Positions 1-64,000 of a stretch of DNA of 64,000 bases are shown in pieces (the first letter of the stretch is position 1; the number at the start of each line of letters is the position of its first letter). Source of the DNA: Holdemania massiliensis AP2. Its GTDB lineage: Bacteria; Bacillota_I; Bacilli_A; Erysipelotrichales; Erysipelotrichaceae. The notes beneath the pieces were generated by a model. It did not search any database. It worked only from the letters and a program-made list of their open reading frames with translations, and was not told the DNA's origin. The position numbers and the translations under genes are program-made. The stretch is from positions 1,572,856-1,636,855 of the forward strand of contig NZ_HE998567.1 in assembly GCF_000327285.1 (NCBI RefSeq), read 5' to 3'.

Positions 1-60
1 ATAAAAAAGAGGAAGAACCGGGTTCAGCTTGACGCTGTATCCCCTGTCCTTCCTCTTTAT
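1..60 (-). terminator. Terminator of the pfl locus
   Basis: A 10-bp perfect stem (AAAGAGGAAG at 6-15 paired with CTTCCTCTTT at 49-58) encloses a loop with a small inner hairpin. On the minus strand it is followed by a T-run at the very start of the window. It lies just past the pflA stop at 93, so it ends the minus-strand pfl transcript. Confidence 0.8.
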
Positions 61-92
61 TGAATCAACATCAAATACCGCGATGGGAATTT

Positions 93-872
93 TCAGCATC
101 CCTCGCTGGATTTCGTGGAATTTGTTGCTTTCTCTTTGCGGCGGACTTCGCGCATCCCTTTCAGAATTTCACTTCTTGCCTGACGGGCCTGCTCCATCGT
201 GGCTTGAGGAATCCCGGCCAAAGGATAAGCCAGCCCCAGCTGTTCATATTTACTTATGCCCATTGTATGGTAGGCCAGAACATCAACTGCTTTTACGTTA
301 TGCAGCGAACCGAGGAATTCTCCCAGCGCAAACAGCTGCGCCGGCGGATTGATTTCCTCATTGATATAAACATGCCGAATCCAGACCGGAATTTGCTTAA
401 CATCCAAATAGCGGGCAAAAGCAAGAATGCGGGCATTGTCCTGTCCTGTCAGCCAGCGATGACACTCGGGATCGATCTGCTTGAGATCCAGAAGGACAAG
501 ATCCGTGACAGACAAGAGAGCATCCACCCCTTCCGGATGCTCAGGATCAAACAAAATTCCTGATGTATCCAGACACGTATGAATGCCGGCCTGCTTGGCC
601 GCCGCAAACAATTCCCTGACAAACGCAGTCTGCCCTAACGGTTCGCCGCCGGTCACGGTAATGCCGCCGCCGCGGTAAAACGCTTCGTTGCGCTTGTACG
701 TCTGAAGAATTTCTTCCGGGCTCATCCATTGGCCGCCCTCAGCCCGCCAGGTATCCGGATTATGGCAATACCGGCAGCGCATCGGACAGCCCTGAACAAA
801 CACAACCAGCCGAACGCCCGGTCCATCAACGGTGCCGAAGCTTTCCAGCGAATGAATCCGTCCTTCGCTCAT
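93..872 (-). CDS. pflA: Pyruvate formate-lyase activating enzyme (radical SAM)
   Basis: This 259-aa protein is a glycyl-radical-enzyme activase. It uses a [4Fe-4S] cluster and S-adenosylmethionine to abstract hydrogen from the glycine of PFL. The cluster motif CxxxCxxC is seen as C29-PMR-C33-RY-C36, and a GGEP motif follows at about residue 95. Length and order match the PFL-activase family. It starts 6 nt after the stop of the separate glycyl-radical-domain gene, so it is the last gene of the pfl operon. Its substrate here should be the free 80-aa domain rather than a full-length PFL. Confidence 0.93.
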   Translation of the reverse strand: MSEGRIHSLESFGTVDGPGVRLVVFVQGCPMRCRYCHNPDTWRAEGGQWMSPEEILQTYKRNEAFYRGGGITVTGGEPLGQTAFVRELFAAAKQAGIHTCLDTSGILFDPEHPEGVDALLSVTDLVLLDLKQIDPECHRWLTGQDNARILAFARYLDVKQIPVWIRHVYINEEINPPAQLFALGEFLGSLHNVKAVDVLAYHTMGISKYEQLGLAYPLAGIPQATMEQARQARSEILKGMREVRRKEKATNSTKSSEGC

Positions 873-878
873 AGACCG

Positions 879-1121
879 TTAAATCTGTTGATGGAAGGTT
901 CGCGAAATGACTTCATCCTGCTGCGCCTTCGTCAGCTTATTGAAGTTAACCGCATAACCGCTGACCCGCACCGTCAGCTGCGGATATTTTTCCGGATGCG
1001 CTTGGGCATCCAGCAGCGTTTCCCGGTTGAAAACGTTCACGTTTAAATGATGGCCGCCTTTTTCTGTATATCCGTCCAAAAGCGCTACCAGGTTGTCAAT
1101 CTGTTGATCCATCGTGCTCAT
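879..1121 (-). CDS. Free-standing PFL glycyl-radical domain (GrcA-like)
   Basis: The 80-aa product aligns with the last ~80 residues of ordinary [16 protein letters not shown], a [16 protein letters not shown] segment holding the radical glycine (Gly55), and a C-terminal ISRTF. It has its own strong ribosome binding site (AAAGGAGG, about 7 nt before ATG). In most PFLs this segment is covalently part of the enzyme. Here the upstream 685-aa core stops just before it, so the catalytic unit probably assembles from two polypeptides, as YfiD/GrcA can do when it replaces a damaged C-terminus. GrcA itself is a spare part beside an intact PFL, whereas here the separate domain appears to be the only functional copy in the locus. 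Confidence 0.9.
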
Positions 1122-1135
1122 ATTCGTTTCCTCCT

Positions 1136-1375
1136 TTATTCCTCGTCCCGATCCAGCCCTGACATCAGGGTCGGCGTTTTACAGGCGAGATTTTGTTTTT
1201 CACAATCCAGACAGCCCAGCGTTTCCACTTCTTTCACCAGGCCCTCATCACTTTTATCAATCTTCTCCAGCCGGACGTTCTGATCATCAACGCTGACGTT
1301 GACATGGCCGACTCCTGCGGCAAAAGAACGATCCAGCTGAGCGATCAAATCATCGATCAGCTGTTCCTGTTTCAT
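1136..1375 (-). CDS. Degenerate, cysteine-bearing paralogue of the glycyl-radical domain
   Basis: This 79-aa protein is unlike named families at first sight, but it aligns with the neighbouring 80-aa domain with an offset of one residue and no gaps. [10 protein letters not shown] matches [17 protein letters not shown] matches HHLNVNV, and Gly54 aligns with radical Gly55. The conserved RVSGYA loop is replaced by a segment containing C55, C58 and C65 (LGCLDC, then six residues, then C). It starts 3 nt after the stop of the PFL core and is followed closely by the true glycyl domain, so it is co-translated with both. A role as metal- or redox-binding partner, assembly factor or stand-in for the radical domain is inference. 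Homology rests on my own alignment. Confidence 0.7.
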
Positions 1376-1378
1376 GAC

Positions 1379-3436
1379 TTATTCGTTGCTTTCGATTTCA
1401 TCCAGTTCCAGCTCCACTTCCAAATCGCCGGTCGTGATGATTTCTTTGCCTAACGCATTCGGAATGATCGAGAAGGTATTGGAAATTCCGTCCTGGGCAT
1501 CCGCAAACGGCAGTTTGGAAACCGAAGCCAGTGAAGCGACGGCGCCATGACTGTCGCGCTTGTGCATTGGATTGGCGCCCGGGGCAAACGGTTCGCCCTT
1601 CTTGCGGCCATCCGGAGTGGAACCGGTGTTTTTGCCATAGACGACATTGGAAGTAATCGTTAAGATCGATGTGGTCGGAATGCCGCCGCGATAGGTATGA
1701 TTGCCCTTGATATAAGTCATGAAAGTGTGGACAATTTCGCTGGCAATCGCATCGACGCGGTCATCATCATTGCCGTATTTCGGGAAATCGCCCTCCACTT
1801 CATAATCGACGACAATTCCCTGTTCATTGCGGATTGCCTTGACTTTGGCGTATTTGATCGCAGAAAGGGAATCCGCGACCACAGACAAACCGGCGATGCC
1901 CGTCGCGAACCAGCGCTTGACGTCCTTATCATGCAAAGCCATCTGCAGCTTTTCGTAGCAATATTTATCATGCATATAATGAATGATGTTCAGCGCGTTG
2001 ACATAAACCTGCGCCAGCCATTTCATCATCTGCTTGTATTTGTGCATCACCTCATCGTAATCAAGATACTCGGAAGTAATCGGACGGTATTCCGGACCAA
2101 CCTGCTTGCCGGAAATCTCATCGACGCCGCCGTTGATCGCATAAAGCAGACACTTGGCCAAGTTGGCGCGGGCGCCGAAGAACTGCATCTCCTTGCCGAT
2201 GCGCATCGACGAAACGCAGCAGGCAATTGTATAGTCGTCGCCATGGGTCACGCGCATCAGATCGTCGTTCTCATATTGAATCGACGAGGACTCAATCGAG
2301 GTCTTAGCGCAGAATCGCTTGAAGTTCTGCGGCAGACGAGTTGACCACAGCACCGTCAGATTCGGTTCCGGCGCCGTGCCCAGATTCTTTAATGTATGGA
2401 GGTAACGGAAGGAAGACTTGGTGACCAGATGGCGGCCGTCGATGCCGACCCCGCCGATCGATTCAGTAACCCAGGTTGGATCCCCGGAGAACAGTTCGTT
2501 GTATTCCGGAGTCCGGGCAAATTTTACCAGCCGCAGCTTCATGATGAAATGGTCGATGAATTCCTGAATTTCTGCTTCGGTGTACACACCGTTGTCCAAA
2601 TCCCGCTGGGCATAGATATCAATGAACGTCGAAGTCCGGCCCAGTGACATCGCCGCTCCGTTTTGTTCCTTGACAGCTGCCAGATAGCCGAAATACAGCC
2701 ACTGAATCGCTTCCTTTGTATCCTTAGCCGGACGGGAAATATCATAGCCATAGATTTCGCCAAGCTTTTTCAGCTCTTGCAAAGCGCGGATCTGTTCTGA
2801 GAGTTCTTCGCGTTCACGGATGACGTTGGAATACATGATGACCCGCGTGGAATCCTTCTGATGCTGCTTATCCTGAATCAGACGGTCAACCCCATACAGG
2901 GCAATCCGGCGGTAGTCGCCGACAATCCGTCCGCGGCCGTAAGCATCCGGCAGACCGGTGATGACATGGCTGGAACGGCAGGCCCGCATTTCCGGTGTAT
3001 AAGCGTCGAATACTCCGGCATTATGTGTTTTGCGGTGCACGGTGAAGAAATCCACAACTTCCGGATCGACTTCATACCCGTTGTCTTTGCAGGCTTTCTC
3101 GGCCATTCGGATGCCGCCGTAAGGCTGCAGGGAACGTTTAAACGGTTTGTCAGTCTGAAAACCGACGATCTTTTCAAGATCGGAATTCAGATAACCGGGA
3201 CCATGTGAGGTGATCGTCGAGATGATCTTGGTGTCCATATCAAGCACGCCGCCGGCTTCACGTTCTTGACGGCTCAGCTCCATCACCTGATCCCACAGTT
3301 TCAGCGTCGCCTCACTCGGCCCTGCCAAAAATGAATCATCGCCGTCGTATGGGGTGTAGTTCTTCTGAATGAAGTCTCGGACATTGATCTCGCGGGACCA
3401 GACGCCCTCGACAAATCCCTTGTAGCACTCTTCCAT
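1379..3436 (-). CDS. pflB: Pyruvate formate-lyase core, lacking the glycyl-radical domain
   Basis: PFL converts pyruvate and CoA to acetyl-CoA and formate. The 685-aa product carries the PFL barrel with the catalytic cysteine pair in [11 protein letters not shown] (about C406-C407), followed by the conserved [11 protein letters not shown]. It ends after [12 protein letters not shown] with a short acidic tail. Normal PFLs continue there for another ~80 residues with the glycyl-radical domain, making ~740-760 aa. That domain is encoded two genes downstream. The start has an AGGAGG site 5 nt upstream. The break is not a recent frameshift, because each downstream piece has its own start codon and spacing. 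The gene leads a four-gene operon with the two small proteins and the activase. Confidence 0.93.
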
Positions 3437-3470
3437 AGTTTCCTCCTATAACTTTTAGTGGGTAAGCTTT

Positions 3471-3488
3471 CCTGTCAAGACTGACAGG
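3471..3488. promoter_or_regulatory. Dyad in the pfl leader
   Basis: CCTGTCA and TGACAGG form a perfect 7-bp inverted repeat with a 4-nt spacer, about 35 nt upstream of the pflB start. There is no T-run on the pfl strand. It could be an operator or an mRNA hairpin in the leader; which one cannot be told from sequence. Confidence 0.4.
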
Positions 3489-3549
3489 ACCGTTTTATTT
3501 TACCTTGTTTGAGAATAAAAAAATAGAGGTCAGAAACATCATTTTCCAT

Positions 3550-3563
3550 TGTAATCGGTTACA
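3550..3563. promoter_or_regulatory. CcpA cre-type site upstream of pfl
   Basis: TGTAATCGGTTACA matches the catabolite-responsive element consensus TGWAANCGNTNWCA at every position and is near-palindromic. It lies ~115 bp upstream of pflB and ~280 bp upstream of the divergent LacI-type regulator. In Firmicutes CcpA often controls pfl through such sites; activation versus repression here is not known. The rest of the 3489-3774 interval shows no gene I can support. Confidence 0.65.
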
Positions 3564-3774
3564 AGTTTGAAAATGTTGTTAGATCATTCTAACACTAATA
3601 GATTATCGAAATAGATCATCCCTGTCAAGCCAGACACTTCCGAATTCAAACATCATTTTCAGCTTTTTCCCGGCGTTTGGCTGGCAGAGCAAAACCTCAG
3701 AAAAGCAACGCTTCAATTCTGCCGTATCCATCTTTTTCCCTTGCTGAAACCGCAGATTGCCGAAGCGGCCTGCC

Positions 3775-3804
3775 TTGAATCTCAAGCAGCAGTTATGCTA
3801 TGAT
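3775..3804 (+). promoter_or_regulatory. Promoter of the LacI-type regulator
   Basis: TTGAAT at 3775-3780, an 18-nt spacer and TATGAT at 3799-3804 with an extended TGC. Transcription would begin near 3811. That rules out the upstream in-frame ATG at 3757 and supports the start at 3829. Confidence 0.7.
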
Positions 3805-3828
3805 GAAACGCAGAAGGAAGACGACAGT

Positions 3829-4812
3829 ATGACGAAAATAACGATGAAGGAAATCGCTGAATTTGCCGGAGTGGGAAAAAGCACGGTATCCCGCTACTTT
3901 AACGGCGGTTATGTTAAAGAAGAAACACGCTTGCGGATCGAGGCTATCTGCCGTGAATATCACTATCAGCCCAATTCCGTAGCCAAGACACTGAAAGCCC
4001 GCCATTCCTATCAGATCGGAGTCATCACCCCCTCGATTGATTCCCGCACCAGCGCGCGGGTGCTGACAGCGCTGGATGAACAGCTGCGATTGTCCGGCTA
4101 TACCCCGCTTCTGATCAATACCAATCATAATCAAATCCGGGAGCTGACCAGTCTGGAAAGCTTCAGCCGGATGAATGTCGAAGGCATTATTCTTTTAGCC
4201 ACGCAGATCACCCCGGAGCATGAGCGGATCATTCATAAGCTGCGGCTGCCGGTCATCGTACTGGCTCAGGAAATGGCCGGAGCGGTGACCATCACGCTCG
4301 ATGACTATACGGCAGGCTATGACATCGGCCGGAAGATCGGAACAGCACGGCATCGTGCCGTCTGTCTGCTGGGCGTCAGTGAAAACGATAAAGCGGTCGG
4401 AAGGACGCGGAAACAGGGAATCCTTGACGGTCTGAAGGAAACCGGCATCACCCAGGTTGATTTTCTGGAAACGGATTTCAGCTTTGCAGCTTCCCGCCAG
4501 GTTGTGCGGGCCTATCTTAAGGATCATCGTCCGGATTGTATGATCTGTGCAACCGATAATCTAGCTATGGCGGCCTTTAAAGAACTGCACACGGCTGGTT
4601 ATCGTATACCGCAGGATGTGTCGCTGACCGGCTTTGGCGGTTATGATGTATGTGAAGTGCTGACGCCTTCGTTAACCACCATCCGGTTTGATTACGAACG
4701 AGAAGGCCGAACGGCGGCCGAGCTGATTCTGGAGATGATCGCCGGCAATCCGGTTGAATCCGTAAAAATCGGCTATACTTTTATTGATGGGGAAAGCGTT
4801 ATCGAACGATGA
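3829..4812 (+). CDS. scrR: LacI-family sucrose operon regulator (ScrR-like)
   Basis: The 327-aa protein has the LacI layout: an N-terminal helix-turn-helix (MKEIAEFAGVGKSTVSRYFNGG) with hinge region to about residue 55, then a periplasmic-binding-like effector domain ending in the usual TTIRFDYEREG segment. The chosen start follows AGGAAG at a good distance and lies downstream of the predicted promoter; an upstream in-frame ATG would lie before the transcription start. It immediately precedes the sucrose PTS operon on the same strand. An operator-like palindrome sits at the scrA transcription start, so it most likely represses scrAB-K until a sucrose-derived ligand binds. The effector is inferred. 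Confidence 0.85.
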   Translation: MTKITMKEIAEFAGVGKSTVSRYFNGGYVKEETRLRIEAICREYHYQPNSVAKTLKARHSYQIGVITPSIDSRTSARVLTALDEQLRLSGYTPLLINTNHNQIRELTSLESFSRMNVEGIILLATQITPEHERIIHKLRLPVIVLAQEMAGAVTITLDDYTAGYDIGRKIGTARHRAVCLLGVSENDKAVGRTRKQGILDGLKETGITQVDFLETDFSFAASRQVVRAYLKDHRPDCMICATDNLAMAAFKELHTAGYRIPQDVSLTGFGGYDVCEVLTPSLTTIRFDYEREGRTAAELILEMIAGNPVESVKIGYTFIDGESVIER

Positions 4813-5014
4813 TATCGCTTTTTTATTTCTCTTTCTTTAGTTGCAGATAAGGGCAGCAAACGCTGACGGCTTCTTCAGCTTGCCCTGCGCTGTTGTTCTG
4901 ACAAGGAGCTCCAGCTCTTCTGACTTTTTAAGCTTTATGCAGATATTATTTTTCAAAAAAGAAGCGGCAATGCAGAAAAAATCAAAAAATATGGAATCGA
5001 TCCCACATTTTGTG

Positions 5015-5064
5015 TTGACATTTTCCAGAATGAAGCTTATATTAAATGTGGGAACGGTACCACA
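5015..5064 (+). promoter_or_regulatory. scrA promoter with LacI-type operator
   Basis: TTGACA (5015-5020), 17-nt spacer, TATATT (5038-5043). Directly downstream, at 5047-5064, is an imperfect palindrome TGTGGGAACGGTACCACA with outer arms TGTGG/CCACA and a central CG, as usual for LacI-family operators. It covers the expected start of transcription, so repressor binding would block initiation. The stretch 4813-5014 holds no supported gene. Confidence 0.8.
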
Positions 5065-5077
5065 AGGAGGAAGAACC

Positions 5078-6967
5078 ATGAATTATCCATCTATTGCCGC
5101 TCAGATTGTCGCCGCTGTCGGCGGACGGGAAAACCTGAGCCACGTCATGCATTGTGCAACACGCCTGCGTCTGACCTGTCTGGACGAATCCAAAATCAAC
5201 GCCGATGCGATCGCGGACATCGAAGGTGTCAAAGGCGTTTTCAGCGCCAAGGGACAGTTTCAGATCATCTTCGGTTCCGGCACCGTCAATCAGGTCTGCG
5301 ACGAAGTGCTGAAGCTGACCGGAAATCAGCCGGTTGTGCAGCCGCCGAAAGAAGCACAGGGCAACGTCGTCAATTGCTTCATCAAGATGCTCAGCGACAT
5401 CTTCGTACCAATCATTCCGGCGATTGTGGCCGGCGGCTTATTGATGGGAATCAATAATATCTTTACGGCGGAGGGGTTGTTTGTCAGCGGCAAAACGCTG
5501 ATTGACCTCTATCCGCAGTTTGCTGACTTAGCCGGCATGATCAATCTGTTTTCCAATGCTGCCTTCACTTTCCTGCCGGTCTTAATCGGTTTCAGTGCAA
5601 CCAAGAAGTTTGGCGGCAATCCTTATCTGGGCGCGGTTTTAGGGATGATCATGGTTCATCCGGATCTGATGAACGCGTACAGCTATGGTACCGGCGCGGT
5701 TGTTCCAACGTGGAACTTATTCGGACTGTCCATCGAAGCCGTCGGCTATCAGGGAACGGTGCTGCCGGTACTGGTCATGTCGTTTTTCCTGGCCAAACTG
5801 GAAACCCAGCTGCATAAAATCACACCGAGCTGGCTGGACAATCTGACGACGCCGTTAATTTCGATTCTGGTCTGCGGCTTCATCACCTTCCTGGCCGTAG
5901 GGCCGATGCTGCGCACAGCCGGCAATCTGTTGGCCTTCGGCATCTCCTGGCTGTATCATTCACTCGGCTTCATCGGCGGCGGTTTATTCGGTCTATTCTA
6001 TGCCCCGATCGTTTTGACCGGCATGCATCACAGCTTCATTGCGATTGAAACACAGCTGTTAGCGGAAGCGGCGGTTACCGGCGGAAGCTTTATCTTCGTC
6101 ACCGCTTCGATGAACAACGTTGCCCAGGGCGCCGCCGTACTCGCAGTTTTGGCAACGACCAAGGACACTAAGTTAAAAAGCTTATGCTCCGCCTCTGGAA
6201 TCAGCGCCCTGCTTGGAATTACGGAACCGGCGATGTTCGGCGTCAACCTGAAATTGAAGACTCCGTTCTATGCGGCGATCATCGGTTCAGCTGTAGGCTC
6301 AGCCTATGTTGCCTTCCATCATGTCTTAGCCGTTGCTTTGGGAGCTGCCGGATTACCGGGCTTCATCTCCATCCGTCCAGCAGATTGGCCGCACTTTGCG
6401 ATTGGTTTGGCTTTAAGCATGATCACCGCCTTTGTTTTAACCTGGATCCTGGCTAAGAAGCCGCAGTCTTCACAAGCTGGAAAGATCAAGGCCAAGGCTG
6501 AACTGAACAACATCGATGACCAAACCTGCGTGGCTCCGGCTGAAGGGACAGTCAAACCCATCGAAGAATCCACCGACAGGACATTCCGTGAAAAATTAAT
6601 GGGCGATGGCTTTGTCCTGTTCCCAGAGAACGGACAAGTCTGTTCACCGATCAACGCTGTTGTCAAGTTCATCTTTCCGACCCGGCATGCGATCGGCCTT
6701 GTGCGTGAGGACGGCGTTGAGATGCTGATCCACATGGGGATCAATACGGTTTCTCTAAACGGCGCTCCGTTTGAAATCTTTGTAGAGGAAGGCCAGAACG
6801 TCCAGGCTGGTCAGCCGTTAGCCAGAATGGATCTTCAACAGATCCGCCAGGCCGGCTGTTCAGAGGAAATCTGCTGCCTGTTTACTTCCCCGACAGCCTT
6901 CAGCTGGACTGTTCAGGGTGCCGTCGCTCAGGCCCAGCCAATCCTTACGTTAGGAGAAAAACAATGA
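5078..6967 (+). CDS. scrA: Sucrose-specific PTS transporter, EIIBCA
   Basis: The 629-aa permease imports and phosphorylates sucrose. Domains in order are EIIB (residues ~1-85, phosphorylated Cys26 in HCATRLR), membrane EIIC (~110-465, about ten hydrophobic segments) and EIIA of the glucose/Crr type (~490-629, with HAIGL and the active histidine in LIHMGI). A fused EIIA makes it independent of a separate IIA. The start at 5078 has AAGGAGG upstream and lies after the promoter; the reading frame extends further upstream but that part is untranscribed. Its stop overlaps the scrB start by 4 nt. Sucrose specificity is inferred from the scrB and scrK neighbours. Confidence 0.92.
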   Translation: MNYPSIAAQIVAAVGGRENLSHVMHCATRLRLTCLDESKINADAIADIEGVKGVFSAKGQFQIIFGSGTVNQVCDEVLKLTGNQPVVQPPKEAQGNVVNCFIKMLSDIFVPIIPAIVAGGLLMGINNIFTAEGLFVSGKTLIDLYPQFADLAGMINLFSNAAFTFLPVLIGFSATKKFGGNPYLGAVLGMIMVHPDLMNAYSYGTGAVVPTWNLFGLSIEAVGYQGTVLPVLVMSFFLAKLETQLHKITPSWLDNLTTPLISILVCGFITFLAVGPMLRTAGNLLAFGISWLYHSLGFIGGGLFGLFYAPIVLTGMHHSFIAIETQLLAEAAVTGGSFIFVTASMNNVAQGAAVLAVLATTKDTKLKSLCSASGISALLGITEPAMFGVNLKLKTPFYAAIIGSAVGSAYVAFHHVLAVALGAAGLPGFISIRPADWPHFAIGLALSMITAFVLTWILAKKPQSSQAGKIKAKAELNNIDDQTCVAPAEGTVKPIEESTDRTFREKLMGDGFVLFPENGQVCSPINAVVKFIFPTRHAIGLVREDGVEMLIHMGINTVSLNGAPFEIFVEEGQNVQAGQPLARMDLQQIRQAGCSEEICCLFTSPTAFSWTVQGAVAQAQPILTLGEKQ

Positions 6968-8274
6968 ACGATTATCGCTTAACCTCGCACTTGGCGCCAA
7001 AACGCGGTTGGCTGAACGATCCCAACGGTCTATGCGTTCATCAGGGAGTCATTCATATCTTCTATCAAGCTGATCCGGACAGCTTAACCGGAAAGCGCAA
7101 AGCCTGGGGACATTTTACAACGACGGACTTTGTGCATTACACCGACTGCGGATTAGCCATCGAACCGACTGAAGCTTTTGAACAGCACGGCGCTTATTCC
7201 GGCAGCGCGCTCTCCGTGGGGGATCAGCTGCATCTGTTTTACACCGGCAATGTCAAAGAACCGGGAGATCATGATTTCATCCGCTCCGGCCGCCAGCACA
7301 ATACGATCCATGCGCTCAGCGACGGAAAAACGGTTGATCATAAGCACGTTGTTTTAAGCAATGCGGACTACCCGGATTTCTGTTCCTGTCATGTCCGTGA
7401 TCCCAAGGTCAACAAAATCGCGGAGGGCTACGAAATGGTCTTAGGCGCCCGAACCTTGGATGATGAGGGCTGTGTCCTGCGTTATACCAGTATGGATCTT
7501 GAACATTGGCAGTTAAACGCGGTACTGCGTTCGCAAAACAAGATGGGATATATGTGGGAATGTCCTGATCTGCTTCATTTTGATGACGTTGATGTTTTGC
7601 TTTGCTGCCCGCAGGGATTGACCCGGCAGGGATATCACTATGAAAATGTCTATGACAACGGATATTTCCTGATCCAACAGGATCAGGCTAAGACTTACCG
7701 CACGCTGGATTATGGATTTGACTTCTATGCCCCGCAAACCTTTGAAGACAGCCGGGGACGGAGGATTCTGATCGGCTGGATGGGACTGCCGGATACCGAC
7801 TATACGATCCCAACAAAGACCTGGATGCATGCGCTGACCTTGCCGCGGCAGCTGCGTTATGAAGAAGGCCAGCTGAAACAGCGGGTGATCGACGAGCTGC
7901 AGCCCACCCATCTATTGACGGCAAAGACTACACAGGCACAGGCTCCGCAGGCCTGCGTGCTGAAAATGCAGCCGCAGAAGTCGCTGACCCTGGCCATCGA
8001 TACGCTGAAAATTCAGTATGCGGATGGATTGTTTACCCTAGATTGTTCAGCCTGCGGCGAAGGCCGCACCCAACGGCATGTCGAGCTGCCGAACCTGGAT
8101 ACTTTAGAGCTGTACCTGGATGTTTCCAGTGTGGAGATTTTCTTGAACGACGGCCAGTTCAGTCTTACTTCACGCTGCTTCTTTGACACAGCCATCCGTA
8201 CGATCCAGGCTGATTGTGAATTTGATCTGTATGATGCAGTGGCGATTGAAATAGAAAGCAGGGATATTCAATGA
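6964..8274 (+). CDS. scrB: Sucrose-6-phosphate hydrolase (GH32)
   Basis: This 436-aa glycoside hydrolase family 32 enzyme splits sucrose-6-phosphate into glucose-6-phosphate and fructose. Visible signatures are the nucleophile motif WLNDPNG near the N-terminus, the RDPKV motif and the acid/base motif WECPD. A beta-sandwich C-terminal region follows from about residue 310. There is no signal peptide, in keeping with a cytoplasmic substrate produced by the PTS. It is translationally coupled to scrA (ATGA overlap) and to scrK (ATGA overlap). Confidence 0.93.
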   Translation: MNDYRLTSHLAPKRGWLNDPNGLCVHQGVIHIFYQADPDSLTGKRKAWGHFTTTDFVHYTDCGLAIEPTEAFEQHGAYSGSALSVGDQLHLFYTGNVKEPGDHDFIRSGRQHNTIHALSDGKTVDHKHVVLSNADYPDFCSCHVRDPKVNKIAEGYEMVLGARTLDDEGCVLRYTSMDLEHWQLNAVLRSQNKMGYMWECPDLLHFDDVDVLLCCPQGLTRQGYHYENVYDNGYFLIQQDQAKTYRTLDYGFDFYAPQTFEDSRGRRILIGWMGLPDTDYTIPTKTWMHALTLPRQLRYEEGQLKQRVIDELQPTHLLTAKTTQAQAPQACVLKMQPQKSLTLAIDTLKIQYADGLFTLDCSACGEGRTQRHVELPNLDTLELYLDVSSVEIFLNDGQFSLTSRCFFDTAIRTIQADCEFDLYDAVAIEIESRDIQ

Positions 8275-9215
8275 AAAAATTAATTGCGATCGGGGAAGCC
8301 TTAATCGACTTCATCCCTTCCCAATCCGGCCGAATTCAGGATATTCCGGCTTTTGAACCGCATGTCGGCGGCGCTCCCTGCAATGTCTGCGGTGCGTTTG
8401 CCCGTTTAGGCGGAAGCAGCGCGATGATCACGCAGCTAGGCCAGGATCCCTTCGGCGATAAGATTGTCGATGAACTGCAGGCGGTCGGAGTGGATACGTC
8501 GCTGATTGCCCGAACGGCACAAGCCAACACCTCGCTGGCCTTTGTCGCCCTCCAGCCGGACGGCAACCGTCAGTTCTGCTTTTTCCGCAATCCGGGCGCC
8601 GATATGCTGATGCAGCCGGAACAGCTTCAGTCCGACTGGTTTGAGGATTGCGGCTTCCTGCATTTCTGCAGCGTCAGCCTCGGCGATTTTCCCATGCGCC
8701 AAGCTCACCGTCAGGCGATTGCCCTGGCCCGCAGTCACGGGGCATTGATCAGCTTTGATCCGAATATCCGCCTGCCGCTGTGGTCCAATCCCCAAGCCTG
8801 CCAAGATGCCGTCCGGGACTTCCTGCCGTTAGCGGATATTGTAAAAATTTCGGATGAGGAACTGGAATTCATTACCGGAACATCGGATCTGCATCAGGCC
8901 AAAGACATCCTGTTCCGAAATCCGCAAACGCAGTTAGTGCTTTATACCTGCGGCAGCCAAGGAGCTCATGTTCTGACCCGGGACATCGAAATCTACGAAC
9001 CTTCCTTCACTGTTGAAGCTCTGGATACCACCGGAGCCGGTGATGGCTTCATCGGCTCTTTCCTCTATCAATGTGCCCATGATCATATAAAGGATTTTAG
9101 TGCCTGTTCCGCTGTTCAGCTGCGTCGTTATCTCAAAGCCAGCACAGCTTTCTGCGCCGCCAGCATCCAGCAAAAAGGCGCAATCTCTTCCTACCCTGAT
9201 ACACTGACCGAATAG
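8271..9215 (+). CDS. scrK: Fructokinase (PfkB family)
   Basis: The 314-aa ribokinase/PfkB-type sugar kinase phosphorylates the fructose released by ScrB. The N-terminal GGAPCNV motif (substrate loop) and the C-terminal DTTGAGDGF motif (catalytic Asp and anion hole) are both present. It is the last gene of the sucrose operon and its start overlaps the scrB stop by 4 nt. A terminator follows at 9239. Confidence 0.92.
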   Translation: MKKLIAIGEALIDFIPSQSGRIQDIPAFEPHVGGAPCNVCGAFARLGGSSAMITQLGQDPFGDKIVDELQAVGVDTSLIARTAQANTSLAFVALQPDGNRQFCFFRNPGADMLMQPEQLQSDWFEDCGFLHFCSVSLGDFPMRQAHRQAIALARSHGALISFDPNIRLPLWSNPQACQDAVRDFLPLADIVKISDEELEFITGTSDLHQAKDILFRNPQTQLVLYTCGSQGAHVLTRDIEIYEPSFTVEALDTTGAGDGFIGSFLYQCAHDHIKDFSACSAVQLRRYLKASTAFCAASIQQKGAISSYPDTLTE

Positions 9216-9238
9216 CCTCCCGCTTCTCCCTTTCCAAC

Positions 9239-9270
9239 AGGATTCTGACGATCTGTTCAGAGTCCTTTTA
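9239..9270 (+). terminator. Terminator of the scr operon
   Basis: AGGATTCTGA pairs with TCAGAGTCCT (one G-T pair) across an 8-nt loop and is followed by TTTTA. It lies 24 nt after the scrK stop. Confidence 0.8.
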
Positions 9271-9438
9271 TCTGGCTTTTCAAAATCAGAATCGTTTCTC
9301 ATACTGAAAATGTTCTTTTCTTTTAAGCTTTTAAACCAGAAATTTATGATTACATTTCAAAACGCTATGTTCATTCCCTAACAAGTTGTTTTTATTATTC
9401 AAATATGATAAAAGTTAAACAAAGGGAGGAATTAAGAA

Positions 9439-10611
9439 ATGAAAAAACTGCTCACCGTCCTGGCCGCTTGTGCCATGGCCATGGGTTTGACGGCCTGTTC
9501 TTCAACCCCAAAAGAAAACACGACTACGCCGACGCCGGAGGGATCTACCGCCCCTGTGGTTGAAAGCTTCGCAGCTGAATATGAAATGGTCGGTACGACC
9601 TCAGCAGGTCTGCCGAAAAATGATACTTTCGTTTTTGAAGGCGAAACAACCGACGGCATCATCACGAAATTGAATTTTGATATTATCCGCAACAAGGGTC
9701 TGGAAGGCGAATATTCCAAAAAGGATATCATGGGCTACCAGATGAATGTATCTGATGCCGCCGTTACCAAAATCGGCGATGGTTTTGAACTGACCAATCT
9801 GGGCATCAATGGTTACGAAACCAAGTTCGGACAGTATATGATTACAGCTCAGTGCAAGGAATTAACGGATACCACGACATTTAAAGATCTGACGATCGTG
9901 AACTATACCGGCGAACAGCTGAATATGGAAGATTCGTTAATGATTTATCAGTATCTGGCCAATGAAGCCAAGATTCAGCTGACCGAAGAAACTCCGGTTA
10001 AAGATCTGCTTGCGATCTTTGATCTGTATAAAGACGGAGCTTTTGTTGAAGGCACAAAACGTGTTTCCTTTGCCGGCTTCAACGGCGGACGCAGCTATGG
10101 CGAACAGATTGACGCCATTGCGGATTACATTCTGGCCAACAACATGACGCTGGAACAGGTTTATGAAATGTTCAAGACCGTAAACCAGCAGAGCGAACCA
10201 ATTGAAGACCGCGATACGGTTACCGGTGCGACAATCGCCTTTGTCGGTGACTTCCAGCGGATGGTCTATGTTGCGATTCATGGTGAATTGTTCGAAGGTG
10301 TAACGACGCACAGCACGGCTGAGGGCGTAACCAAAGTGGAAGTCGTAACTCAGGGCTATGCCGGAGAAATCGAAACGCATGTCAGCTTTGACGACAGCAC
10401 GAAGAAAATCACAGCGATCTCGGTCCGTGATGATCAGGAAACGGATACCGTCGGCGGCCTGCTGACAGCGGAAGGTTCCGAATTCATTCAGAAGCTGATC
10501 GACAACCAGGATGCACTGGACAGCGTTGACGTCGTTGCCGGAGCGACAAAAACTTCCAACGGCATGATCAAAGCCGTTCAGTTCGCCGTCGAATACTACA
10601 ACGGTTTGTAA
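9439..10611 (+). CDS. FMN-binding lipoprotein with two flavinylation motifs
   Basis: The 390-aa protein has a lipoprotein signal (lipobox LTAC, Cys20), so it sits on the outer face of the membrane. Two FMN_bind-type regions are present. The first ends in D259-TVTGAT265 and the second in D364-VVAGAT370-KTS, both matching the ApbE flavinylation pattern DxxS/TGAT, so Thr265 and Thr370 may carry covalent FMN. This layout resembles PplA, the extracellular electron-transfer lipoprotein of Listeria. No ndh2, eetA/B or apbE is in the window. It stands alone between two terminators. A role in passing electrons to surface reductases such as those at 25072 and 52571 is inference. Confidence 0.85.
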   Translation: MKKLLTVLAACAMAMGLTACSSTPKENTTTPTPEGSTAPVVESFAAEYEMVGTTSAGLPKNDTFVFEGETTDGIITKLNFDIIRNKGLEGEYSKKDIMGYQMNVSDAAVTKIGDGFELTNLGINGYETKFGQYMITAQCKELTDTTTFKDLTIVNYTGEQLNMEDSLMIYQYLANEAKIQLTEETPVKDLLAIFDLYKDGAFVEGTKRVSFAGFNGGRSYGEQIDAIADYILANNMTLEQVYEMFKTVNQQSEPIEDRDTVTGATIAFVGDFQRMVYVAIHGELFEGVTTHSTAEGVTKVEVVTQGYAGEIETHVSFDDSTKKITAISVRDDQETDTVGGLLTAEGSEFIQKLIDNQDALDSVDVVAGATKTSNGMIKAVQFAVEYYNGL

Positions 10612-10626
10612 AAAGAACGGTTGAGA

Positions 10627-10647
10627 AAGTACGTTCGAAACGTGCTT
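10627..10647. other. Hairpin before the terminator
   Basis: AAGTACGTT and AACGTGCTT form a 9-bp stem (one mismatch) with a 3-nt loop, immediately before the true terminator. Its role is unknown; it may protect the 3' end. Confidence 0.4.
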
Positions 10648-10660
10648 GATCAACAGCTTA

Positions 10661-10686
10661 AAAGCTCCCTTGCCGGGAGCTTTTTT
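10661..10686 (+). terminator. Terminator of the FMN-binding lipoprotein gene
   Basis: AAAGCTCCC and GGGAGCTTT form a 9-bp perfect stem with a TTGCC loop and a six-T run, 50 nt after the stop. Confidence 0.9.
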
Positions 10687-10739
10687 ATGTTCTGTTTTTT
10701 TGTCAGCGTCATCCAGGCTCTTGTGCTGCCTGTTCCAGA

Positions 10740-11654
10740 TCAGTCGTGAAGGTCTTCTTCAGCGGGAAAAGACAGGGTCAGAATCAATCGGCCGTCCTGT
10801 AGTTTTCCCTGCAGACTGCCGCCCTGCTGCTCGCTTAGACGACGGGCGATGGCCAGGCCCAGCCCGGTCGCCTGCCTGCCTGTATTGACCGTATAGTACC
10901 GGTCAAACATTTTTTCCACTTCGGTCCAGCTCAGCGATCCTGCGGAATTGACAAACACGATTTCACCATTCGTTTTTAAAGTTACAGACAAATCCCGACC
11001 GCCGTACTTTGCGGCGTTGTCCAATAAATTCTGCAGAATCCGATCCAAAGCTTTACTTTCCAGGGTCCGGATGACCGGCGTTTCCGGCATTGTTACTTCC
11101 GGCTCAATTCCCTGTTTTTCAAACAGAACATACACGGCCGCCAGATTTTTTTCCAGCACACGCCGCAGGTCCACGGCCTGCTTGGTCAACGGAGGTGGAT
11201 CCAACGCGGCCACGGAATAGCTGAATAGCTGCTCGCTCAGCTGCCTGAGTGTCTGCGCACGTTCTTTTAAAACCGCAAGAATCGATTTCAGCCGCGGACT
11301 GGCGGGTTCTTCTTCCGCCAGCTGCAGATAGCCTACAATCGCCGTTAACGGGGTGCGCAGATCATGTGAAAGCTGGGTTAATGACTGCTTGAGCTGCTGA
11401 TCCCCCTGCTGAAACTGCCGGCGCTGAGCACGCAGCTCACGCAGCTGATCATTGAGGGCTTCGCGTAAAGCGACGAGATCCCGATCCCGGCTGGCCGTAT
11501 CGATCAAAGTATTGGTTTCCACCTTCAGCCGATCTTCCAGCCCCTGCCGGATTTCCCGCAGACTTTTTTTTATCAAAATCAATTTGACCGAAAGAAAGAC
11601 GACTGCCCCGATCAAACATCCTGTCAGGATGAAAATTCCACCCGTCATCGTCAT
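10740..11654 (-). CDS. Sensor histidine kinase of an ABC-linked two-component system
   Basis: The 304-aa kinase has one N-terminal membrane helix (~residues 3-26), a short linker, a dimerisation H-box (LSHDLRTPLTAIVGYL), an N-box (LQNLLDNAAKYGG) and a G-box (GLGLAIARRL). The start at 11654 is preferred to the upstream 11684 because GGGAGG lies 7 nt before it. Very little extracytoplasmic sequence is present, typical of kinases that sense through a partner transporter. It is the last gene of a minus-strand cassette (regulator, ATPase, permease, kinase). Confidence 0.88.
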   Translation of the reverse strand: MTMTGGIFILTGCLIGAVVFLSVKLILIKKSLREIRQGLEDRLKVETNTLIDTASRDRDLVALREALNDQLRELRAQRRQFQQGDQQLKQSLTQLSHDLRTPLTAIVGYLQLAEEEPASPRLKSILAVLKERAQTLRQLSEQLFSYSVAALDPPPLTKQAVDLRRVLEKNLAAVYVLFEKQGIEPEVTMPETPVIRTLESKALDRILQNLLDNAAKYGGRDLSVTLKTNGEIVFVNSAGSLSWTEVEKMFDRYYTVNTGRQATGLGLAIARRLSEQQGGSLQGKLQDGRLILTLSFPAEEDLHD

Positions 11655-11712
11655 TCTCTTTCCTCCCTGCCCGCGCTGCACCAAAAGTCTTTTTTATCAT
11701 CCAAGCAGCATT

Positions 11713-12564
11713 CTAACGAATCTCCTTACGCTGAAACAACAACAGCCCTATCCCCTGCACTAGGACGATCCCGATCAAAGAGATCGGCGGCAGGACCGCC
11801 CAATGGCCGCAGTTTAACCCGCTGAGCTGCAGGCTCTGGCCGCTGGGCAGACTGTCAATCACGCCCTGCACAAATCTTCTCTGACTAGGATTGAGATAGC
11901 TTGGATTGGCCAAAGTATAAACTTGAGAGCTGCCGTCCCGCATTTCCAGCGCCTCAATCCACTCCGGCTCCTGCAGTTTCGTATTCAAAAAGAAGCACAG
12001 AAACATCGTAAGCATTACGCCGCACAGACACCCGATCGAGGAAACCGTCCGGGAGCTAGAGAGCAGGCCAACGGCATTGAACAGCGCGCAGTAAGCTGCC
12101 AGCGCGAGCACGCCGATCAAGGTTCCCAGCCCGATCAGCGCACCGCTCAGATGAAATCCGCCGAAGACCGGCCAGCCCACGAGAACAACGATCAGGGCAT
12201 AGACACCTTGATAGATCAAAGCGACGATCAGACTGACCGCATAATGACTCAGATAGATTTCCGTTCGCGTGCGTCCGATGATTAAAGCATTGCGCAGTGT
12301 TTGACTGCTGTATTCCGTTCCGACAAAGAAACTGATCACCGCCGCCAGCACCAGTCCCGCCACCGGAATAAAACTGTCCAGTCCATAACCGTAAAAATAG
12401 AGCTGATCCAAAGCGATGCTGCGGCCATTGTTTATCATGGCATAAGCAGAAAAAGCCAAAACCGCCAGGGCATAAAGAATCGTGACGGCCAAGCCGCCCC
12501 AAAAACCTTTTTCGTGAATCAGCCGATAGCTTTGGGCCGCGATCATTCTACGCATGATCTTCAC
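11713..12564 (-). CDS. ABC-2 type permease
   Basis: This 283-aa membrane protein has about six hydrophobic segments and fits the ABC-2/BcrB-like permease pattern (N-terminal cytoplasmic arm, large loop between the last two helices). Its start overlaps the ATPase gene by 17 nt, so the two are co-translated. With the two-component genes on either side, a role in export of, or resistance to, a peptide or cell-wall antibiotic is likely but not shown by sequence. Confidence 0.82.
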   Translation of the reverse strand: MKIMRRMIAAQSYRLIHEKGFWGGLAVTILYALAVLAFSAYAMINNGRSIALDQLYFYGYGLDSFIPVAGLVLAAVISFFVGTEYSSQTLRNALIIGRTRTEIYLSHYAVSLIVALIYQGVYALIVVLVGWPVFGGFHLSGALIGLGTLIGVLALAAYCALFNAVGLLSSSRTVSSIGCLCGVMLTMFLCFFLNTKLQEPEWIEALEMRDGSSQVYTLANPSYLNPSQRRFVQGVIDSLPSGQSLQLSGLNCGHWAVLPPISLIGIVLVQGIGLLLFQRKEIR

Positions 12565-13462
12565 CTCCGATCAGCGACAGATAATAGCTTTCCAGACTTT
12601 CATCGTGTTCTTTCATCGAGGTGACTGTGCAGCCCTTCTGTGCCAGCTTCAAAATCAGCTCACTGAGCGCGGTTTCGCCATAGATTTCAACCGTTCCGCC
12701 AGCTTTAATTCGATAATCTGCCCCATACGCTTCCAGCGTTTCAATCAGAATCTCATTCCCTTCGACTGTCAGTTCCACACATTTCCGACATGCGTTTTCC
12801 AATTCCTCAGCAGATATTTCCTTCACCCTCTGTCCATGATCAATAAAACCGTAGACCGTTGCCAGCCGGGCCAATTCATCCAGATTGTGACTGGAAATCA
12901 GAATCGTCACCTGATTCTGCCGGTTCAGTTTTAAAATCAGTTCACGGACTTCTATCATTCCCTGCGGATCCAAGCCGTTGACCGGCTCATCCAGCACCAG
13001 AAAATCCGGACTGCCTGCCAAAGCCAGGGCAATCCCCAGCCGCTGGCGCATACCCAGGGAAAAGTCCTTGACTTTTTTCCGTCCGGTATGGCTCAACCCG
13101 ACCTCCTTGAGCAGTTCATCGATTTCCCGAGTGTCCTGCAGTCCAAGCGTGCGCATCTGCACCTTAAGATTTTCCTGCGCGCTCAGCTGACCATACAGCG
13201 ACGGGGTTTCAATCATCGCTCCCATTCTGCGTCGGGACTTGACAATCTGCGGATCGCTGTGTTTGTATCCCATCAACGTATACTCGCCATAAGAGGGCTG
13301 CTGCAAACCACAGATCGTGCGAATCAGCGTTGTTTTTCCTGCACCGTTACGCCCGACAAAACCATAAATTGCGCCTTTTTCAACGTTCATTGAAAAATGG
13401 TCCAGCGCCTTAAAGCTGCCGTATCGCTTGGTCAAATCCCGGACCGTTAACATCATTTCCAT
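12548..13462 (-). CDS. ABC transporter ATPase (BcrA/multidrug type)
   Basis: The 304-aa ATPase has Walker A GRNGAGKTT, signature SLGMRQR, Walker B FLVLDEP with the D-loop NGLDPQG, and a C-terminal accessory region of ~85 residues as in bacitracin- and lantibiotic-type exporters. AGGAGG lies 8 nt before the start. Four tandem regulator boxes occur just upstream (13505-13545), pointing to control by the adjacent response regulator. Confidence 0.9.
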   Translation of the reverse strand: MEMMLTVRDLTKRYGSFKALDHFSMNVEKGAIYGFVGRNGAGKTTLIRTICGLQQPSYGEYTLMGYKHSDPQIVKSRRRMGAMIETPSLYGQLSAQENLKVQMRTLGLQDTREIDELLKEVGLSHTGRKKVKDFSLGMRQRLGIALALAGSPDFLVLDEPVNGLDPQGMIEVRELILKLNRQNQVTILISSHNLDELARLATVYGFIDHGQRVKEISAEELENACRKCVELTVEGNEILIETLEAYGADYRIKAGGTVEIYGETALSELILKLAQKGCTVTSMKEHDESLESYYLSLIGGEDHA

Positions 13463-13504
13463 TTTTTCTGCCTCCTGTCTGTGCTTTAAGGATAGCGGAA
13501 AACA

Positions 13505-13545
13505 GTTAAGAAATCCGATAAGGAAAACGATAAGATTTCGTTAAG
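13505..13545. promoter_or_regulatory. Four tandem hexamer boxes, probable response-regulator site
   Basis: On the plus strand GTTAAG (13505), GATAAG (13517), GATAAG (13529) and GTTAAG (13540) repeat every 12, 12 and 11 nt. They lie between the regulator stop and the ATPase start. OmpR-family regulators bind direct repeats with about one-turn spacing, so this is a good candidate operator of the neighbouring regulator. Confidence 0.65.
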
Positions 13546-14206
13546 ATTGCGGGTGAATCCGAAACCCGATTCCCCACACGGATTCGATCATTTCCTGTTC
13601 GCTGATTGTGCGCAGCTTGGAACGCAGATGACTGATATGTACCTTGAGTGAATTCTCCATTCCATCCGGCGTATCCTCACTGATCTGATCCAGCATCTGA
13701 GATTTGGGAATCACCTGTCCCGGATTGAGCATCAACAGCTTCAAAATCGCCGTTTCCGTGCGGGTCAGCTTAACGCTTTGCTTCCCGACAAAAGCCTGGC
13801 GCAAAAGCGGCTTTAAAGTCAGCATTCCGCAGGTCAGGACATCCTCCTGCCGCATCCGCGAAGGCCGCAGCTGCACTTCAATCCGTGCCAGCAGTTCGCG
13901 GGGTTCAAAGGGTTTGGTGATGTAATCCACTGCGCCGCTGCGCAGCAGCTGAACTTTATCATCGAGATCGCAGCGGGCACTGACCACAATGACTGGAATC
14001 TGTTCCGCCAGCGCTAAAACCGCTTCGCCCTGTATTCCAGGAAGCATCAGATCCAGCAGAATCAGATCCGGCTGGCGATGTTGAAGCACCCATTGAGCTT
14101 CGGTTCCAGAATAAGCCTGAGTGATCTGATACCCCTGCGAAATTAAAAGCTCGGCGATCAGATTGCTGATCGCCGGATCATCTTCGACGATCAAGATCGT
14201 TTTCAT
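13541..14206 (-). CDS. OmpR-family response regulator
   Basis: The 221-aa regulator has a receiver domain (acidic pocket in VEDD, phospho-acceptor in LILLDLMLPG, conserved Lys in TKPF) and a winged-helix DNA-binding domain from about residue 125. The start at 14206 has AAAGGAG 8 nt upstream; an in-frame ATG 18 nt further up lacks a site. It heads the regulator-ATPase-permease-kinase cassette, and its stop codon overlaps the last of the tandem boxes. Confidence 0.9.
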   Translation of the reverse strand: MKTILIVEDDPAISNLIAELLISQGYQITQAYSGTEAQWVLQHRQPDLILLDLMLPGIQGEAVLALAEQIPVIVVSARCDLDDKVQLLRSGAVDYITKPFEPRELLARIEVQLRPSRMRQEDVLTCGMLTLKPLLRQAFVGKQSVKLTRTETAILKLLMLNPGQVIPKSQMLDQISEDTPDGMENSLKVHISHLRSKLRTISEQEMIESVWGIGFRIHPQS

Positions 14207-14240
14207 AAGCTGCGCTCCTTTCATTACCTGGCCGCTGAAT

Positions 14241-15026
14241 TCACTGCGGCCGTTGAATCTTGGTTATAAAATCAGCCAGAGCCTGCGCCAGCTGATCAGG
14301 ATCTTCGTAGGCCATATTATGTCCAACTTCATGTAGAATCTGAACTTCAATCCTCTGACGAGACAGTTCTTCCGTATCGGGATCCGGCAATGATTTTTCA
14401 CCAAACAAAAATCGCTTTGGACATTTCAGCGCATAAAGACGCTGCCGCCATGACGGTTTGCCACCCAATACAGCATCTGCGGAAAGCCGATGCATCGCCT
14501 GCGGCAGCCATGTTGCAAGCGAAATTGCCCAAGTCATTCCGGCTTTAGCTGCGGCATCCAGGATCCGCTGATAACCCCACTCACAAAATTCCGCCTCGCT
14601 CAGCTGAGCTGTTTTATAACTGGGCTGATCCTGCGAACTGGGGTCCAGATTCGCCTCGCTGAGAAGGATGCCGATCACCGATTCGGGATTTTTTTCAGCC
14701 ACGCTTAGAGCAATCGGGCCGCCTAAACTATGACCATAAACGACCACTGGGCCACTGCTTCGCTGCTGGATCAGCTCTGTCAGAACTTGAGCATGGGCAT
14801 CGACTGTGTATGGGAAATCGCGAGGTTTCTCACTCTGTCCCGCGCCAAGCAAGTCAATCAGCCAAAGATGCCGATCTTTCAGTGCCAAGGTCTGTGCCAC
14901 CTGAGAATAATCCAAAAGTCCGGTGCATCCCAGCCCATGAATCAGGATCAATAAGGGGCCTTCCCCATTATTTTCCTGATAGTGCAGCACGGCCTGAGCT
15001 GATTCAGTGAAAAATGCTTTAAGCAT
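14241..15026 (-). CDS. Alpha/beta-hydrolase
   Basis: The 261-aa protein has the alpha/beta-hydrolase fold: HGLGCTG oxyanion region, nucleophile elbow GHSLGG, and a late histidine in HEVGHNMAYEDP. No signal peptide is seen. The start at 15026 follows AGGAAGGAG; a longer frame reading upstream lacks a site. It lies 34 nt before the response regulator start on the same strand and may be co-transcribed. The substrate cannot be told. Confidence 0.82.
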   Translation of the reverse strand: MLKAFFTESAQAVLHYQENNGEGPLLILIHGLGCTGLLDYSQVAQTLALKDRHLWLIDLLGAGQSEKPRDFPYTVDAHAQVLTELIQQRSSGPVVVYGHSLGGPIALSVAEKNPESVIGILLSEANLDPSSQDQPSYKTAQLSEAEFCEWGYQRILDAAAKAGMTWAISLATWLPQAMHRLSADAVLGGKPSWRQRLYALKCPKRFLFGEKSLPDPDTEELSRQRIEVQILHEVGHNMAYEDPDQLAQALADFITKIQRPQ

Positions 15027-15108
15027 GGATACTCCTTCCTTTCTTATAAACTGAATTAACAATTTTCCTTTAATTATCGCTGCCAGCTTAAATGACGTGA
15101 TCTAACCG

Positions 15109-15540
15109 CTATTTCAGCGGCAGCGTAAATTTATAGTGCCGGCACGCCATGCCCTGCCGCTTATAAAACTCATGGCTGGCAGTGCGGCGTTGGTTGCAGG
15201 CACATTCCAACTGCGGACATCCAGCCTGCGCCGCGATCTTCTTTGCCTGATCAAATAAACATTTCCCCACACCCTGACCGCGGTAACGCACATCAACAAC
15301 CAGTTCTTCAATCTCCGCAATTGCGGAAGTGTGATGCAGCAGATTTTGTATATGAACACTCAAAAATCCTGCCAGAACCCCATTGATCCACGCGGTTCGA
15401 TAATCAATTTGGGGATTGGACAAATTCGCCCGATAAACAGCTTCAAAGCGTGCTTTATCAATCGGCATTTCCTCCAGCTGTTCAATCAGCGCGGCTACTT
15501 GTCCGCAGTCTTCCCATCGTGCAGCCTTGATTTCAATCAT
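15109..15540 (-). CDS. GNAT-family N-acetyltransferase
   Basis: The 143-aa protein shows the acetyl-CoA-binding motif A (VVDVRYRGQGVGKCLFDQA) and a C-terminal CNQRRTASHEFYKRQGM segment typical of GNAT enzymes. GGAGG precedes the start. It is single and divergent from the HAD gene at 15676. The substrate is unknown. Confidence 0.85.
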   Translation of the reverse strand: MIEIKAARWEDCGQVAALIEQLEEMPIDKARFEAVYRANLSNPQIDYRTAWINGVLAGFLSVHIQNLLHHTSAIAEIEELVVDVRYRGQGVGKCLFDQAKKIAAQAGCPQLECACNQRRTASHEFYKRQGMACRHYKFTLPLK

Positions 15541-15620
15541 CCGTCACTGCCTCCTGTTTCACTAGTAATTTTCGTTTTATTCATTATATCATGTTTGTCT
15601 GCCGGCGCATCCGGCAACCG

Positions 15621-15649
15621 TTGTTCCCTGACCATTTGAATGTTATACT
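15621..15649 (+). promoter_or_regulatory. Promoter of the HAD phosphatase gene
   Basis: TTGTTC (15621-15626), 17-nt spacer and TATACT (15644-15649), 27 nt before the start codon at 15676. Confidence 0.6.
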
Positions 15650-15675
15650 CTTAACAATAAAGGGGGATTGTTTTC

Positions 15676-16434
15676 ATGAAATACAAATGTGTTGTCGTCG
15701 ATCTGGATCAAACACTGCTGCACAAGGATAAATCGTTATCGGATCTGACTGCCGCAGCCTTCGCTCAGCTCGAAACGGAGATTGTCGTTGCGACTGGACG
15801 GGCTATCGTGCGTACGCAGCGCTATGCCGAGCTGATCCATGCCCGTTCCATGATCTGCACCAATGGTTCGATTGTCTATCATCAAGGTCAGGTCATTTAC
15901 CGTCAGGAACTCGACAGTCAGAAGCTTACAGACTTGATTGAAGTGCTGCGGAAAATTGAACCCGTTCACATCACACTGTTTTATCCAACAGAAGTGTATA
16001 CGACGAACGAGTATTTCGTTAAAAAAGGCGAATCGCTGCGGCTGGATCTCGATCATTTTAATCCGCATGAAATTCAGAAAATTTTTGTCGTCACAAGCAA
16101 TCATGCGGCAATTCAGTCCATCAACTTTTCCGCTTATGGAATGAAAGCTGTCCCGTTGAGTGAAGACGGCGATATCTTCGTTATTACAGCTCAGCATGTC
16201 AATAAAGGAAATGCTTTAAAAGCACTGTGCGATCATCTTTCGCTGAATCTGAAAGAAGTCGTTGCATTTGGTGATGACTACAACGACTTGGAAATGATTC
16301 AGGAAGCTGGCTGCGGTGTTGCCATGGCGAATGCAGTGCCGGAAATTTTGGCCGCAGCGGATCAGCAGACGCTAAGCAACGACGAAGACGGCGTGGCAGT
16401 CTGGCTGCAGAAGCATCGTTCGGATTTTGCGTAA
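15676..16434 (+). CDS. HAD-superfamily Cof-type phosphatase
   Basis: The 252-aa protein has the HAD nucleophile motif DLDQTLL at the N-terminus, and the closing motif GDDYNDLEMI followed by GVAMANA, which mark the Cof/YidA (HAD-IIB) subgroup acting on small phosphorylated metabolites. A GGGGG ribosome site precedes it. It is monocistronic, with a terminator at 16505. The substrate is unknown. Confidence 0.88.
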   Translation: MKYKCVVVDLDQTLLHKDKSLSDLTAAAFAQLETEIVVATGRAIVRTQRYAELIHARSMICTNGSIVYHQGQVIYRQELDSQKLTDLIEVLRKIEPVHITLFYPTEVYTTNEYFVKKGESLRLDLDHFNPHEIQKIFVVTSNHAAIQSINFSAYGMKAVPLSEDGDIFVITAQHVNKGNALKALCDHLSLNLKEVVAFGDDYNDLEMIQEAGCGVAMANAVPEILAAADQQTLSNDEDGVAVWLQKHRSDFA

Positions 16435-16504
16435 AGCTGATCTTTCTATCATTAATAAAAACAGAAAATTATATCCCGGATCCTGTGAAATTTTCTGACT
16501 ATGC

Positions 16505-16542
16505 AAAAGAACCACGAGTCCATACAGTCTGTGGTTCTTTTT
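16505..16542. terminator. Bidirectional terminator
   Basis: AAAAGAACCAC and GTGGTTCTTTT form a 10-11 bp stem with a 15-nt loop and T-runs on both strands. It serves the HAD gene on the plus strand and the nuclease remnant on the minus strand. Confidence 0.85.
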
Positions 16543-16576
16543 AATCTTTGCAGCGAATCACTGCTTAGTTTTTTTC

Positions 16577-17335
16577 TTAATCGTGAGCCGTTAAAACGGA
16601 AATCATCTGATCGGTTTGCTTTTTCTGATTAACGGTAGCCATCTGCCGCTGTAAATCCTCCGGTGTCTGGATCTTATCTAACTGCAAAATAAAATCTTCA
16701 AGAGCTTCCGACTCTAAACTGTCAATCTGTTTCGCATCAGCCTCGCTGAGTTTCATCCGCTGACCTAACACTAATTGAATCAAGGCTCGCTGACCTTCCA
16801 ACTTTCCTTCTAGTTTTCCTTTCACAATTCCTTTCTCGTAGACTCTTTGTTCATCCAGTTCGTCAAACTTTGCCCGCATTCTGGCGATCGCTAAACTCGT
16901 GTCCCTTAAATAATCCCTTTTCTTCTCTTCCATCATCGCTACGATTTCCTCCTTTTCAATTAATTTCTGAATGATTTTTTGCTTCTTTTCCGCTTGGCTG
17001 AACCGGATCACATAGTGGATTTTCTCTGATATCCGCCATTCTTCTATCGGCTTCTTTTCCAAATTCTCCAGTTTATCCATCTCCACCCATAGAATCCTGC
17101 CTTGTTCTTTTAACATCCATTCCCCACTGATTTCGTGAAAAAATCGGTGAGGATGAAGATAACCCTCGTAGCCCTTTTTTGCCTGCGAAATGTGATTGGT
17201 AATCATGATCTGAACTACCGGATCAAAATCATACTGATCACCAATCGTCAGCTGATCCACAATGATTCTGGCCAGTGAGGATAGTCGGATATTTCTGCCA
17301 TATTGAAATCCTCCTATGATTAATATTGCGGAAAA
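16577..17335 (-). pseudogene. Truncated PD-(D/E)XK transposase-family (Rpn-like) remnant
   Basis: The reading frame matches the C-terminal two-thirds of the PD-(D/E)XK nuclease/transposase family: a segment like SSLARIIVDQL-GDQYDFDPV, charged helices and a repeated GKLEGKLEG motif. The ~50-70 N-terminal residues that carry the catalytic core are missing. The in-frame sequence continues upstream of the GTG at 17260 with recognisable family residues, but meets a stop at 17336-17338 and has no good start. It is therefore a 5'-truncated relic, unless the GTG start gives a catalytically dead protein. Confidence 0.6.
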
Positions 17336-17450
17336 TCAGAAAAAGCCCCACAAAAAATGGAAAAATTGAAATAACTTTCTTGAGTACCTTCTTACAAGTT
17401 TATATTAACTCATTTGAGAACGTTATTCAATCCCTTCTCTCTCTATCCAC

Positions 17451-17485
17451 AAAATAAAAAGCAGTCATTCACTGCCTTTTATTTG
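17451..17485. terminator. Bidirectional terminator
   Basis: AAAAAGCAGT and ACTGCCTTTT form a hairpin with a CATTC loop, with A/T runs on both sides. It lies 140 nt beyond the stop of the minus-strand bactofilin gene. Otherwise 17336-17622 contains nothing I can support. Confidence 0.7.
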
Positions 17486-17622
17486 CTATATTCTTACTCA
17501 CGATTAAAAAGAATTAGGTAAGATTATAAGGAAAGCTGACCTTAATCTTCCTGCTCCTTCTTTACTGCTTCCTATTTAGTTTGGAACTGAAAATGGACTA
17601 TCGCCCCTGTACAACAAGGCCC

Positions 17623-18342
17623 TTATTTCTTTTCCATGCTTAGCTTGCCTTCAACCAATGCGCCTTCATAAACGGAGATACTCTCTGTTGTAATATTGCC
17701 TTCCACGACACTGTGATCCAATAATGTCAGCATTTGACCGCAATAAAGATCACCGCGGATATGCCCATTGACCGTTACAATCTCAGCCTGAAGGTTGCCG
17801 ACAATTTCAGAACCAGGCAGAATTTCTATCGTTTTCTCGCACAGAATATCCCCATGAACAACACCGCCGTTTATACGCAGCGCTAATGCCTGGATTGAAC
17901 CATCAATCTTTCCATCCATGTTCACATAGCCTTCCGTGATAATATTGCCGGTAATTTTACCATGAAACTCCAAATCCGAGCAGCCTTCAAGATCTCCAAT
18001 TATCTTCATATCCGCTGTAATTGTCGTCTTTTTATCTTCGCCAACCGCCGCCTTGCGCGCTTCTTCCGGTTCAGCTTCCGCAAGCTGGATCTCCGGTGCA
18101 ATATCCATCTTTTCAGCCTCGTTCTTTTCTGCCATAATGTCGGTAAGTTCCGTTATTTCCTGATTATCCGGCAGCCTTTCTTCCAGTTTTGCTTCAGCTT
18201 CCTCCACTTTGGGCACCTCCTGTTCTAAAGGACGATCGACAATTTTAACCTGTTCTTCATCCTTCCCTTTAGTCAACTGTTCCCTTGTGTTTAAAATTGA
18301 TTTCCATGATTTTTGATTTGCTTTGCCATACTTTTTTGTCAT
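17623..18342 (-). CDS. Bactofilin-family protein
   Basis: The 239-aa protein ends in a bactofilin (polymer-forming cytoskeletal) domain from about residue 115 to the C-terminus: regularly spaced beta-helix repeats such as MKIIGDLEGCSDLEFHGKI, ITEGYVNMDGKIDGSI and IVTVNGHIRGDLYCG. The first ~110 residues are acidic, low-complexity and probably disordered. AAGGAG precedes the start at 18342; an upstream in-frame ATG at 18387 lacks a site. Bactofilins form filaments at the membrane that organise cell-wall or shape proteins. The long acidic N-terminus is unusual for short bactofilins. The gene is monocistronic. Confidence 0.88.
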   Translation of the reverse strand: MTKKYGKANQKSWKSILNTREQLTKGKDEEQVKIVDRPLEQEVPKVEEAEAKLEERLPDNQEITELTDIMAEKNEAEKMDIAPEIQLAEAEPEEARKAAVGEDKKTTITADMKIIGDLEGCSDLEFHGKITGNIITEGYVNMDGKIDGSIQALALRINGGVVHGDILCEKTIEILPGSEIVGNLQAEIVTVNGHIRGDLYCGQMLTLLDHSVVEGNITTESISVYEGALVEGKLSMEKK

Positions 18343-18588
18343 TTTTGCAGCACTCCTTCTCTCTCTGACTAAGGATATAAAAAACATCTCATCGCTTGGC
18401 TTTTTTATCCCTGTTTCCCCCTTGCCCCATTCAGGGATTCGATTTGAAATAAGCTTATTTTAACGCTGGCAAAATCATTCGCTATCAGAATGATTGAGTG
18501 ACGTTATTGGTCGGTTATTATTTTACCACACAGCAAACTTCAATTCCTTCCGCTGGCAAAAACAGCGCATGAAACGACAAAAATTGCG

Positions 18589-18617
18589 TTGTTTGGAATT
18601 TCCTTCTTTCGTATAAT
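18589..18617 (+). promoter_or_regulatory. Promoter of the LytTR/GHKL pair
   Basis: TTGTTT (18589-18594), 17-nt spacer, TATAAT (18612-18617), 31 nt before the regulator start. Confidence 0.65.
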
Positions 18618-18647
18618 TAAATTAACGAATTCAAGGAGGAAGAAGCA

Positions 18648-19346
18648 ATGCAGATTGCGCTCTGTGATGATCAAGCCGAAGATCTAAAACAGCTGACCTA
18701 TCTGATCGGTACGCAGCATTTTACGACTGCTTTTTCCAGCGGCGAAGCCTTGCTTGTTTCCATGGAAGAATTTCATGAACGTTATGATCTCTATCTTCTG
18801 GATATCTTTATGGAAGGGATCAGCGGTTTAGAATTAGCGCGGCAGATCCGCCGTCTTGATCCGGACGCATTGCTTTGCTTTGTATCAACCAGCGATGATT
18901 TTTATCGGGAAGCCTATAATTTATACATCTTTCAATATTTAGTCAAGCCGATCAGTCAGACGCAGATCCACGAGCTGCTGCAGCGTGCTCAGATGCAGAT
19001 TCAGCTGCAGCGCCAGCAGCAGATCGTTCTTGAAACGCGGGGAAAATCCGTTGTTGTGCCGTATCATAAGCTGATCTTTGTGACCAGCCGCGGACACACA
19101 TTGTTGTTTCAATGTCAGAACAAAGTGATGTATTCGATTCGTGAAAAACTGAGTGTGATCGCAGAACGGCTGGATCCGCAGATTTTCTTCCGCTGTCATC
19201 AAAGCTATCTTGTCAACCTGTATTTAGTCGACAGTCTGGATCAGGATGAATTTCTCTGCGGGGAATATCATATTCCCATTTCCCGCAGTTATTTAAGTCA
19301 GGCACGCAAATTGTATCACGAAGTTATTTTTAGGAATCTGAAATAA
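18648..19346 (+). CDS. LytTR-type response regulator
   Basis: The 232-aa regulator has a receiver domain (phospho-acceptor in LYLLDIFMEGISG) and a C-terminal LytTR DNA-binding domain (from about residue 130; RCHQSYLVNL near the end), like AgrA. AGGAGG precedes the start. It is followed 12 nt later by a GHKL histidine kinase. No AgrB or AgrD-like gene is next to it, so the signal is unknown. Confidence 0.9.
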   Translation: MQIALCDDQAEDLKQLTYLIGTQHFTTAFSSGEALLVSMEEFHERYDLYLLDIFMEGISGLELARQIRRLDPDALLCFVSTSDDFYREAYNLYIFQYLVKPISQTQIHELLQRAQMQIQLQRQQQIVLETRGKSVVVPYHKLIFVTSRGHTLLFQCQNKVMYSIREKLSVIAERLDPQIFFRCHQSYLVNLYLVDSLDQDEFLCGEYHIPISRSYLSQARKLYHEVIFRNLK

Positions 19347-19358
19347 GGAGGCGATCTT

Positions 19359-20675
19359 GTGGAAAACCTGCGTGATTTTTCAGTGATCTGGTCATTGGTG
19401 CACATTCTCCTTATATTTATGCTGCTAAGCCGTTCACGGTATTCGCTGCGGGTCACCGTTTCGCTGACCTTATGCTTTATGGGCTGCCTGATCCTGGCCA
19501 ACGCCTTCCTGTTGAAAGCCATCAAGATTGACAGTATGGGACGGATATTTGTCCTCACCTGCACAGTGCCGACGCTGTTGTTTTATTATTGGATTTCATA
19601 CGACCGCGGCTGGAAATTTTGTTTTACCTTCTGTCTGGCAGACACCTGCGCCCTGTGGCTGTGCATTACCACCAATCTGCTCGATCTTCTGCTTCATGGC
19701 CAGTTTTACATTTTATTTATTACGCGGATGATCGCTTTCCCTCTCGCTGAATATGTGGCGTTCCGGTATTTGCGCAGACCTTATCAGAATTTGCAAAAGA
19801 CAGTTTCACGGGGATGGGCAATTTTTACGTTAATGGCCATATTGTACTATGCGTTATTGTGCATTATGCCTAACTGGCCCAATCCGATCATCAACCGGCC
19901 GGCCGATATTCCCGCGCTGATCTTGGTTCTGGCTGCGATGCCGGCAACTTATTTAACAATCTTTTCAACGCTGCACAGCCAGCTGCTGCTTTTCGAACGC
20001 AGTCAAAAGGCACGGCAGCTGCAAATGCAGAAAGAAGCTGCCGAGCAGCAGTTGGAAAACCAACAGGCCCTTCGCCAGCTTCAGCATGATATGAAAGCTC
20101 ATCTGATTGTCTTAAACGGACTGCTGAGCGAAGCCCGGGTTGAAGAAGCGCAGGCTTATCTTCAGGAAATCAATGCTTATGCGATGGATGAGCGCAAGAA
20201 AGAATTTTGTGCTGATCCATATCTGAATGCAGTTCTGCAGCAGTATTCCGACCGTTTTCTGAAGTTGGGCGCACAATGGGAATATGTCTTAAAGTATCAA
20301 TCATTCCCTTTAACGCACGCCGAAACTTGTTTGATTTTCTCCAATGCGTTGGAAAATTGCTGCGACGCACTTCAAGCGCTGCCGCCGGCCCTGCGGGAGG
20401 TTTCCGTTCAAACAGATATTCAGCAGAATTACGCGCTGATCCGAATTAAGAACCGATGTGGTCAAAAACTCCAGCTGACTCCGCATGAGCTTCCGCCCAG
20501 CTGCAAAAAAGACAGCGGGCACGGCTTGGGCTTGACTACCATTCAGGACATTGCCCAGCGGCAGGGCGGCAATATTCACTGCTCGGTGGAAAATGGCTGG
20601 TTTATTCTTGACGTGATGTTGAAGCTGGAACCCGTCTGTGATCCTCAAGCGTCAGCCGATACCACCCTAGCATAA
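19359..20675 (+). CDS. GHKL-family sensor histidine kinase (AgrC-like)
   Basis: The 438-aa protein has about six membrane helices in residues 1-205, a coiled linker (QMQKEAAEQQLENQQALRQL), a phospho-acceptor LQHDMKAHLIVL, and a GHKL ATPase domain with NALENC and GHGLGL. It begins with GTG after AAGGAGG. The architecture matches AgrC/BlpH peptide-sensing kinases, paired with the LytTR regulator upstream. No precursor peptide gene was found in the flanks. Confidence 0.88.
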   Translation: MENLRDFSVIWSLVHILLIFMLLSRSRYSLRVTVSLTLCFMGCLILANAFLLKAIKIDSMGRIFVLTCTVPTLLFYYWISYDRGWKFCFTFCLADTCALWLCITTNLLDLLLHGQFYILFITRMIAFPLAEYVAFRYLRRPYQNLQKTVSRGWAIFTLMAILYYALLCIMPNWPNPIINRPADIPALILVLAAMPATYLTIFSTLHSQLLLFERSQKARQLQMQKEAAEQQLENQQALRQLQHDMKAHLIVLNGLLSEARVEEAQAYLQEINAYAMDERKKEFCADPYLNAVLQQYSDRFLKLGAQWEYVLKYQSFPLTHAETCLIFSNALENCCDALQALPPALREVSVQTDIQQNYALIRIKNRCGQKLQLTPHELPPSCKKDSGHGLGLTTIQDIAQRQGGNIHCSVENGWFILDVMLKLEPVCDPQASADTTLA

Positions 20676-20677
20676 AC

Positions 20678-20711
20678 AAATACCGCAGATTCAGGATCCG
20701 CGGTATTTTTT
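20678..20711 (+). terminator. Terminator of the LytTR/GHKL pair
   Basis: AAATACCGC and GCGGTATTT form a 9-bp perfect stem followed by T-run, 3 nt after the kinase stop. Confidence 0.85.
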
Positions 20712-20771
20712 CAGATTGAGCTGAAGCTTCCAAACGCTGTTTTCTTGTTTGCTTTCCAATGCAGTTCAGAC

Positions 20772-21440
20772 TTATTTTTGCAGATCATGGCGCATCGCAG
20801 CGTAGCCGATCCAGACTGTCCAAACATAGGCGCAGGTCTTCGGAATCATCAGCATTCCGATCAGCGGTACCGTATCCGCCCACAAAACAACTGGAATGTA
20901 GAAGCCGAAACTGAGAATGATGGTCAGGCTCATCCAGCGAAAAGCCTGGTCCTGATGCTGTTTAACACTTTGATAAAACAGTACAATAATCAGCAAACCC
21001 ATCAAAGCAAACGGAATATTGCGGTATATTCCCCAAGCCAGCGGCGCCTCAGCACTGGTCCAGCCATTCTGCGGAAACAGACACAATCCAATTCGTACCA
21101 AGGCCAACAGATAGACCGTCCACGTCAGACCTTTTTTTCCTGTAACCTGATAACGCTGGCGCCAGACGTAATATAATAAAACATAGAAAATCGTCATCGT
21201 GATCGAAGTGATGAATTTGCCGACGCCTAAAGCTACAGTATAATTCTCCAAGCCGGTCGTACACAACGCGATCGCCCGCGGCACTAAGTGGAAGGCATCT
21301 CCCGCCCCCAATGTCACCGCCATAATCCCGAACAGAAAATACTGACGAGATTGACGGCCCTGACGAATCATGAGAATTCCCAGCGTCGTGACCGTACAAA
21401 GATAAACAAGATCAAAAACCGTTTCAACAATAGCCTGCAT
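20772..21440 (-). CDS. Seven-helix membrane protein, TetR-controlled
   Basis: I do not recognise the family. The 222-aa product has about seven hydrophobic helices, with short loops and a basic end, and no signal-peptide cleavage site. It is transcribed from a near-perfect promoter (TTGACA, 17 nt, TATAAT in the minus direction) with an operator at the start site. The operator arms are identical to those in front of the divergent TetR gene. That makes this protein a likely target, together with the DUF2871 membrane gene downstream of TetR. Confidence 0.7.
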   Translation of the reverse strand: MQAIVETVFDLVYLCTVTTLGILMIRQGRQSRQYFLFGIMAVTLGAGDAFHLVPRAIALCTTGLENYTVALGVGKFITSITMTIFYVLLYYVWRQRYQVTGKKGLTWTVYLLALVRIGLCLFPQNGWTSAEAPLAWGIYRNIPFALMGLLIIVLFYQSVKQHQDQAFRWMSLTIILSFGFYIPVVLWADTVPLIGMLMIPKTCAYVWTVWIGYAAMRHDLQK

Positions 21441-21457
21441 GGTTATTTCCTCCTTTT

Positions 21458-21499
21458 ATGAACATTGTTCATTATAGAGAGAAAAGCTTATTCTGTCAA
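21458..21499 (-). promoter_or_regulatory. Promoter and TetR operator of the seven-helix protein
   Basis: Read on the minus strand, TTGACA (21499-21494), 17 nt, TATAAT (21476-21471). The palindrome ATGAAC-ATT-GTTCAT at 21458-21472 overlaps the end of the -10 box. Confidence 0.85.
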
Positions 21500-21556
21500 C
21501 ACCTTTTCCAGTTTTATATTTTCTGTCCGCAGCCTTTTCCCGAGCGAGCATCAGCG

Positions 21557-21598
21557 TTGACTTCTTGATCGAACTCTCCTATAATGAACGCAGTTCAT
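21557..21598 (+). promoter_or_regulatory. Promoter and TetR operator of the regulator gene
   Basis: TTGACT (21557-21562), 17 nt, TATAAT (21580-21585). The palindrome ATGAAC-GCA-GTTCAT at 21584-21598 has the same 6-bp arms and 3-nt spacer as the site on the other side. Transcription starts near 21592. Confidence 0.85.
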
Positions 21599-21618
21599 AT
21601 CATGAAAGGAGTGAGATC

Positions 21619-22170
21619 TTGCCTAAACTTCTGCCCAATTTACGTCAGACTTTGATTGAAAAAGCGATTGAGCTGTCGCGGACTGGCGGCTTGAGCGGCT
21701 TAAAACTGAGAGATTTAGCCCGGGAATGCGATATCGCCTTAGGCACTTTGTATAACTACTACCCCACCAAGGACAGTCTGGTGCTCGATGTTGTTCAGCA
21801 ATTCTGGCAAAATTGTTTTCATCAGAAAACATTTCCGGAAGGCAATGTTTTAGTCAAGCTGGATTGGCTTTATGCCATGATGAAACAAAGCATCGATGAG
21901 TTCTCCGCTGAATTTCTGCATGCGGCTTCAGGTTTATCCCCGGCTGCTCTGGAGGAGGCAAAGACCCGCGAACTGCGCGCGCAGACTCACCTGACACGTC
22001 AGCTGGCGCTGGCCCTTCAAACCAGCTTTCCTGATGAAACGGAAGAACAGCTCAATGAACGGGCAGCTTTTCTGTTCACCAGCTTGTTGGGCTGTCTGGA
22101 AAATCGTGGTTATCAATACAGCTCACTGCGCCGCTGGCTGGAAGCGTCACTGTCCCATCCTTCAAAATAA
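21619..22170 (+). CDS. TetR-family transcriptional regulator
   Basis: The 183-aa repressor has an N-terminal TetR helix-turn-helix (LIEKAIELSRTGGLSGLKLRDLARECDIALGTLYNYYPTKDSLV) and a helical ligand domain. It should start with TTG at 21619, after AAAGGAG; a longer ATG frame from 21565 would begin before the mapped -10 and start site. Paired identical operators suggest it represses itself and the divergent membrane gene. It is followed by a DUF2871 gene, probably in the same transcript. Confidence 0.85.
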   Translation: MPKLLPNLRQTLIEKAIELSRTGGLSGLKLRDLARECDIALGTLYNYYPTKDSLVLDVVQQFWQNCFHQKTFPEGNVLVKLDWLYAMMKQSIDEFSAEFLHAASGLSPAALEEAKTRELRAQTHLTRQLALALQTSFPDETEEQLNERAAFLFTSLLGCLENRGYQYSSLRRWLEASLSHPSK

Positions 22171-22199
22171 AAAGGTTAAAAAGAAAGGTATTGAACACA

Positions 22200-22595
22200 A
22201 TGAAAAAATTCATCAACATAGCTTTTATCTACGCGCTGTCTGCCATGGCTGCCGGCGTCTTCTTTCGGGAAGCAACCCGAATGCTGAATTATACGGACCG
22301 GACTTATTTATCTTTGGCCCATGGTCATCTGTTTATGCTTGGCACCTTGTTTTTCCTGGTCGTCGCTTTGTTAAGCAAATTCATCGATTTTGCTGAAACT
22401 TCCTCTTTTCGCAAAGCTTTCGTTGTCTATAATATCGGCTTAGTCTGGACTGTCGTCCTGTTTTTGGTTCACGGCTGGATGCAGCTGCAGGGCATGGAAG
22501 TCGGCGCGATGATCGCAGGAATTGCCGGGTTAGGACATATTCTGTGGGGCATCGGCTTAGTCTGGATTTTAAATCTGATCCGCTCCCGAGCCTAA
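22200..22595 (+). CDS. DUF2871-family membrane protein
   Basis: The 131-aa protein has four predicted membrane helices, with the conserved LAHGHLFMLG in helix 2 and GLGHILWGIG in helix 4. It matches the DUF2871 family, whose function is unknown. The ATG at 22200 is preferred over an in-frame TTG three codons earlier because of spacing from AAAGG. It lies 29 nt after TetR and should share its regulation. Confidence 0.75.
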   Translation: MKKFINIAFIYALSAMAAGVFFREATRMLNYTDRTYLSLAHGHLFMLGTLFFLVVALLSKFIDFAETSSFRKAFVVYNIGLVWTVVLFLVHGWMQLQGMEVGAMIAGIAGLGHILWGIGLVWILNLIRSRA

Positions 22596-22640
22596 GTCCC
22601 AGCCGATTTTGCTTCTTCAGGATTGAAAGCGAACTTAAAG

Positions 22641-22678
22641 AAAGAACTTGATCTGCATGCAGGCCAAGTTCTTTTTCT
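22641..22678 (+). terminator. Terminator of the TetR operon
   Basis: AAAGAACTTG and CAAGTTCTTT form a perfect 10-bp stem with a 14-nt loop that contains the small palindrome CTGCATGCAG, followed by TTCTTA. Confidence 0.75.
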
Positions 22679-22731
22679 TATGATCCCTACACTTATTTTT
22701 TTGTTGGTTCTGAACTATCGGGCTGAGGTGA

Positions 22732-23103
22732 TCATTGATCTTGTTCATGCGACGAATACCGGCGCAGCAGCATCTTCATATTGGAAAGCATGTCCGTTAA
22801 AATCTTATACTCTGCCGGTGTACAGTCTTTCAGATCTTCGCGAAGATCTTGCATATACATCGAAGCCAGTTTCGGTACGCTGTCCAGGATCAGCTCATCC
22901 GGCGTAACATTCAGTGCATTGGCAATACTGACAAACAGCTCCAAACTGACTTTATTCGTCCCTGTTTCTATATGGCTGATCGTGGGTATTGACACCCCTA
23001 CTTTTTCAGCAAGCTTGGCTTGGGTCAGTTTTGCTTTTTTCCGTGCTCTGCGAACTCGCTGACCTAAAAGGGAATAATCCACATAATCTTTCTTCTCGCT
23101 CAT
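22732..23103 (-). CDS. XRE-family helix-turn-helix regulator
   Basis: The 123-aa protein has an N-terminal Cro/CI-type helix-turn-helix (GQRVRRARKKAKLTQAKLAEKVGVSIPTISHIETG) and a C-terminal helical tail. The ATG at 23103 has GAGGTGG just upstream; a GTG two codons earlier is in frame. It is divergent from a small gene at 23242 and could control it. The ligand and targets are unknown. Confidence 0.85.
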   Translation of the reverse strand: MSEKKDYVDYSLLGQRVRRARKKAKLTQAKLAEKVGVSIPTISHIETGTNKVSLELFVSIANALNVTPDELILDSVPKLASMYMQDLREDLKDCTPAEYKILTDMLSNMKMLLRRYSSHEQDQ

Positions 23104-23142
23104 ATCCACCTCACAAAAATTCTTCTAAATGATTTAACCTTA

Positions 23143-23171
23143 TTGTAACTGGATAAGAAAGCGATTATAAT
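23143..23171 (+). promoter_or_regulatory. Promoter of the 102-aa gene
   Basis: TTGTAA (23143-23148), 17-nt spacer, TATAAT (23166-23171), about 70 nt before the start codon. Confidence 0.7.
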
Positions 23172-23241
23172 AAATCTGAAAGCAATATTTGCTTCACACT
23201 TAATTTTATTGAATTTCAGGCTTTAAATAAAGGAGAAAAAA

Positions 23242-23550
23242 ATGTTAGTAACCGCGGCAACCAATGCAGAAGAAGCGTATACACTCTTAAATGAAATTGT
23301 CGGGATCGGTGATTTTTCCAGTGCTGATCTTGCGGACTTTCTGATCCTGATCTGCAAACAGGTAGGAAAAAAGGAACGCTCCATTGAAAATCTGACTAAC
23401 GATTTAAAATATGGAAGCTATGATGAGGAAGACCAGCTGGAATTGATCGAGCTGTTATTTCGTGAGCAGACAATCCTTAAGAATCTGACCGAAGTGATCA
23501 CAACCACCAAAGAAAAACTGGCGATTTATGAAGCCTTTGAAAACAAATAA
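23242..23550 (+). CDS. Small hypothetical protein, 102 aa
   Basis: I do not recognise this gene. It is an acidic, mostly helical, soluble protein with no cysteines other than one at about residue 37. It has a clean promoter and AAAGGAG ribosome site, so it is very probably expressed. It is divergent from the XRE regulator, a common arrangement for a regulator and its single target. Confidence 0.7.
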   Translation: MLVTAATNAEEAYTLLNEIVGIGDFSSADLADFLILICKQVGKKERSIENLTNDLKYGSYDEEDQLELIELLFREQTILKNLTEVITTTKEKLAIYEAFENK

Positions 23551-23710
23551 GCATGATCATGGCTCCCGATTCCCATCAGCTTTAACCAAAACGCAACGAC
23601 ACAACAGAACCGCAGTGCTTGGCCCGGCTGCGGCTTTGTTCATTTCATCAAGTCAAAGCCAGCAGTGGAATGGGTCAAGAACTTGATCTGTTTTGCTTCC
23701 TGATTCAGTG

Positions 23711-24928
23711 CTACTGACGATAAAAATCGCGGTATTCCTGCGGCCGCATGCCGGTATTTTTTTTAAACAGGACGCTGAAATAATCGCGGTTGACAATTCC
23801 CACATTGTCTGCGATTTCCGCAATTTTCATATTGGTTTCCATTAGCAGCAGTTTTGCCCGTTCGATACGCAGACGCGTGATATAGGCGCTCAGTGAAACT
23901 TTCAAATCCCGGCTGAAGGTTCGGCTGACATAAGCGGGCGCCAGTCCCAGATGATCCGCCGCTTCCTGCAGACCGATTTCGCGCATATAGTTTTGTTTGA
24001 TCCAGGCCAGGACCTGTTGGGTAATCGGGCTCATCCGCTGATAATCGGCTGCGGCTTCCTGATGAATACGGCGCAGCAGCTGCAGCACGTTTTTTTCAGT
24101 TTCTTCGACACTGAAATAACGCTCCAGCCGAAACAGCAGCTGAGCGGAGGGGAGTTCTAAGTTCAGCTGATCTTTCAGCTTCATCGTCAGCCGGTTCAGA
24201 TCATTAATCACTGCGTAAGCCAGATCAAAATTATAGCTTAGCTTCACCGCTTTGCTGAAAAGCTCATGCACAGCCAGCTCCAGCTTTCGCACGTTCTTAT
24301 CGAAGATCAACAATTCAATTTGTTCAAAAAGCTCCCGAATTCGCTTCCAATCCCCTTTTCCTTCAGGAATATCCTGCTGCTGGACAACAATCGGGCGCAT
24401 ATCGAAATACGCCATTCGGCTCAGTTTCCGTACTGTTTCAAACGTGGCAGCCAGCGCTGAATAATCGCAAATCCATGGAGAAAGCACGGTAAAATTAGCC
24501 AACGAGGAACGTTGATAGCGTTCATCCTTCTGATACTCAGCTTCTAGGATTTCCATAATCCATCCGGCAAAAGCCAGAATCTCCGCTTCGCTTTTACTGC
24601 CCTTTTTAATCAGAAAAGCAATCTGCTTGGAACCGTCATAATTGATGACAGCATGCATCATTTCAATCTCATCCTGCCTGGCCTGATTATGAATTTGGCG
24701 AATAAACGCTTCAAAAATCCGTACGAAATCCTTACGGTTCATGTTCAGCTCAGCCGTATAATATTTCTTGGGCAACCCTGTCAAACAAAGATAAAAGTCA
24801 TGGAAATCAAAGTTCAGTTCGGTTTCCACTTCATTCATCATCATCCGCAGCTGTTTTTCAGTCTGACCAAACAAGGCTTCATTGACGATCATCGTCCGGC
24901 AGAAAATTTCTTTGTTGTAGACTTCCAT
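23711..24928 (-). CDS. AraC-family regulator
   Basis: The 405-aa protein ends in two AraC helix-turn-helix motifs (residues ~305-405: IGLQEAADHLGLAPAYVSRTFSRDLKVSLSAYI and MKIAEIADNVGIVNRDYFSVLFKKNTGMRPQEYR). The long N-terminal ~300 residues match no domain I can name. The start at 24928 follows AGGAGG by 8 nt. It lies directly downstream of the flavoprotein gene at 25072 on the same strand. Twin direct repeats upstream of that gene's -35 box are likely AraC-type binding sites. Confidence 0.85.
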   Translation of the reverse strand: MEVYNKEIFCRTMIVNEALFGQTEKQLRMMMNEVETELNFDFHDFYLCLTGLPKKYYTAELNMNRKDFVRIFEAFIRQIHNQARQDEIEMMHAVINYDGSKQIAFLIKKGSKSEAEILAFAGWIMEILEAEYQKDERYQRSSLANFTVLSPWICDYSALAATFETVRKLSRMAYFDMRPIVVQQQDIPEGKGDWKRIRELFEQIELLIFDKNVRKLELAVHELFSKAVKLSYNFDLAYAVINDLNRLTMKLKDQLNLELPSAQLLFRLERYFSVEETEKNVLQLLRRIHQEAAADYQRMSPITQQVLAWIKQNYMREIGLQEAADHLGLAPAYVSRTFSRDLKVSLSAYITRLRIERAKLLLMETNMKIAEIADNVGIVNRDYFSVLFKKNTGMRPQEYRDFYRQ

Positions 24929-25071
24929 CCAGCATCCCTCCTGCTTCATCATAGCATATCTTCAGTCAGAATGAATCGTTTTGTAAAGCACGAAAGAAGC
25001 CTGCGCCTGCCGACTTCTTCGTTGTCTTTTTATGGTCCTAAATTTATCGTCCTCCAACACACCATCAAACC

Positions 25072-26499
25072 TTACTGATTGATTAAATGCTGAGCAAGCA
25101 GACGTCCAAAGGTGATGTCAATGTTGGTCGGTGCCCCGCCGAACAGACCATCATCGGCACATTCGCCAAGCGCATATAAGCCTTCGATCGGCTGGCCTTC
25201 GGTATTCATGACCTGCAGCGCATCATTCACCTGGATACCGCCCAGAGTGACCTGGATGCCCGGCTTTACTTTTACAGCATAGTACGGCGCCTGATCAATG
25301 CGTGTGTTCATGTTGTTAGTACGGCCGAATTCTTCATCTTTCCCCTGATCGAAATAACCACGGTATTTTTCTACGGTTGCCGTCAGATTCTCTGCCGGTA
25401 CGCCCATCTGATCCGCTAACTCTTCCAGTGTTTGGCCTTCCAGGAAGAAACCGCGGTCCTTGAAATCAGCCAGTCGGGATGAAGTATCAACAGACTTCTG
25501 ATCAAAAACGATATAGGTATAATCGCCTTCCTGTTCGATCATCCAACGGGACAGCTGCGTGTAATCCGGATAATAATCATTGCAGAAGCGTTCTCCCTTC
25601 AGATTGACAAGAATTCCGCCTTCTGCCCGAGCAACGCTCAGACTGTAGCTGCTTCCGTTCTCATCAGTATAGACTGCTGGATTCATCCGCACCACATCCA
25701 TATTTGTCAGATTGGCGCCGGCTGCCTTTGCCAGCTGATGACCGTCGCCGGTACTGCCGACAGCGGTGGTAAACGGAGTTCCCGCCCATTGAGAAGCATA
25801 TTCCTTCACCAGATCCTGATTTGCGGCATAGCCTCCGGTAGCAAGGACAACGTGATCTGCATGAATGATCATTTCACCTTCCGGTCCCTTAGCCTTGACG
25901 CCCACGGCTTTGCCCTGATCCATTAAAATTTCCGTAACCTGTGTTTCTGTCCGAAGATCAACACCGGCTTTTTCACATTCAGCGTTCAAAATCTTGACCA
26001 GCATGACGCCCAGCGAGCTGCCGTCTTCGATGCCGATCTGATAATTAGACATCGGGCGCGTCAGATTGGCGCCACGCTCATTCAGCCAGTCGATGCTGTC
26101 CTGACTGTTTTCCAGCAGGCGCTGTAATTGGTCGGCATTGAAATCCGGATTGGAAGCAACCTGTTTGGCAACATAATCTTCGATGCTCAGCCCCATTCCA
26201 GCTTCCTTCTGCATTTCTGTATCCACTGCGACGAAGTACGTGGCGGCCAGCAGCGTCGCTCCTCCCGGCATTGCTTGCTTCTCCAGCAAAATGACTTCCT
26301 GACCGTTATTTTGCAGTTCAATGGCCGTCATCATGCCGGCGCCCCCGGCCCCGACGACCACAGTCGTTGTCGTTTCTTCCTTTGTTTCTGCTTCCGGCTG
26401 TTGGGATGAGGCTGGTGATTGTGTCTGCGGATTCCCTGCACAGGCGGTTAAACCAAAGCCTAAAAGTAGGGATAATCCAAGGCTGTAAAGTTTTTTCAT
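25072..26499 (-). CDS. Fumarate-reductase-like flavoprotein, lipoprotein-anchored
   Basis: The 475-aa protein belongs to the FAD-dependent fumarate/urocanate-reductase family. It has a lipoprotein signal (lipobox LTAC), an FAD dinucleotide-binding motif VVVGAGGAGMM, and a C-terminal ALGECADDGLFGG that closes the FAD site. It lacks an FMN_bind domain of its own, so electrons must come from elsewhere, for example a flavinylated lipoprotein such as the one at 9439. It would work outside the membrane, reducing an unsaturated carboxylate as an electron acceptor; the substrate is unknown. The start at 26499 follows GGGAGG. Confidence 0.85.
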   Translation of the reverse strand: MKKLYSLGLSLLLGFGLTACAGNPQTQSPASSQQPEAETKEETTTTVVVGAGGAGMMTAIELQNNGQEVILLEKQAMPGGATLLAATYFVAVDTEMQKEAGMGLSIEDYVAKQVASNPDFNADQLQRLLENSQDSIDWLNERGANLTRPMSNYQIGIEDGSSLGVMLVKILNAECEKAGVDLRTETQVTEILMDQGKAVGVKAKGPEGEMIIHADHVVLATGGYAANQDLVKEYASQWAGTPFTTAVGSTGDGHQLAKAAGANLTNMDVVRMNPAVYTDENGSSYSLSVARAEGGILVNLKGERFCNDYYPDYTQLSRWMIEQEGDYTYIVFDQKSVDTSSRLADFKDRGFFLEGQTLEELADQMGVPAENLTATVEKYRGYFDQGKDEEFGRTNNMNTRIDQAPYYAVKVKPGIQVTLGGIQVNDALQVMNTEGQPIEGLYALGECADDGLFGGAPTNIDITFGRLLAQHLINQ

Positions 26500-26522
26500 T
26501 TCATTTCCTCCCTGATACCTGC

Positions 26523-26550
26523 ATTGTAGCATTGATAAACTTTACACAAG
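26523..26550 (-). promoter_or_regulatory. Promoter of the flavoprotein gene
   Basis: On the minus strand TACAAT with an extended TGC (26528-26523) and a weak -35 (CTTGTG, 16-nt spacer). The poor -35 next to twin repeats suggests activator dependence. Confidence 0.5.
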
Positions 26551-26554
26551 TTTT

Positions 26555-26588
26555 GAATTTTTGACTTTTCCCGTGAATTTTTGACTTT
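26555..26588. repeat. Twin direct repeat, probable AraC-type activator site
   Basis: GAATTTTTGACTTT occurs at 26555-26568 and again at 26575-26588, exactly 20 bp apart (about two helical turns), adjoining the -35 of the flavoprotein promoter. This is the usual position and form of AraC-family activator sites. Confidence 0.6.
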
Positions 26589-26754
26589 CTTTGTCTAATT
26601 TTTAACCTGAAATGAGCGGCTGCAGTTTCATAAAGGACAACGGGATTTCTTTTGCAGACTGATGTCAGCCGTACAGGAGAGATATCCGAAGCCACAGCTG
26701 CTTTAAGACTTCATTCTGCGTTCACTGTGTTTTTGAATTAGATCAAAATAAACA

Positions 26755-26781
26755 CAAAAAAAACTGCCTTATCAGCAGTTT
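26755..26781 (-). terminator. Terminator after tRNA-Val
   Basis: On the minus strand AAACTGC and GCAGTTT form a 7-bp stem followed by an eight-T run, just downstream of the tRNA. Confidence 0.85.
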
Positions 26782-26794
26782 ATCTTTATCATCA

Positions 26795-26870
26795 TGGTGG
26801 ACGCTAAGGGACTCGAACCCCTGACCCCTTCCACGTCAAGGAAGTGCTCTCCCAACTGAGCTAAGCGTCC
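26795..26870 (-). tRNA. tRNA-Val (GAC)
   Basis: The 76-nt cloverleaf has a 7-bp acceptor stem (GGACGCT/AGCGTCC), D-arm AGCTCAGTTGGGAGAGC, anticodon loop TTGACGT (anticodon GAC), T-loop GGTTCGAGTCC and an encoded CCA. It is transcribed from the minus strand and ended by the terminator at 26755. Confidence 0.95.
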
Positions 26871-27050
26871 GGTGCTTTAATATATTACCATTGATCCCTG
26901 AAAACTGCAACCCTTTTTTAGCTAAAAATATCCAAAATCGAACATCCCGCAGCGGCCAATTTCCGGATGTTTTCTGGTTTCTAACCAACAAAATTTCATT
27001 CAAATTCCCGCTGGAATTCCAAAACGGGTAAAGAAAGTTAAGGTCGGGTA

Positions 27051-27059
27051 TGCTATAAT
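27051..27059 (+). promoter_or_regulatory. Extended -10 promoter of the femAB operon
   Basis: TGCTATAAT lies 24 nt before the first FemAB start. No good -35 is seen, in keeping with extended -10 promoters. Confidence 0.55.
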
Positions 27060-27082
27060 GAAATATCGGAGGCGAACGCATC

Positions 27083-28318
27083 ATGAATCTGCAGTTTTGT
27101 GAGTCAATCACGGGAAAGCAGCTGGACGAATTCACCCGTTCCAGCAGCTGTAATAATATATATCAGACCGAAGGCTGGGCCCAGGTAAAAAAGGAGTGGT
27201 CTGCCAAGTATGTCGGCATGCGCCAGGATGGTGAACTATGCGGTGCGGCGATGATTCTGTTCCGCAGTCTGCCGATGGGCATGAAATTAGCTTATATTCC
27301 CCGCGGCCCGATCATGGATTACACCAATTTTGAACAGATGGAATTTTTCTTATCGTCCATTCGGAAGTTTTGTGCAAAACAAGGAGCCGTGGAATGTAAA
27401 TTTGATCCGTATCTAATCATTGGCAGCTATGAGCTGGATCAGAAAGAAGCCGCCTGGAACGCCCGCAGTCCGATTCCTCAGCAGCTGGCGAAAGCCAGAG
27501 CTCATTTTGCGGGCTATACAAAGCTGCTGAGTGAAACCGTACAGCCGCGCTTTCAGCTCTGTTTTCCCTACCAGGAAAATTGGGAGGCTGCCTTTCCGAA
27601 AAAGACCCGCGAAAAAATCCACAACAGTTTTGCCAAGGGCATCCAGATTGAAGTCTGGGGCATAGAACATGTCCATGAATTAGCGGAAATGATCGAATAC
27701 ACGGAACGGCGCAAGAATATTCATCTGCGCAATGAAGACTATTTCCGTACGATCATGGAAAACTTTGGCGATCAGGCCTGTATTCTCGCGGCTCATCTTC
27801 ACTGTGATCACGCGCTGGCTCTGGTGGATCAAAAGCAGCAGGGGCTCCGGGATCATCTTCAAGAGCTGGATGAAAAGGCAAACAAAAAACGCAAGCAGCT
27901 GGAAAAACAGATTTCGGATCTGGATGAGGAAAAAGCCAAGCTGCGCCAACAGGCAGAAGAAGACGGTTCCGACATTCTGGTCAGCGCCCTGCTTTTAGTG
28001 CATGACGGCACAACCTGTGAGCTGTTATATTCCGGTTTAAATGAAAAATACCGCCGTTATCTGGCCGCCTACGCGCTGCGCTTCCGCGGCATTCAATGGG
28101 CCTTTGAACAAGGCTGTACACGATTTAATTTCGGCGGCGTGGAAGGAACACTGGACGATGGTTTATTTACCTTTAAATCATCCTTTGTTCCCAAGATCGA
28201 CGTCTATCTTGGTGAATTCAGTCTGGCCTGCAAGCCGCTTCTGTATCCGATCTGGACCAAGTTATTGCCAAAGGTCAAGGAGTGGCGCCGGCAATGGTTA
28301 AGGAGGGAATCCCGTTGA
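27083..28318 (+). CDS. FemABX peptidyltransferase (MurM/FemX-like), first copy
   Basis: FemABX enzymes use aminoacyl-tRNA to add amino acids to the side chain of the peptidoglycan precursor lipid II. The 411-aa product shows two GNAT-like halves split by a charged coiled-coil arm (about residues 250-295, rich in EKQISDLDEEKAKL), the hallmark of this family. A final GGVEGTLDDGLFTFKSSF segment closes the active-site half. It is followed by a second family member whose start overlaps its stop, suggesting two successive additions to the cross-bridge. Confidence 0.9.
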   Translation: MNLQFCESITGKQLDEFTRSSSCNNIYQTEGWAQVKKEWSAKYVGMRQDGELCGAAMILFRSLPMGMKLAYIPRGPIMDYTNFEQMEFFLSSIRKFCAKQGAVECKFDPYLIIGSYELDQKEAAWNARSPIPQQLAKARAHFAGYTKLLSETVQPRFQLCFPYQENWEAAFPKKTREKIHNSFAKGIQIEVWGIEHVHELAEMIEYTERRKNIHLRNEDYFRTIMENFGDQACILAAHLHCDHALALVDQKQQGLRDHLQELDEKANKKRKQLEKQISDLDEEKAKLRQQAEEDGSDILVSALLLVHDGTTCELLYSGLNEKYRRYLAAYALRFRGIQWAFEQGCTRFNFGGVEGTLDDGLFTFKSSFVPKIDVYLGEFSLACKPLLYPIWTKLLPKVKEWRRQWLRRESR

Positions 28319-29547
28319 TGATCTGTAAATCCATCCCAGCTTCACAGCTGGACAGCTTTGTCCGTATTCATCCTTATGGACATTACATGAAGACCTCGAT
28401 GTGGGCCAAGCTGCAGAAACAGGATCAGCCGCATTTTTATGGTTTTTATGATCAGGATGAACTGAAGGGAACAGCGATGATCCTGGAGCGGAAGCAGCTG
28501 GGGATTCATTACTTTTATGTTCCTTGGGGACCGTGTCTGGATTACAGCGATTCTGATCTGAGTGAACAGTGTCTGCGGGGCTTGATCCAGCTGGCGGAAA
28601 ATGCCAAAGTGGATTTCCTGCGGATCGATCCAAATGTACTCAGAATGGAACGGGATATCAAAGGCAATCCGATTGAAGGCGGAGAAAATCATGAGGATGT
28701 CACGGCCTTGCTGAAATCACTGGGCTTTGTGCATAAAGGCTACGGTTACGCCTATAACGGCAGCTGGGTCAACCGCTATACGTTGATCATCGACCTTTCC
28801 CCTTCGCTTGAGGAAATCGTCAAACACTTCTCAAAAGCCCGGCAGAACAGTCTGCGCCGGCATGCGGTGATCGGTGTTTCAACTCGGCTTGGAACGGTCG
28901 AAGATATTCCGCAGTTATGTGAATTTGAACGGCAGCTTTCTCAAATTCAGGGCTTTAAGCCGCATACTGAAACTTTCTTTCAAGATCTTCTGGAGGCTTT
29001 CGGCGAACATGCCGTTTTGTATGTCACCGAAATTGATCTGGATCAGATGATCAACGGCATCCAGCAGGAAATTGACAGCGGCAAATATCATAAAGATCCC
29101 GAAGCGCTGCAGTCCAAGCTCAAAGAAAAAGAAAAAGCCGCGGACTTAAAAGCCCGGTACGGCACAAAACCGGCGATTGCGGCGGGCTTGTTCCTGCGAT
29201 TGGGCGAACAGTCGTGGGATCTCTATACCTACAATCATAAAGATTTCAATTTTATCAAGGCGGTGGATAACCTGCATCGCTTCGCAGTGGAAGATATGAA
29301 AAATCACGGCGTGCTGCACTACGATATGTGCGGTTTCTCCGGGGTCACCGAGAAGTCCGATCCGCATTTCGGCCTTTACGATTACAAGCGTTCCTTCGGT
29401 TCGATTTATACCGAACGGATCGGAGAGTTCGATTATCTCCGTCATCCGCAGCGCACCGCCCGCTGGAAAAAAGCGGATCGTTTCCGCCGCCGGGTAAAGC
29501 GCAAACTCATCGCTCTGCATTATGGCAAACAGGAGAAGCAAGCATGA
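28318..29547 (+). CDS. FemABX peptidyltransferase, second copy
   Basis: The 409-aa paralogue has the same plan with its own coiled-coil arm at about residues 240-290 (DPEALQSKLKEKEKAADLKA) and the C-terminal DMCGFSGVTEKSDPHFGLYDYKRSFG. The start at 28318 overlaps the upstream stop (TGATG), with AAGGAGG 10-15 nt before. An in-frame ATG at 28282 inside the previous gene is less likely. The two copies differ enough to have different amino-acid or position specificity. Confidence 0.9.
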   Translation: MICKSIPASQLDSFVRIHPYGHYMKTSMWAKLQKQDQPHFYGFYDQDELKGTAMILERKQLGIHYFYVPWGPCLDYSDSDLSEQCLRGLIQLAENAKVDFLRIDPNVLRMERDIKGNPIEGGENHEDVTALLKSLGFVHKGYGYAYNGSWVNRYTLIIDLSPSLEEIVKHFSKARQNSLRRHAVIGVSTRLGTVEDIPQLCEFERQLSQIQGFKPHTETFFQDLLEAFGEHAVLYVTEIDLDQMINGIQQEIDSGKYHKDPEALQSKLKEKEKAADLKARYGTKPAIAAGLFLRLGEQSWDLYTYNHKDFNFIKAVDNLHRFAVEDMKNHGVLHYDMCGFSGVTEKSDPHFGLYDYKRSFGSIYTERIGEFDYLRHPQRTARWKKADRFRRRVKRKLIALHYGKQEKQA

Positions 29548-30305
29548 GGCCGATTGGACTGACCTCCGTGACCTTTCGCGAATTGACAGCCGCTAAGATC
29601 ATCGCGCTGGCGGCACAAACGGGATGTGCGGGCATCGAATGGGGCAGCGATGTGCATGTTCCGGCAGGCCAGCTGGATTGTGCAGAATGGATCAAAGATC
29701 AGTGCCGCCAACATCAGCTTGAGATTTTCTCCTATGGCAGCTATTACAAGCTGAATCAAGGCTTGAAGCCGGAAGTCGATTTCCAGGCTTATCTGGACAG
29801 TGCCGTCAAATTGGGAGCTCCGCTGATCCGGATCTGGGCCGGAAGAACAGCCTCGGCTCAGGCGGACGCCGATTTCTTTGAGCGCGCCGTTGCCGAGACT
29901 CAGCAGTGCTGTGATTTGGCGGCGCAGGCCGGGATTGAGGTCGGATTTGAATATCACCGCAAATCGCTGACGGACAACAATGTTTCCGCCGTTCGTCTGC
30001 TTAACGCCGTGAATCGAAAAAATTGCCGAACCTACTGGCAGCCTAATCCAGAAAAGAGCGCCGAAGAAAATCTTCAGGAGCTCACCGACATTCTGCCCTG
30101 GCTGGCAAGGGTTCATGTGTTCAGCTGGAACAGCGATAACTCACGCCTGCCGTTAGCGGATCAGGAAAAGGCATGGAAGCGCTGGCTGAAAATCATTCCT
30201 GAATCGGTTCCGCTGATCCTCGAATTTGTCAAAGACGATCAGCCGGCGCAGTTTCAGCGTGATGTCCAGGCTTTGCGCAGCTGGTGTAATACAACTCAGA
30301 AATAA
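29544..30305 (+). CDS. TIM-barrel sugar-phosphate isomerase/epimerase
   Basis: The 253-aa protein fits the xylose-isomerase-like TIM-barrel family: GIEWGSDVH near the N-terminus, GFEYHRKSLTD in the middle and HVFSWNSDN with LEFVKDD near the end supply likely metal ligands. Its ATG overlaps the stop of the second FemAB gene by 4 nt, so it is translationally coupled to peptidoglycan enzymes. The longer in-frame reading from 29328 is a shadow of FemAB. The substrate is unknown. Confidence 0.82.
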   Translation: MRPIGLTSVTFRELTAAKIIALAAQTGCAGIEWGSDVHVPAGQLDCAEWIKDQCRQHQLEIFSYGSYYKLNQGLKPEVDFQAYLDSAVKLGAPLIRIWAGRTASAQADADFFERAVAETQQCCDLAAQAGIEVGFEYHRKSLTDNNVSAVRLLNAVNRKNCRTYWQPNPEKSAEENLQELTDILPWLARVHVFSWNSDNSRLPLADQEKAWKRWLKIIPESVPLILEFVKDDQPAQFQRDVQALRSWCNTTQK

Positions 30306-30307
30306 GA

Positions 30308-30331
30308 AAAGTCGAAACTCTCGGCTTTTTT
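30308..30331 (+). terminator. Terminator of the femAB operon
   Basis: AAAGTCGA pairs with TCGGCTTT (one G-T) across a 5-nt loop, then a T-run; 3 nt after the stop codon. Confidence 0.75.
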
Positions 30332-30382
30332 ATTATGCCAATCGTTTCGGCTTCTTTAACAGAACAAGTTAAAATGATGGAA

Positions 30383-30913
30383 TCACAAAGTAATCTTCGG
30401 AGTTTCCTGCTGCTTTAGCTCAGCCTGGAAAAAGGCTTTTGCTTCCGCATGGATCAAACCTGCGATCAAACTGGACGGAAACATCTGAAGCTTTTCATTA
30501 TACCGTGCCACGTTCGCATTGTAAGCGCGGCGGGCGGCCTGCAGATGTTCCTCGACGTCCGCGATCGTTTCCTGAAGCTGCAGAAAATTGGCGGAGGCCT
30601 GTAACTGCGGATAGCCTTCCGCTACCATCAATAACTGTTTTTGCACCTGGGTATACTGATCCGCCAGCGCTTCTTTTTCGTTCAGCGTCATTGAAGTGCG
30701 CAGCTTCGTCAATTCAGTCAGTACCGCCTGCTCGTGCTTGGTATATCCGCGGACGGCTTCCTGAATGTTCGTCAGCGAGTCATAGCGCTTTGCCAGCGCA
30801 ACATCAATCCCCGACAGCGCTTCCTCACATTTAATCCGGCTGCGGATCAGTTGGTTATAGAGTCCAATTCCCGTGCCGATTACAACGATGAGAACACCTA
30901 ATAAAATAATCAT
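30383..30913 (-). CDS. lemA: LemA-family protein
   Basis: The 176-aa protein has one N-terminal membrane helix (residues ~2-20) and a helical cytoplasmic or surface domain with the family signatures YNQLIRSRIKCEEALSGIDVALAKRYDSLTNI and ARRAYNANVARYNEKLQMFPSSLIA. LemA proteins often pair with a membrane partner. Here that is the DUF3137 gene immediately upstream on the same strand, a pairing seen in many Firmicutes. Function is not established. Confidence 0.9.
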   Translation of the reverse strand: MIILLGVLIVVIGTGIGLYNQLIRSRIKCEEALSGIDVALAKRYDSLTNIQEAVRGYTKHEQAVLTELTKLRTSMTLNEKEALADQYTQVQKQLLMVAEGYPQLQASANFLQLQETIADVEEHLQAARRAYNANVARYNEKLQMFPSSLIAGLIHAEAKAFFQAELKQQETPKITL

Positions 30914-30967
30914 AATTTATTCCCCTTTCTCTGTCTGCCCTCCCTGCGGTGAAATTCCTGTTCCTAT

Positions 30968-31822
30968 TCAAGTCAGCTGAAGCAAGTCGATCAATTCACA
31001 GATCAGTCGGGCTTCCTTGCGGATTTCGTTCAGCTGCGGCAAGGTGATCGCCGAAAATACCGGCGGCTCAAAGCTGTTCTGCCGATTGTCCACCGCGACA
31101 TGGAACTGCCGGTCGAAAAAGCCATAATACATCCGGCCGGCGATTTCCCGTTCCGCCTGTTCCAGCTTTTCCATAAAATGCGGCGTCAACAAATAAAAGG
31201 CTTCCTGTTCATCCTCGGCATAGATCTCAAACTTCTCATTGAACGCCTCATTTTCCATTTCAATCCGTTCCGTTTTTAATCCGCTGAACCATCCGCCCGG
31301 CTTTCCGTTGGCAAGAAACTCTTTTTCCCGCACCAACAAATAATGGCCAAAATTCTTGGAAAAATCGAACACCATCCACGGACCTTCAAACAGCGTTGTC
31401 ACCGTCGTCGTCTTCCCGGTATGCGTCACCTGCTGAGTTAAAACATCACTGCGGCGAAACGGACAGCCATGATAACTGCCAGAGAGCTGATCATCGCTGA
31501 AAAAACGGTTGCCGGTAGGGATAAAATGAGCTTCCTCCACCCACTCCTGGTTAAAGCCGGCATCCGCGTTCAGCTTGACATCCTCAAACATTTCCCGCAG
31601 AACCGCCAGCACGATTTGATTTTTATACGCTCGGACATATTTCGGCTTCTCCGTGATGTTGATCCACAAGATCAGAACCAACCCCAAGACCCCTGTCAAT
31701 ACGCCGAAGGAAAAGCTGGAAAATAACAGAAGTACTCCCACACCTATCAGAACGCCTCCCAATACGGTTATGACCATAATTCGTTCCCGCTGATGATTCA
31801 GCTGCACTAAAATTTCATCCAA
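30968..31822 (-). CDS. DUF3137-family membrane protein
   Basis: The 284-aa protein has two adjacent membrane helices near the N-terminus (~residues 14-50) and a large soluble domain ending in FDRQFHVAVDNRQNSFEPP, matching DUF3137. A TTG start at 31822 is proposed. A TATAAT with extended TGC occurs at 31852-31847 on the minus strand, so the further upstream ATG at 31876 would be untranscribed. It forms an operon with lemA. Confidence 0.75.
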   Translation of the reverse strand: MDEILVQLNHQRERIMVITVLGGVLIGVGVLLLFSSFSFGVLTGVLGLVLILWINITEKPKYVRAYKNQIVLAVLREMFEDVKLNADAGFNQEWVEEAHFIPTGNRFFSDDQLSGSYHGCPFRRSDVLTQQVTHTGKTTTVTTLFEGPWMVFDFSKNFGHYLLVREKEFLANGKPGGWFSGLKTERIEMENEAFNEKFEIYAEDEQEAFYLLTPHFMEKLEQAEREIAGRMYYGFFDRQFHVAVDNRQNSFEPPVFSAITLPQLNEIRKEARLICELIDLLQLT

Positions 31823-31846
31823 TCTGATCCCCCCATCCTGATTTTC

Positions 31847-31855
31847 ATTATAGCA
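31847..31855 (-). promoter_or_regulatory. Extended -10 promoter of the DUF3137-lemA operon
   Basis: TGCTATAAT on the minus strand, about 25 nt before the proposed TTG start. Confidence 0.55.
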
Positions 31856-31931
31856 TGCGGCTGACGCACAATTCATGTTCGTAAGAAAATTGTCAAACTC
31901 TTTGGGCCGTACAGTCCGGATTGACCATCAG

Positions 31932-31977
31932 AAAACCGAAGCTCTGGATCAATGATCACTTTGGCTTCGGTTTTTTT
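31932..31977. terminator. Bidirectional terminator after the MacAB-like operon
   Basis: AAAACCGAAGC and GCTTCGGTTTT form a 10-11 bp stem with a 21-nt loop and T-runs on both strands, 20 nt beyond the permease stop. Confidence 0.85.
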
Positions 31978-31996
31978 CATTCTTGACAAAAACAGA

Positions 31997-33214
31997 TTAA
32001 TCCCGGCGCAGCGCTTCAATCGGCGAAAGATTGGCAGCCTTGCGGGCTGGGACAATCCCGAAGAAAATGCCGACAGCGGAAGAAAACAGGGTTGCGATCA
32101 GAATTGTGGACAGGCTGATCCGCGGGGTCAGCGGCATGACTAGGCAGATCAATTCCGCTCCGCCGATCCCCAGAATAATTCCGATAATACCGCCGATTGC
32201 GGTAATGATCGCCGATTCAGCGAGAAACTGCCACAAAATCGAACTGGTCCGCGCGCCCAGGCCTTTGCGGATACCAATTTCCCGGGTTCTTTCCGTTACG
32301 GATACAAGCATAATATTCATAACACCGATGCCGCCGACCAGCAGACTGATCGCAGCGACAAATGAGATGAAGGTCGTGATCATGTTCAGCACTTCATTGA
32401 TCTGTCCCATCTGTTCGTTGAATTCCTGCATCAGGAAGGCGCCCTTGCCCTGGGTTTGATGACGGCTGTCAAGCAGGCTCAGCGCCGATTGAGCTACCGA
32501 AGCGGAATACTCATTGCCTTCAGAGATAATATAGATGCTGCTGAAATCATCCGTTCCCATATCAAAGGACTGCAGTGCCGTATACGGCATTTCCATCGAG
32601 ATTGGCGCGCCTTCATACGTTGATGAAACAAACGTACCTTCAACATCCTTGCGCACCCCGATAATCCGAATGTCCTTGGTAATATTCATAATCGAAGCTT
32701 CAATCGACATGCCGACAATGTCGGCTGTACCAAACAATTTCTTGGCATCGGATTCGCCGATCACGCCGACTAAGCGACCGCCTTCAAAATCAGATTCATC
32801 AAAATAGCGCCCATGCAGCATCGGCTGCACCGACATCGCATGCATATCTGGATTGCCGCCGCTGATCGACAGATCAAAATTGCCTTTTTGGGTCAAGGCA
32901 CTGCCCCATGCGCCCAGCGTCGGCGTCACCCCTTTAACGTGGTCGATTTTCGTGCGGATCGTATCGATGTCCTTTTCCGTAATAAACGCCGGTTCCCCTG
33001 CTGTATAATTCTGACTGGCATAAATGTAGATCTGACCGCCGGCAATGCTGTTGAGTTCATCGCTGATCGTTCCTTTAGCGCCGTTGCCGATCGCCATAAT
33101 CATGATAACGGAAGAGATGCCGATAATAATTCCCAGCATCGTCAGAATCGACCGGCCTTTATTCGCCCGGATATTCTTGACCGCCATCTTTACATATTCA
33201 AATAGCTGCGTCAT
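31997..33214 (-). CDS. MacB-type ABC permease
   Basis: The 405-aa protein has the MacB/FtsX layout: one N-terminal helix (ILTMLGIIIGISSVIMIMAIGNG), a periplasm-facing MacB_PCD domain of ~230 residues, then three C-terminal helices, with ERTREIGIRKGLGA between helices 2 and 3. It is the third gene of a minus-strand operon with an ATPase and a MacA-like adaptor, and should export a peptide, lipid or drug by a mechanotransmission mechanism. Confidence 0.9.
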   Translation of the reverse strand: MTQLFEYVKMAVKNIRANKGRSILTMLGIIIGISSVIMIMAIGNGAKGTISDELNSIAGGQIYIYASQNYTAGEPAFITEKDIDTIRTKIDHVKGVTPTLGAWGSALTQKGNFDLSISGGNPDMHAMSVQPMLHGRYFDESDFEGGRLVGVIGESDAKKLFGTADIVGMSIEASIMNITKDIRIIGVRKDVEGTFVSSTYEGAPISMEMPYTALQSFDMGTDDFSSIYIISEGNEYSASVAQSALSLLDSRHQTQGKGAFLMQEFNEQMGQINEVLNMITTFISFVAAISLLVGGIGVMNIMLVSVTERTREIGIRKGLGARTSSILWQFLAESAIITAIGGIIGIILGIGGAELICLVMPLTPRISLSTILIATLFSSAVGIFFGIVPARKAANLSPIEALRRD

Positions 33215-33226
33215 CTGCGGCCTCCT

Positions 33227-34936
33227 TTACTGCTGGACAGGCGTGACCTGCAACCCCTCCTGCAGTCCGGCCGCGGCACTCAGCACGATCAGATCGCCTT
33301 CGCTTAGTCCGGAGCGAATTTCCGCCTCGTCATCGGAAGTCACGCCGATCTCAACTGACTTGCGGATTAACAGACCGTTTTCAACAGCATAGACAAAGCT
33401 TCCCTCACGATCGGTATTGATCGCTTCCACCGGAACTAACAGCACGTTGTCAGCTTTGGCCGTATTGACGGAAACCTTCGCTTCTACGCCTAAGAAAATG
33501 TTGTCATCCGGATTGTCGAACCGTACCTGAGCATGGATTACCGGTGTTCCCTGAGCATTGACCTCAGCGACCTTGCTGATCTTTTCCACCGTACCGGTAT
33601 ACTGTGAACCGGCCAGCGTAATCTGGGCTTTCTGTCCGACTGCGATCTTTTCCAAATCGTACTTCGTGATTGAAATCTCAGTCATGACCTCGCGGTTGGA
33701 AGCGATCGTGATCAGTTCCATGCCTTCGGATGTCGCGGCGCCTTCCTTGGTGTTGACCTTGGTGACAATGCCGGAGAATTCGGCCTTGATCCCAGCTCGT
33801 GCCAGCTGCAGCAGTTCTTGGGTGCTCATCGCAGCCAGCTCGCTTAAATTGGTATTGGCCTGCAGCTGAGTCTTCATTTCGTTGGAAAGAATCGCAGCCT
33901 GGGCTGAATCGCGAACGCCTTCCCGCTTAGCCAGCTCGGATTCCTTCTGACTTAATTCGGTCGTGGCTTTTTCCAGATCAGCCTGCAGCTGGACAACCTT
34001 TGCCGCCGCATCACCAGAGGCCCCCTGCAGCTGCTTGATCTGGTCTGCAATTTCCTGCTTCCGCTGCTTATGGGAATCCATTGTCGTATTGAGCTCAGTC
34101 AGCTCGCCTTGCAGGCGATTGATCTCCTGTTTCAGCCTTTCTATTTCAGTACTTGGATCCTCTGTCGGAACCGGACTTGTGGAAGGATCAGGTGAGGATG
34201 GATTAAGCAGGGCATCCAGAGCCGCCTGATTCTGGTCGATTTCTCTCTGTTTTTCACTGATCTGCAGCTCCAGCTGTGCGATTTGACCGTCTAAATCCCC
34301 CGCTTCTTTCTGCAGTTCGGCAATTTTCTGTTGGTTGGCGGCGTTGCTGCCTTCCTGTTCAGCCTGTTCTTTTTGCGCTTGGGCCAGCTGATCTTTTAAT
34401 TTACTGACACGGTCACGCAGATCGTTGGCTTCAGCATAAAGCTTTTCGGCATCATGCTTAGCCTGGCTGTATTCATTGGCTTTTTCATTGCTTTTATTCA
34501 AGCTGTCGTTATATCCGCTGCGCGCCGCGGTCAGCTCCAGATTGGCTTTCTGCACCTGTTCCTGAATCGAATCCAGATCATAACCGACGATCAGATCGCC
34601 GGCGCTGACGTTATCTCCTACTTCCAGCGGCAGCTTCGCAATGTTCGCGCTGACCGGTGAAAAGTAGGTCTTCTCAGATAAGGAAGAAACCAATCCGCTG
34701 GTATCCAGCGTCTGCTCTACATTACCGCGGGTAACCGAGGTCACCGCCACCGTTGGCAGCATAGGCTTGCGTGTTAAGTTGGAAACGACGACATAGAGAA
34801 CGAGCAGTCCAACGGCGCCCAGAATCAAGGTTTTCTTCTTCGGCAGGGTCAGCCTGCGTTTTTTCTTCTCTTTTCCCGGTTTCTTTTCCGGTGCTGTCGG
34901 TTCAATTTCAATGACTTCTACTTGCTTCTCTTCCAT
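33227..34936 (-). CDS. MacA/HlyD-type membrane-fusion adaptor with extended coiled coil
   Basis: The 569-aa adaptor has a charged cytoplasmic N-terminus, one membrane helix (~35-54), a barrel-sandwich half, a very long coiled coil (~120-380), then the second lipoyl half and beta-barrel (FSGIVTKVNTKEGAATSEG; SQYTGTVEKISKV). Typical MacA proteins are ~370-400 aa; here the coiled coil is nearly doubled and interrupted by a Pro/Ser/Thr linker (NPSSPDPSTSPVPTEDPSTE, about residue 250). It sits between the ATPase and permease genes. Confidence 0.88.
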   Translation of the reverse strand: MEEKQVEVIEIEPTAPEKKPGKEKKKRRLTLPKKKTLILGAVGLLVLYVVVSNLTRKPMLPTVAVTSVTRGNVEQTLDTSGLVSSLSEKTYFSPVSANIAKLPLEVGDNVSAGDLIVGYDLDSIQEQVQKANLELTAARSGYNDSLNKSNEKANEYSQAKHDAEKLYAEANDLRDRVSKLKDQLAQAQKEQAEQEGSNAANQQKIAELQKEAGDLDGQIAQLELQISEKQREIDQNQAALDALLNPSSPDPSTSPVPTEDPSTEIERLKQEINRLQGELTELNTTMDSHKQRKQEIADQIKQLQGASGDAAAKVVQLQADLEKATTELSQKESELAKREGVRDSAQAAILSNEMKTQLQANTNLSELAAMSTQELLQLARAGIKAEFSGIVTKVNTKEGAATSEGMELITIASNREVMTEISITKYDLEKIAVGQKAQITLAGSQYTGTVEKISKVAEVNAQGTPVIHAQVRFDNPDDNIFLGVEAKVSVNTAKADNVLLVPVEAINTDREGSFVYAVENGLLIRKSVEIGVTSDDEAEIRSGLSEGDLIVLSAAAGLQEGLQVTPVQQ

Positions 34937-34938
34937 CT

Positions 34939-35637
34939 TTACTTTCCTCCCTCATTGTTTATATCGGAATCGATCTGGCCGTCGCGAATATGAATAATCC
35001 GTTTCGCCTGGGCGGCAATCTCGTTGTCATGCGTAATCAAAATGACGGTTCGACCGCTGGCATGCAGCTGCTTCAGAATTCCCAGAATCTCTTTGCTTGA
35101 AGCTGAATCCAGGTTGCCTGTTGGCTCATCCGCTAAAATTAACGGCGGAGCGGCGGCAATCGCGCGGGCAATCGCCACACGCTGCTGCTGACCACCGGAC
35201 ATCTGGGAAGGCTTATGATCAAGCCGGTGACCCAGCCCGACTTTTTCTAATGAAGCAATCGCCAGCTGACGCCGTTCCCGTTTGCCAATACCGCGATAAA
35301 TCAGGGGAACCTCAACATTTTCCACGGCCGTCAGATTGGGGATCAAGTTAAATCCCTGAAAAATAAAACCGATTTCACGGTTGCGGATATCCGACAGTTC
35401 ATTGTCGCTCAGCTTGGCCACATTCTGACCGCTCAGATAATAATCACCTGAAGTCGGTACATCAAGACAGCCCAGCTGATTCATCAATGTTGATTTTCCT
35501 GAACCGGACTGCCCGATGATCGCCACCAATTCACCGCGGTTAATCGTCAGATTGACATGATCCAATGCTCGGACTTCCACTTCTCCCGGATTGTATATTT
35601 TACATAGATCCCTGATTTCAATTAAAGCTTCAGCCAT
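34939..35637 (-). CDS. MacB/LolD-type ABC ATPase
   Basis: The 232-aa ATPase has Walker A GQSGSGKST, the Q-loop FQGFNLIPNL, signature MSGGQQQRVAIARA and Walker B LILADEPTGNLD, typical of the LolCDE/MacB group. It is the first gene of the operon, 2 nt before the adaptor, with a clear promoter at 35750. Confidence 0.93.
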   Translation of the reverse strand: MAEALIEIRDLCKIYNPGEVEVRALDHVNLTINRGELVAIIGQSGSGKSTLMNQLGCLDVPTSGDYYLSGQNVAKLSDNELSDIRNREIGFIFQGFNLIPNLTAVENVEVPLIYRGIGKRERRQLAIASLEKVGLGHRLDHKPSQMSGGQQQRVAIARAIAAAPPLILADEPTGNLDSASSKEILGILKQLHASGRTVILITHDNEIAAQAKRIIHIRDGQIDSDINNEGGK

Positions 35638-35749
35638 GAACTTCCCTCCCTGTCATGCTTAAATCGATCTCCATTATAAAGTCCAAGGCTTAAACCCATC
35701 GAAAGGAATCCTAAAGAACTTTATAAGATTTTTGTATTAAGACAGTAAC

Positions 35750-35778
35750 ACATTAATACATCATTGAACTATTGTCAA
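35750..35778 (-). promoter_or_regulatory. Promoter of the MacAB-like operon
   Basis: On the minus strand TTGACA (35778-35773), 17-nt spacer, TAATGT (35755-35750). Confidence 0.7.
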
Positions 35779-35779
35779 T

Positions 35780-35994
35780 CCTTTTTTTACAAATTTCTGA
35801 TCTTTTTTCTCATATATCTTTTTCTTTTTTTTCTTATTTATCTTTCTTGAAGCTTATTATATTCTGATTTTTGTAAAAAGCAAGCCCCCTTTTTCCAGAT
35901 TCTGCCTGATAACAACATTATTGTACGCGCGGATGTTTCGCTTCACCATGGATTTAACTTGCAAATAACGAACAATCCTGTCACATTTCCTAAA
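35780..35994. other. AT-rich intergenic stretch
   Basis: No gene is visible. The sequence is strongly AT-rich with runs of T interrupted by C and lies upstream of the MacAB-like promoter, where it may act as an UP-type or curved region. Confidence 0.4.
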
Positions 35995-35996
35995 TA

Positions 35997-36044
35997 AAAA
36001 AACGCGGGAACTGCCGATGAAGTTGGCGTTGGTCCCGCGTTTAA
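35997..36044 (-). terminator. Minus-strand terminator of an unassigned small transcript
   Basis: AACGCGGGA and TCCCGCGTT form a perfect 9-10 bp stem with a minus-strand T-run at 36000-35995. It does not belong to the lactate operon, which has its own terminator at 36391, so something between 36045 and 36390 should be transcribed leftward. Confidence 0.65.
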
Positions 36045-36252
36045 ATCACGCTTAAAAATTGTCCGATCTGTACCAGCAGCCGCCGAAATCGGGTTGACGA
36101 GTGAATCTCAAACACGATCAGCTGAGCTGCAGCTAGCACTATCAGCCGCTGTATTTGTTCCTGCAGCATCATCGCCAGAAAAAAACCACCCAGGTGAGAT
36201 CCCTGCACAGGCGGTCAAACGAAACCTGAGTTTTGGCAATCTGCTGCTCCAT
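36041..36252 (-). pseudogene. Possible frameshifted small gene
   Basis: From an ATG at 36252 the frame reads MEQQIAKTQVSFDRLCRDLTWVV, then meets a T7 run (36179-36185) and stops soon after. One added T would carry it into LAMMLQEQIQRLIVLAAAQLIVF and on to a TAA at 36041 inside the terminator stem, giving ~70 aa with a hydrophobic segment. It may be a decayed gene, a slippage-expressed gene, or chance. The ribosome site is weak. Confidence 0.25.
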
Positions 36253-36390
36253 CGCAATGATCTTCTACCCCAGAGGACAGGTCAATTCTTTTTCTGCAAA
36301 ATGAACTCACTCTGACGGCCATTCACAGTCATTCCGCTCCGTAGCTTCGATTACGCAATCTGAAAATGCCGCCTGATGACGCCTGGTGAA

Positions 36391-36420
36391 AAGAAAAGAC
36401 CCCAATCTTTCCAGGGTCTT
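36391..36420 (-). terminator. Terminator of the lactate operon
   Basis: AAGACCC and GGGTCTT form a 7-bp stem, followed on the minus strand by TTTTCTTTTC; 55 nt beyond the lctD stop. Confidence 0.75.
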
Positions 36421-36474
36421 CCTTGATTTATCTTTTCTAATGATAGGCTTCACTGATAAACTCTGCAGGCAAGC

Positions 36475-37872
36475 TCATTCGACGACTTTGCCCGGATTGA
36501 GAATGCCGTTGGGATCAAAGGCAGCTTTGATCCGCCGCATCAGCTCGATCTGAGCCGGCTGCAGCGATTGTCTGAGATATTCCCGTTTGGCATGGCCGAT
36601 TCCATGTTCGCCGGACACTTGGCCCTTCATCGCTGCGGCTTTTTCATATAACGCATCCATGCATCGCGTGACCTTTTCCTGCCATACCGCTTCTTCGAGT
36701 GCATCCTTCAGCACGTAGATATGCAGATTGCCGTCCCCCGCATGGCCAAAGCTGCGGATCCGTATATCCTCCTGCAGCGACAGATCACGGGCGAACTGAC
36801 AGAACTCAGCCACCTTGTCGATGTCCACAACAACATCACATTCATCCATCTGCGTCGTTGAGTTTTTAATCGCCTCCAAAAAAGCTCCGCGGGCATCCCA
36901 GATGCTGCTCTGGCGCTCCTCCGTATCGGAGATAAAGACATCTTCCGCGCCCTCTTGCAAAGCCAGCTCAGCGCAGTCGTGGATCATCGCCTGCATTTCT
37001 TCCGGGGTATTGGCACTGTATGAAACGATCAGATAGGCATTGAACTCCTTATTGGGGAAATCCTTACCGAGATAATCCTGAGCATCCTGGATGACTTCTT
37101 TTTCCATGAATTCAATCGTCGTCGCCACTGCCGGCAGCCGCATGATCTTCGGTACCAAGGTCAATGCCTGGCCTAGCGTATTAAACGGAATTAACAGCGA
37201 CGTCATCGCACGCGGTTTCGGAAGCAGCTTCATGATAATTTTGGTGACTACGGCCAGCGTTCCTTCTGAACCGACGATCAGATCCTTTAACGAATAGCCG
37301 GAGCTGTTCTTCGAGGTCTTGCCGCCCAGCATCAAGACGCTGCCATCCGCCAGCACGACTTCCAAACCGCGGACATAATCCCGGGTGACGCCGTATTTCA
37401 CAGCCCGCATTCCGCCGGCATTGGTCATCACATTCCCGCCGACCGAAGCACTTTTTTCTCCCGGATCGGGGGCATACAGCAGATTGTGATCGGCCGCTTC
37501 CTCTATGATTTCCATCAACAGCACCCCCGGCTGGATGACGGCGTTCATCGTTTCTTCATCGATTTCCAGAATCTGATTCATCCGCATCATCGACATCACA
37601 ATCCCGCCTTGCGTCGCCACGCAGCCGCCGCATAAGCCCGTTCCGGCTCCGCGGGTTGTGACCGGCAGGTTTTCCTGATTGGCATAAGCCAGAATCTGGG
37701 ATACTTCCTCAGTACAACCCGGCTGAATGACCAGTTCCGGGTCAAAACAGCCGTAGTGGGTCATTTCATCGTGCGTATAATCAGGGTGAATTTCATCGCT
37801 GACGCTGACATATTGCCGTCCGACAATCGCGCTCAGCGCCTCGATATCTTTCGTTTCTAGTTTGCGGAACAT
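36475..37872 (-). CDS. lctD: FAD-linked lactate dehydrogenase (GlcD/LctD-like)
   Basis: The 465-aa protein belongs to the GlcD/D-lactate dehydrogenase family: FAD-binding domain with TTRGAGTGLCGGCVATQGG (~residue 75), and a C-terminal substrate domain ending in SGEHGIGHAKREYL and FDPNGILNPGK. It overlaps the EtfA gene upstream. The order regulator-EtfB-EtfA-LDH matches lctABCD of Acetobacterium woodii, where the complex couples lactate oxidation by NAD+ to oxidation of reduced ferredoxin. No lactate permease or racemase is in the window. Confidence 0.88.
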   Translation of the reverse strand: MFRKLETKDIEALSAIVGRQYVSVSDEIHPDYTHDEMTHYGCFDPELVIQPGCTEEVSQILAYANQENLPVTTRGAGTGLCGGCVATQGGIVMSMMRMNQILEIDEETMNAVIQPGVLLMEIIEEAADHNLLYAPDPGEKSASVGGNVMTNAGGMRAVKYGVTRDYVRGLEVVLADGSVLMLGGKTSKNSSGYSLKDLIVGSEGTLAVVTKIIMKLLPKPRAMTSLLIPFNTLGQALTLVPKIMRLPAVATTIEFMEKEVIQDAQDYLGKDFPNKEFNAYLIVSYSANTPEEMQAMIHDCAELALQEGAEDVFISDTEERQSSIWDARGAFLEAIKNSTTQMDECDVVVDIDKVAEFCQFARDLSLQEDIRIRSFGHAGDGNLHIYVLKDALEEAVWQEKVTRCMDALYEKAAAMKGQVSGEHGIGHAKREYLRQSLQPAQIELMRRIKAAFDPNGILNPGKVVE

Positions 37873-39056
37873 ACGGCTTCGCCCTCCATTTCTTTCAGCA
37901 TATTTTCGGCAATGAGTCCGGCATCACCAACGACGGCCACATGCGCCAGATCAAAGATCGGAGCCTGCGGATCGGTGTTGACCGCAATGATCTTCTCTGC
38001 GCCCTTCATGCCGGCGGCAAACTGAATCGCCCCGCTGATGCCGAAGGTCAGAATCAGTTTCGGTTTGACTGTCCGGCCCGACAAGCCGATCTGCTTTTTG
38101 ACGTCATACCGGCCGCTTTCCACAAAAGGCCGGCTGCAGGCCATCTGGGCATGCAGACGCTGCGCCAGGGTTTCGATCAATGCCAAGGTTTTTTCATCCT
38201 TCACACCGCGTCCCACGGCGACGAGAATTTCGGCGTCAGAAATGCTGACCTCCTGCTCCTTCTTTTCAATTTTCAGCCATTCGATTTTGGAATCCAGCTT
38301 GGCCGAATCAATGGAACAGGATACAACCTGGCCAATTCGGGCTTGCTTCTGAGCGGCGTCCATCACCTTGTACCGCACCGTCGCAAACTGCGGCCGATGA
38401 TTGGTATTCAGGATCTGAGCCATAATGTTGCCGCCAAAGGCCGGACGAATCTGCACCAGATCCGTATTTTCACGCATCTCTAAAACCGTACAGTCTGCCG
38501 TTAAGCCGGTTCTGAAACGGGCGGCTGTGCGCGGCGCCAGCGAACGGCCGCTGACCGTAGCCCCGACCAGCACGACTGTCGGATGGCTGCGCTGGATACA
38601 GTCTTCAAACACTTCGGTATAATTATCCGCACGGAAATATTTTAAGCGTGGATCCTCATAGAGGTACACGTTAGCTACCCCATAATCCAACAGCGCATCC
38701 GCCGCCGCTTCAATCTGATCGCCGATCATCAGGCAGTTGACCTGTTGACCGATGACCTGTGCCAACGCCTGCGCCTTACCGATCAGCTCCAGCGTCACCG
38801 GATGAATCCGGCCGTCACTGTGTTCAACGTAGACGAGGATATCATGCCACTGGGACTTATCAATCTGAGGCTGAGGGGCATCAGTCTGTTCGCTGATCGC
38901 CTGACTTGGACAATTACGCAGACACATCCGGCACATTTTACAGGCGGCATTGATCTGCACCTGGCCTTCAACCATCGCCATCGCGTTAAACGGACATTGC
39001 TGAATGCATAAACCGCAGCGCGTACATTTTTTCGGATCAATCACTAAGCCGCTCAT
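37857..39056 (-). CDS. lctC: Electron-transfer flavoprotein alpha subunit with N-terminal ferredoxin domain
   Basis: The 399-aa subunit begins with a two-cluster ferredoxin domain (CTRCGLCIQQCP and CKMCRMCLRNCP, residues ~11-55), followed by the EtfA fold and the C-terminal FAD-binding segment (ILTFGISGAIQFAAGM; VNTDPQAPIFDLAHVAVVGD). EtfA with fused [4Fe-4S] clusters is the hallmark of the electron-confurcating lactate dehydrogenase complex. The start at 39056 overlaps the EtfB stop by 4 nt. Confidence 0.9.
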   Translation of the reverse strand: MSGLVIDPKKCTRCGLCIQQCPFNAMAMVEGQVQINAACKMCRMCLRNCPSQAISEQTDAPQPQIDKSQWHDILVYVEHSDGRIHPVTLELIGKAQALAQVIGQQVNCLMIGDQIEAAADALLDYGVANVYLYEDPRLKYFRADNYTEVFEDCIQRSHPTVVLVGATVSGRSLAPRTAARFRTGLTADCTVLEMRENTDLVQIRPAFGGNIMAQILNTNHRPQFATVRYKVMDAAQKQARIGQVVSCSIDSAKLDSKIEWLKIEKKEQEVSISDAEILVAVGRGVKDEKTLALIETLAQRLHAQMACSRPFVESGRYDVKKQIGLSGRTVKPKLILTFGISGAIQFAAGMKGAEKIIAVNTDPQAPIFDLAHVAVVGDAGLIAENMLKEMEGEAVCSAN

Positions 39057-39856
39057 GCGTTCTCCTCCTCCCACATTTTATCTTCTTTCAAAATTTCTAC
39101 CAACCGTGCGGCACTTTCTGCTTCCGCCCCTTCCAATCGCAGGGTTTTCACATCGTGGGTCGGCGTAAAAATTCGCTCGACCTGCGTCGGTGAACCGGAC
39201 AGACCGATCCGGGCAGGATCCAGAGTCCTGCATTGAGCTGCGCTCAAGGTGTGAATCGGATTCTTCTCCGCTGCTTTGGCTCGCTTATACGACGGCAGAT
39301 TGGGCTGGAAAATACCTTTTTCCACTGTGATCAGACACGGGTAAGGAATCCGTGCAACCGCCTCAACTTCCGTTAAATCCTGTTTGACGACTAAGGCTTT
39401 CTCATCCACGTCAATCAGTTCCGTAACCCAGCTGATATGCGGTATCCCCAAGACCTCCGCCATTTCCGGGCCAACCTGAGCGGTATCGCCGTCGGTAGTC
39501 TGCTTGCCGCACAGAATCAAATCGACATGCTCGATCTGACGAATTCCGGAAGCAATCGCATAGGAAGTCGCCAGTACGTCGGCTCCAGCAAACTTGCGGT
39601 CCGTCAATAGCCAGCCTTCATCCGCACCTAAAGCAAACGCCTCCTGAAGCACCGCCTTCGCAGCCGGCGGTCCCATCGTGATCACATGGATTTTCGCTCC
39701 CGTTTTCTTCTGAATCTGCAGCGCGGTTTCCATCGCATAAAGATCATACGGGTTCATTTTGGTTTCGATGCCATCCCGTTTCAGCACGCCGGTTACCGGA
39801 TCAACTTCGACCTTCTGCGTAGCCGGAACTTGTTTTACACACACAACAATGTTCAC
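39053..39856 (-). CDS. lctB: Electron-transfer flavoprotein beta subunit
   Basis: The 267-aa EtfB shows the family motifs CVKQVPATQKVEVD at the N-terminus, MNPYDLYAMETALQI, and CGKQTTDGDTAQVGPEMAE with the nucleotide-binding loop. In confurcating complexes this subunit binds NAD and the bifurcating FAD. It overlaps both neighbours by 4 nt. Confidence 0.92.
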   Translation of the reverse strand: MNIVVCVKQVPATQKVEVDPVTGVLKRDGIETKMNPYDLYAMETALQIQKKTGAKIHVITMGPPAAKAVLQEAFALGADEGWLLTDRKFAGADVLATSYAIASGIRQIEHVDLILCGKQTTDGDTAQVGPEMAEVLGIPHISWVTELIDVDEKALVVKQDLTEVEAVARIPYPCLITVEKGIFQPNLPSYKRAKAAEKNPIHTLSAAQCRTLDPARIGLSGSPTQVERIFTPTHDVKTLRLEGAEAESAARLVEILKEDKMWEEENA

Positions 39857-40530
39857 TTTTCTGTTTCCTCCCTATTTTCTTCCAGCTGCAGATGCCGCTT
39901 CATCAGCTCCGCCGCCGTTTCCGTTTGTCTGGCCGCAATCGCCCGGGTCAGCTGTTCGTGCTGGTCGATCAAAATCGCCAGTGAGCTATGAGTTGAAATC
40001 TGCCGGCGGTTGTGCGCGACGGAATATTCCATCAGACTGCCGACACTGTCCAGCGCGATTTTTAACAGCGCGTTGTGGCTGTTGTGCACCAGCGCCTTGT
40101 GAAACTGCAGATCCAGTTTGGCAGCCTGCGCTTCATCCTCGCATTGACGCATCGCACTCACCAATTCCATCAAGCCCGCATCCTCACCCTTTTCCGCAGC
40201 CAGCTCCGCCGCTTTGATTTCCACAGCCAGACGGAACTGCGCGATGTCCTGTTCACAGCCCTGCTGGGCAAACAGCAGCGGCGAAATCCGCTGAATAAAC
40301 GGTTCGATCTGAAAGGCTGTGACGCGGGTCTTTTCTTTGGGCCGAATCCGCACAATGCCTAACAACGCCAGCACCTGCATGGCTTCCCGCACACAGCTGC
40401 GACTGACGTGATAGAGCTGCGCCATCTCCCGCTCAGACGGCAGCGCTTCTGAAATTTTCAGCCGGCCGCTGCCGATCTGGCTGATCACATCATCGACAAT
40501 CATCTGCGAGTTCTTTTCCTGATTTTCCAT
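39853..40530 (-). CDS. lctA: FadR-type GntR regulator of the lactate operon
   Basis: The 225-aa regulator has an N-terminal winged helix (ISEALPSEREMAQLYHVSRSCVREAMQVLALLGIVRI) and an all-helical FCD ligand domain, like LldR. It is the first gene of the operon, with GGGGGTG upstream. The palindrome TGGTCAGACCA in its own promoter matches the FadR/LldR operator style. Lactate as the inducer is inferred from the downstream genes. Confidence 0.9.
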   Translation of the reverse strand: MENQEKNSQMIVDDVISQIGSGRLKISEALPSEREMAQLYHVSRSCVREAMQVLALLGIVRIRPKEKTRVTAFQIEPFIQRISPLLFAQQGCEQDIAQFRLAVEIKAAELAAEKGEDAGLMELVSAMRQCEDEAQAAKLDLQFHKALVHNSHNALLKIALDSVGSLMEYSVAHNRRQISTHSSLAILIDQHEQLTRAIAARQTETAAELMKRHLQLEENREETEK

Positions 40531-40544
40531 AGTTCACCCCCAAC

Positions 40545-40571
40545 TGGTCAGACCAAGTTAATTCCATTATA
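40545..40571 (-). promoter_or_regulatory. lct promoter and GntR operator
   Basis: TATAAT on the minus strand (40571-40566) and the palindrome TGGTCAGACCA at 40545-40555, near the transcription start. The -35 is weak. Confidence 0.7.
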
Positions 40572-40845
40572 GAAGAACTGCTCGGAAAATGAAAGCCCTT
40601 ACAGTTAATTAATTCTTTCACGAATCATTTTTATTGAATTCAGCCCGATGTTCTGTCCCGCGCTTTTCAGTCCCCAGCTTAATCGTTTATTTTCGCTCGC
40701 CAAAGACCAGAAATATGAATCAATAAATTCCAAAGATCCGGCGGTTTACGCCAACAGAAGCATTCTATGAAACAATATTTCAGTGAAACGTTATATTTCG
40801 CGAATAAAATCTTCAAAAGCTCTTTTCACCGGATCGAAATCACGG

Positions 40846-40851
40846 TATGAT
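40846..40851 (+). promoter_or_regulatory. -10 box of the second HAD gene
   Basis: TATGAT at 40846-40851 with a weak -35 (TTTTCA, 17-nt spacer). A start near 40858 supports translation from 40882 rather than the upstream in-frame ATG at 40783. Confidence 0.45.
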
Positions 40852-40881
40852 AATTCACAGAGGAGAGTTCAGAAAACAAAT

Positions 40882-41688
40882 ATGGAAAATGTTAAAATGT
40901 TGATTTTGGATATCGACGGCACCTTGATCGCCCGCGGCACGGAAACCATCCGTCCGGCAGTGGTCGAGGCGCTGCATCAGGCGCAGGCGCAGGGAATCAA
41001 ACTGCTGATCGCCACCGGCCGGGCTTACTACTTCATCCAGCAGGATGTTCACGACACGCTCAAGCCGGATTATTATGTAACCATCAACGGTCAATGCCTG
41101 ATTGAAACCGGCAAAGGCATCATCGAAAAGCATGAGATCCAGGAGTCCACCATGCTGAAACTGAACAAGCTGTGCGATGAGCTGGAACTGGGCGTCGGCT
41201 ATAAGTTCGATGAATCCGTCGTCTGTCAATCGCACTTTCACAAGTTTCACTGGGGGTATCTGAAAGGCAAGGACGTCGGCAGTCTTTTAATCGACGACAC
41301 GGCCGAACAAGATTATCAGAAGACGCATGGTTTGCCAATGGGATTGTTTATCATCGGGGATGAGGAAAAAGTTGAATCGATCGCCGATCAGTTCCCGGAG
41401 CTGACCTTTACCTGGAGCTATCCGCAGGGCTATGACATTTACAGCACCGGCAACGATAAGACAACAACAATTGAATCAGTATTAAAACGCCTGGGTATTT
41501 CCTGGGCGGAAACAATGGCTTTCGGCGATGGTGAGAATGACATTCCAATGCTGCAGAAAGCCGGCGTCGGTGTCGCTGTGGCTAATGCCAAAGAGAATGT
41601 CAAGGCGGCAGCGGATTATATTGCGCCATCCGTGGATGAAGACGGTGTAGCGGAAGCCTTAAAGCATTTCGGTATCCTTAAAGCATGA
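40882..41688 (+). CDS. HAD-superfamily Cof-type phosphatase, second copy
   Basis: The 268-aa protein has the nucleophile motif LDIDGTLIARG, a C2-type cap, and GDGENDIPMLQKAGVGVAVANAKENVK at the end, marking the HAD-IIB/Cof group. The ribosome site is poor (GGAG 16 nt upstream), so the start is less certain than for its neighbours. Monocistronic; substrate unknown. Confidence 0.85.
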   Translation: MENVKMLILDIDGTLIARGTETIRPAVVEALHQAQAQGIKLLIATGRAYYFIQQDVHDTLKPDYYVTINGQCLIETGKGIIEKHEIQESTMLKLNKLCDELELGVGYKFDESVVCQSHFHKFHWGYLKGKDVGSLLIDDTAEQDYQKTHGLPMGLFIIGDEEKVESIADQFPELTFTWSYPQGYDIYSTGNDKTTTIESVLKRLGISWAETMAFGDGENDIPMLQKAGVGVAVANAKENVKAAADYIAPSVDEDGVAEALKHFGILKA

Positions 41689-41697
41689 TCAAACAAT

Positions 41698-41752
41698 AAA
41701 AAGAAGGCCGGCAAATAAAGCAGAATGCTGCGATTGTTTTGTCGGTCTTTTT
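41698..41752 (+). terminator. Terminator after the HAD gene
   Basis: An imperfect hairpin (AAGAAGGCCGGCAAA against TTTTGTCGGTCTT) with an inner loop and T-run, 10 nt after the stop. Confidence 0.55.
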
Positions 41753-42049
41753 CATTTCGTTTAGTCCTTCCGCTAATAAGAGAAAGGATTATTAATATTA
41801 TCCTGCCTTTTTCTAAATCGAAAGAGTGAAAATTGCTCGATGGCCAAGAATATCTTTGCACACCAAGCCAAGTTTCCATGTTAGTTAGAAGATATAACAG
41901 GAATCATATTGCTCCTATTTCTGATTTAGAAGGGAACTAGTACCCCTTTCTTTTTTGCCTTGGCAATTTTAAAGAAAACTTCTACTTCCTTCTCGCCTTA
42001 AAAGAAAAATGTTTGTAGATAAAAGCCATAGTAACTCTCCTTTCTCTGC
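41753..42049. other. Stretch without a supported gene
   Basis: This lies between the HAD gene and the capsid remnant. A weak hairpin around ACTAGT (41928-41946) is followed by a T-rich stretch. I see no convincing open reading frame. Confidence 0.4.
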
Positions 42050-42817
42050 TTATGCTTTGTTGCAGGTTAAGACCGCAATGCACTTGCTCTGCAGCACTTT
42101 CGCACCATAAGTATGCAGACCCTTAACGGCATCCGAAAAGCGCTTTTCTGGGCGGTAGGCTTCCGTGTTCAGGATCTGTGCCGCATAAGAGTCGGCTTCT
42201 GTAGTACCCGCAATAACCTTGTACTTCGCTCCTTCAGTGTTCGGAACGTTATTCGATACATAAACCGTGAATCCAGCAGACTTACCAACCTCGCCACCTT
42301 CCAGGATCGCCTGATTATAATCCGTGCCATTGCCGACAAAGCGGTCATCCTTCAGCAGCAGACCATGGTAAAAGGCTGGAATAACAACCCAGCGTCCCAT
42401 CTTGACAACGTTGGCTTCCGTCAGCTTTGTGTTCAGATCGACCAGGTAATCGTAGGCATCAGCCTTGGTTGGAACGATTGGCACATCGTTGGTTCCGATC
42501 GCGTTATCGGCATGCACATTGATTGCCAGCAAGTTTGCCGCAAAGGCGTCAACAACATCGTTCATCGAAAATACTTCGCCTGGTCAATCTTCAACTCCGG
42601 CTGTTCGCCGGTGATGTCTTCCGGTGCATCGATATCCGTGCCCTTGGTGTAGTCTTTAATCGACACATTACCAACCTGGTTAATCTTGACTGTATCACCA
42701 AAGTTTTTGATTTCACTTCGTAATCCCGGTTGAGCAGATTTAAATAAACATGGCTTTTGTCCAAGTGGTTCAGCAAACGGGCACTCAAAATGGTAGGGAT
42801 AAAATTCTAAATAGACA
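42050..42817 (-). pseudogene. Phage major capsid protein, broken
   Basis: The sequence matches a P22-like coat protein of Firmicute phages but is broken three ways. From ATG 42817 (AGGAGG upstream) it reads MSI then TAG, where NFIPTILSARLLNHLDKSHVYLNLLNRDYE continues in the same frame. A 1-nt loss after RDYE shifts the frame into EIKNFGDTVKINQVGNVSIKDY through ELKIDQAKYF. A deletion of roughly 25-30 codons then joins KYF to NDVVDAFAAN in another frame, which runs to AVLTCNKA. It is dead. It marks the left side of a decayed prophage head region. Confidence 0.8.
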
Positions 42818-42841
42818 TAATTGTTCACTCCTCCTATTTTT

Positions 42842-42916
42842 TCATGGACGCAACAACGGCGTCCCCCCATCTGCAAACAGCTGAATGTTGAGTGGTAGTC
42901 GTTTCAATAAATTCAT
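42842..42916 (-). pseudogene. Phage scaffold protein stub
   Basis: Starting at ATG 42916 (GGAAGGA upstream), 24 codons read MNLLKRLPLNIQLFADGGTP and then stop. The opening PLNIQLFADGG is typical of phage scaffolding proteins encoded just before the coat gene. The rest of the gene is deleted up to the capsid ribosome site. Confidence 0.55.
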
Positions 42917-43038
42917 GGTTTATCGTCCTTCCCGGCCCGCCGAGTCTGTGCCAAGGCAGTCCTATTTATTGCATTACCCCGCCCAGTTCATGCCCGAGCA
43001 GTGTGTAGCCATAATAAAAAAACCACTAAGGTGCTTAA

Positions 43039-43278
43039 TTAGTTATCATATCTTCTTATCAGGTCTTTTATATTTATGCGCTTCGCTTCTTCCTTCGTAA
43101 GAAAAACCGGAGGTATATCAGGATTGTAGTTATCGCTTTTTTTATAAACATCTAAGCAGTAGGCCTTAATGTCTTCATTTCTTTGATCATCCTCATCTGT
43201 CAACAAAACATATACGGGTCTTCGCGTGGGAATTTCAGCAACCAATCCAAGATAAGGTGGATTTAGATCATATCTCAT
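43039..43278 (-). CDS. Small hypothetical protein in the phage remnant, 79 aa
   Basis: I do not recognise this gene. The 79-aa product opens MRYDLNPPYLGLVAEIPTR, is soluble, and is rich in Asp, Tyr and Lys. A GAAGGAGGGC ribosome site precedes it. It is the second small gene after the toxin-like metallopeptidase and before the scaffold stub, in the position where immunity or moron genes sit in phage head operons. A role as immunity protein is only positional inference. Confidence 0.5.
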   Translation of the reverse strand: MRYDLNPPYLGLVAEIPTRRPVYVLLTDEDDQRNEDIKAYCLDVYKKSDNYNPDIPPVFLTKEEAKRINIKDLIRRYDN

Positions 43279-43341
43279 TGCGTATTGCCCTCCTTCGCCG
43301 TAGATCGAGCGACTATGCTGGCAACCTCTCTCGCCTCAGCG

Positions 43342-43551
43342 TTATGTGTCTAACAAATACTCCTCGCCTAAAATATCCCAAATGGGGATTTTATACTTAA
43401 TCGCAACCTCAATCAGCTCAACATACAGGTCATAATCTAAAAAATTGGGATCGAACTGGAAATTACCATCCGGTAAAAAGCCGAAGAGTTCAAAATGCTT
43501 ATCCGATATTTTATCAAGATATTTTGTCCTTTTTCCGTTCCATTCACCCAT
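43342..43551 (-). CDS. Small protein coupled to the metallopeptidase, candidate immunity protein
   Basis: The 69-aa acidic product (FGFLPDGNFQFDPNFLDYDLYVELIEVAIKYKIP) has no family I can name. Its ATG overlaps the TAA of the HExxH gene (TAATG), so translation is coupled, the usual arrangement of toxin and immunity genes. Small acidic proteins directly downstream of a MuF-type C-terminal toxin are typically its immunity partner. This is inference from position and composition. Confidence 0.5.
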   Translation of the reverse strand: MGEWNGKRTKYLDKISDKHFELFGFLPDGNFQFDPNFLDYDLYVELIEVAIKYKIPIWDILGEEYLLDT

Positions 43552-44207
43552 TAAGTGTTCAACCCTTTCAGTATTTTATAGGCGTCTTGCGTAAATCTTG
43601 GAAAGATATCATTTAACATGCCAATTACTTCCTGATCATTCATAAATCCTATGCTTCCAAAGTCAGCCCATGCTTCCGAACTTAATCTATTTTTGCTTGA
43701 GTCCCAATATTCTATCGGATAGCCATACCCTAGTTTCACTTTACCTTGTGTTACTCCAGATATTATATCCGAAATGCCACCATACTTCGCTATTATTTTT
43801 CCATTCGCTTCAAACGCATAAGGATGTCTAACAACTAAAAATTCTTTAATACTGATTTTATATTTGCTAGCTTGTAGCTTTAACTCTTTATAATCCTCCA
43901 TTAGTAACGATCTGAAATTAAATGTTTGGGTAACGCCTCTATCATTATCGATTAAATGAAACAATTCATGCGCTAGAGTTGCAGGTTTTACATTATCGCT
44001 TAATTCAATTACATTTAATACGCGGATTCTCCGGCTTCTATTTAATCCTAATCGATAATCAGTCTTTGTACAATACTCTTTAAGGATTTTTCTTACTTCG
44101 GGATTTGCTTTTTTTAATTGTTCTGTGAACGGAATGCGTATTGAATCTGGTAAGCTTTCGTACGGAATAACTTCTTTATTAAAACAAAAAGTCGCTTGAA
44201 AAGTTTG
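43551..44207 (-). pseudogene. HExxH metallopeptidase, toxin-like C-terminal domain of a phage (MuF-type) protein
   Basis: The open frame covers 218 codons from a stop at 44208-44210. It contains NVKPATLAHELFHLIDNDRG, a zinc-metallopeptidase HExxH motif, which a start at the TTG 43964 would cut off. Upstream in the same frame it reads NKEVIPYESLPDSIRIPFTEQL without any ATG, GTG or TTG. A nearby ATG at 44211 (MTNFSSDFLF) is out of frame by one T in a T4 run. It lies before the two small genes, the scaffold stub and the capsid, the place where phage minor-head (MuF) proteins with C-terminal toxins occur. It is probably an orphaned or 5'-truncated toxin domain. Confidence 0.55.
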
Positions 44208-44429
44208 TCATGTCCTCAAGATAAGCAATTATTATGTCGAAAACAACGGCGCGATTTTTCCATTACCGCTTTATAGTGCATTTCTGCTTAGAAATTTATG
44301 CGTATTTTACCCACATCTTACATTTTACGAACTGGTCATTTTGGTGATTCTCAGGATCCGGATGGCTCTCATCAATGTAAGAATTTTACGCGTTGAAGAG
44401 TTATCAATCCTTTATCCTATCGAAAACAC

Positions 44430-44465
44430 TTGACAAGAAATTGAAATGATATCAAAATGATATCA
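44430..44465 (+). promoter_or_regulatory. Promoter and twin operator of the SPFH-RHH operon
   Basis: TTGACA (44430-44435), 17-nt spacer and a weak CAAAAT. Two identical 8-bp palindromes TGATATCA (44447-44454 and 44458-44465) flank the -10 with an 11-bp period, fitting cooperative binding of two dimers on one DNA face. Confidence 0.6.
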
Positions 44466-44485
44466 TCAAGAGGAGGAATACCAAG

Positions 44486-45496
44486 ATGGAAGAAAAAATT
44501 TTAAAAGCAAAGAAAGGTCTGATGCCCCTGATCCTGCTGCTTGCAGCCTATGTGCTGGCGATCGTTGCCTTGATCGGCGGCATTTCAATTGTGGATAACC
44601 ATGCTTTCGGCAATGTTTTGATTGCCATCGGATTAGTGTGGATAATCCTGGGCTGGATTCCATTTATGGGCGTCAAAGTTCTAAAGCCTCAGGAAGCGCT
44701 GGTGCTGACATTGTTTGGCAAATATATCGGCACACTGAAAGAGGAAGGCATTTATTATGTCAATCCGTTTGTATCCGCGGTTAATCCTGCCAGCCGGACA
44801 ACATTACGGCAAAGCGGCGACGTCAATTCCTCAGAACGGGCGATCGTTACTTCCAACGGCGCTCAGAATCAAGTGACGCCGACCAAGAAGATCTCGCTGA
44901 AAGTCATGACGCTGAACAACAACAAGCAGAAGATCAACGACTGCCTGGGCAATCCGATCGAAATCGGCATTGCCGTTATCTGGCGTGTTCATGACACGGC
45001 TAAGGCAGCCTTCGCCGTCGATAACTACAAGGAATTCCTGTCGCTGCAGTGCGACGCGGCGCTGCGGGATATCGTCCGGGTCTATCCGTATGATGTTGCG
45101 CAGAATGTCGATACGACCGGCGATGGCGAACCGGATGAAGGTTCATTGCGCGGTTCCAGTGAAATCGTGGCGGCACGGATTCGCGATGAAATTCAATCCC
45201 GCGTACAGGAAGCCGGACTAGATATTATCGAAGCCCGGATCACCTACCTGGCCTATGCTCCGGAAATTGCCGCCGTTATGCTTCAGCGGCAGCAGGCATC
45301 CGCGATTATTGATGCCCGCAAGATGATCGTCGACGGTGCTGTGGGTATGGTCGAAATGGCACTGAACAAACTGAACGAAGGGGGCATGGTTGAGCTGGAT
45401 GAAGAACGAAAGGCCGCCATGGTATCCAATCTGCTCGTCGTCTTATGCGGAAATAAAGATGCTCAGCCCATTGTGAATTCAGGAAGCTTATATTAG
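44486..45496 (+). CDS. SPFH/prohibitin-domain membrane protein
   Basis: The 336-aa protein has two N-terminal hydrophobic segments (~12-35 and 48-68), an SPFH/band 7 domain (~70-260; [37 protein letters not shown]) and a C-terminal helical region with [22 protein letters not shown]. Such proteins form membrane-associated oligomeric scaffolds. AGGAGG precedes the start. The stop overlaps the start of a ribbon-helix-helix gene (TAGTG), so the two are made together. The pairing suggests an autoregulated membrane-stress unit. Confidence 0.88.
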
Positions 45497-45696
45497 TGGC
45501 CGATCAGGAAAAGAAACAAGTGCCGCTGCGTATTTCCAGCAAGCTTTACGCTGAGATTGCATCCTGGGCAGAAGATGATTTCCGATCCTTGAACGGACAG
45601 ATTGAATACCTGTTGACCGAATGTGTCAAACAGCGTAAGAAAAACGGCTCCCCCCGGCCGGAAAAATTAGATGAAGGGATTAAACTGGATCTATGA
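45496..45696 (+). CDS. Arc-like ribbon-helix-helix DNA-binding protein
   Basis: The 66-aa protein starts with GTG, overlapping the SPFH stop. VPLRISSKLYAEIASW gives the beta strand and first helix, and SLNGQIEYLLTECVKQR the second helix of an Arc/MetJ fold. RHH dimers bind short palindromes in tandem arrays; the twin TGATATCA boxes at the operon promoter are good candidate sites for autoregulation. The gene ends 25 nt before the left end of the mobile element. Confidence 0.8.
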   Translation: MADQEKKQVPLRISSKLYAEIASWAEDDFRSLNGQIEYLLTECVKQRKKNGSPRPEKLDEGIKLDL

Positions 45697-45721
45697 GAAA
45701 AAAGCCGCATGCATAATGCTC

Positions 45722-45741
45722 GGTGGTCGTAAAACAGTAAT
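45722..45741 (+). repeat. Left terminal inverted repeat of the mobile element
   Basis: GGTGGTCGTAAAACAGTAAT matches the reverse complement of 52493-52512 (GGTGCTCGTAAGACAGTAAT) at 18 of 20 positions. It lies just past the recombinase gene, where the recombinase-end attachment arm is expected. Confidence 0.75.
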
Positions 45742-45754
45742 ATGTGAATTTCTT

Positions 45755-45786
45755 GGAACAGGCATGATTTCGGTCATGCCTGTTCC
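45755..45786 (-). terminator. Perfect 13-bp hairpin at the recombinase stop
   Basis: GGAACAGGCATGA and its exact complement flank a TTTCGG loop. The recombinase stop codon is part of the stem. No T-run follows, so it may be a processing or anti-readthrough hairpin rather than a classical terminator. Confidence 0.5.
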
Positions 45787-47513
45787 GCTTTTATCAGTTC
45801 ATCCACGAGAATATAGCCAACAAGGTCATATTCGATATGGACCCTCTGTTTGCGTTTACCGCTGGACTTGTCCGGTGCCTCCACATAAACCGCCTTTACA
45901 AGCTCTCTGAGAGCATATGGCGTAAGTTCTGTGAGGTCGGTGTATCTGCGTGCCCGCTGAATAAACTGTTCAAGGTCTTCTATCTGTCGTTCCTGTACTT
46001 CAATCTCTTTTTGCAGATTTACGATTTCAACTTTGAGCTGCGCCTGCTCATCCTCGTAGGTCTTGCTCATCATGGCAAAGCGATCATCGTTCAGCTTGCC
46101 CTTGGCGTTGTCCTCGTAGATTTTGATAAACAGGCAGTCAAGTTCCCCTATACGCTTTTCTGCCTGTGCCAGACGCTTTTTATATACCCTTATAGTTTCC
46201 TCGCTTTGCAGACGGAGTTTTTGCTCCATTTCCACCCTGAAATGTGCTTCATATCGGGTCACATACGAGATAACCTCTTTCATGTGATTCCAGACCAAAT
46301 CCTCCAAAACTACGGCACGAATGTAGTGTCCACTGCACTTGTCCTTGTTGACACGGTGAGTGGAACAGATAAAAAAGTCCTGTCGCTTTTCAAAGTATTT
46401 GGTGGTGGAATAGTAGAGCTTCTGCTTGCAATCAGCACAGAACACCAATCCCGAAAACGGACTGCTCTTGCCTGTTGCCGTTCGCCTGTGTCGCTGCTGA
46501 CGAATCTCCTGCACCTTGTCAAAGACTTCCTGCTCGATAATGGCAGGATGGGTGTTGTAGAAAATCACTCGATTTTCTTCGGGATTTTCCCGCTGCTTTT
46601 TGTCCCAAATGGAATTGGTGTAGGTCTTGAAATTGACCGTTGCGCCAATGTACTCTTTTCGTTCAAGAATATTGACAATGGTGCTTTCGTGCCAGCGGTA
46701 AGGGTTCTCCGGCTCGGTGTGCGGTGTTTTCACGCCTTGCTTGTTTTTGTATGCGGTAGGTGTGAGTATCTTGTCCTTTTCAAGCTGGTCTGCAATTTGG
46801 CTCGGTCCACGCCCATTCATGCAGAGCGTGAAAATCTTCTTGACCACCTGTGCAGCTTCCTCGTCAATAATCCATTCCTTTGGATTTTCGGGATTTTTCA
46901 TGTAGCCATACGGCACATGGACAGTCAATCTTTCACCACGCTCACCCTTTGCTTTTTGCACCGCACGAATTTTTCGGCTTGTATCTTTGGCGAAAAATTC
47001 GTTGAACCAGTTTTTAATACCGGCAATGTCACTGTCGGTGCTGTTGGGGTTGATGCTGTCAAAGTGGTCGTTGATGGCGATGTAGCGGACATCGTTCTGA
47101 GGGAAAGTATAGTTGATATACAGTCCCGTCAAAGCGGAGTTTCGCCCAAGCCTTGATAGGTCTTTCGTAATGACTGCACCCACATGACCGGCTTCAATTT
47201 CATCAAGCATTTTCTGAAATCCCGGACGATCATAGGTCACACCGCTGTAGCCGTCATCGATGAAAAATGTCGGGTGGGGGAAGCGGTGCTCTCGTGCGTA
47301 TTGAAGCAACATGGCCTTTTGATTTTGGATGGAATTTGACAAATCCTCTTTGCCGTTTTTCTTCTCATCCTTGGTGTCCTCTACGGACAATCTGCAATAA
47401 AGTGCTGTGATTTTGTCGGTTGCCCTTAACATTTTGTTATCCTCCTTTGGTTGGGCAACTGTCTGTACAGGATTGGAATGGTTGTTTATATCAAGAGAGG
47501 TGTCGCTATTCAT
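45774..47513 (-). CDS. Large serine recombinase
   Basis: The 579-aa protein has a resolvase domain (catalytic Ser in ITALYCRLSVEDTK; YDRPGFQKMLDEIEAGHVGAVITKDLSRLGRN), a recombinase domain (~200-300), a zinc-ribbon (CADCKQKLYYS ... CSTHRVNKDKCSGHYI) and a coiled-coil C-terminus, as in DUF4368-type recombinases of Tn4451/CTn elements. GGAGG precedes the start at 47513, which overlaps the upstream stop. A second start with AAGGAGG at 47432 (MLRATDK) is equally possible. It catalyses excision and integration at the terminal arms. Confidence 0.92.
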   Translation of the reverse strand: MNSDTSLDINNHSNPVQTVAQPKEDNKMLRATDKITALYCRLSVEDTKDEKKNGKEDLSNSIQNQKAMLLQYAREHRFPHPTFFIDDGYSGVTYDRPGFQKMLDEIEAGHVGAVITKDLSRLGRNSALTGLYINYTFPQNDVRYIAINDHFDSINPNSTDSDIAGIKNWFNEFFAKDTSRKIRAVQKAKGERGERLTVHVPYGYMKNPENPKEWIIDEEAAQVVKKIFTLCMNGRGPSQIADQLEKDKILTPTAYKNKQGVKTPHTEPENPYRWHESTIVNILERKEYIGATVNFKTYTNSIWDKKQRENPEENRVIFYNTHPAIIEQEVFDKVQEIRQQRHRRTATGKSSPFSGLVFCADCKQKLYYSTTKYFEKRQDFFICSTHRVNKDKCSGHYIRAVVLEDLVWNHMKEVISYVTRYEAHFRVEMEQKLRLQSEETIRVYKKRLAQAEKRIGELDCLFIKIYEDNAKGKLNDDRFAMMSKTYEDEQAQLKVEIVNLQKEIEVQERQIEDLEQFIQRARRYTDLTELTPYALRELVKAVYVEAPDKSSGKRKQRVHIEYDLVGYILVDELIKAEQA

Positions 47514-47902
47514 TCGCCATCCTCCGTGATATCAGATTCATCATCGGCAGCGTTCTGCTCCATAATGCGTCCCAGCTTTTTATCAAGAGTTTCCGTGCCC
47601 TCATAGCTGCCTGTAACGGTATATTCTGCGCCGCCGATTTAATCCACGATTGTCAATTCGGGCAGCCAAAAGGCAGACAGATTTCTTACAACAATGTTAC
47701 CGTTCTCATCAAACTTGATGTCTCGCTTTGGTGCATCATCGGGGCGAGACTCGACCTTGGCATACGGGTCGGGATTGGAGAAGTAGTATTCGGAAACTTC
47801 CTCGTCATACTCTCCACTCGTAATCTGTTCCTCAAGAATCATATCGTCTATTTCTTCAGGAGTAAGTTCACGAGTTTCTTCCTCTTTTCGTTTCTCATCC
47901 AT
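47510..47902 (-). pseudogene. Transposon accessory gene interrupted by a nonsense codon
   Basis: From ATG 47902 (GGGAGG upstream) the frame reads an acidic protein to PELTIVD, meets TAA at 47639-47641, and continues in the same frame with IGGAEYTVTGSYEGTETLDKK to a TGA that overlaps the recombinase start. The second part resembles small transposon-encoded proteins that precede recombinases. A single change of Glu codon to TAA would explain the break (VDEIGG to VD-stop-IGG). The original would be ~130 aa. The first 87 codons may still be made. Confidence 0.6.
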
Positions 47903-47922
47903 CCGGTCGAACCTCCCTTGTT

Positions 47923-49047
47923 TCAACTTCCGATAAAATCAAAATCTCCCTTTTTTCTAAGACACTGTTCACATTCATAGAGATGTTCAAACTCGTGAAC
48001 ATATACTGGACTGCTTAAGTAAAACGACTTTGCCAAAACCGAACAATACGGCAAATCGGGAGATTTTTGTTTTCCGCTTGTTGGAAAAACATAATTGAAT
48101 CCCATTTCAGATGCTTTTTGTGATGCACAAGAAAAATAGCGTATACCAATCAGTTGGTTATACTCATCTTCTATGCCTGGTTGAGAACCAATTTCACATC
48201 TAACCCATTGCATTAATAGTTGAGGGATAATATATTCTGCTGCAAAAGGATCTTTCTTACTAACTCTTATATATGAGCAAGCTGCAATTAAGGGGTACCA
48301 AAGCAAGTATGCTGCACGAACACTTGAATTTTCTAACAATGAATTATTGATTCTTCTCTCATGTCTTTCGTTGTAACGTTCGATGTTTAAAAAATCTTGT
48401 GGTTTAACGCCCAACTCAATAACTTGAATGTTTGTATTAGAATATTCTACTGTCCGTTCAAGTTTGAAGATAGATGCCAGAGCAAAATCTTGATGAGGGT
48501 TAAGGTGTATTTCTTCACAGCATAAGTCGAGAGAAGTTCCTAAATACAGACTTGGATATCCAGCAATACTATACCTGCATGTAGAAACTTTAGAGCGAAG
48601 ATTATACGGCGTATGAAACACACGTTCTCTTCCATAAGGTCTATTGTCACTGACAGAAGTAACACGAAACAGTTTTAAGCTATCATCGTTGTTTCGATAA
48701 TTCCCCCTATCCTCAAATTGTTCAGTAACACTTTTTTGATATATTCTTAGGGGCCTGTCCATAAATATGTTCATGGATCTTTCAAAAGAACTGTATGCTT
48801 TGGACGGAAATCCGTTTAAGTAATGACTAACAGCTTTAGATAAAAGACCACAAGCTCTTTTCACTACTTTGGTATCAACACGGATATCATGTCCATCATC
48901 GGGCAAGAGGTCTAATTTCTTAATGTAGTAATCAAACAAGCCATTTAAGGTATGCAGAAAATCATAACCATCCCAGCGAATTGGTAAAAACAATTTTTTA
49001 TCTTCAAAAAGATTTTTAAATTCAGAATTTGATATGTCCAGGATCAT
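47923..49047 (-). CDS. RES-domain protein (candidate NAD-degrading effector)
   Basis: The 374-aa protein contains a RES-like core in residues ~120-270: KLFRVTSVSDNRPYGRERVFHTP, CRYSIAGYPSLYLGTSLDLCCEEI, with the Arg, Ser and Glu positions that name the family. RES toxins split NAD+. Here the domain has extra N-terminal helices (~110 residues) and a C-terminal Cys-containing tail (HLYECEQCLRKKG). There is no small antitoxin gene next to it, so it is not a simple Xre-RES pair; a cargo role in cell defence is inference. It occupies the place where a relaxase gene usually follows MobC. Confidence 0.65.
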   Translation of the reverse strand: MILDISNSEFKNLFEDKKLFLPIRWDGYDFLHTLNGLFDYYIKKLDLLPDDGHDIRVDTKVVKRACGLLSKAVSHYLNGFPSKAYSSFERSMNIFMDRPLRIYQKSVTEQFEDRGNYRNNDDSLKLFRVTSVSDNRPYGRERVFHTPYNLRSKVSTCRYSIAGYPSLYLGTSLDLCCEEIHLNPHQDFALASIFKLERTVEYSNTNIQVIELGVKPQDFLNIERYNERHERRINNSLLENSSVRAAYLLWYPLIAACSYIRVSKKDPFAAEYIIPQLLMQWVRCEIGSQPGIEDEYNQLIGIRYFSCASQKASEMGFNYVFPTSGKQKSPDLPYCSVLAKSFYLSSPVYVHEFEHLYECEQCLRKKGDFDFIGS

Positions 49048-49380
49048 AAAATCGCTCCTTATTTATTTGGCAAAAATATAAACTCATAGTTGAAAAATAG
49101 CACTTGCCATCTTGGAAAACTCTCAAATAGAGAACCGCAGCAGGTGTAGCTGCACACTGCGATGTTTTACAAAATATAGCGTTGCCGATTTAGTGGAAAA
49201 TGAAAATCTTCAATTTGCTTACAAAAGGTCAAAACAAACTTTGCAAGCAGTGCACGTGTGTACACACATCGTTCGTTTTGCAAATTTCAGCGAAGCTGAT
49301 TTTTGCAAAAGCTTGTTGGGAAGCATCCCAAACCCTTTGACGATTTTTTCAAAATCGGCTACGCTCCTGCGGAGCTGACA
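49048..49380. other. Hairpin cluster downstream of MobC, candidate oriT region
   Basis: This 330-bp stretch holds no supported gene but several dyads. A 35-bp one at 49276-49310 has 16-nt arms (14 match) around GAA. TTGGGA-AGCA-TCCCAA lies at 49316-49331. A GCTCC/GGAGC hairpin is near 49365. The 12-bp palindrome GTGTGTACACAC is at 49256-49267. Such clusters are common in transfer origins and at relaxosome sites. Confidence 0.4.
49256..49267. repeat. 12-bp palindrome GTGTGTACACAC, copy 1
   Basis: A perfect palindrome also found at 51960-51971 in front of the 730-aa gene; both copies are followed by AT. It is probably a binding site for an element-encoded or host regulator. Confidence 0.6.
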
Positions 49381-49737
49381 TCATTTCAGATGGGAAAGAG
49401 AAAGCAGAATTTTTTTAATACCTTCGTAAATTTCTTCCTGATTCTTTTTGATTTCTTCAATGTCCGCTTCGTAGATGTTACCCGTTGTGTTAAGTTGTTT
49501 GGCAATCTGGTTTTCGCTGTTGGATATTCGTTTCATTTTGGAAGTCAACTGACGGAGTTCGGGCATATCCAAATTTACAACATACCCGTCGATTGCCATT
49601 TTGCGGAGATAGGCACTCATGTTCTCTGTTCCCATCTGTGCCATTTTCTGTTTTATCAGGTCAAGCTCTTTTTCGTCTACAAAAAACTTGACCTGTATTG
49701 GGCGTTGACGGATTGGTGGTTTTCGCTTATCTGCCAT
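49381..49737 (-). CDS. MobC-like relaxosome accessory protein
   Basis: The 118-aa protein fits the MobC family: a basic N-terminus (RKPPIRQRPIQVKFFV), a ribbon-helix-helix region (DEKELDLIKQKMAQMGTENMSAYLRKMAIDGYV) and a C-terminal helix. It should bind the transfer origin and assist a relaxase. The start at 49737 overlaps the end of the 730-aa gene by 11 nt. No relaxase gene follows, so mobilization would need one in trans. Confidence 0.8.
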   Translation of the reverse strand: MADKRKPPIRQRPIQVKFFVDEKELDLIKQKMAQMGTENMSAYLRKMAIDGYVVNLDMPELRQLTSKMKRISNSENQIAKQLNTTGNIYEADIEEIKKNQEEIYEGIKKILLSLSHLK

Positions 49738-51919
49738 CGGTCGGCACCTCAATATCTTCTTCTACAAGTTCAGCCATCGCCTCAATAACACAATCGGGTG
49801 ACGGTAGCATAAACTGTGTCCGTTGAGTGATAACTGCCTCAAAGTGTGGATTCAAAAAATCTCTCACAACACATTCTTGTTCATTTGCTTTTTCAAGGTT
49901 TTCAAACAAGAGCTTAAACTCTTTTTGCTTAATCTCATTGAGACGAGAAATTAAACAATCGATTTCTGCTTCATCCAGTAAGTACTCGCCAATCAAACAG
50001 GATACATAGGCGTTAAACAGTCTACCAAGTGTTTCTACATCATCTTCGTATAAAATGTCCCCAGTAGTCTTTACTACTTTTGCCCCAACTGCGCCACCGA
50101 CAAAACCACCAGCAATGCCAACCACTGTGCCGACACCAGGAGCAACAGCAGTGCCTGCAGCGCCTGCAACTTTTGCCGCAACAACACCGGCAGCAATGGC
50201 ACCTCCGGCACCAGCAGCAATAGATCCGGCAAGTACGCTCATGTTCTTTGCATATTGAGCACCGGATATTTTTCGAGCGGCAACATTATATGTTTCGGGA
50301 ATTGAAAACACCGCAAAAGAAAGAACAGAGGTCAATACATTGCTTCTCAATATTTTCGCAATATGTTTTGAGGCAGCAGCTCCGTATATTGCGCTTTTTC
50401 CTGAAAGTGCACGAATACCATTTACAATCGTAGCGGATGCTTGATACCCTAATTTGCCGACAATATACTGGCTCGGTGCTAACAAAGAATTGGCTAATCC
50501 TGTTCTCGCTATCTGGGAAACAAGCATGTGTTGGACAAAAGATATTCCGAACACTTGCAATCCGGCAGAAGCACCCGCTTGAATTGCTTGCTTAATATCG
50601 CCGGTCTTTCTCCAAGTCAAAAAGACGGTGACAACAAAAGTAATCCCCAATGCACAGGAACAAGTTACTGCTCCTGTAAAAGCATCATACGATAGTGATT
50701 CTATTGTGCCGGGTTTTGTTAGATTGACCGCCTGCTGGTAAGTCAGTCTACCTTTGCGAACAATATTCGCCGCTTCGTTTGGGTCTGTGACCCCAGGGAC
50801 TTTTCCTTTTTCGATTTTTCTGCGGAAGCCATCAAGAACCTTTTGATATTGGTCTTTCGGTACTTCGAGCTGCATCGGTTTTCCGTCTTTTATATACCGA
50901 TACTGCCCAGTTTCAGGACTAAAGCAAGCCTCCAAAGAGCCTCTGGCTGAATTATAGTATTTTGTCTGTATGAAAATATCGCCAACCTGTCGATCTGCGC
51001 CATCCTTAGCATTGTCACGACCTATTACTTTTGCATCGAAGCCATGTAGCCTATCCAACATATTGATGGCTTCTTCTGCCATCTCACCATGTCCTGCGGG
51101 CGTATTGATACTGGCTTTATGTTCTGCGAAAATAGCAATCTGCGAAGATTCAACTGCCGCACCAGCCGCAATACTGGTTTTGATGACCTGTTCATCAAGA
51201 TTGACTGGCAGTTCATCTATATCAATGGACATTCTGTTTTCAGCTGTAATTTGTGCGGAAAAAGTTCTGCATAGCTCAACGAATCGATGGGAACACTGCG
51301 GCTCTACTAATAAAGCCTTATTCTCAATTTCAGATTTGCCGGCAAACCAGCTTGCGTCAAAATCGCTCCAGCTATAAAACAGCAAAACAGCTTTTCCACT
51401 ATGATATTGAGATTTATGCTGTAAATACGCCTGCCGTTCTTCTTCGCTCTCAAAACTGTCAAGCTCAAAATTGCTGGTACCAATTTTCCCATCAAGCATA
51501 CTGACATTTGTCCTGATGAAAAGCCCTTTGTCGGTAGCAACAATTCCACTCGGTCTGAGGTCAAATTCCGCATCTGCCCATAAAATGTTTTGCTCACGAG
51601 GAATAGGAAATACGTTCTTTATCTGCTTGGTTTTGTTATCTGTAAGTTTTAAGGGTGAATCACCAAGAGCACGAATAAAGACCTCTGCTTCAGTTCCCTC
51701 CAGTGGAAGAATTGCCGTATCGAACTTATCCCTCCGATCCTTTTCGGAAGCCGCTTTCTTTTCTTCTATCGCCGCATTGACCTTATCAACGGTGGAAGTA
51801 GCCATATCACGAGTGTTCTCTACAATATCGGAAGCCATATCAATTACTGCTGTTGTAGCATTTTGAGATATGGATTTTACTTTTTCAAAAAATTCGTTTT
51901 TGGTTTTATCCTGCTTCAT
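49727..51919 (-). CDS. 730-aa membrane protein with nuclease-like motif, unknown system
   Basis: No named family fits with certainty. Layout: N-terminal amphipathic helices (1-60); a PH-like region (~65-190, LPLEGTEAEVFIRALGDS; WADAEFDLRPSGIVATDKGLFIRT); a conserved block G275-HGEMAEE, D306-GADR, IQTKYY 317-322 resembling a PD-(D/E)XK core with Gln in place of Glu; a GVTDPNEAANIVRKGRLTYQQA linker; membrane segments from ~418; a glycine-zipper stretch (562-616, AAGAGGAIAAGVVAAKVAGA); and a helical C-terminus. It has its own promoter and operator, and leads the mob operon. A membrane-linked defence or exclusion effector is a reasonable guess but unproven. Confidence 0.7.
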   Translation of the reverse strand: MKQDKTKNEFFEKVKSISQNATTAVIDMASDIVENTRDMATSTVDKVNAAIEEKKAASEKDRRDKFDTAILPLEGTEAEVFIRALGDSPLKLTDNKTKQIKNVFPIPREQNILWADAEFDLRPSGIVATDKGLFIRTNVSMLDGKIGTSNFELDSFESEEERQAYLQHKSQYHSGKAVLLFYSWSDFDASWFAGKSEIENKALLVEPQCSHRFVELCRTFSAQITAENRMSIDIDELPVNLDEQVIKTSIAAGAAVESSQIAIFAEHKASINTPAGHGEMAEEAINMLDRLHGFDAKVIGRDNAKDGADRQVGDIFIQTKYYNSARGSLEACFSPETGQYRYIKDGKPMQLEVPKDQYQKVLDGFRRKIEKGKVPGVTDPNEAANIVRKGRLTYQQAVNLTKPGTIESLSYDAFTGAVTCSCALGITFVVTVFLTWRKTGDIKQAIQAGASAGLQVFGISFVQHMLVSQIARTGLANSLLAPSQYIVGKLGYQASATIVNGIRALSGKSAIYGAAASKHIAKILRSNVLTSVLSFAVFSIPETYNVAARKISGAQYAKNMSVLAGSIAAGAGGAIAAGVVAAKVAGAAGTAVAPGVGTVVGIAGGFVGGAVGAKVVKTTGDILYEDDVETLGRLFNAYVSCLIGEYLLDEAEIDCLISRLNEIKQKEFKLLFENLEKANEQECVVRDFLNPHFEAVITQRTQFMLPSPDCVIEAMAELVEEDIEVPTDGR

Positions 51920-51959
51920 ACTATAATTCTCGCATCTCAGTCAGTATAGCTTCTGCTTT

Positions 51960-52003
51960 GTGTGTACACACATTATTATATAGGATAAGGTTCTCTTTTT
52001 CAA
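51960..52003 (-). promoter_or_regulatory. Promoter and palindromic operator of the 730-aa gene
   Basis: On the minus strand TTGAAA (52003-51998), 17 nt, TATAAT (51980-51975), then the palindrome GTGTGTACACAC at 51971-51960 covering the expected start site. The same 12-mer recurs at 49256. Confidence 0.7.
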
Positions 52004-52066
52004 CGCTTATTCCCGAATTTATCGCACTAAAGCACAACTTATTTATGAACACATCCATGTCAAAAC

Positions 52067-52100
52067 AAGAGCTGCCCCGCTGAATGGCAGGGCAGCTCTT
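52067..52100 (-). terminator. Terminator of the DUF6061 gene
   Basis: AAGAGCTGCCC and GGGCAGCTCTT form a perfect 11-bp stem with a 12-nt loop, followed on the minus strand by TGTTTTG. Confidence 0.75.
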
Positions 52101-52115
52101 GTTCGTCATCAAAAA

Positions 52116-52361
52116 TCAATCAAGGTTTTGGTATTCCGTAACTGTCTTGAGGTAGACAGCAGGATCGCCGTTAAGGATTAAATCAGCATATGCAGCAGGG
52201 TCATTATAGATCAGATAGTCGAGTTCCGACTGTTGATACATATTATTCACTACCTCACTTTCCACAGCGATAGTGTCGATAGAAACCATGCTGCCGTCTG
52301 AAAAGCAAAGCTCTACACAAGCAGTATCAAGGTTAAATTCACAAGATAACAGGTGTTTCAT
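52116..52361 (-). CDS. DUF6061-family transposon protein
   Basis: The 81-aa acidic protein (MKHLLSCEFNLDTACVELCF; YLIYNDPAAYADLILNGDP) matches a family common in Firmicute conjugative and mobilizable elements, of unknown function. ACGGAGG precedes the start at 52361. It is separately terminated, at the right end of the element. Confidence 0.75.
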   Translation of the reverse strand: MKHLLSCEFNLDTACVELCFSDGSMVSIDTIAVESEVVNNMYQQSELDYLIYNDPAAYADLILNGDPAVYLKTVTEYQNLD

Positions 52362-52492
52362 GGTAAATACCTCCGTAATTCTAATATTTTGTTGCAAAAT
52401 AGAACGATGCCGGTCATGCGACTCGACATCGTTCTTTTCGTTGTTGTTTCCAACCCTGTCAGACAGATGCCGTAAAATAGTAATTTTTTAGA

Positions 52493-52512
52493 ATTACTGT
52501 CTTACGAGCACC
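52493..52512 (-). repeat. Right terminal inverted repeat of the mobile element
   Basis: Reverse complement GGTGCTCGTAAGACAGTAAT, 18 of 20 identical to the left arm. Next to it on the inner side, 52471-52485 (CGTAAAATAGTAATT) is a further inverted copy of the same core, so the right end carries a double arm, as expected for a serine-recombinase attachment site. Confidence 0.75.
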
Positions 52513-52570
52513 CATCTAACCACGCTGCTTTTTTCTATCCTTCTTATAATCGAATAATGGATTTTATGAA

Positions 52571-54556
52571 TCAGAGATCCTCGCCTAAAATTGTTTTAAC
52601 AGCGACGCGGCCCTGGGTCATCGTCCGACCAACCGCAACTCCGACAAAGTATTCCGGATAGTTGCCCGCAAAGAAGCTGCCGGAACAATCGCCGATTGAA
52701 TAAAGACCCTCAATCACTTGATGATGCGTATCATAGACCTGACATTTCGGATTAATCCGCAGACCGTCGCAGGTTGTCAGCAGGCTGCCGCCTAAGAAAC
52801 AGCCATAATACGGCGCTGTATTGACCGGCCGCATCCGATAAGCTTCTTTTCCGAAATCCTCATCGACGCCTTTGGCGCACAGCTCATTGTAGCGCTCTAC
52901 GGTTGCCGTCAGATTTTCAGCAGGAATACCCAGTTTTTCTGCCAATTCTTCAATCGTATCGGCTTTAAAGATCAAGCCCTGTTCAACATAGCTTTCCAGC
53001 ATCGGGATGATGCCGTTGCCCTGTGCGATATTGACCGAGATCTGTGCACAGCCATATTGATCATAAGCCAGAATCGCCTCTGTGACGTTCGCATCCATGA
53101 TCGCCGCATAAACACCATCCGTCTGCAGGGAAGCCGCATGGTTCAGGAAATCATACGGACAGGATTCGTTGGCAAAACGGAAGCCCTCTTTATTCACTTT
53201 CAGATGCGGCTGGGTACCTGGATTAAACTGATAAACCGTACCTGGGAAAGCAAGATTTCCCTGACCATCATCGACATAGCCCGCTTTAACGCCCGGAGCG
53301 ACCAGACCGCGGTCAAAAATCATCGGCGCATCTGTCGTATCCATCTTAGCACCGGCCCAAATGCCGGCACGAATTCCCATTCCGGTATCCGGACCATAGT
53401 AGCTGTTCGCTGTAACGCACTCATTAACAATCGGCGCCAACGCTTTGATCATCTTCGGATTGCCCGGATAACCGCCGGTTGCCAAAATTACATTCTTCGC
53501 ATTGATTTTTACATAAGCTCCGCTGGCATCCGTGAAGATCGCGCCGGATACTTTTCCGTCAGCATCCTGTACCAGCCGAACCAAGGTCATGGAATAATTG
53601 ACTTCATAGCCTAAATCCTGAATATGCTTTTCCAGAAAGCCATTGCGTTCGCAGCCCATCGAAGCTGCAAATTCACTGCCCTCCGGAGCGTTGACTGTAT
53701 GCCAGATCGAAGGAACGTAATATTCCATATTGTTGCCGCCGACATGGTTGTCATGTGCAATATTAACCGACGCTGTCAAACCCAGACTTTCCAGGTAGCT
53801 GATCATTTCAGCGCTGTTGTTCATCCACATTTTAATGACTTCCATGTCGCATTTGTAGGAAGCATAACGGGCAATCTCATTCAGAAGGCGATCCTTCTGG
53901 ACGGTGACGCCGGCTTTTTTCATAGCTTCAGTATCCAGCGCCCCGATCCAGTGACGTGTATCCCCCAGCGTTTCATTTTGTTCGCAAATCATGAAATTCA
54001 TTTTGGCATCCGCAGCGGTTGCAGCAGCCATCATCCCGCCATTGCCGGCGCCGATAATCAACAGATCGGTATCGTGGGTCGAAGCAATCTGCGAATCCGC
54101 AATCTGTGGAGCTTCGCCTAACCAGTCCTCAGAGTCTGCACCACTGCTTTCAATTAAAGCCTCAGCCAATCCCTGAGCCTGGGCAATACAGTTGTTGACT
54201 GCTTTCTTCAACGCTGGAATGGTAATGTCGGCTGTCGCTGCGGTTTCCACATCGGCTGACTGCTTCTCAACAATCAGCTTGGCTAATTCGTCTGCGGCCG
54301 CCTTGCCGATTGATTCAGTTTCTCCTGAAGCTGCGATCGCACAATCGGTAATCTTATCCGCACTGAATGTCAGCTCTACTGTCATATAGCTGGAATAGCC
54401 TTTGACGACTGCGGAATAGGTTCCTGGCGTATAGATTCCTTTGGCCGCTGAGGGTGCATCGTTGGCACAGCCGGTCAGACTAACGGCCGCTAAGCCTAAG
54501 GCACCGGCTGCTGCACCTTTCAGGAAATCCCGGCGGGTAATGCTTTTTGAACTCAT
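52571..54556 (-). CDS. Tat-exported fumarate-reductase-like flavoprotein with FMN_bind domain
   Basis: The 661-aa protein has a Tat motif (TRRDFLKG) with a lipobox (LTGC, Cys30), an FMN_bind domain (~40-130) and the FAD-dependent fumarate-reductase fold (LLIIGAGNGGMMAA; closing YSIGDCSGSFFAGNYPEY). The flavinylation motif reads D102-VETAAT108, with Ala replacing the usual Gly of SGAT while the acceptor Thr is kept. It should act outside the membrane, passing electrons from FMN to FAD to an organic acceptor. A divergent LysR gene with a perfect operator controls it. The substrate is unknown. Confidence 0.88.
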   Translation of the reverse strand: MSSKSITRRDFLKGAAAGALGLAAVSLTGCANDAPSAAKGIYTPGTYSAVVKGYSSYMTVELTFSADKITDCAIAASGETESIGKAAADELAKLIVEKQSADVETAATADITIPALKKAVNNCIAQAQGLAEALIESSGADSEDWLGEAPQIADSQIASTHDTDLLIIGAGNGGMMAAATAADAKMNFMICEQNETLGDTRHWIGALDTEAMKKAGVTVQKDRLLNEIARYASYKCDMEVIKMWMNNSAEMISYLESLGLTASVNIAHDNHVGGNNMEYYVPSIWHTVNAPEGSEFAASMGCERNGFLEKHIQDLGYEVNYSMTLVRLVQDADGKVSGAIFTDASGAYVKINAKNVILATGGYPGNPKMIKALAPIVNECVTANSYYGPDTGMGIRAGIWAGAKMDTTDAPMIFDRGLVAPGVKAGYVDDGQGNLAFPGTVYQFNPGTQPHLKVNKEGFRFANESCPYDFLNHAASLQTDGVYAAIMDANVTEAILAYDQYGCAQISVNIAQGNGIIPMLESYVEQGLIFKADTIEELAEKLGIPAENLTATVERYNELCAKGVDEDFGKEAYRMRPVNTAPYYGCFLGGSLLTTCDGLRINPKCQVYDTHHQVIEGLYSIGDCSGSFFAGNYPEYFVGVAVGRTMTQGRVAVKTILGEDL

Positions 54557-54631
54557 CTTTCTTTCCTCCCTTGTTTCAATATGCTCATTATTTCACATAA
54601 GCTCTTGCAAAAGAAGTCTGAATTTCTTATC

Positions 54632-54659
54632 ATTGTTATAAGGCATTCCTTATAACAAT
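54632..54659. promoter_or_regulatory. LysR operator between the divergent genes
   Basis: A perfect 12-bp inverted repeat, ATTGTTATAAGG, CATT spacer, then the exact complement. It lies between the flavoprotein and LysR genes, 18 nt before the LysR start. Confidence 0.8.
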
Positions 54660-54676
54660 AAGAATGGAGGAACTCC

Positions 54677-55552
54677 ATGCTGAACCCTCAATTAAATACG
54701 TTTATTCAGGTTGCGGAAAACGGCAGTTTTTCCAAAGCCGCGGAGAAGCTGTATATTACGCCCAGCGCTGTAATTCAGCAAATCAACAATCTGGAAAAAG
54801 AGCTGCAGGTCAGCTTATTCATTCGTACACGCCATGGAACTCAGCTGACCCCGGCGGGTGAATATCTGTTTCAGCAGGCCGGCTCCCTGCTTCAGACCTG
54901 CCGTGAAATTGAAGAAAATTTGATAACGCTTCATCGCCGCGGGCAGCGGAAAATCACGGTCGGTACCAGCTTATTGATGAAATGCCGGGTCTTTTATCCG
55001 TTGTGGGCACGTTTTCAAAAAGCGGTTAACGATCAGATTGACGTTGAGATTCTTGATCTTTCGCTTAATAAAGAGGCGTATAAGGCTGATCTCTTGGAAG
55101 GGATTTATGATGGTGAAGCCTGGCAGCTGGACCGCCAGTTTCTTCCTTTATTTCAGGTTCCCATTGCCTGTGCCGTTGCGCGGAATCACCCATTGGCCAA
55201 TAAATCCTGTTTGACCTTTGAGGACATGCGGCCTTACACGCTGGTAACGATCCGTTCAAAAATGTCAGAGGAGCTGGATCGCCTGCAGCAGGAAGCCAAG
55301 ACCCAGGGAATTCGGGTCGTTGAGGTAAAACGGTATGATTTATCCGTCTTCAGCCGGTGTATCGTTCATCAGGACTTACTTCAGACACCGCTGTGCTGGA
55401 AAGACATCCATCCTGACTTAATCACCCTTCCCTGCGCCTGGAATTACTCGTTGGCTTATGGCTTTCATTATGAACAAGAACCCAACAGCGCTGTTCGGGA
55501 ATTCATGGACTTTGTTCGCCGAATTAAGGAAACGGAAACGCTTCATCTTTGA
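54677..55552 (+). CDS. LysR-family regulator
   Basis: The 291-aa protein has the LysR winged helix at the N-terminus (LNTFIQVAENGSFSKAAEKLYITPSAVIQQINNLEKELQVSLF) and a periplasmic-binding-like effector domain. GGAGG precedes the start. It is divergent from the Tat flavoprotein gene and shares one strong operator with it, the classical LysR arrangement, so it probably senses that enzyme's substrate. Confidence 0.9.
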   Translation: MLNPQLNTFIQVAENGSFSKAAEKLYITPSAVIQQINNLEKELQVSLFIRTRHGTQLTPAGEYLFQQAGSLLQTCREIEENLITLHRRGQRKITVGTSLLMKCRVFYPLWARFQKAVNDQIDVEILDLSLNKEAYKADLLEGIYDGEAWQLDRQFLPLFQVPIACAVARNHPLANKSCLTFEDMRPYTLVTIRSKMSEELDRLQQEAKTQGIRVVEVKRYDLSVFSRCIVHQDLLQTPLCWKDIHPDLITLPCAWNYSLAYGFHYEQEPNSAVREFMDFVRRIKETETLHL

Positions 55553-55718
55553 TTAAGCCAAAAATCGGTATTCCAATAATCATTCGTTCTATTCGCTATA
55601 ATGTCATTTTTTACGAGTAATCAAAATTGCTTTTTCCTGCATGCTTGGCATATTTCCTATTTTTTCCGATATTTTAGTTTTAGCCAATCTTGATGATCTG
55701 AAATGTACTTAAATATAG

Positions 55719-55740
55719 AAAAACCGCGTGGCTTACGCGG
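55719..55740 (-). terminator. Terminator of the amidohydrolase gene
   Basis: On the minus strand CCGCGT-AAGCC-ACGCGG followed by TTTTT, 37 nt past the stop. Confidence 0.85.
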
Positions 55741-55776
55741 CTTTCTTCTATTCATTATTCAATAGGACTAAATGGC

Positions 55777-56955
55777 TTAGCCTTTCAGCTTTTCACCAGA
55801 CTTAAAGACTACACAGACCTTACGGACACAGGAAATATCAGCTAACGGATCGCCCTCAATCGCAATGATATCCGCTACTTTTCCGGCTTCAATCGTTCCG
55901 TAATCCTTCAGCACCCCGATGCAGTCAGCACCGTTGCGGGTGGAAGCTACGATGGCATCCATCGGCTTCATACCGTTAGCGACCATCAGTTCCAGCTCAA
56001 ATGCGGAATTATTATGGAAGTTGTACGGCGTACCGGCATCCGTACCCATCGCAATCTTTACCCCTTTGGCATAAGCTTTTTTGAAGCTTTCGATATGCGC
56101 ATCCACGACCATGTTTGCTTTGCGCAGCACATAATCCTTCATCCCTTTTTCAACACCGGCATCCAGAATGCAGCGCGGCGCGGCCAGCGTCGGAACCAGA
56201 TACGTACCATGCTCAACCATCCAGTCAATGCATTCGTCATCCAGGAAAATGCCATGTTCAATGGAATCAATCCCGGCATGCAACGCGTTTTTAATTCCCT
56301 GGGTTCCCTGCGCATGCGTCGCTGTTTTGCGGTCGGCTTTATGCGCTTCATCAATTGCAGCTTTCATTTCTTCCATCGTCAGCTGAGCGCTGCCCGGTTC
56401 CACGCCTTTGGTCATAACCCCGCCGGTTGCCATGATCTTGATTAGATCGACACCCTGCTTCAGCAGTTCACGGGCATGCTTGCGGCATTCATCCACACCG
56501 TCTGATTCCAGACCGCTCTTCCAGCCATGACCGCCGGTCATCGTAATCACTCTGCCGGCACAGTACATGTGCGGTCCAACGATCTTCCCTTCTTCGATAC
56601 ATTTCTTAATTTCTAAATCATAATACTTTTCAGATCCCAGTGAACGGACAAACGTTACACCACTGTCAATATAATCACGGGCATTCTTCATTCCCCACCA
56701 GGCCTTTTCCATGGTTGTCAGCGACTCTTCTTCCTCATCGCTGATCCCCACGGCAGACAAACTGTGCACATGACAGTTAATCATACCCGGCATGACCGTT
56801 TTATCACTCAGGTCTACCCATTCCTCATCGTTTTTGCCATGGAAGTCTTCGATCTTGACGACGCGTCCATCTTCGATGCAGACTGCCTGGTTCTTTTTCG
56901 GCTCTGCTCCAGTACCATCAATGAATGTTCCTGCATGAATCCAAAATTTTTTCAT
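55777..56955 (-). CDS. Amidohydrolase-family metal-dependent hydrolase
   Basis: The 392-aa protein belongs to the amidohydrolase superfamily, subgroup of imidazolonepropionase and Xaa-Pro/organophosphate-type hydrolases. Seen: PGMINCHVHS (HxH ligands), a likely metal-bridging Lys in GVDLIKIMATGG, ATHAQG, IEHGIFLDD and MGTDAGTPYN (final Asp). No signal peptide. It has its own promoter and terminator and lies next to the LysR-flavoprotein pair without being part of it. The substrate is unknown. Confidence 0.85.
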   Translation of the reverse strand: MKKFWIHAGTFIDGTGAEPKKNQAVCIEDGRVVKIEDFHGKNDEEWVDLSDKTVMPGMINCHVHSLSAVGISDEEEESLTTMEKAWWGMKNARDYIDSGVTFVRSLGSEKYYDLEIKKCIEEGKIVGPHMYCAGRVITMTGGHGWKSGLESDGVDECRKHARELLKQGVDLIKIMATGGVMTKGVEPGSAQLTMEEMKAAIDEAHKADRKTATHAQGTQGIKNALHAGIDSIEHGIFLDDECIDWMVEHGTYLVPTLAAPRCILDAGVEKGMKDYVLRKANMVVDAHIESFKKAYAKGVKIAMGTDAGTPYNFHNNSAFELELMVANGMKPMDAIVASTRNGADCIGVLKDYGTIEAGKVADIIAIEGDPLADISCVRKVCVVFKSGEKLKG

Positions 56956-56989
56956 TTTCTACTCCACCTCATTCTTTTTCTTAACTTTC

Positions 56990-57017
56990 ATTATAACGCA
57001 TTTTCTCTTTCAGACAA
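56990..57017 (-). promoter_or_regulatory. Promoter of the amidohydrolase gene
   Basis: On the minus strand TTGTCT (57017-57012), 16-nt spacer, TATAAT (56995-56990), about 35 nt before the start codon. Confidence 0.65.
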
Positions 57018-57293
57018 CTTGAAAGTTTTTTCATTGATTTATAGTCTGAGTGCAATTAGAATGACATTGCCTTAACAATAGCATATTGTAAACCAATAAA
57101 ACTGATTAACGCTTGAACGCATAACAGAAGACTTTTATTATTAAAATTGCACACAGATATTTAATTGCTGTGTATGAATTTAATAACAACATGTCATAAA
57201 AATCCATATAGACTAAAACAATCGTATAAGTTTTCGAATACCTGAACGCTAAACTATTGCTGAACTATTCTACATTTTAATTCACCTTGAGGT
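57018..57293. other. AT-rich intergenic stretch
   Basis: Between the amidohydrolase promoter and the terminator of the inositol operon I see no open reading frame, repeat or regulatory palindrome. Confidence 0.4.
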
Positions 57294-57317
57294 GAAAAAA
57301 GAGGCTGTTAGGCCTCT
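57294..57317 (-). terminator. Terminator of the inositol operon
   Basis: On the minus strand AGAGGC-CTAACA-GCCTCT followed by TTTTTT. It slightly precedes the end of the ATPase gene at 57320. Confidence 0.8.
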
Positions 57318-57319
57318 GT

Positions 57320-58411
57320 TTAAAAAATCGCTTTTTCCGTTGCCTGATCAAAGAGATGGATTTTGGAAAGGTCCATCGCCATGGAAAGATGGGAATGAGG
57401 ATCTGCCTCCGTCCGGGCAGAAACTTTGGCCACAAGCGGACAGCCTTCCAAAGCCCCGTGCAGAATCAATTCATGGCCCAACAGCTCGCAGACATCCACC
57501 TCAAAATCAAAACTGGAGGATGGATAAGTTTCCGCGACAATTCCTTCACAATGCAGATCTTCCGGACGGATGCCGAACACCACGTCCCGTCCCTCTGCTT
57601 CCTGCAAAGCCTTTGCATACATCATCGGCAGCTGAACACGATAATTTCCCGTACAGAAAGCGCCTTTTTCAATCTTACCGGGAATGAAGTTCATCGCCGG
57701 AGAGCCGACAAAGCTCGCAACAAACATATTGACTGGATGATTGTAAATTTCCTTCGGCGTACCGATCTGCTGGATATAACCGTCCTTCATGACGACAATC
57801 CGGCTGGCCATCGTCATGGCTTCGGTCTGATCATGTGTGACGTAGATCGTCGTTGCCCCCAGCTTCTCATGCAGCTTGATGATCTCCGAACGCATCTGCA
57901 CACGCAGCTTGGCATCCAGATTGGACAGCGGTTCATCCATCAGGAAAACCTTGGCATTGCGCACGATTGCCCGCCCCAGGGCAACCCGCTGCCGCTGGCC
58001 GCCGGAAAGTGCCTTGGGTTTGCGTTTGAGATATTCTTCAATTTCCAGAATCTTCGCCGCTTCCTTGACACGTTTGTCGATTTCTTCCTTCGGCATTTTC
58101 TTCAGCTTTAGTCCGAAGGCCATATTATCATAGACGCTCATGTGCGGATACAAGGCGTAGGATTGGAATACCATGGCGATATCGCGATCCTTCGGCATCA
58201 CATCGTTCATCGTCTTGCCGTCGATCACCAATTCGCCGGAAGTGATTTCTTCCAAGCCGGCAATCATGCGCAGGGTTGTGGATTTACCGCAGCCTGAAGG
58301 GCCGACAAAGACGATAAACTCTTTATCTTCAACGTCCAAATTGAAATCAAACACTGCCTGAACCTTATTGTCATAGATCTTATTAATATTTCTTAAACTG
58401 ACCGTGGCCAT
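57320..58411 (-). CDS. MsmK/UgpC-type sugar ABC transporter ATPase
   Basis: The 363-aa ATPase has Walker [10 protein letters not shown], signature [14 protein letters not shown], Walker [17 protein letters not shown] and a C-terminal TOBE/OB regulatory domain (FGIRPEDL). It is of the CUT1 type that energises carbohydrate importers, often shared by several. Here it is the last gene of the inositol operon; its membrane partners are not in the window and may lie beyond the right edge or elsewhere. Confidence 0.9.
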
Positions 58412-58423
58412 GTCGCTTCCTCC

Positions 58424-59479
58424 TTATTTCATCATGTAGCTGCGGATCAGCCTGACTAAATCGTCATAGCCGCCCAAAAACTGGTTCATTGTCGCTAAGA
58501 ATGCTCCGTAATGCTCAAATTCTTCTGGTTTCAGTCCGTCTTCCAAATAAGCTTTCTTGAATTCATCCAGCTTCATTAATTCCTCCATCAGCTTGGGTTC
58601 CACCGGCGTGTCGATGTTGTTTTTGATTTCCACATCGCTGCCGTTGTACTTGCGCTGCCAGTCGCTGGTGATCGTCAGCACGATATCCCCGCCGATGAAT
58701 TCTTCCCAATGATGCTGATTGCGGAAGGCTGCCACTAACAGCTTGGTGCGGTAGCCGCGTTCTTGATATAAGCGGTAAGCATTCTTGACGACCGCAACTC
58801 CGGCCCAATCCAACGCCTCAGCGCTGATCAGCACGTCATGCTGCTTCACCCAGGCTTTTAAGTAGTCGTCGGTCCGGCCGGCCATGATCGTGCAGACCGG
58901 ATGCATTTCAGCTGTCGGCAGGCCTTCGGCTTCGCGCCGGGCTAATCCGCGCTCAACCGCTTCCGCCACCGCAATCGCCTGGGCGCAGGTGAAGGAAACC
59001 GTCGCGTTGATGCTGATGCCGCGATAGGTTAATTCCTCGAATGCTTCAACACCGGCTTTGGATGTCGGAGCTTTGATTTGGGAGTTGGGTACGACTGCCG
59101 CTAACTCGCAGGCCTGTTCAACCATCTTGTCTTTGCTGCGGTAGAACTTGGCGTTGGTCTGAAAGGAAATCCGGCCTTTCTGACCCTGACTGGCTTCAAA
59201 CAGTGGCAGTAAGAGCTTGCTGGCCTTGGCGCCCAGGGCTTTGATCACATCCCAAGCGACTTCATCTTCGGTATAAGCCGGATGATCGGCGATGATCGTT
59301 TTGATCGTTTCTTCCCATTGCGGCAGTTCTTTCTTCAGGACATTGCCGACGATGACTGGATTTGTGGTCGCGCCGCTGGCACCGTTGTCGATCGCGTACT
59401 GCAGTTCCGCGCAGCTGCAGGAGTCGTTCCAGACTTCGGTCTGCGGAAACTGCGTGACGGTTTCATATAATTTATTCAT
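58424..59479 (-). CDS. Transaldolase-family protein in the inositol operon
   Basis: The 351-aa protein has the transaldolase TIM-barrel features: ATTNPVIV at the N-terminus, the Schiff-base lysine in SQIKAPTSKAG, and SINATVSFTCAQA. Its place between iolA and a sugar ATPase is unusual. The standard pathway needs a class II aldolase (IolJ) to split the deoxy-phosphogluconate intermediate, and none is seen here. This class I enzyme could do that step or feed products to the pentose pathway; both are inference. Confidence 0.82.
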   Translation of the reverse strand: MNKLYETVTQFPQTEVWNDSCSCAELQYAIDNGASGATTNPVIVGNVLKKELPQWEETIKTIIADHPAYTEDEVAWDVIKALGAKASKLLLPLFEASQGQKGRISFQTNAKFYRSKDKMVEQACELAAVVPNSQIKAPTSKAGVEAFEELTYRGISINATVSFTCAQAIAVAEAVERGLARREAEGLPTAEMHPVCTIMAGRTDDYLKAWVKQHDVLISAEALDWAGVAVVKNAYRLYQERGYRTKLLVAAFRNQHHWEEFIGGDIVLTITSDWQRKYNGSDVEIKNNIDTPVEPKLMEELMKLDEFKKAYLEDGLKPEEFEHYGAFLATMNQFLGGYDDLVRLIRSYMMK

Positions 59480-59490
59480 TCGCCGTCCTC

Positions 59491-60927
59491 CTAACTCAGC
59501 CAGTCCTTTTTATCCTTGGGATTCCATTTCGTCGTGACCTTGCGCGTCGTTGTCAAAAACGGCAGCGAACCATAGCCGGTAATATCGCCATATCCAAACT
59601 TAGAGCCTTTCAAGCCGCCGAAGGAAAACGGATCGCGCGGAACCGGAACGCCGATGTTGACTCCCAGCATGCCGCTGGATAATCCCAGCACCGCTTTCTG
59701 AGCGTAAAGTCCGGTATCCGTAAAAATCGAAGCCCCATTGCCGTACGGCGAACGATTCTGATAAGCAATCGCCTCTTCCAGCGTTGCGGCTTTGATGATT
59801 TCCAGAGTGGGCCCGAATACTTCTTCCTTTGGCATAACCTCGAAATCGTCATACAGAATGACGCTCGGACCGATATAATAGCCGTTAGGATCCCCTTCTA
59901 TTTGGGCTTTTCGACCATCGACAACAATGCTGCCCGGTGTTTTCTCAAGATATTGACATACCTTGTCCACGGCCTTTTGGGAAATCAGCGGCGGACAATC
60001 CCGCCCAGCAACCATTTCTTTCGACAGTGTGATGATCTGATCAATGACAGCGTCGCAGTGACCGATCGCCAGCACCACCGAAGCTGCCATGCAGCGCTGG
60101 CCGCTCATGCCGTAAGCGGCGGAAGTAATCTCTTTCGCCACGATCTGCGGGTCGACTTCCTCGGTCACCAGGATATGATTTTTAGCTCCGCCCATGGCCA
60201 GACAGCGTTTCAAGCTGGCTGTTGCCCGTTTGTAAACCAGTTTGGCAACCGGTGTCGAACCGACAAAGGTCAGGGCGTCGATCCCCGGATGATCGCACAG
60301 CGCTTCCACGACTTCCTTTTCGCCATGGACAACGGAAAGCAGACCGTCCGGCAGCCCCGCCTTGGCAAACAATTCCGCGATTTTCATCGCGGTGATCGGC
60401 GTGGCTTCACTCGGTTTCAGAATGACCGCGTTGCCGCAGACCAAGGCATTGGGAATCGTCCACATCGGCACCATCAGCGGAAAATTAAACGGAGTAATGC
60501 AGGCGAGAACGCCAACAGGAAAGGTCATTTCCTTGACTTCAATTCCACTACTGACAAATTCGGTCCTGCCCGCGATCACGGCAGGGATGCTCACCGCAAA
60601 TTCACACAGCTCCACAGCCTTGGCGAGGGCGGCGTGCGATTCGGCTAACGATTTGCCGTTTTCCTGCGTGATGATCTGCGCCAGTTCTGCTTCATGATCC
60701 AGCAGCTGCTGACGCATCGCAAACAACACTTCGGTGCGTTTCTTATAGGTCAACTGCGCCCATTGCTTTTGGGCTGTCCGGGCTTTGGCCACGGCCTTAT
60801 CGATCATCGCTGAATCGGCATAGCTGACCTCACCGATCACCTGACCGTTTAGCGGGCTGGTAATCGGATGAACAGCAGCGGGGTTATGCAGCGTTTCGCT
60901 GCCGATTTGATTATCAACTTTCCACAT
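59491..60927 (-). CDS. iolA: Malonate/methylmalonate semialdehyde dehydrogenase (CoA-acylating)
   Basis: The 478-aa aldehyde dehydrogenase has CITPFNFPLMVPMWTIPNAL (the MmsA/IolA signature), the NAD-site FVGSTPVAK and the catalytic cysteine in YGMSGQRCMAA. IolA turns malonate semialdehyde into acetyl-CoA and CO2, the final step of inositol breakdown. The start at 60927 lies inside the end of iolG, 14 nt before its stop, with GAAGAAGG upstream. Confidence 0.92.
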   Translation of the reverse strand: MWKVDNQIGSETLHNPAAVHPITSPLNGQVIGEVSYADSAMIDKAVAKARTAQKQWAQLTYKKRTEVLFAMRQQLLDHEAELAQIITQENGKSLAESHAALAKAVELCEFAVSIPAVIAGRTEFVSSGIEVKEMTFPVGVLACITPFNFPLMVPMWTIPNALVCGNAVILKPSEATPITAMKIAELFAKAGLPDGLLSVVHGEKEVVEALCDHPGIDALTFVGSTPVAKLVYKRATASLKRCLAMGGAKNHILVTEEVDPQIVAKEITSAAYGMSGQRCMAASVVLAIGHCDAVIDQIITLSKEMVAGRDCPPLISQKAVDKVCQYLEKTPGSIVVDGRKAQIEGDPNGYYIGPSVILYDDFEVMPKEEVFGPTLEIIKAATLEEAIAYQNRSPYGNGASIFTDTGLYAQKAVLGLSSGMLGVNIGVPVPRDPFSFGGLKGSKFGYGDITGYGSLPFLTTTRKVTTKWNPKDKKDWLS

Positions 60928-61954
60928 CTTCGATGCCTTCTTCCTGCTTGATTTCCGCAATCGTTACCGGACGATGCTCACGCATGGATTTCTCTGCCGC
61001 CTTCGCCATCAGCACCGGGATCAGGCCGTCGGCTCCGCCGACAGCGGTCGGTTTGTTTTCCTGAATGGCCTGCGTGAAGCTGATAATCTCCTCGGCAAAG
61101 GACTGCATGTAGCGTTCCAGAAAGAAATACAGCGGCTTTTCCGATTGGATTCCCTGTTCATCGCTGAGAATCAGCGTGCTGGCCGTATCATTCTGCGTCG
61201 CGGCGCTGCCCTTGCTGCCAAAGACTTCCGCCCGCTGGTCATATCCGTAAGCTGCCCGGCGGCTGTTGCTGATGCAGCCGATCGCTCCGTTTTCAAACCG
61301 CAGCGTAATCTGAGCGCTGTCGATATCCCCAAGCTCCTGAATCCGCGGATTGACCAGCGCCGCGCCGGCGGCGTACACCTCGGTGACCTCACTGCCGGAC
61401 AAATAGCGAACCATATCGAAATCATGAATCGTCATATCCATCAACATTCCGCCTGAAACCTTAACATAATCTAAGCTGGGGGCTTCAGGATCGCGGGAAA
61501 CGACGGTGATGAAATGGGGGTCACCGATCCGCCCCTGTTCCACAGCCTGACGCAGCGCTTTGAAATTATGATCAAAGCGGCGGTTGAAGCCTACCTGAAA
61601 ATGAACGCCGGCCTGTTTCACAGCTGTGATGACCTCAACGATTCGCTTGGGATCCGGGTCGATGGGTTTCTCACAGAAAATATGTTTTCCGGCCTTGGCG
61701 GCTTCCATGGACAATGCCGCATGGGTATGGGTTGAGCTGCAGATCAAAACGGCATCCAGACGAGGATCCTGGATCAGTTCCTCCGTATCTCTGCCGCATT
61801 CCATGATTCCTAATTTTCGGGCTTCGGCTTCCATTTCAGGATTCATAAACGGATCGCAGACCCGCAGAACGCAGGCGTCCTCAACCCGCGTCTGAATGCT
61901 GCGGGCATGAACTTTGCCGATCCGGCCGAAGCCGATAATTCCAATGTTCAACAT
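60914..61954 (-). CDS. iolG: myo-Inositol 2-dehydrogenase
   Basis: The 346-aa GFO/IDH/MocA oxidoreductase has the NAD-binding GIIGFGRIGKVHA, the catalytic EKPID motif, and the GGMLMDMTIHDFDMVRYL segment with the substrate Asp and His. It oxidises myo-inositol to scyllo-inosose. It sits between iolE and iolA with close spacing. Confidence 0.92.
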   Translation of the reverse strand: MLNIGIIGFGRIGKVHARSIQTRVEDACVLRVCDPFMNPEMEAEARKLGIMECGRDTEELIQDPRLDAVLICSSTHTHAALSMEAAKAGKHIFCEKPIDPDPKRIVEVITAVKQAGVHFQVGFNRRFDHNFKALRQAVEQGRIGDPHFITVVSRDPEAPSLDYVKVSGGMLMDMTIHDFDMVRYLSGSEVTEVYAAGAALVNPRIQELGDIDSAQITLRFENGAIGCISNSRRAAYGYDQRAEVFGSKGSAATQNDTASTLILSDEQGIQSEKPLYFFLERYMQSFAEEIISFTQAIQENKPTAVGGADGLIPVLMAKAAEKSMREHRPVTIAEIKQEEGIEDVES

Positions 61955-61969
61955 TTTTCATTCCTCCTT

Positions 61970-62866
61970 TTAACAGCCAGTCTTTTCCCGGATAAATGTC
62001 CGGGCCTTGATGGCGTATTCCAATGGATTGGCTTTGGCCGGATCCTGTTCCGCTTCCACGACCATCCAGCCTTCATACTGATGCTGCGCCAGACAGGCAA
62101 AGATCGGTTCAAAGCTGATCACGCCGTCCGAGGGTACGGTAAAGCTTCCAGTCCGCACACCTTCCAGAAAACTGAGCTTCTCGCAGCGCACTTTTTCCAA
62201 GATTGCCGGCCGGACGTCCTTAAGATGAACGTGAACTACCCGGTTGATATGTTTTTCCAAAACACGCATCACCGCTTCCTGCGTTCCTTCGGAATAATAG
62301 AGATGACCGCAGTCGTAAAGCAGGCCAACCTGATTTGAGGTGTGTTCCATTAAATAATCGATTTCGGCTTCGGTCTGGACGCCGGTGCCCATGTGATGAT
62401 GGACGCCCAGCTTCATGCCCTTTTCCGCCGCCAATGCCGCAAGCTCTTCAAAGCCTTCGATCACAGCCTGCCATTGGGCTTGGGTATAGACCGGCTTGGC
62501 GTCGAAGATCGGCAATGTCGTACCCTGAATGCTGTTGCCCTGCTCGCTGATCCCGATGACTTTGGCTCCTAACGCATGCAGGAAATCGCGATGTTCAATA
62601 AATTTCGCGATTGTTTCCGCTTTCTGACCGCGGGTGAAATAGGTGGAAAACCAGGCGTTGCAGATCTGTAACCCGCGCAGCTTCAGTGCTTTTTCCAACA
62701 CTTCCGGATCGCGGGGATATTGGTTTCCGATCTCGCAGCCCGCATAGCCGGCCAGCGCCATTTCACTGATACATTGTTCAAATGTGTTTTCCCTGCCTAA
62801 ATCAGGCATGTCGTCGTTGGTCCAGGCAATCGGCGCAATGCCGATTTTCACATGATTCAGCTTCAT
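61970..62866 (-). CDS. iolE: Inosose dehydratase
   Basis: The 298-aa TIM-barrel protein ([17 protein letters not shown] at the N-terminus; [29 protein letters not shown]) matches 2-keto-myo-inositol dehydratase. AAGGAG precedes the ATG at 62866; a longer frame running up into iolD is a shadow. It removes water from the iolG product. Confidence 0.92.
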
Positions 62867-62867
62867 C

Positions 62868-64000
62868 TTAATATCTCCTTGCCTTTTCGCGCTGACTCTG
62901 CAGCTGCTGGTAGGCTTCCTCCACCTTCTCAAACGGACTGACCGAAGCCAGACCGACGTTCCACCAGGCATCATAACCGTCACTCATCGTTTTAGGCAGC
63001 ACCTTGATGTCAATCAGGACGCTGTGCTTAGCGCGCGCCGCTTTGACGAGCGCCTCTTCCAGCTCTTTCTCACTACGCACCGTCCACGCTTCACAGCCGT
63101 AACCGCGGGCCACAGCCGCATAGTCAATCGGGATATAGCTGCCGTCAAGCTTTCCGCTCTGCAGACCGCGGTAGCGGAAATCCGTACAGAAACTCTCCAG
63201 ACCGTTGGACATCTGCAGATTGCTGATGCAGCCGTTGCTCATATTATCGAACAGGCAGACCGTGATCTTGGCATTTTCCTGCAGCGACGTCACCAGCTCG
63301 CCATGCATCATCAGAAAGGCCGCGTCCCCGACCATCGCGTACACCTCACGCTGCGGCTGTGCCAGTTTAGCGCCCAAGGCGGCCGCAATTTCAAAGCCCA
63401 TGCATGAATATCCATATTCCACGTTGTAGCTGTTTTCACTGCGGCTGATCCACATCCGCTGCAGATCACCCGGCAGCGAACCGCTGGCAGCGACGATTAA
63501 CGAAGAAGGCGCAATTTTCTCATTGATCAATTTGATCGCGGCGGTCTGCGACAGACAGGACGCCGTCATCCGCTGATATTCCTGCAGCTGCTTTGCGTAA
63601 TCGTTTTTGATTTCCGGCTGCACTTGCTCGGAATGCCGCACACGGGTAAAACGGGCGACTTCCTCATTCCATTGCCGTTTTACCTTGCTGATGCCGATAT
63701 CATTTTCATGATGATAGTGATGCTGACGCAGAATCTGAGCCAGCTGCTCCAAAGCCACCTTGACGTCGGCCTTGATCGGCAGCGCGTCCATTTTTAAGCC
63801 GTGAAAATCCGACAGATTGATTTGAATCAGCTTGGCTTGGGAAAACAGCTCTTTAGACCCGGTCGTAAAATCCGTCAGCCGCGTACCCAACCCCAGAATC
63901 AGATCACAATCCCGAACATAGCGGTTGGCTGCGAGATTGCCGGTAACCCCGATTCCGCCCAGATTATAAAAGAAATCCGAGGTCACGGTGGATTTGCCGG
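62868..64000 (-). CDS. iolD: Trihydroxycyclohexanedione hydrolase, 5'-partial
   Basis: The ThDP-dependent enzyme opens the ring of the dehydratase product. Only the C-terminal part (~377 residues) is in the window; the frame continues past the right edge, so any start near 63986 is artificial. Seen: [16 protein letters not shown], and the ThDP/Mg motif [14 protein letters not shown] with [10 protein letters not shown]. It overlaps none but ends 1 nt before iolE. Confidence 0.92.

Follow-up and report, generated by a model that had tools for sequence, protein, structure and literature searches.

The split PFL locus

The window, namely the whole stretch of 64,000 nucleotides of Holdemania massiliensis AP2 analysed here, carries on its minus strand four closely spaced genes in the order PFL core, a 79-aa protein, GrcA3, and PFL-activating enzyme. 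PFL is a central fermentation enzyme in gut anaerobes, and oxygen destroys it through its glycyl radical. The features at the locus are as follows.

1379..3436, minus strand: PFL catalytic core, 685 aa, which stops before the glycyl domain (TIGR01255, PF02901)
about 2216-2221, minus strand: active-site C406-C407 of the PFL core
1136..1375, minus strand: 79-aa middle protein, third piece of the split PFL operon (ORF; about 30 genomes with a homologue in the equivalent position; dN/dS 0.086)
1268..1372, minus strand: residues 2-36 of the middle protein, half glycyl-radical domain with a helix and the GHVNVSV strand, a probable docking handle (hhalign, 95%, E 3e-8; profile matches to GrcA3 and PFL C-termini)
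1139..1213, minus strand: residues 55-79 of the middle protein, cysteine tail C58-x6-C65-x-x-P68 with an acidic end; C55 not conserved (29-sequence alignment; tail profile; module also fused to cores)
879..1121, minus strand: GrcA3, free-standing glycyl-radical subunit, 80 aa, with the RVSGYA loop intact (NF038360, 168.1 bits, cut-off 158)
93..872, minus strand: PFL-activating enzyme, radical SAM (TIGR02493, 274.1 bits, cut-off 231.75)

The core scores 1102.8 bits against TIGR01255 with the match ending at position 662 of 744, and the glycyl domain is thus absent from it. Since the genome has one full-PFL match (the core) and one GrcA3 match, the split enzyme is the PFL of the Holdemania massiliensis genome. 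A first-pass annotation of this DNA had described a 79-aa reading frame sandwiched between two catalytic pieces, and this arrangement is indeed found (1136-1375, between the core at 1379-3436 and the glycyl domain at 879-1121). The gene order is the same in H. filiformis and Holdemania sp., where the small protein is 86-87% identical. Upstream of the operon and on the opposite strand, positions 3757-8274 of the window hold a LacI-type regulator, a PTS sugar transporter and a sucrose-hydrolase-like gene, as read from the reading frames.

The split PFL itself is not new to annotators, GrcA3 being already a named NCBIfam family (NF038360), while the name GrcA3 appears in no paper that we found in the open-licence literature. 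The pairing of a truncated core with a free-standing subunit of GrcA3 type occurs widely across the class, in at least families f1, f2, f5, f7, f8, f10, f18, f19 and f21 (L037-L063, L095-L175), and one genome (G483) has two GrcA3-type subunits in separate places (contigs C42 and C44).

The middle gene and its distribution

Judged by its substitution pattern, the 79-aa gene is real and under purifying selection: comparison of the window with H. filiformis gives dN/dS values of 0.086 (small protein), 0.017 (core) and 0.033 (GrcA3), and the most constrained part of the small protein is the Cys tail (0.028, from few sites). A profile of the middle protein matched 29 of the 316 genomes of the order with E below 1e-10, 10 of them in the window's family and 19 in a second one; one further genome, in a third family, was found with a middle protein by profile search. 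Wherever the contig permitted the check, the middle gene lies between the truncated core and GrcA3, and the spacing from core to middle gene ranges from -17 to +20 nt. The protein is absent from most split PFLs compared. It has no match in Pfam or NCBIfam, including the GrcA models, and no homologues were found in the viral contigs, plasmids or solved structures searched.

A pseudogene was considered and rejected on dN/dS (0.07-0.09). Also rejected was a core-middle fusion produced by stop-codon readthrough, the two genes being out of frame in most other genomes.

Half of a glycyl-radical domain

The first 35 or so residues of the middle protein share, by sequence comparison, a common origin with the front half of the glycyl-radical domain. 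When 15 middle proteins were aligned with nine GrcA3 sequences by hhalign, the probability was 95% with an E value of 3e-8, over columns 2-36 only, and BLASTP against the neighbouring radical domain gave 46% identity over 26 aa. GrcA3 and PFL C-termini from dozens of genomes were likewise picked up by a profile built from middle proteins only, which they match at about positions 2-41. In E. coli PFL numbering (via the GrcA3 alignment), the homologous stretch runs from residue 683 through the strand HLNVNV; the sequence of the first helix and strand is kept in the small protein, and the radical loop and last helix are missing. Beyond about residue 36, profile-profile comparison detected no significant similarity to the glycyl domain, and the RVSGYA loop with the radical Gly is absent from all middle-protein homologues. 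In our view, the half domain probably serves as a docking handle by which the tail stays close to the core.

These results bear out the first-pass view of a third piece that derives from a glycyl domain, carries Cys and lacks the radical loop. Of the two outcomes named there as telling against it, neither was seen: similarity to the glycyl domain is present at the level of sequence, and two of the three Cys are conserved. The similarity to the neighbouring radical domain that had been noted there is real over residues 2-36 or so, but the alignment is not gap-free over the full length as had been claimed; indeed, MAFFT places an 8-residue gap at the loop. The pairing of Gly54 with the radical Gly55 was consequently not upheld, as it falls outside the significant region and needs that gap. 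To call the domain degenerate is also misleading: one half is kept, and the other is a conserved dithiol tail under strong selection.

A cysteine tail in trans and in cis

In place of the radical loop and last helix, the middle proteins have a tail with the motif C-x(4-6)-C-x-x-P. L14, D15, H24, C65 and P68 are invariant in 29 distinct homologues. C65 is thus Cys in all 29, and the C58 column is Cys in 27, with a Cys one residue away in the remaining two. Of the three Cys residues (C55, C58 and C65) pointed out in the first-pass annotation, two are therefore conserved; C55 occurs only in the Holdemania-like subgroup, if a C-x-C variant in L092 is set aside. What is conserved, across some 30 genomes from three families, is the Cys pair with its Pro, not the CxxC...C motif that had been described. 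A three-Cys metal motif was rejected as a candidate because C55 is not conserved.

The tail is also found outside the middle protein. In genomes that have none, several cores themselves end in the tail motif, as in DLDCSNGACGTPTLFEGLDAE (L037), DLCDCTQSACQIPNLTEGIEKE (L043), LDCGPNEACKIPNLEIGLDDE (L119) and DDCAQNSACRIPNLTVGIDE (L105). A profile made from the tails of middle proteins only matched all nine cis-tailed cores (two near-copies included) with E values from 2.7e-8 to 0.026, the weakest being L053, while no other core scored better than 7.8 and no shuffled sequence better than 1.4. On this sequence evidence, the conserved unit is a dithiol tail that occurs either in cis, on the core, or in trans, on the middle protein. 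One genome (L044) has a core with its own C-x-C end (FDCGCDK) plus a separate middle protein.

In two AlphaFold models of the core-middle readthrough fusion, made from a shallow alignment of the window and related loci, the mean pLDDT was about 64 and fell to about 25-58 over the middle protein; in these low-confidence models, the tail is predicted to be disordered (pLDDT about 25).

Many split PFLs lack a Cys tail altogether (classes A and D), and class A cores end at about ALGKDD. Cores of family f5, whose genomes are small, consist of a single contig and may be Spiroplasma-like, have reading frames open only under genetic code 4 and carry a C-terminal extension, e.g., GDFKVSGEIPEDAKIK, with no Cys motif (L095, L097, L098, L101, L103, L152, L156-L159 and L161). 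Every tail-bearing core has C429, as do 66% of the class A split cores; the intact PFLs and f5 cores in the comparison all lack it.

Interconversion of the cis and trans forms

In a tree of cores built without the tail region, the tail-bearing cores, whether cis or trans, all fall into a single clade (support 96/96), whose deepest members are cis. The trans genomes are not monophyletic (AU p 1.3e-4), and the cis-type L037 and L053 are nested within the trans group. No case of tail loss was seen inside the tail-bearing clade among the genomes sampled. As far as the core phylogeny tells, the cis and trans forms have interconverted without loss of the tail. The simplest reading would be an ancestral cis tail, followed by insertion of a duplicated half glycyl domain between core and tail and by at least one return to cis.

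Discussion

We suggest, at a little under an even chance, that the 79-aa protein is an accessory third subunit of the split PFL, which docks on the core through its half domain and whose dithiol tail serves the active site or the radical. The N-terminal half would have arisen by duplication of the front half of the glycyl-radical domain, and its docking site on the core is probably the place of that domain or close to it. The C-terminal half would be a flexible tail with the conserved Cys pair, which in relatives sits covalently on the core. Since those cis relatives keep the tail without the half domain, the tail appears to be the working part and the half domain probably its handle. By analogy with RNR, the tail might act as a thiol arm for the active-site Cys406/Cys407 or for the glycyl radical; possible tasks are reduction or protection of Cys406/407, safe quenching of the radical, and shielding of the site while GrcA3 is undocked. 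It is from these sequence patterns that we infer the docking site, the thiol chemistry and the purpose. More tentatively, the tail may be a swinging dithiol arm of a glycyl radical enzyme that evolution has moved to and fro between the core itself (cis) and a half-domain handle (trans).

Among known proteins, GrcA/YfiD (GrcA3, NF038360) is likewise a small free-standing relative of the PFL C-terminal domain encoded beside PFL genes, and shares the first helix and the HxNVxV strand. Unlike GrcA, however, the 79-aa protein lacks the radical loop, the Gly and the last helix, has the Cys tail instead, and is homologous to the glycyl domain not over its full length but over columns 2-36 only. Class I and II RNR have a C-terminal redox Cys pair, which the catalytic chain either carries itself or, as in the split NrdJa+b, leaves to a second, small chain; in class I and monomeric class II enzymes, the tail bearing the pair is flexible (PMC5704485). 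RNR and the split PFL are different enzymes, but the C-terminal Cys pair in cis or on a separate chain is common to both, and a comparable flexibility of the 79-aa protein is suggested by the low-confidence models. When solved structures were searched with the tail profile, no RNR chain was matched; the likeness is therefore one of analogy, not of homology. The RNR in the Holdemania massiliensis genome ends in EECESCSA and, judged by this tail, is presumably class I.

A serious rival, if an unlikely one, is a placeholder or redox switch, in which the half domain would fill the empty glycyl site in competition with GrcA3 and the Cys pair would only sense redox and control binding. The half domain does correspond to the docking part of the glycyl domain; the cis-tailed relatives, however, keep the tail without any half domain, and the tail must then have a task for which no placeholder is needed. 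The placeholder or chaperone role offered in the first-pass annotation is accordingly weakened in its pure form by the same tail being fused to the core in related genomes. As for a role outside catalysis and redox chemistry, as assembly factor or chaperone of the core or GrcA3, the gene lies between the two pieces and is tightly coupled to them, but most split PFLs do without a middle protein, and the conserved Cys pair and its fusion to cores would be left unexplained; we regard this role as very improbable. It is hardly credible that the protein is what decay has left of the ancestral PFL C-terminal domain, or that readthrough of the core stop codon joins it to the core. In the window, L001 and L002, a single codon separates the core stop from the middle start and the frame is shared, but most other genomes have the two out of frame, and both the low dN/dS (0.07-0.09) and the conservation of motifs across families speak against these ideas.

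It is quite unlikely, furthermore, that the Cys pair provides metal or Fe-S ligands, perhaps joined by those of a second copy on the other half of the PFL dimer, in a cluster-bearing accessory subunit like that of benzylsuccinate synthase. Cys pairs are able to bind metal, the Holdemania group has three Cys, and BSS and HPAD offer a precedent in their small accessory subunits with [4Fe-4S] clusters (PMC12590467). Indeed, BSS-beta, BSS-gamma and the HPAD accessory subunits are, like the 79-aa protein, small extra subunits (7-10 kDa) of glycyl radical enzymes with conserved Cys (PMC12590467). They hold their [4Fe-4S] cluster in a HiPIP-like fold with four Cys ligands, whereas the 79-aa protein originates from a glycyl domain and matches no HiPIP-like family in Pfam or NCBIfam. 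Having just two conserved Cys, it is less likely to be a cluster-bearing subunit like BSS-beta. Also, no Cys specific to tail-bearing cores could complete a site, C429 being shared with 66% of class A cores.

The thiol-arm reading has difficulties of its own: no per-turnover need of PFL for a reductant is known, and the many split PFLs without a Cys tail also count against it. If it holds, PFL would gain a tail for redox chemistry or radical quenching of a kind that has not so far been described for it, and the combination of a split enzyme, a radical subunit that can be exchanged and a dithiol arm would represent an unrecognised way to protect, quench or restart PFL. The literature on GrcA3, split PFL and Holdemania PFL, as far as it is open-licence (many journals are missing from it), holds no description of the middle protein or the Cys tail, in agreement with the first-pass remark that no function had been described.

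PFL genes were also seen in IMG/VR contigs. Two of them (L181 and L193, 73-79 kb) carry at 3001-5010 a PFL with three in-frame TGA codons, and so probably derive from an organism or phage in which TGA encodes an amino acid. Another (L194, 110 kb) has a split PFL, with a core at 2977-5016 that has an ALGKDED-like end, followed just downstream by a free GrcA3-type subunit.
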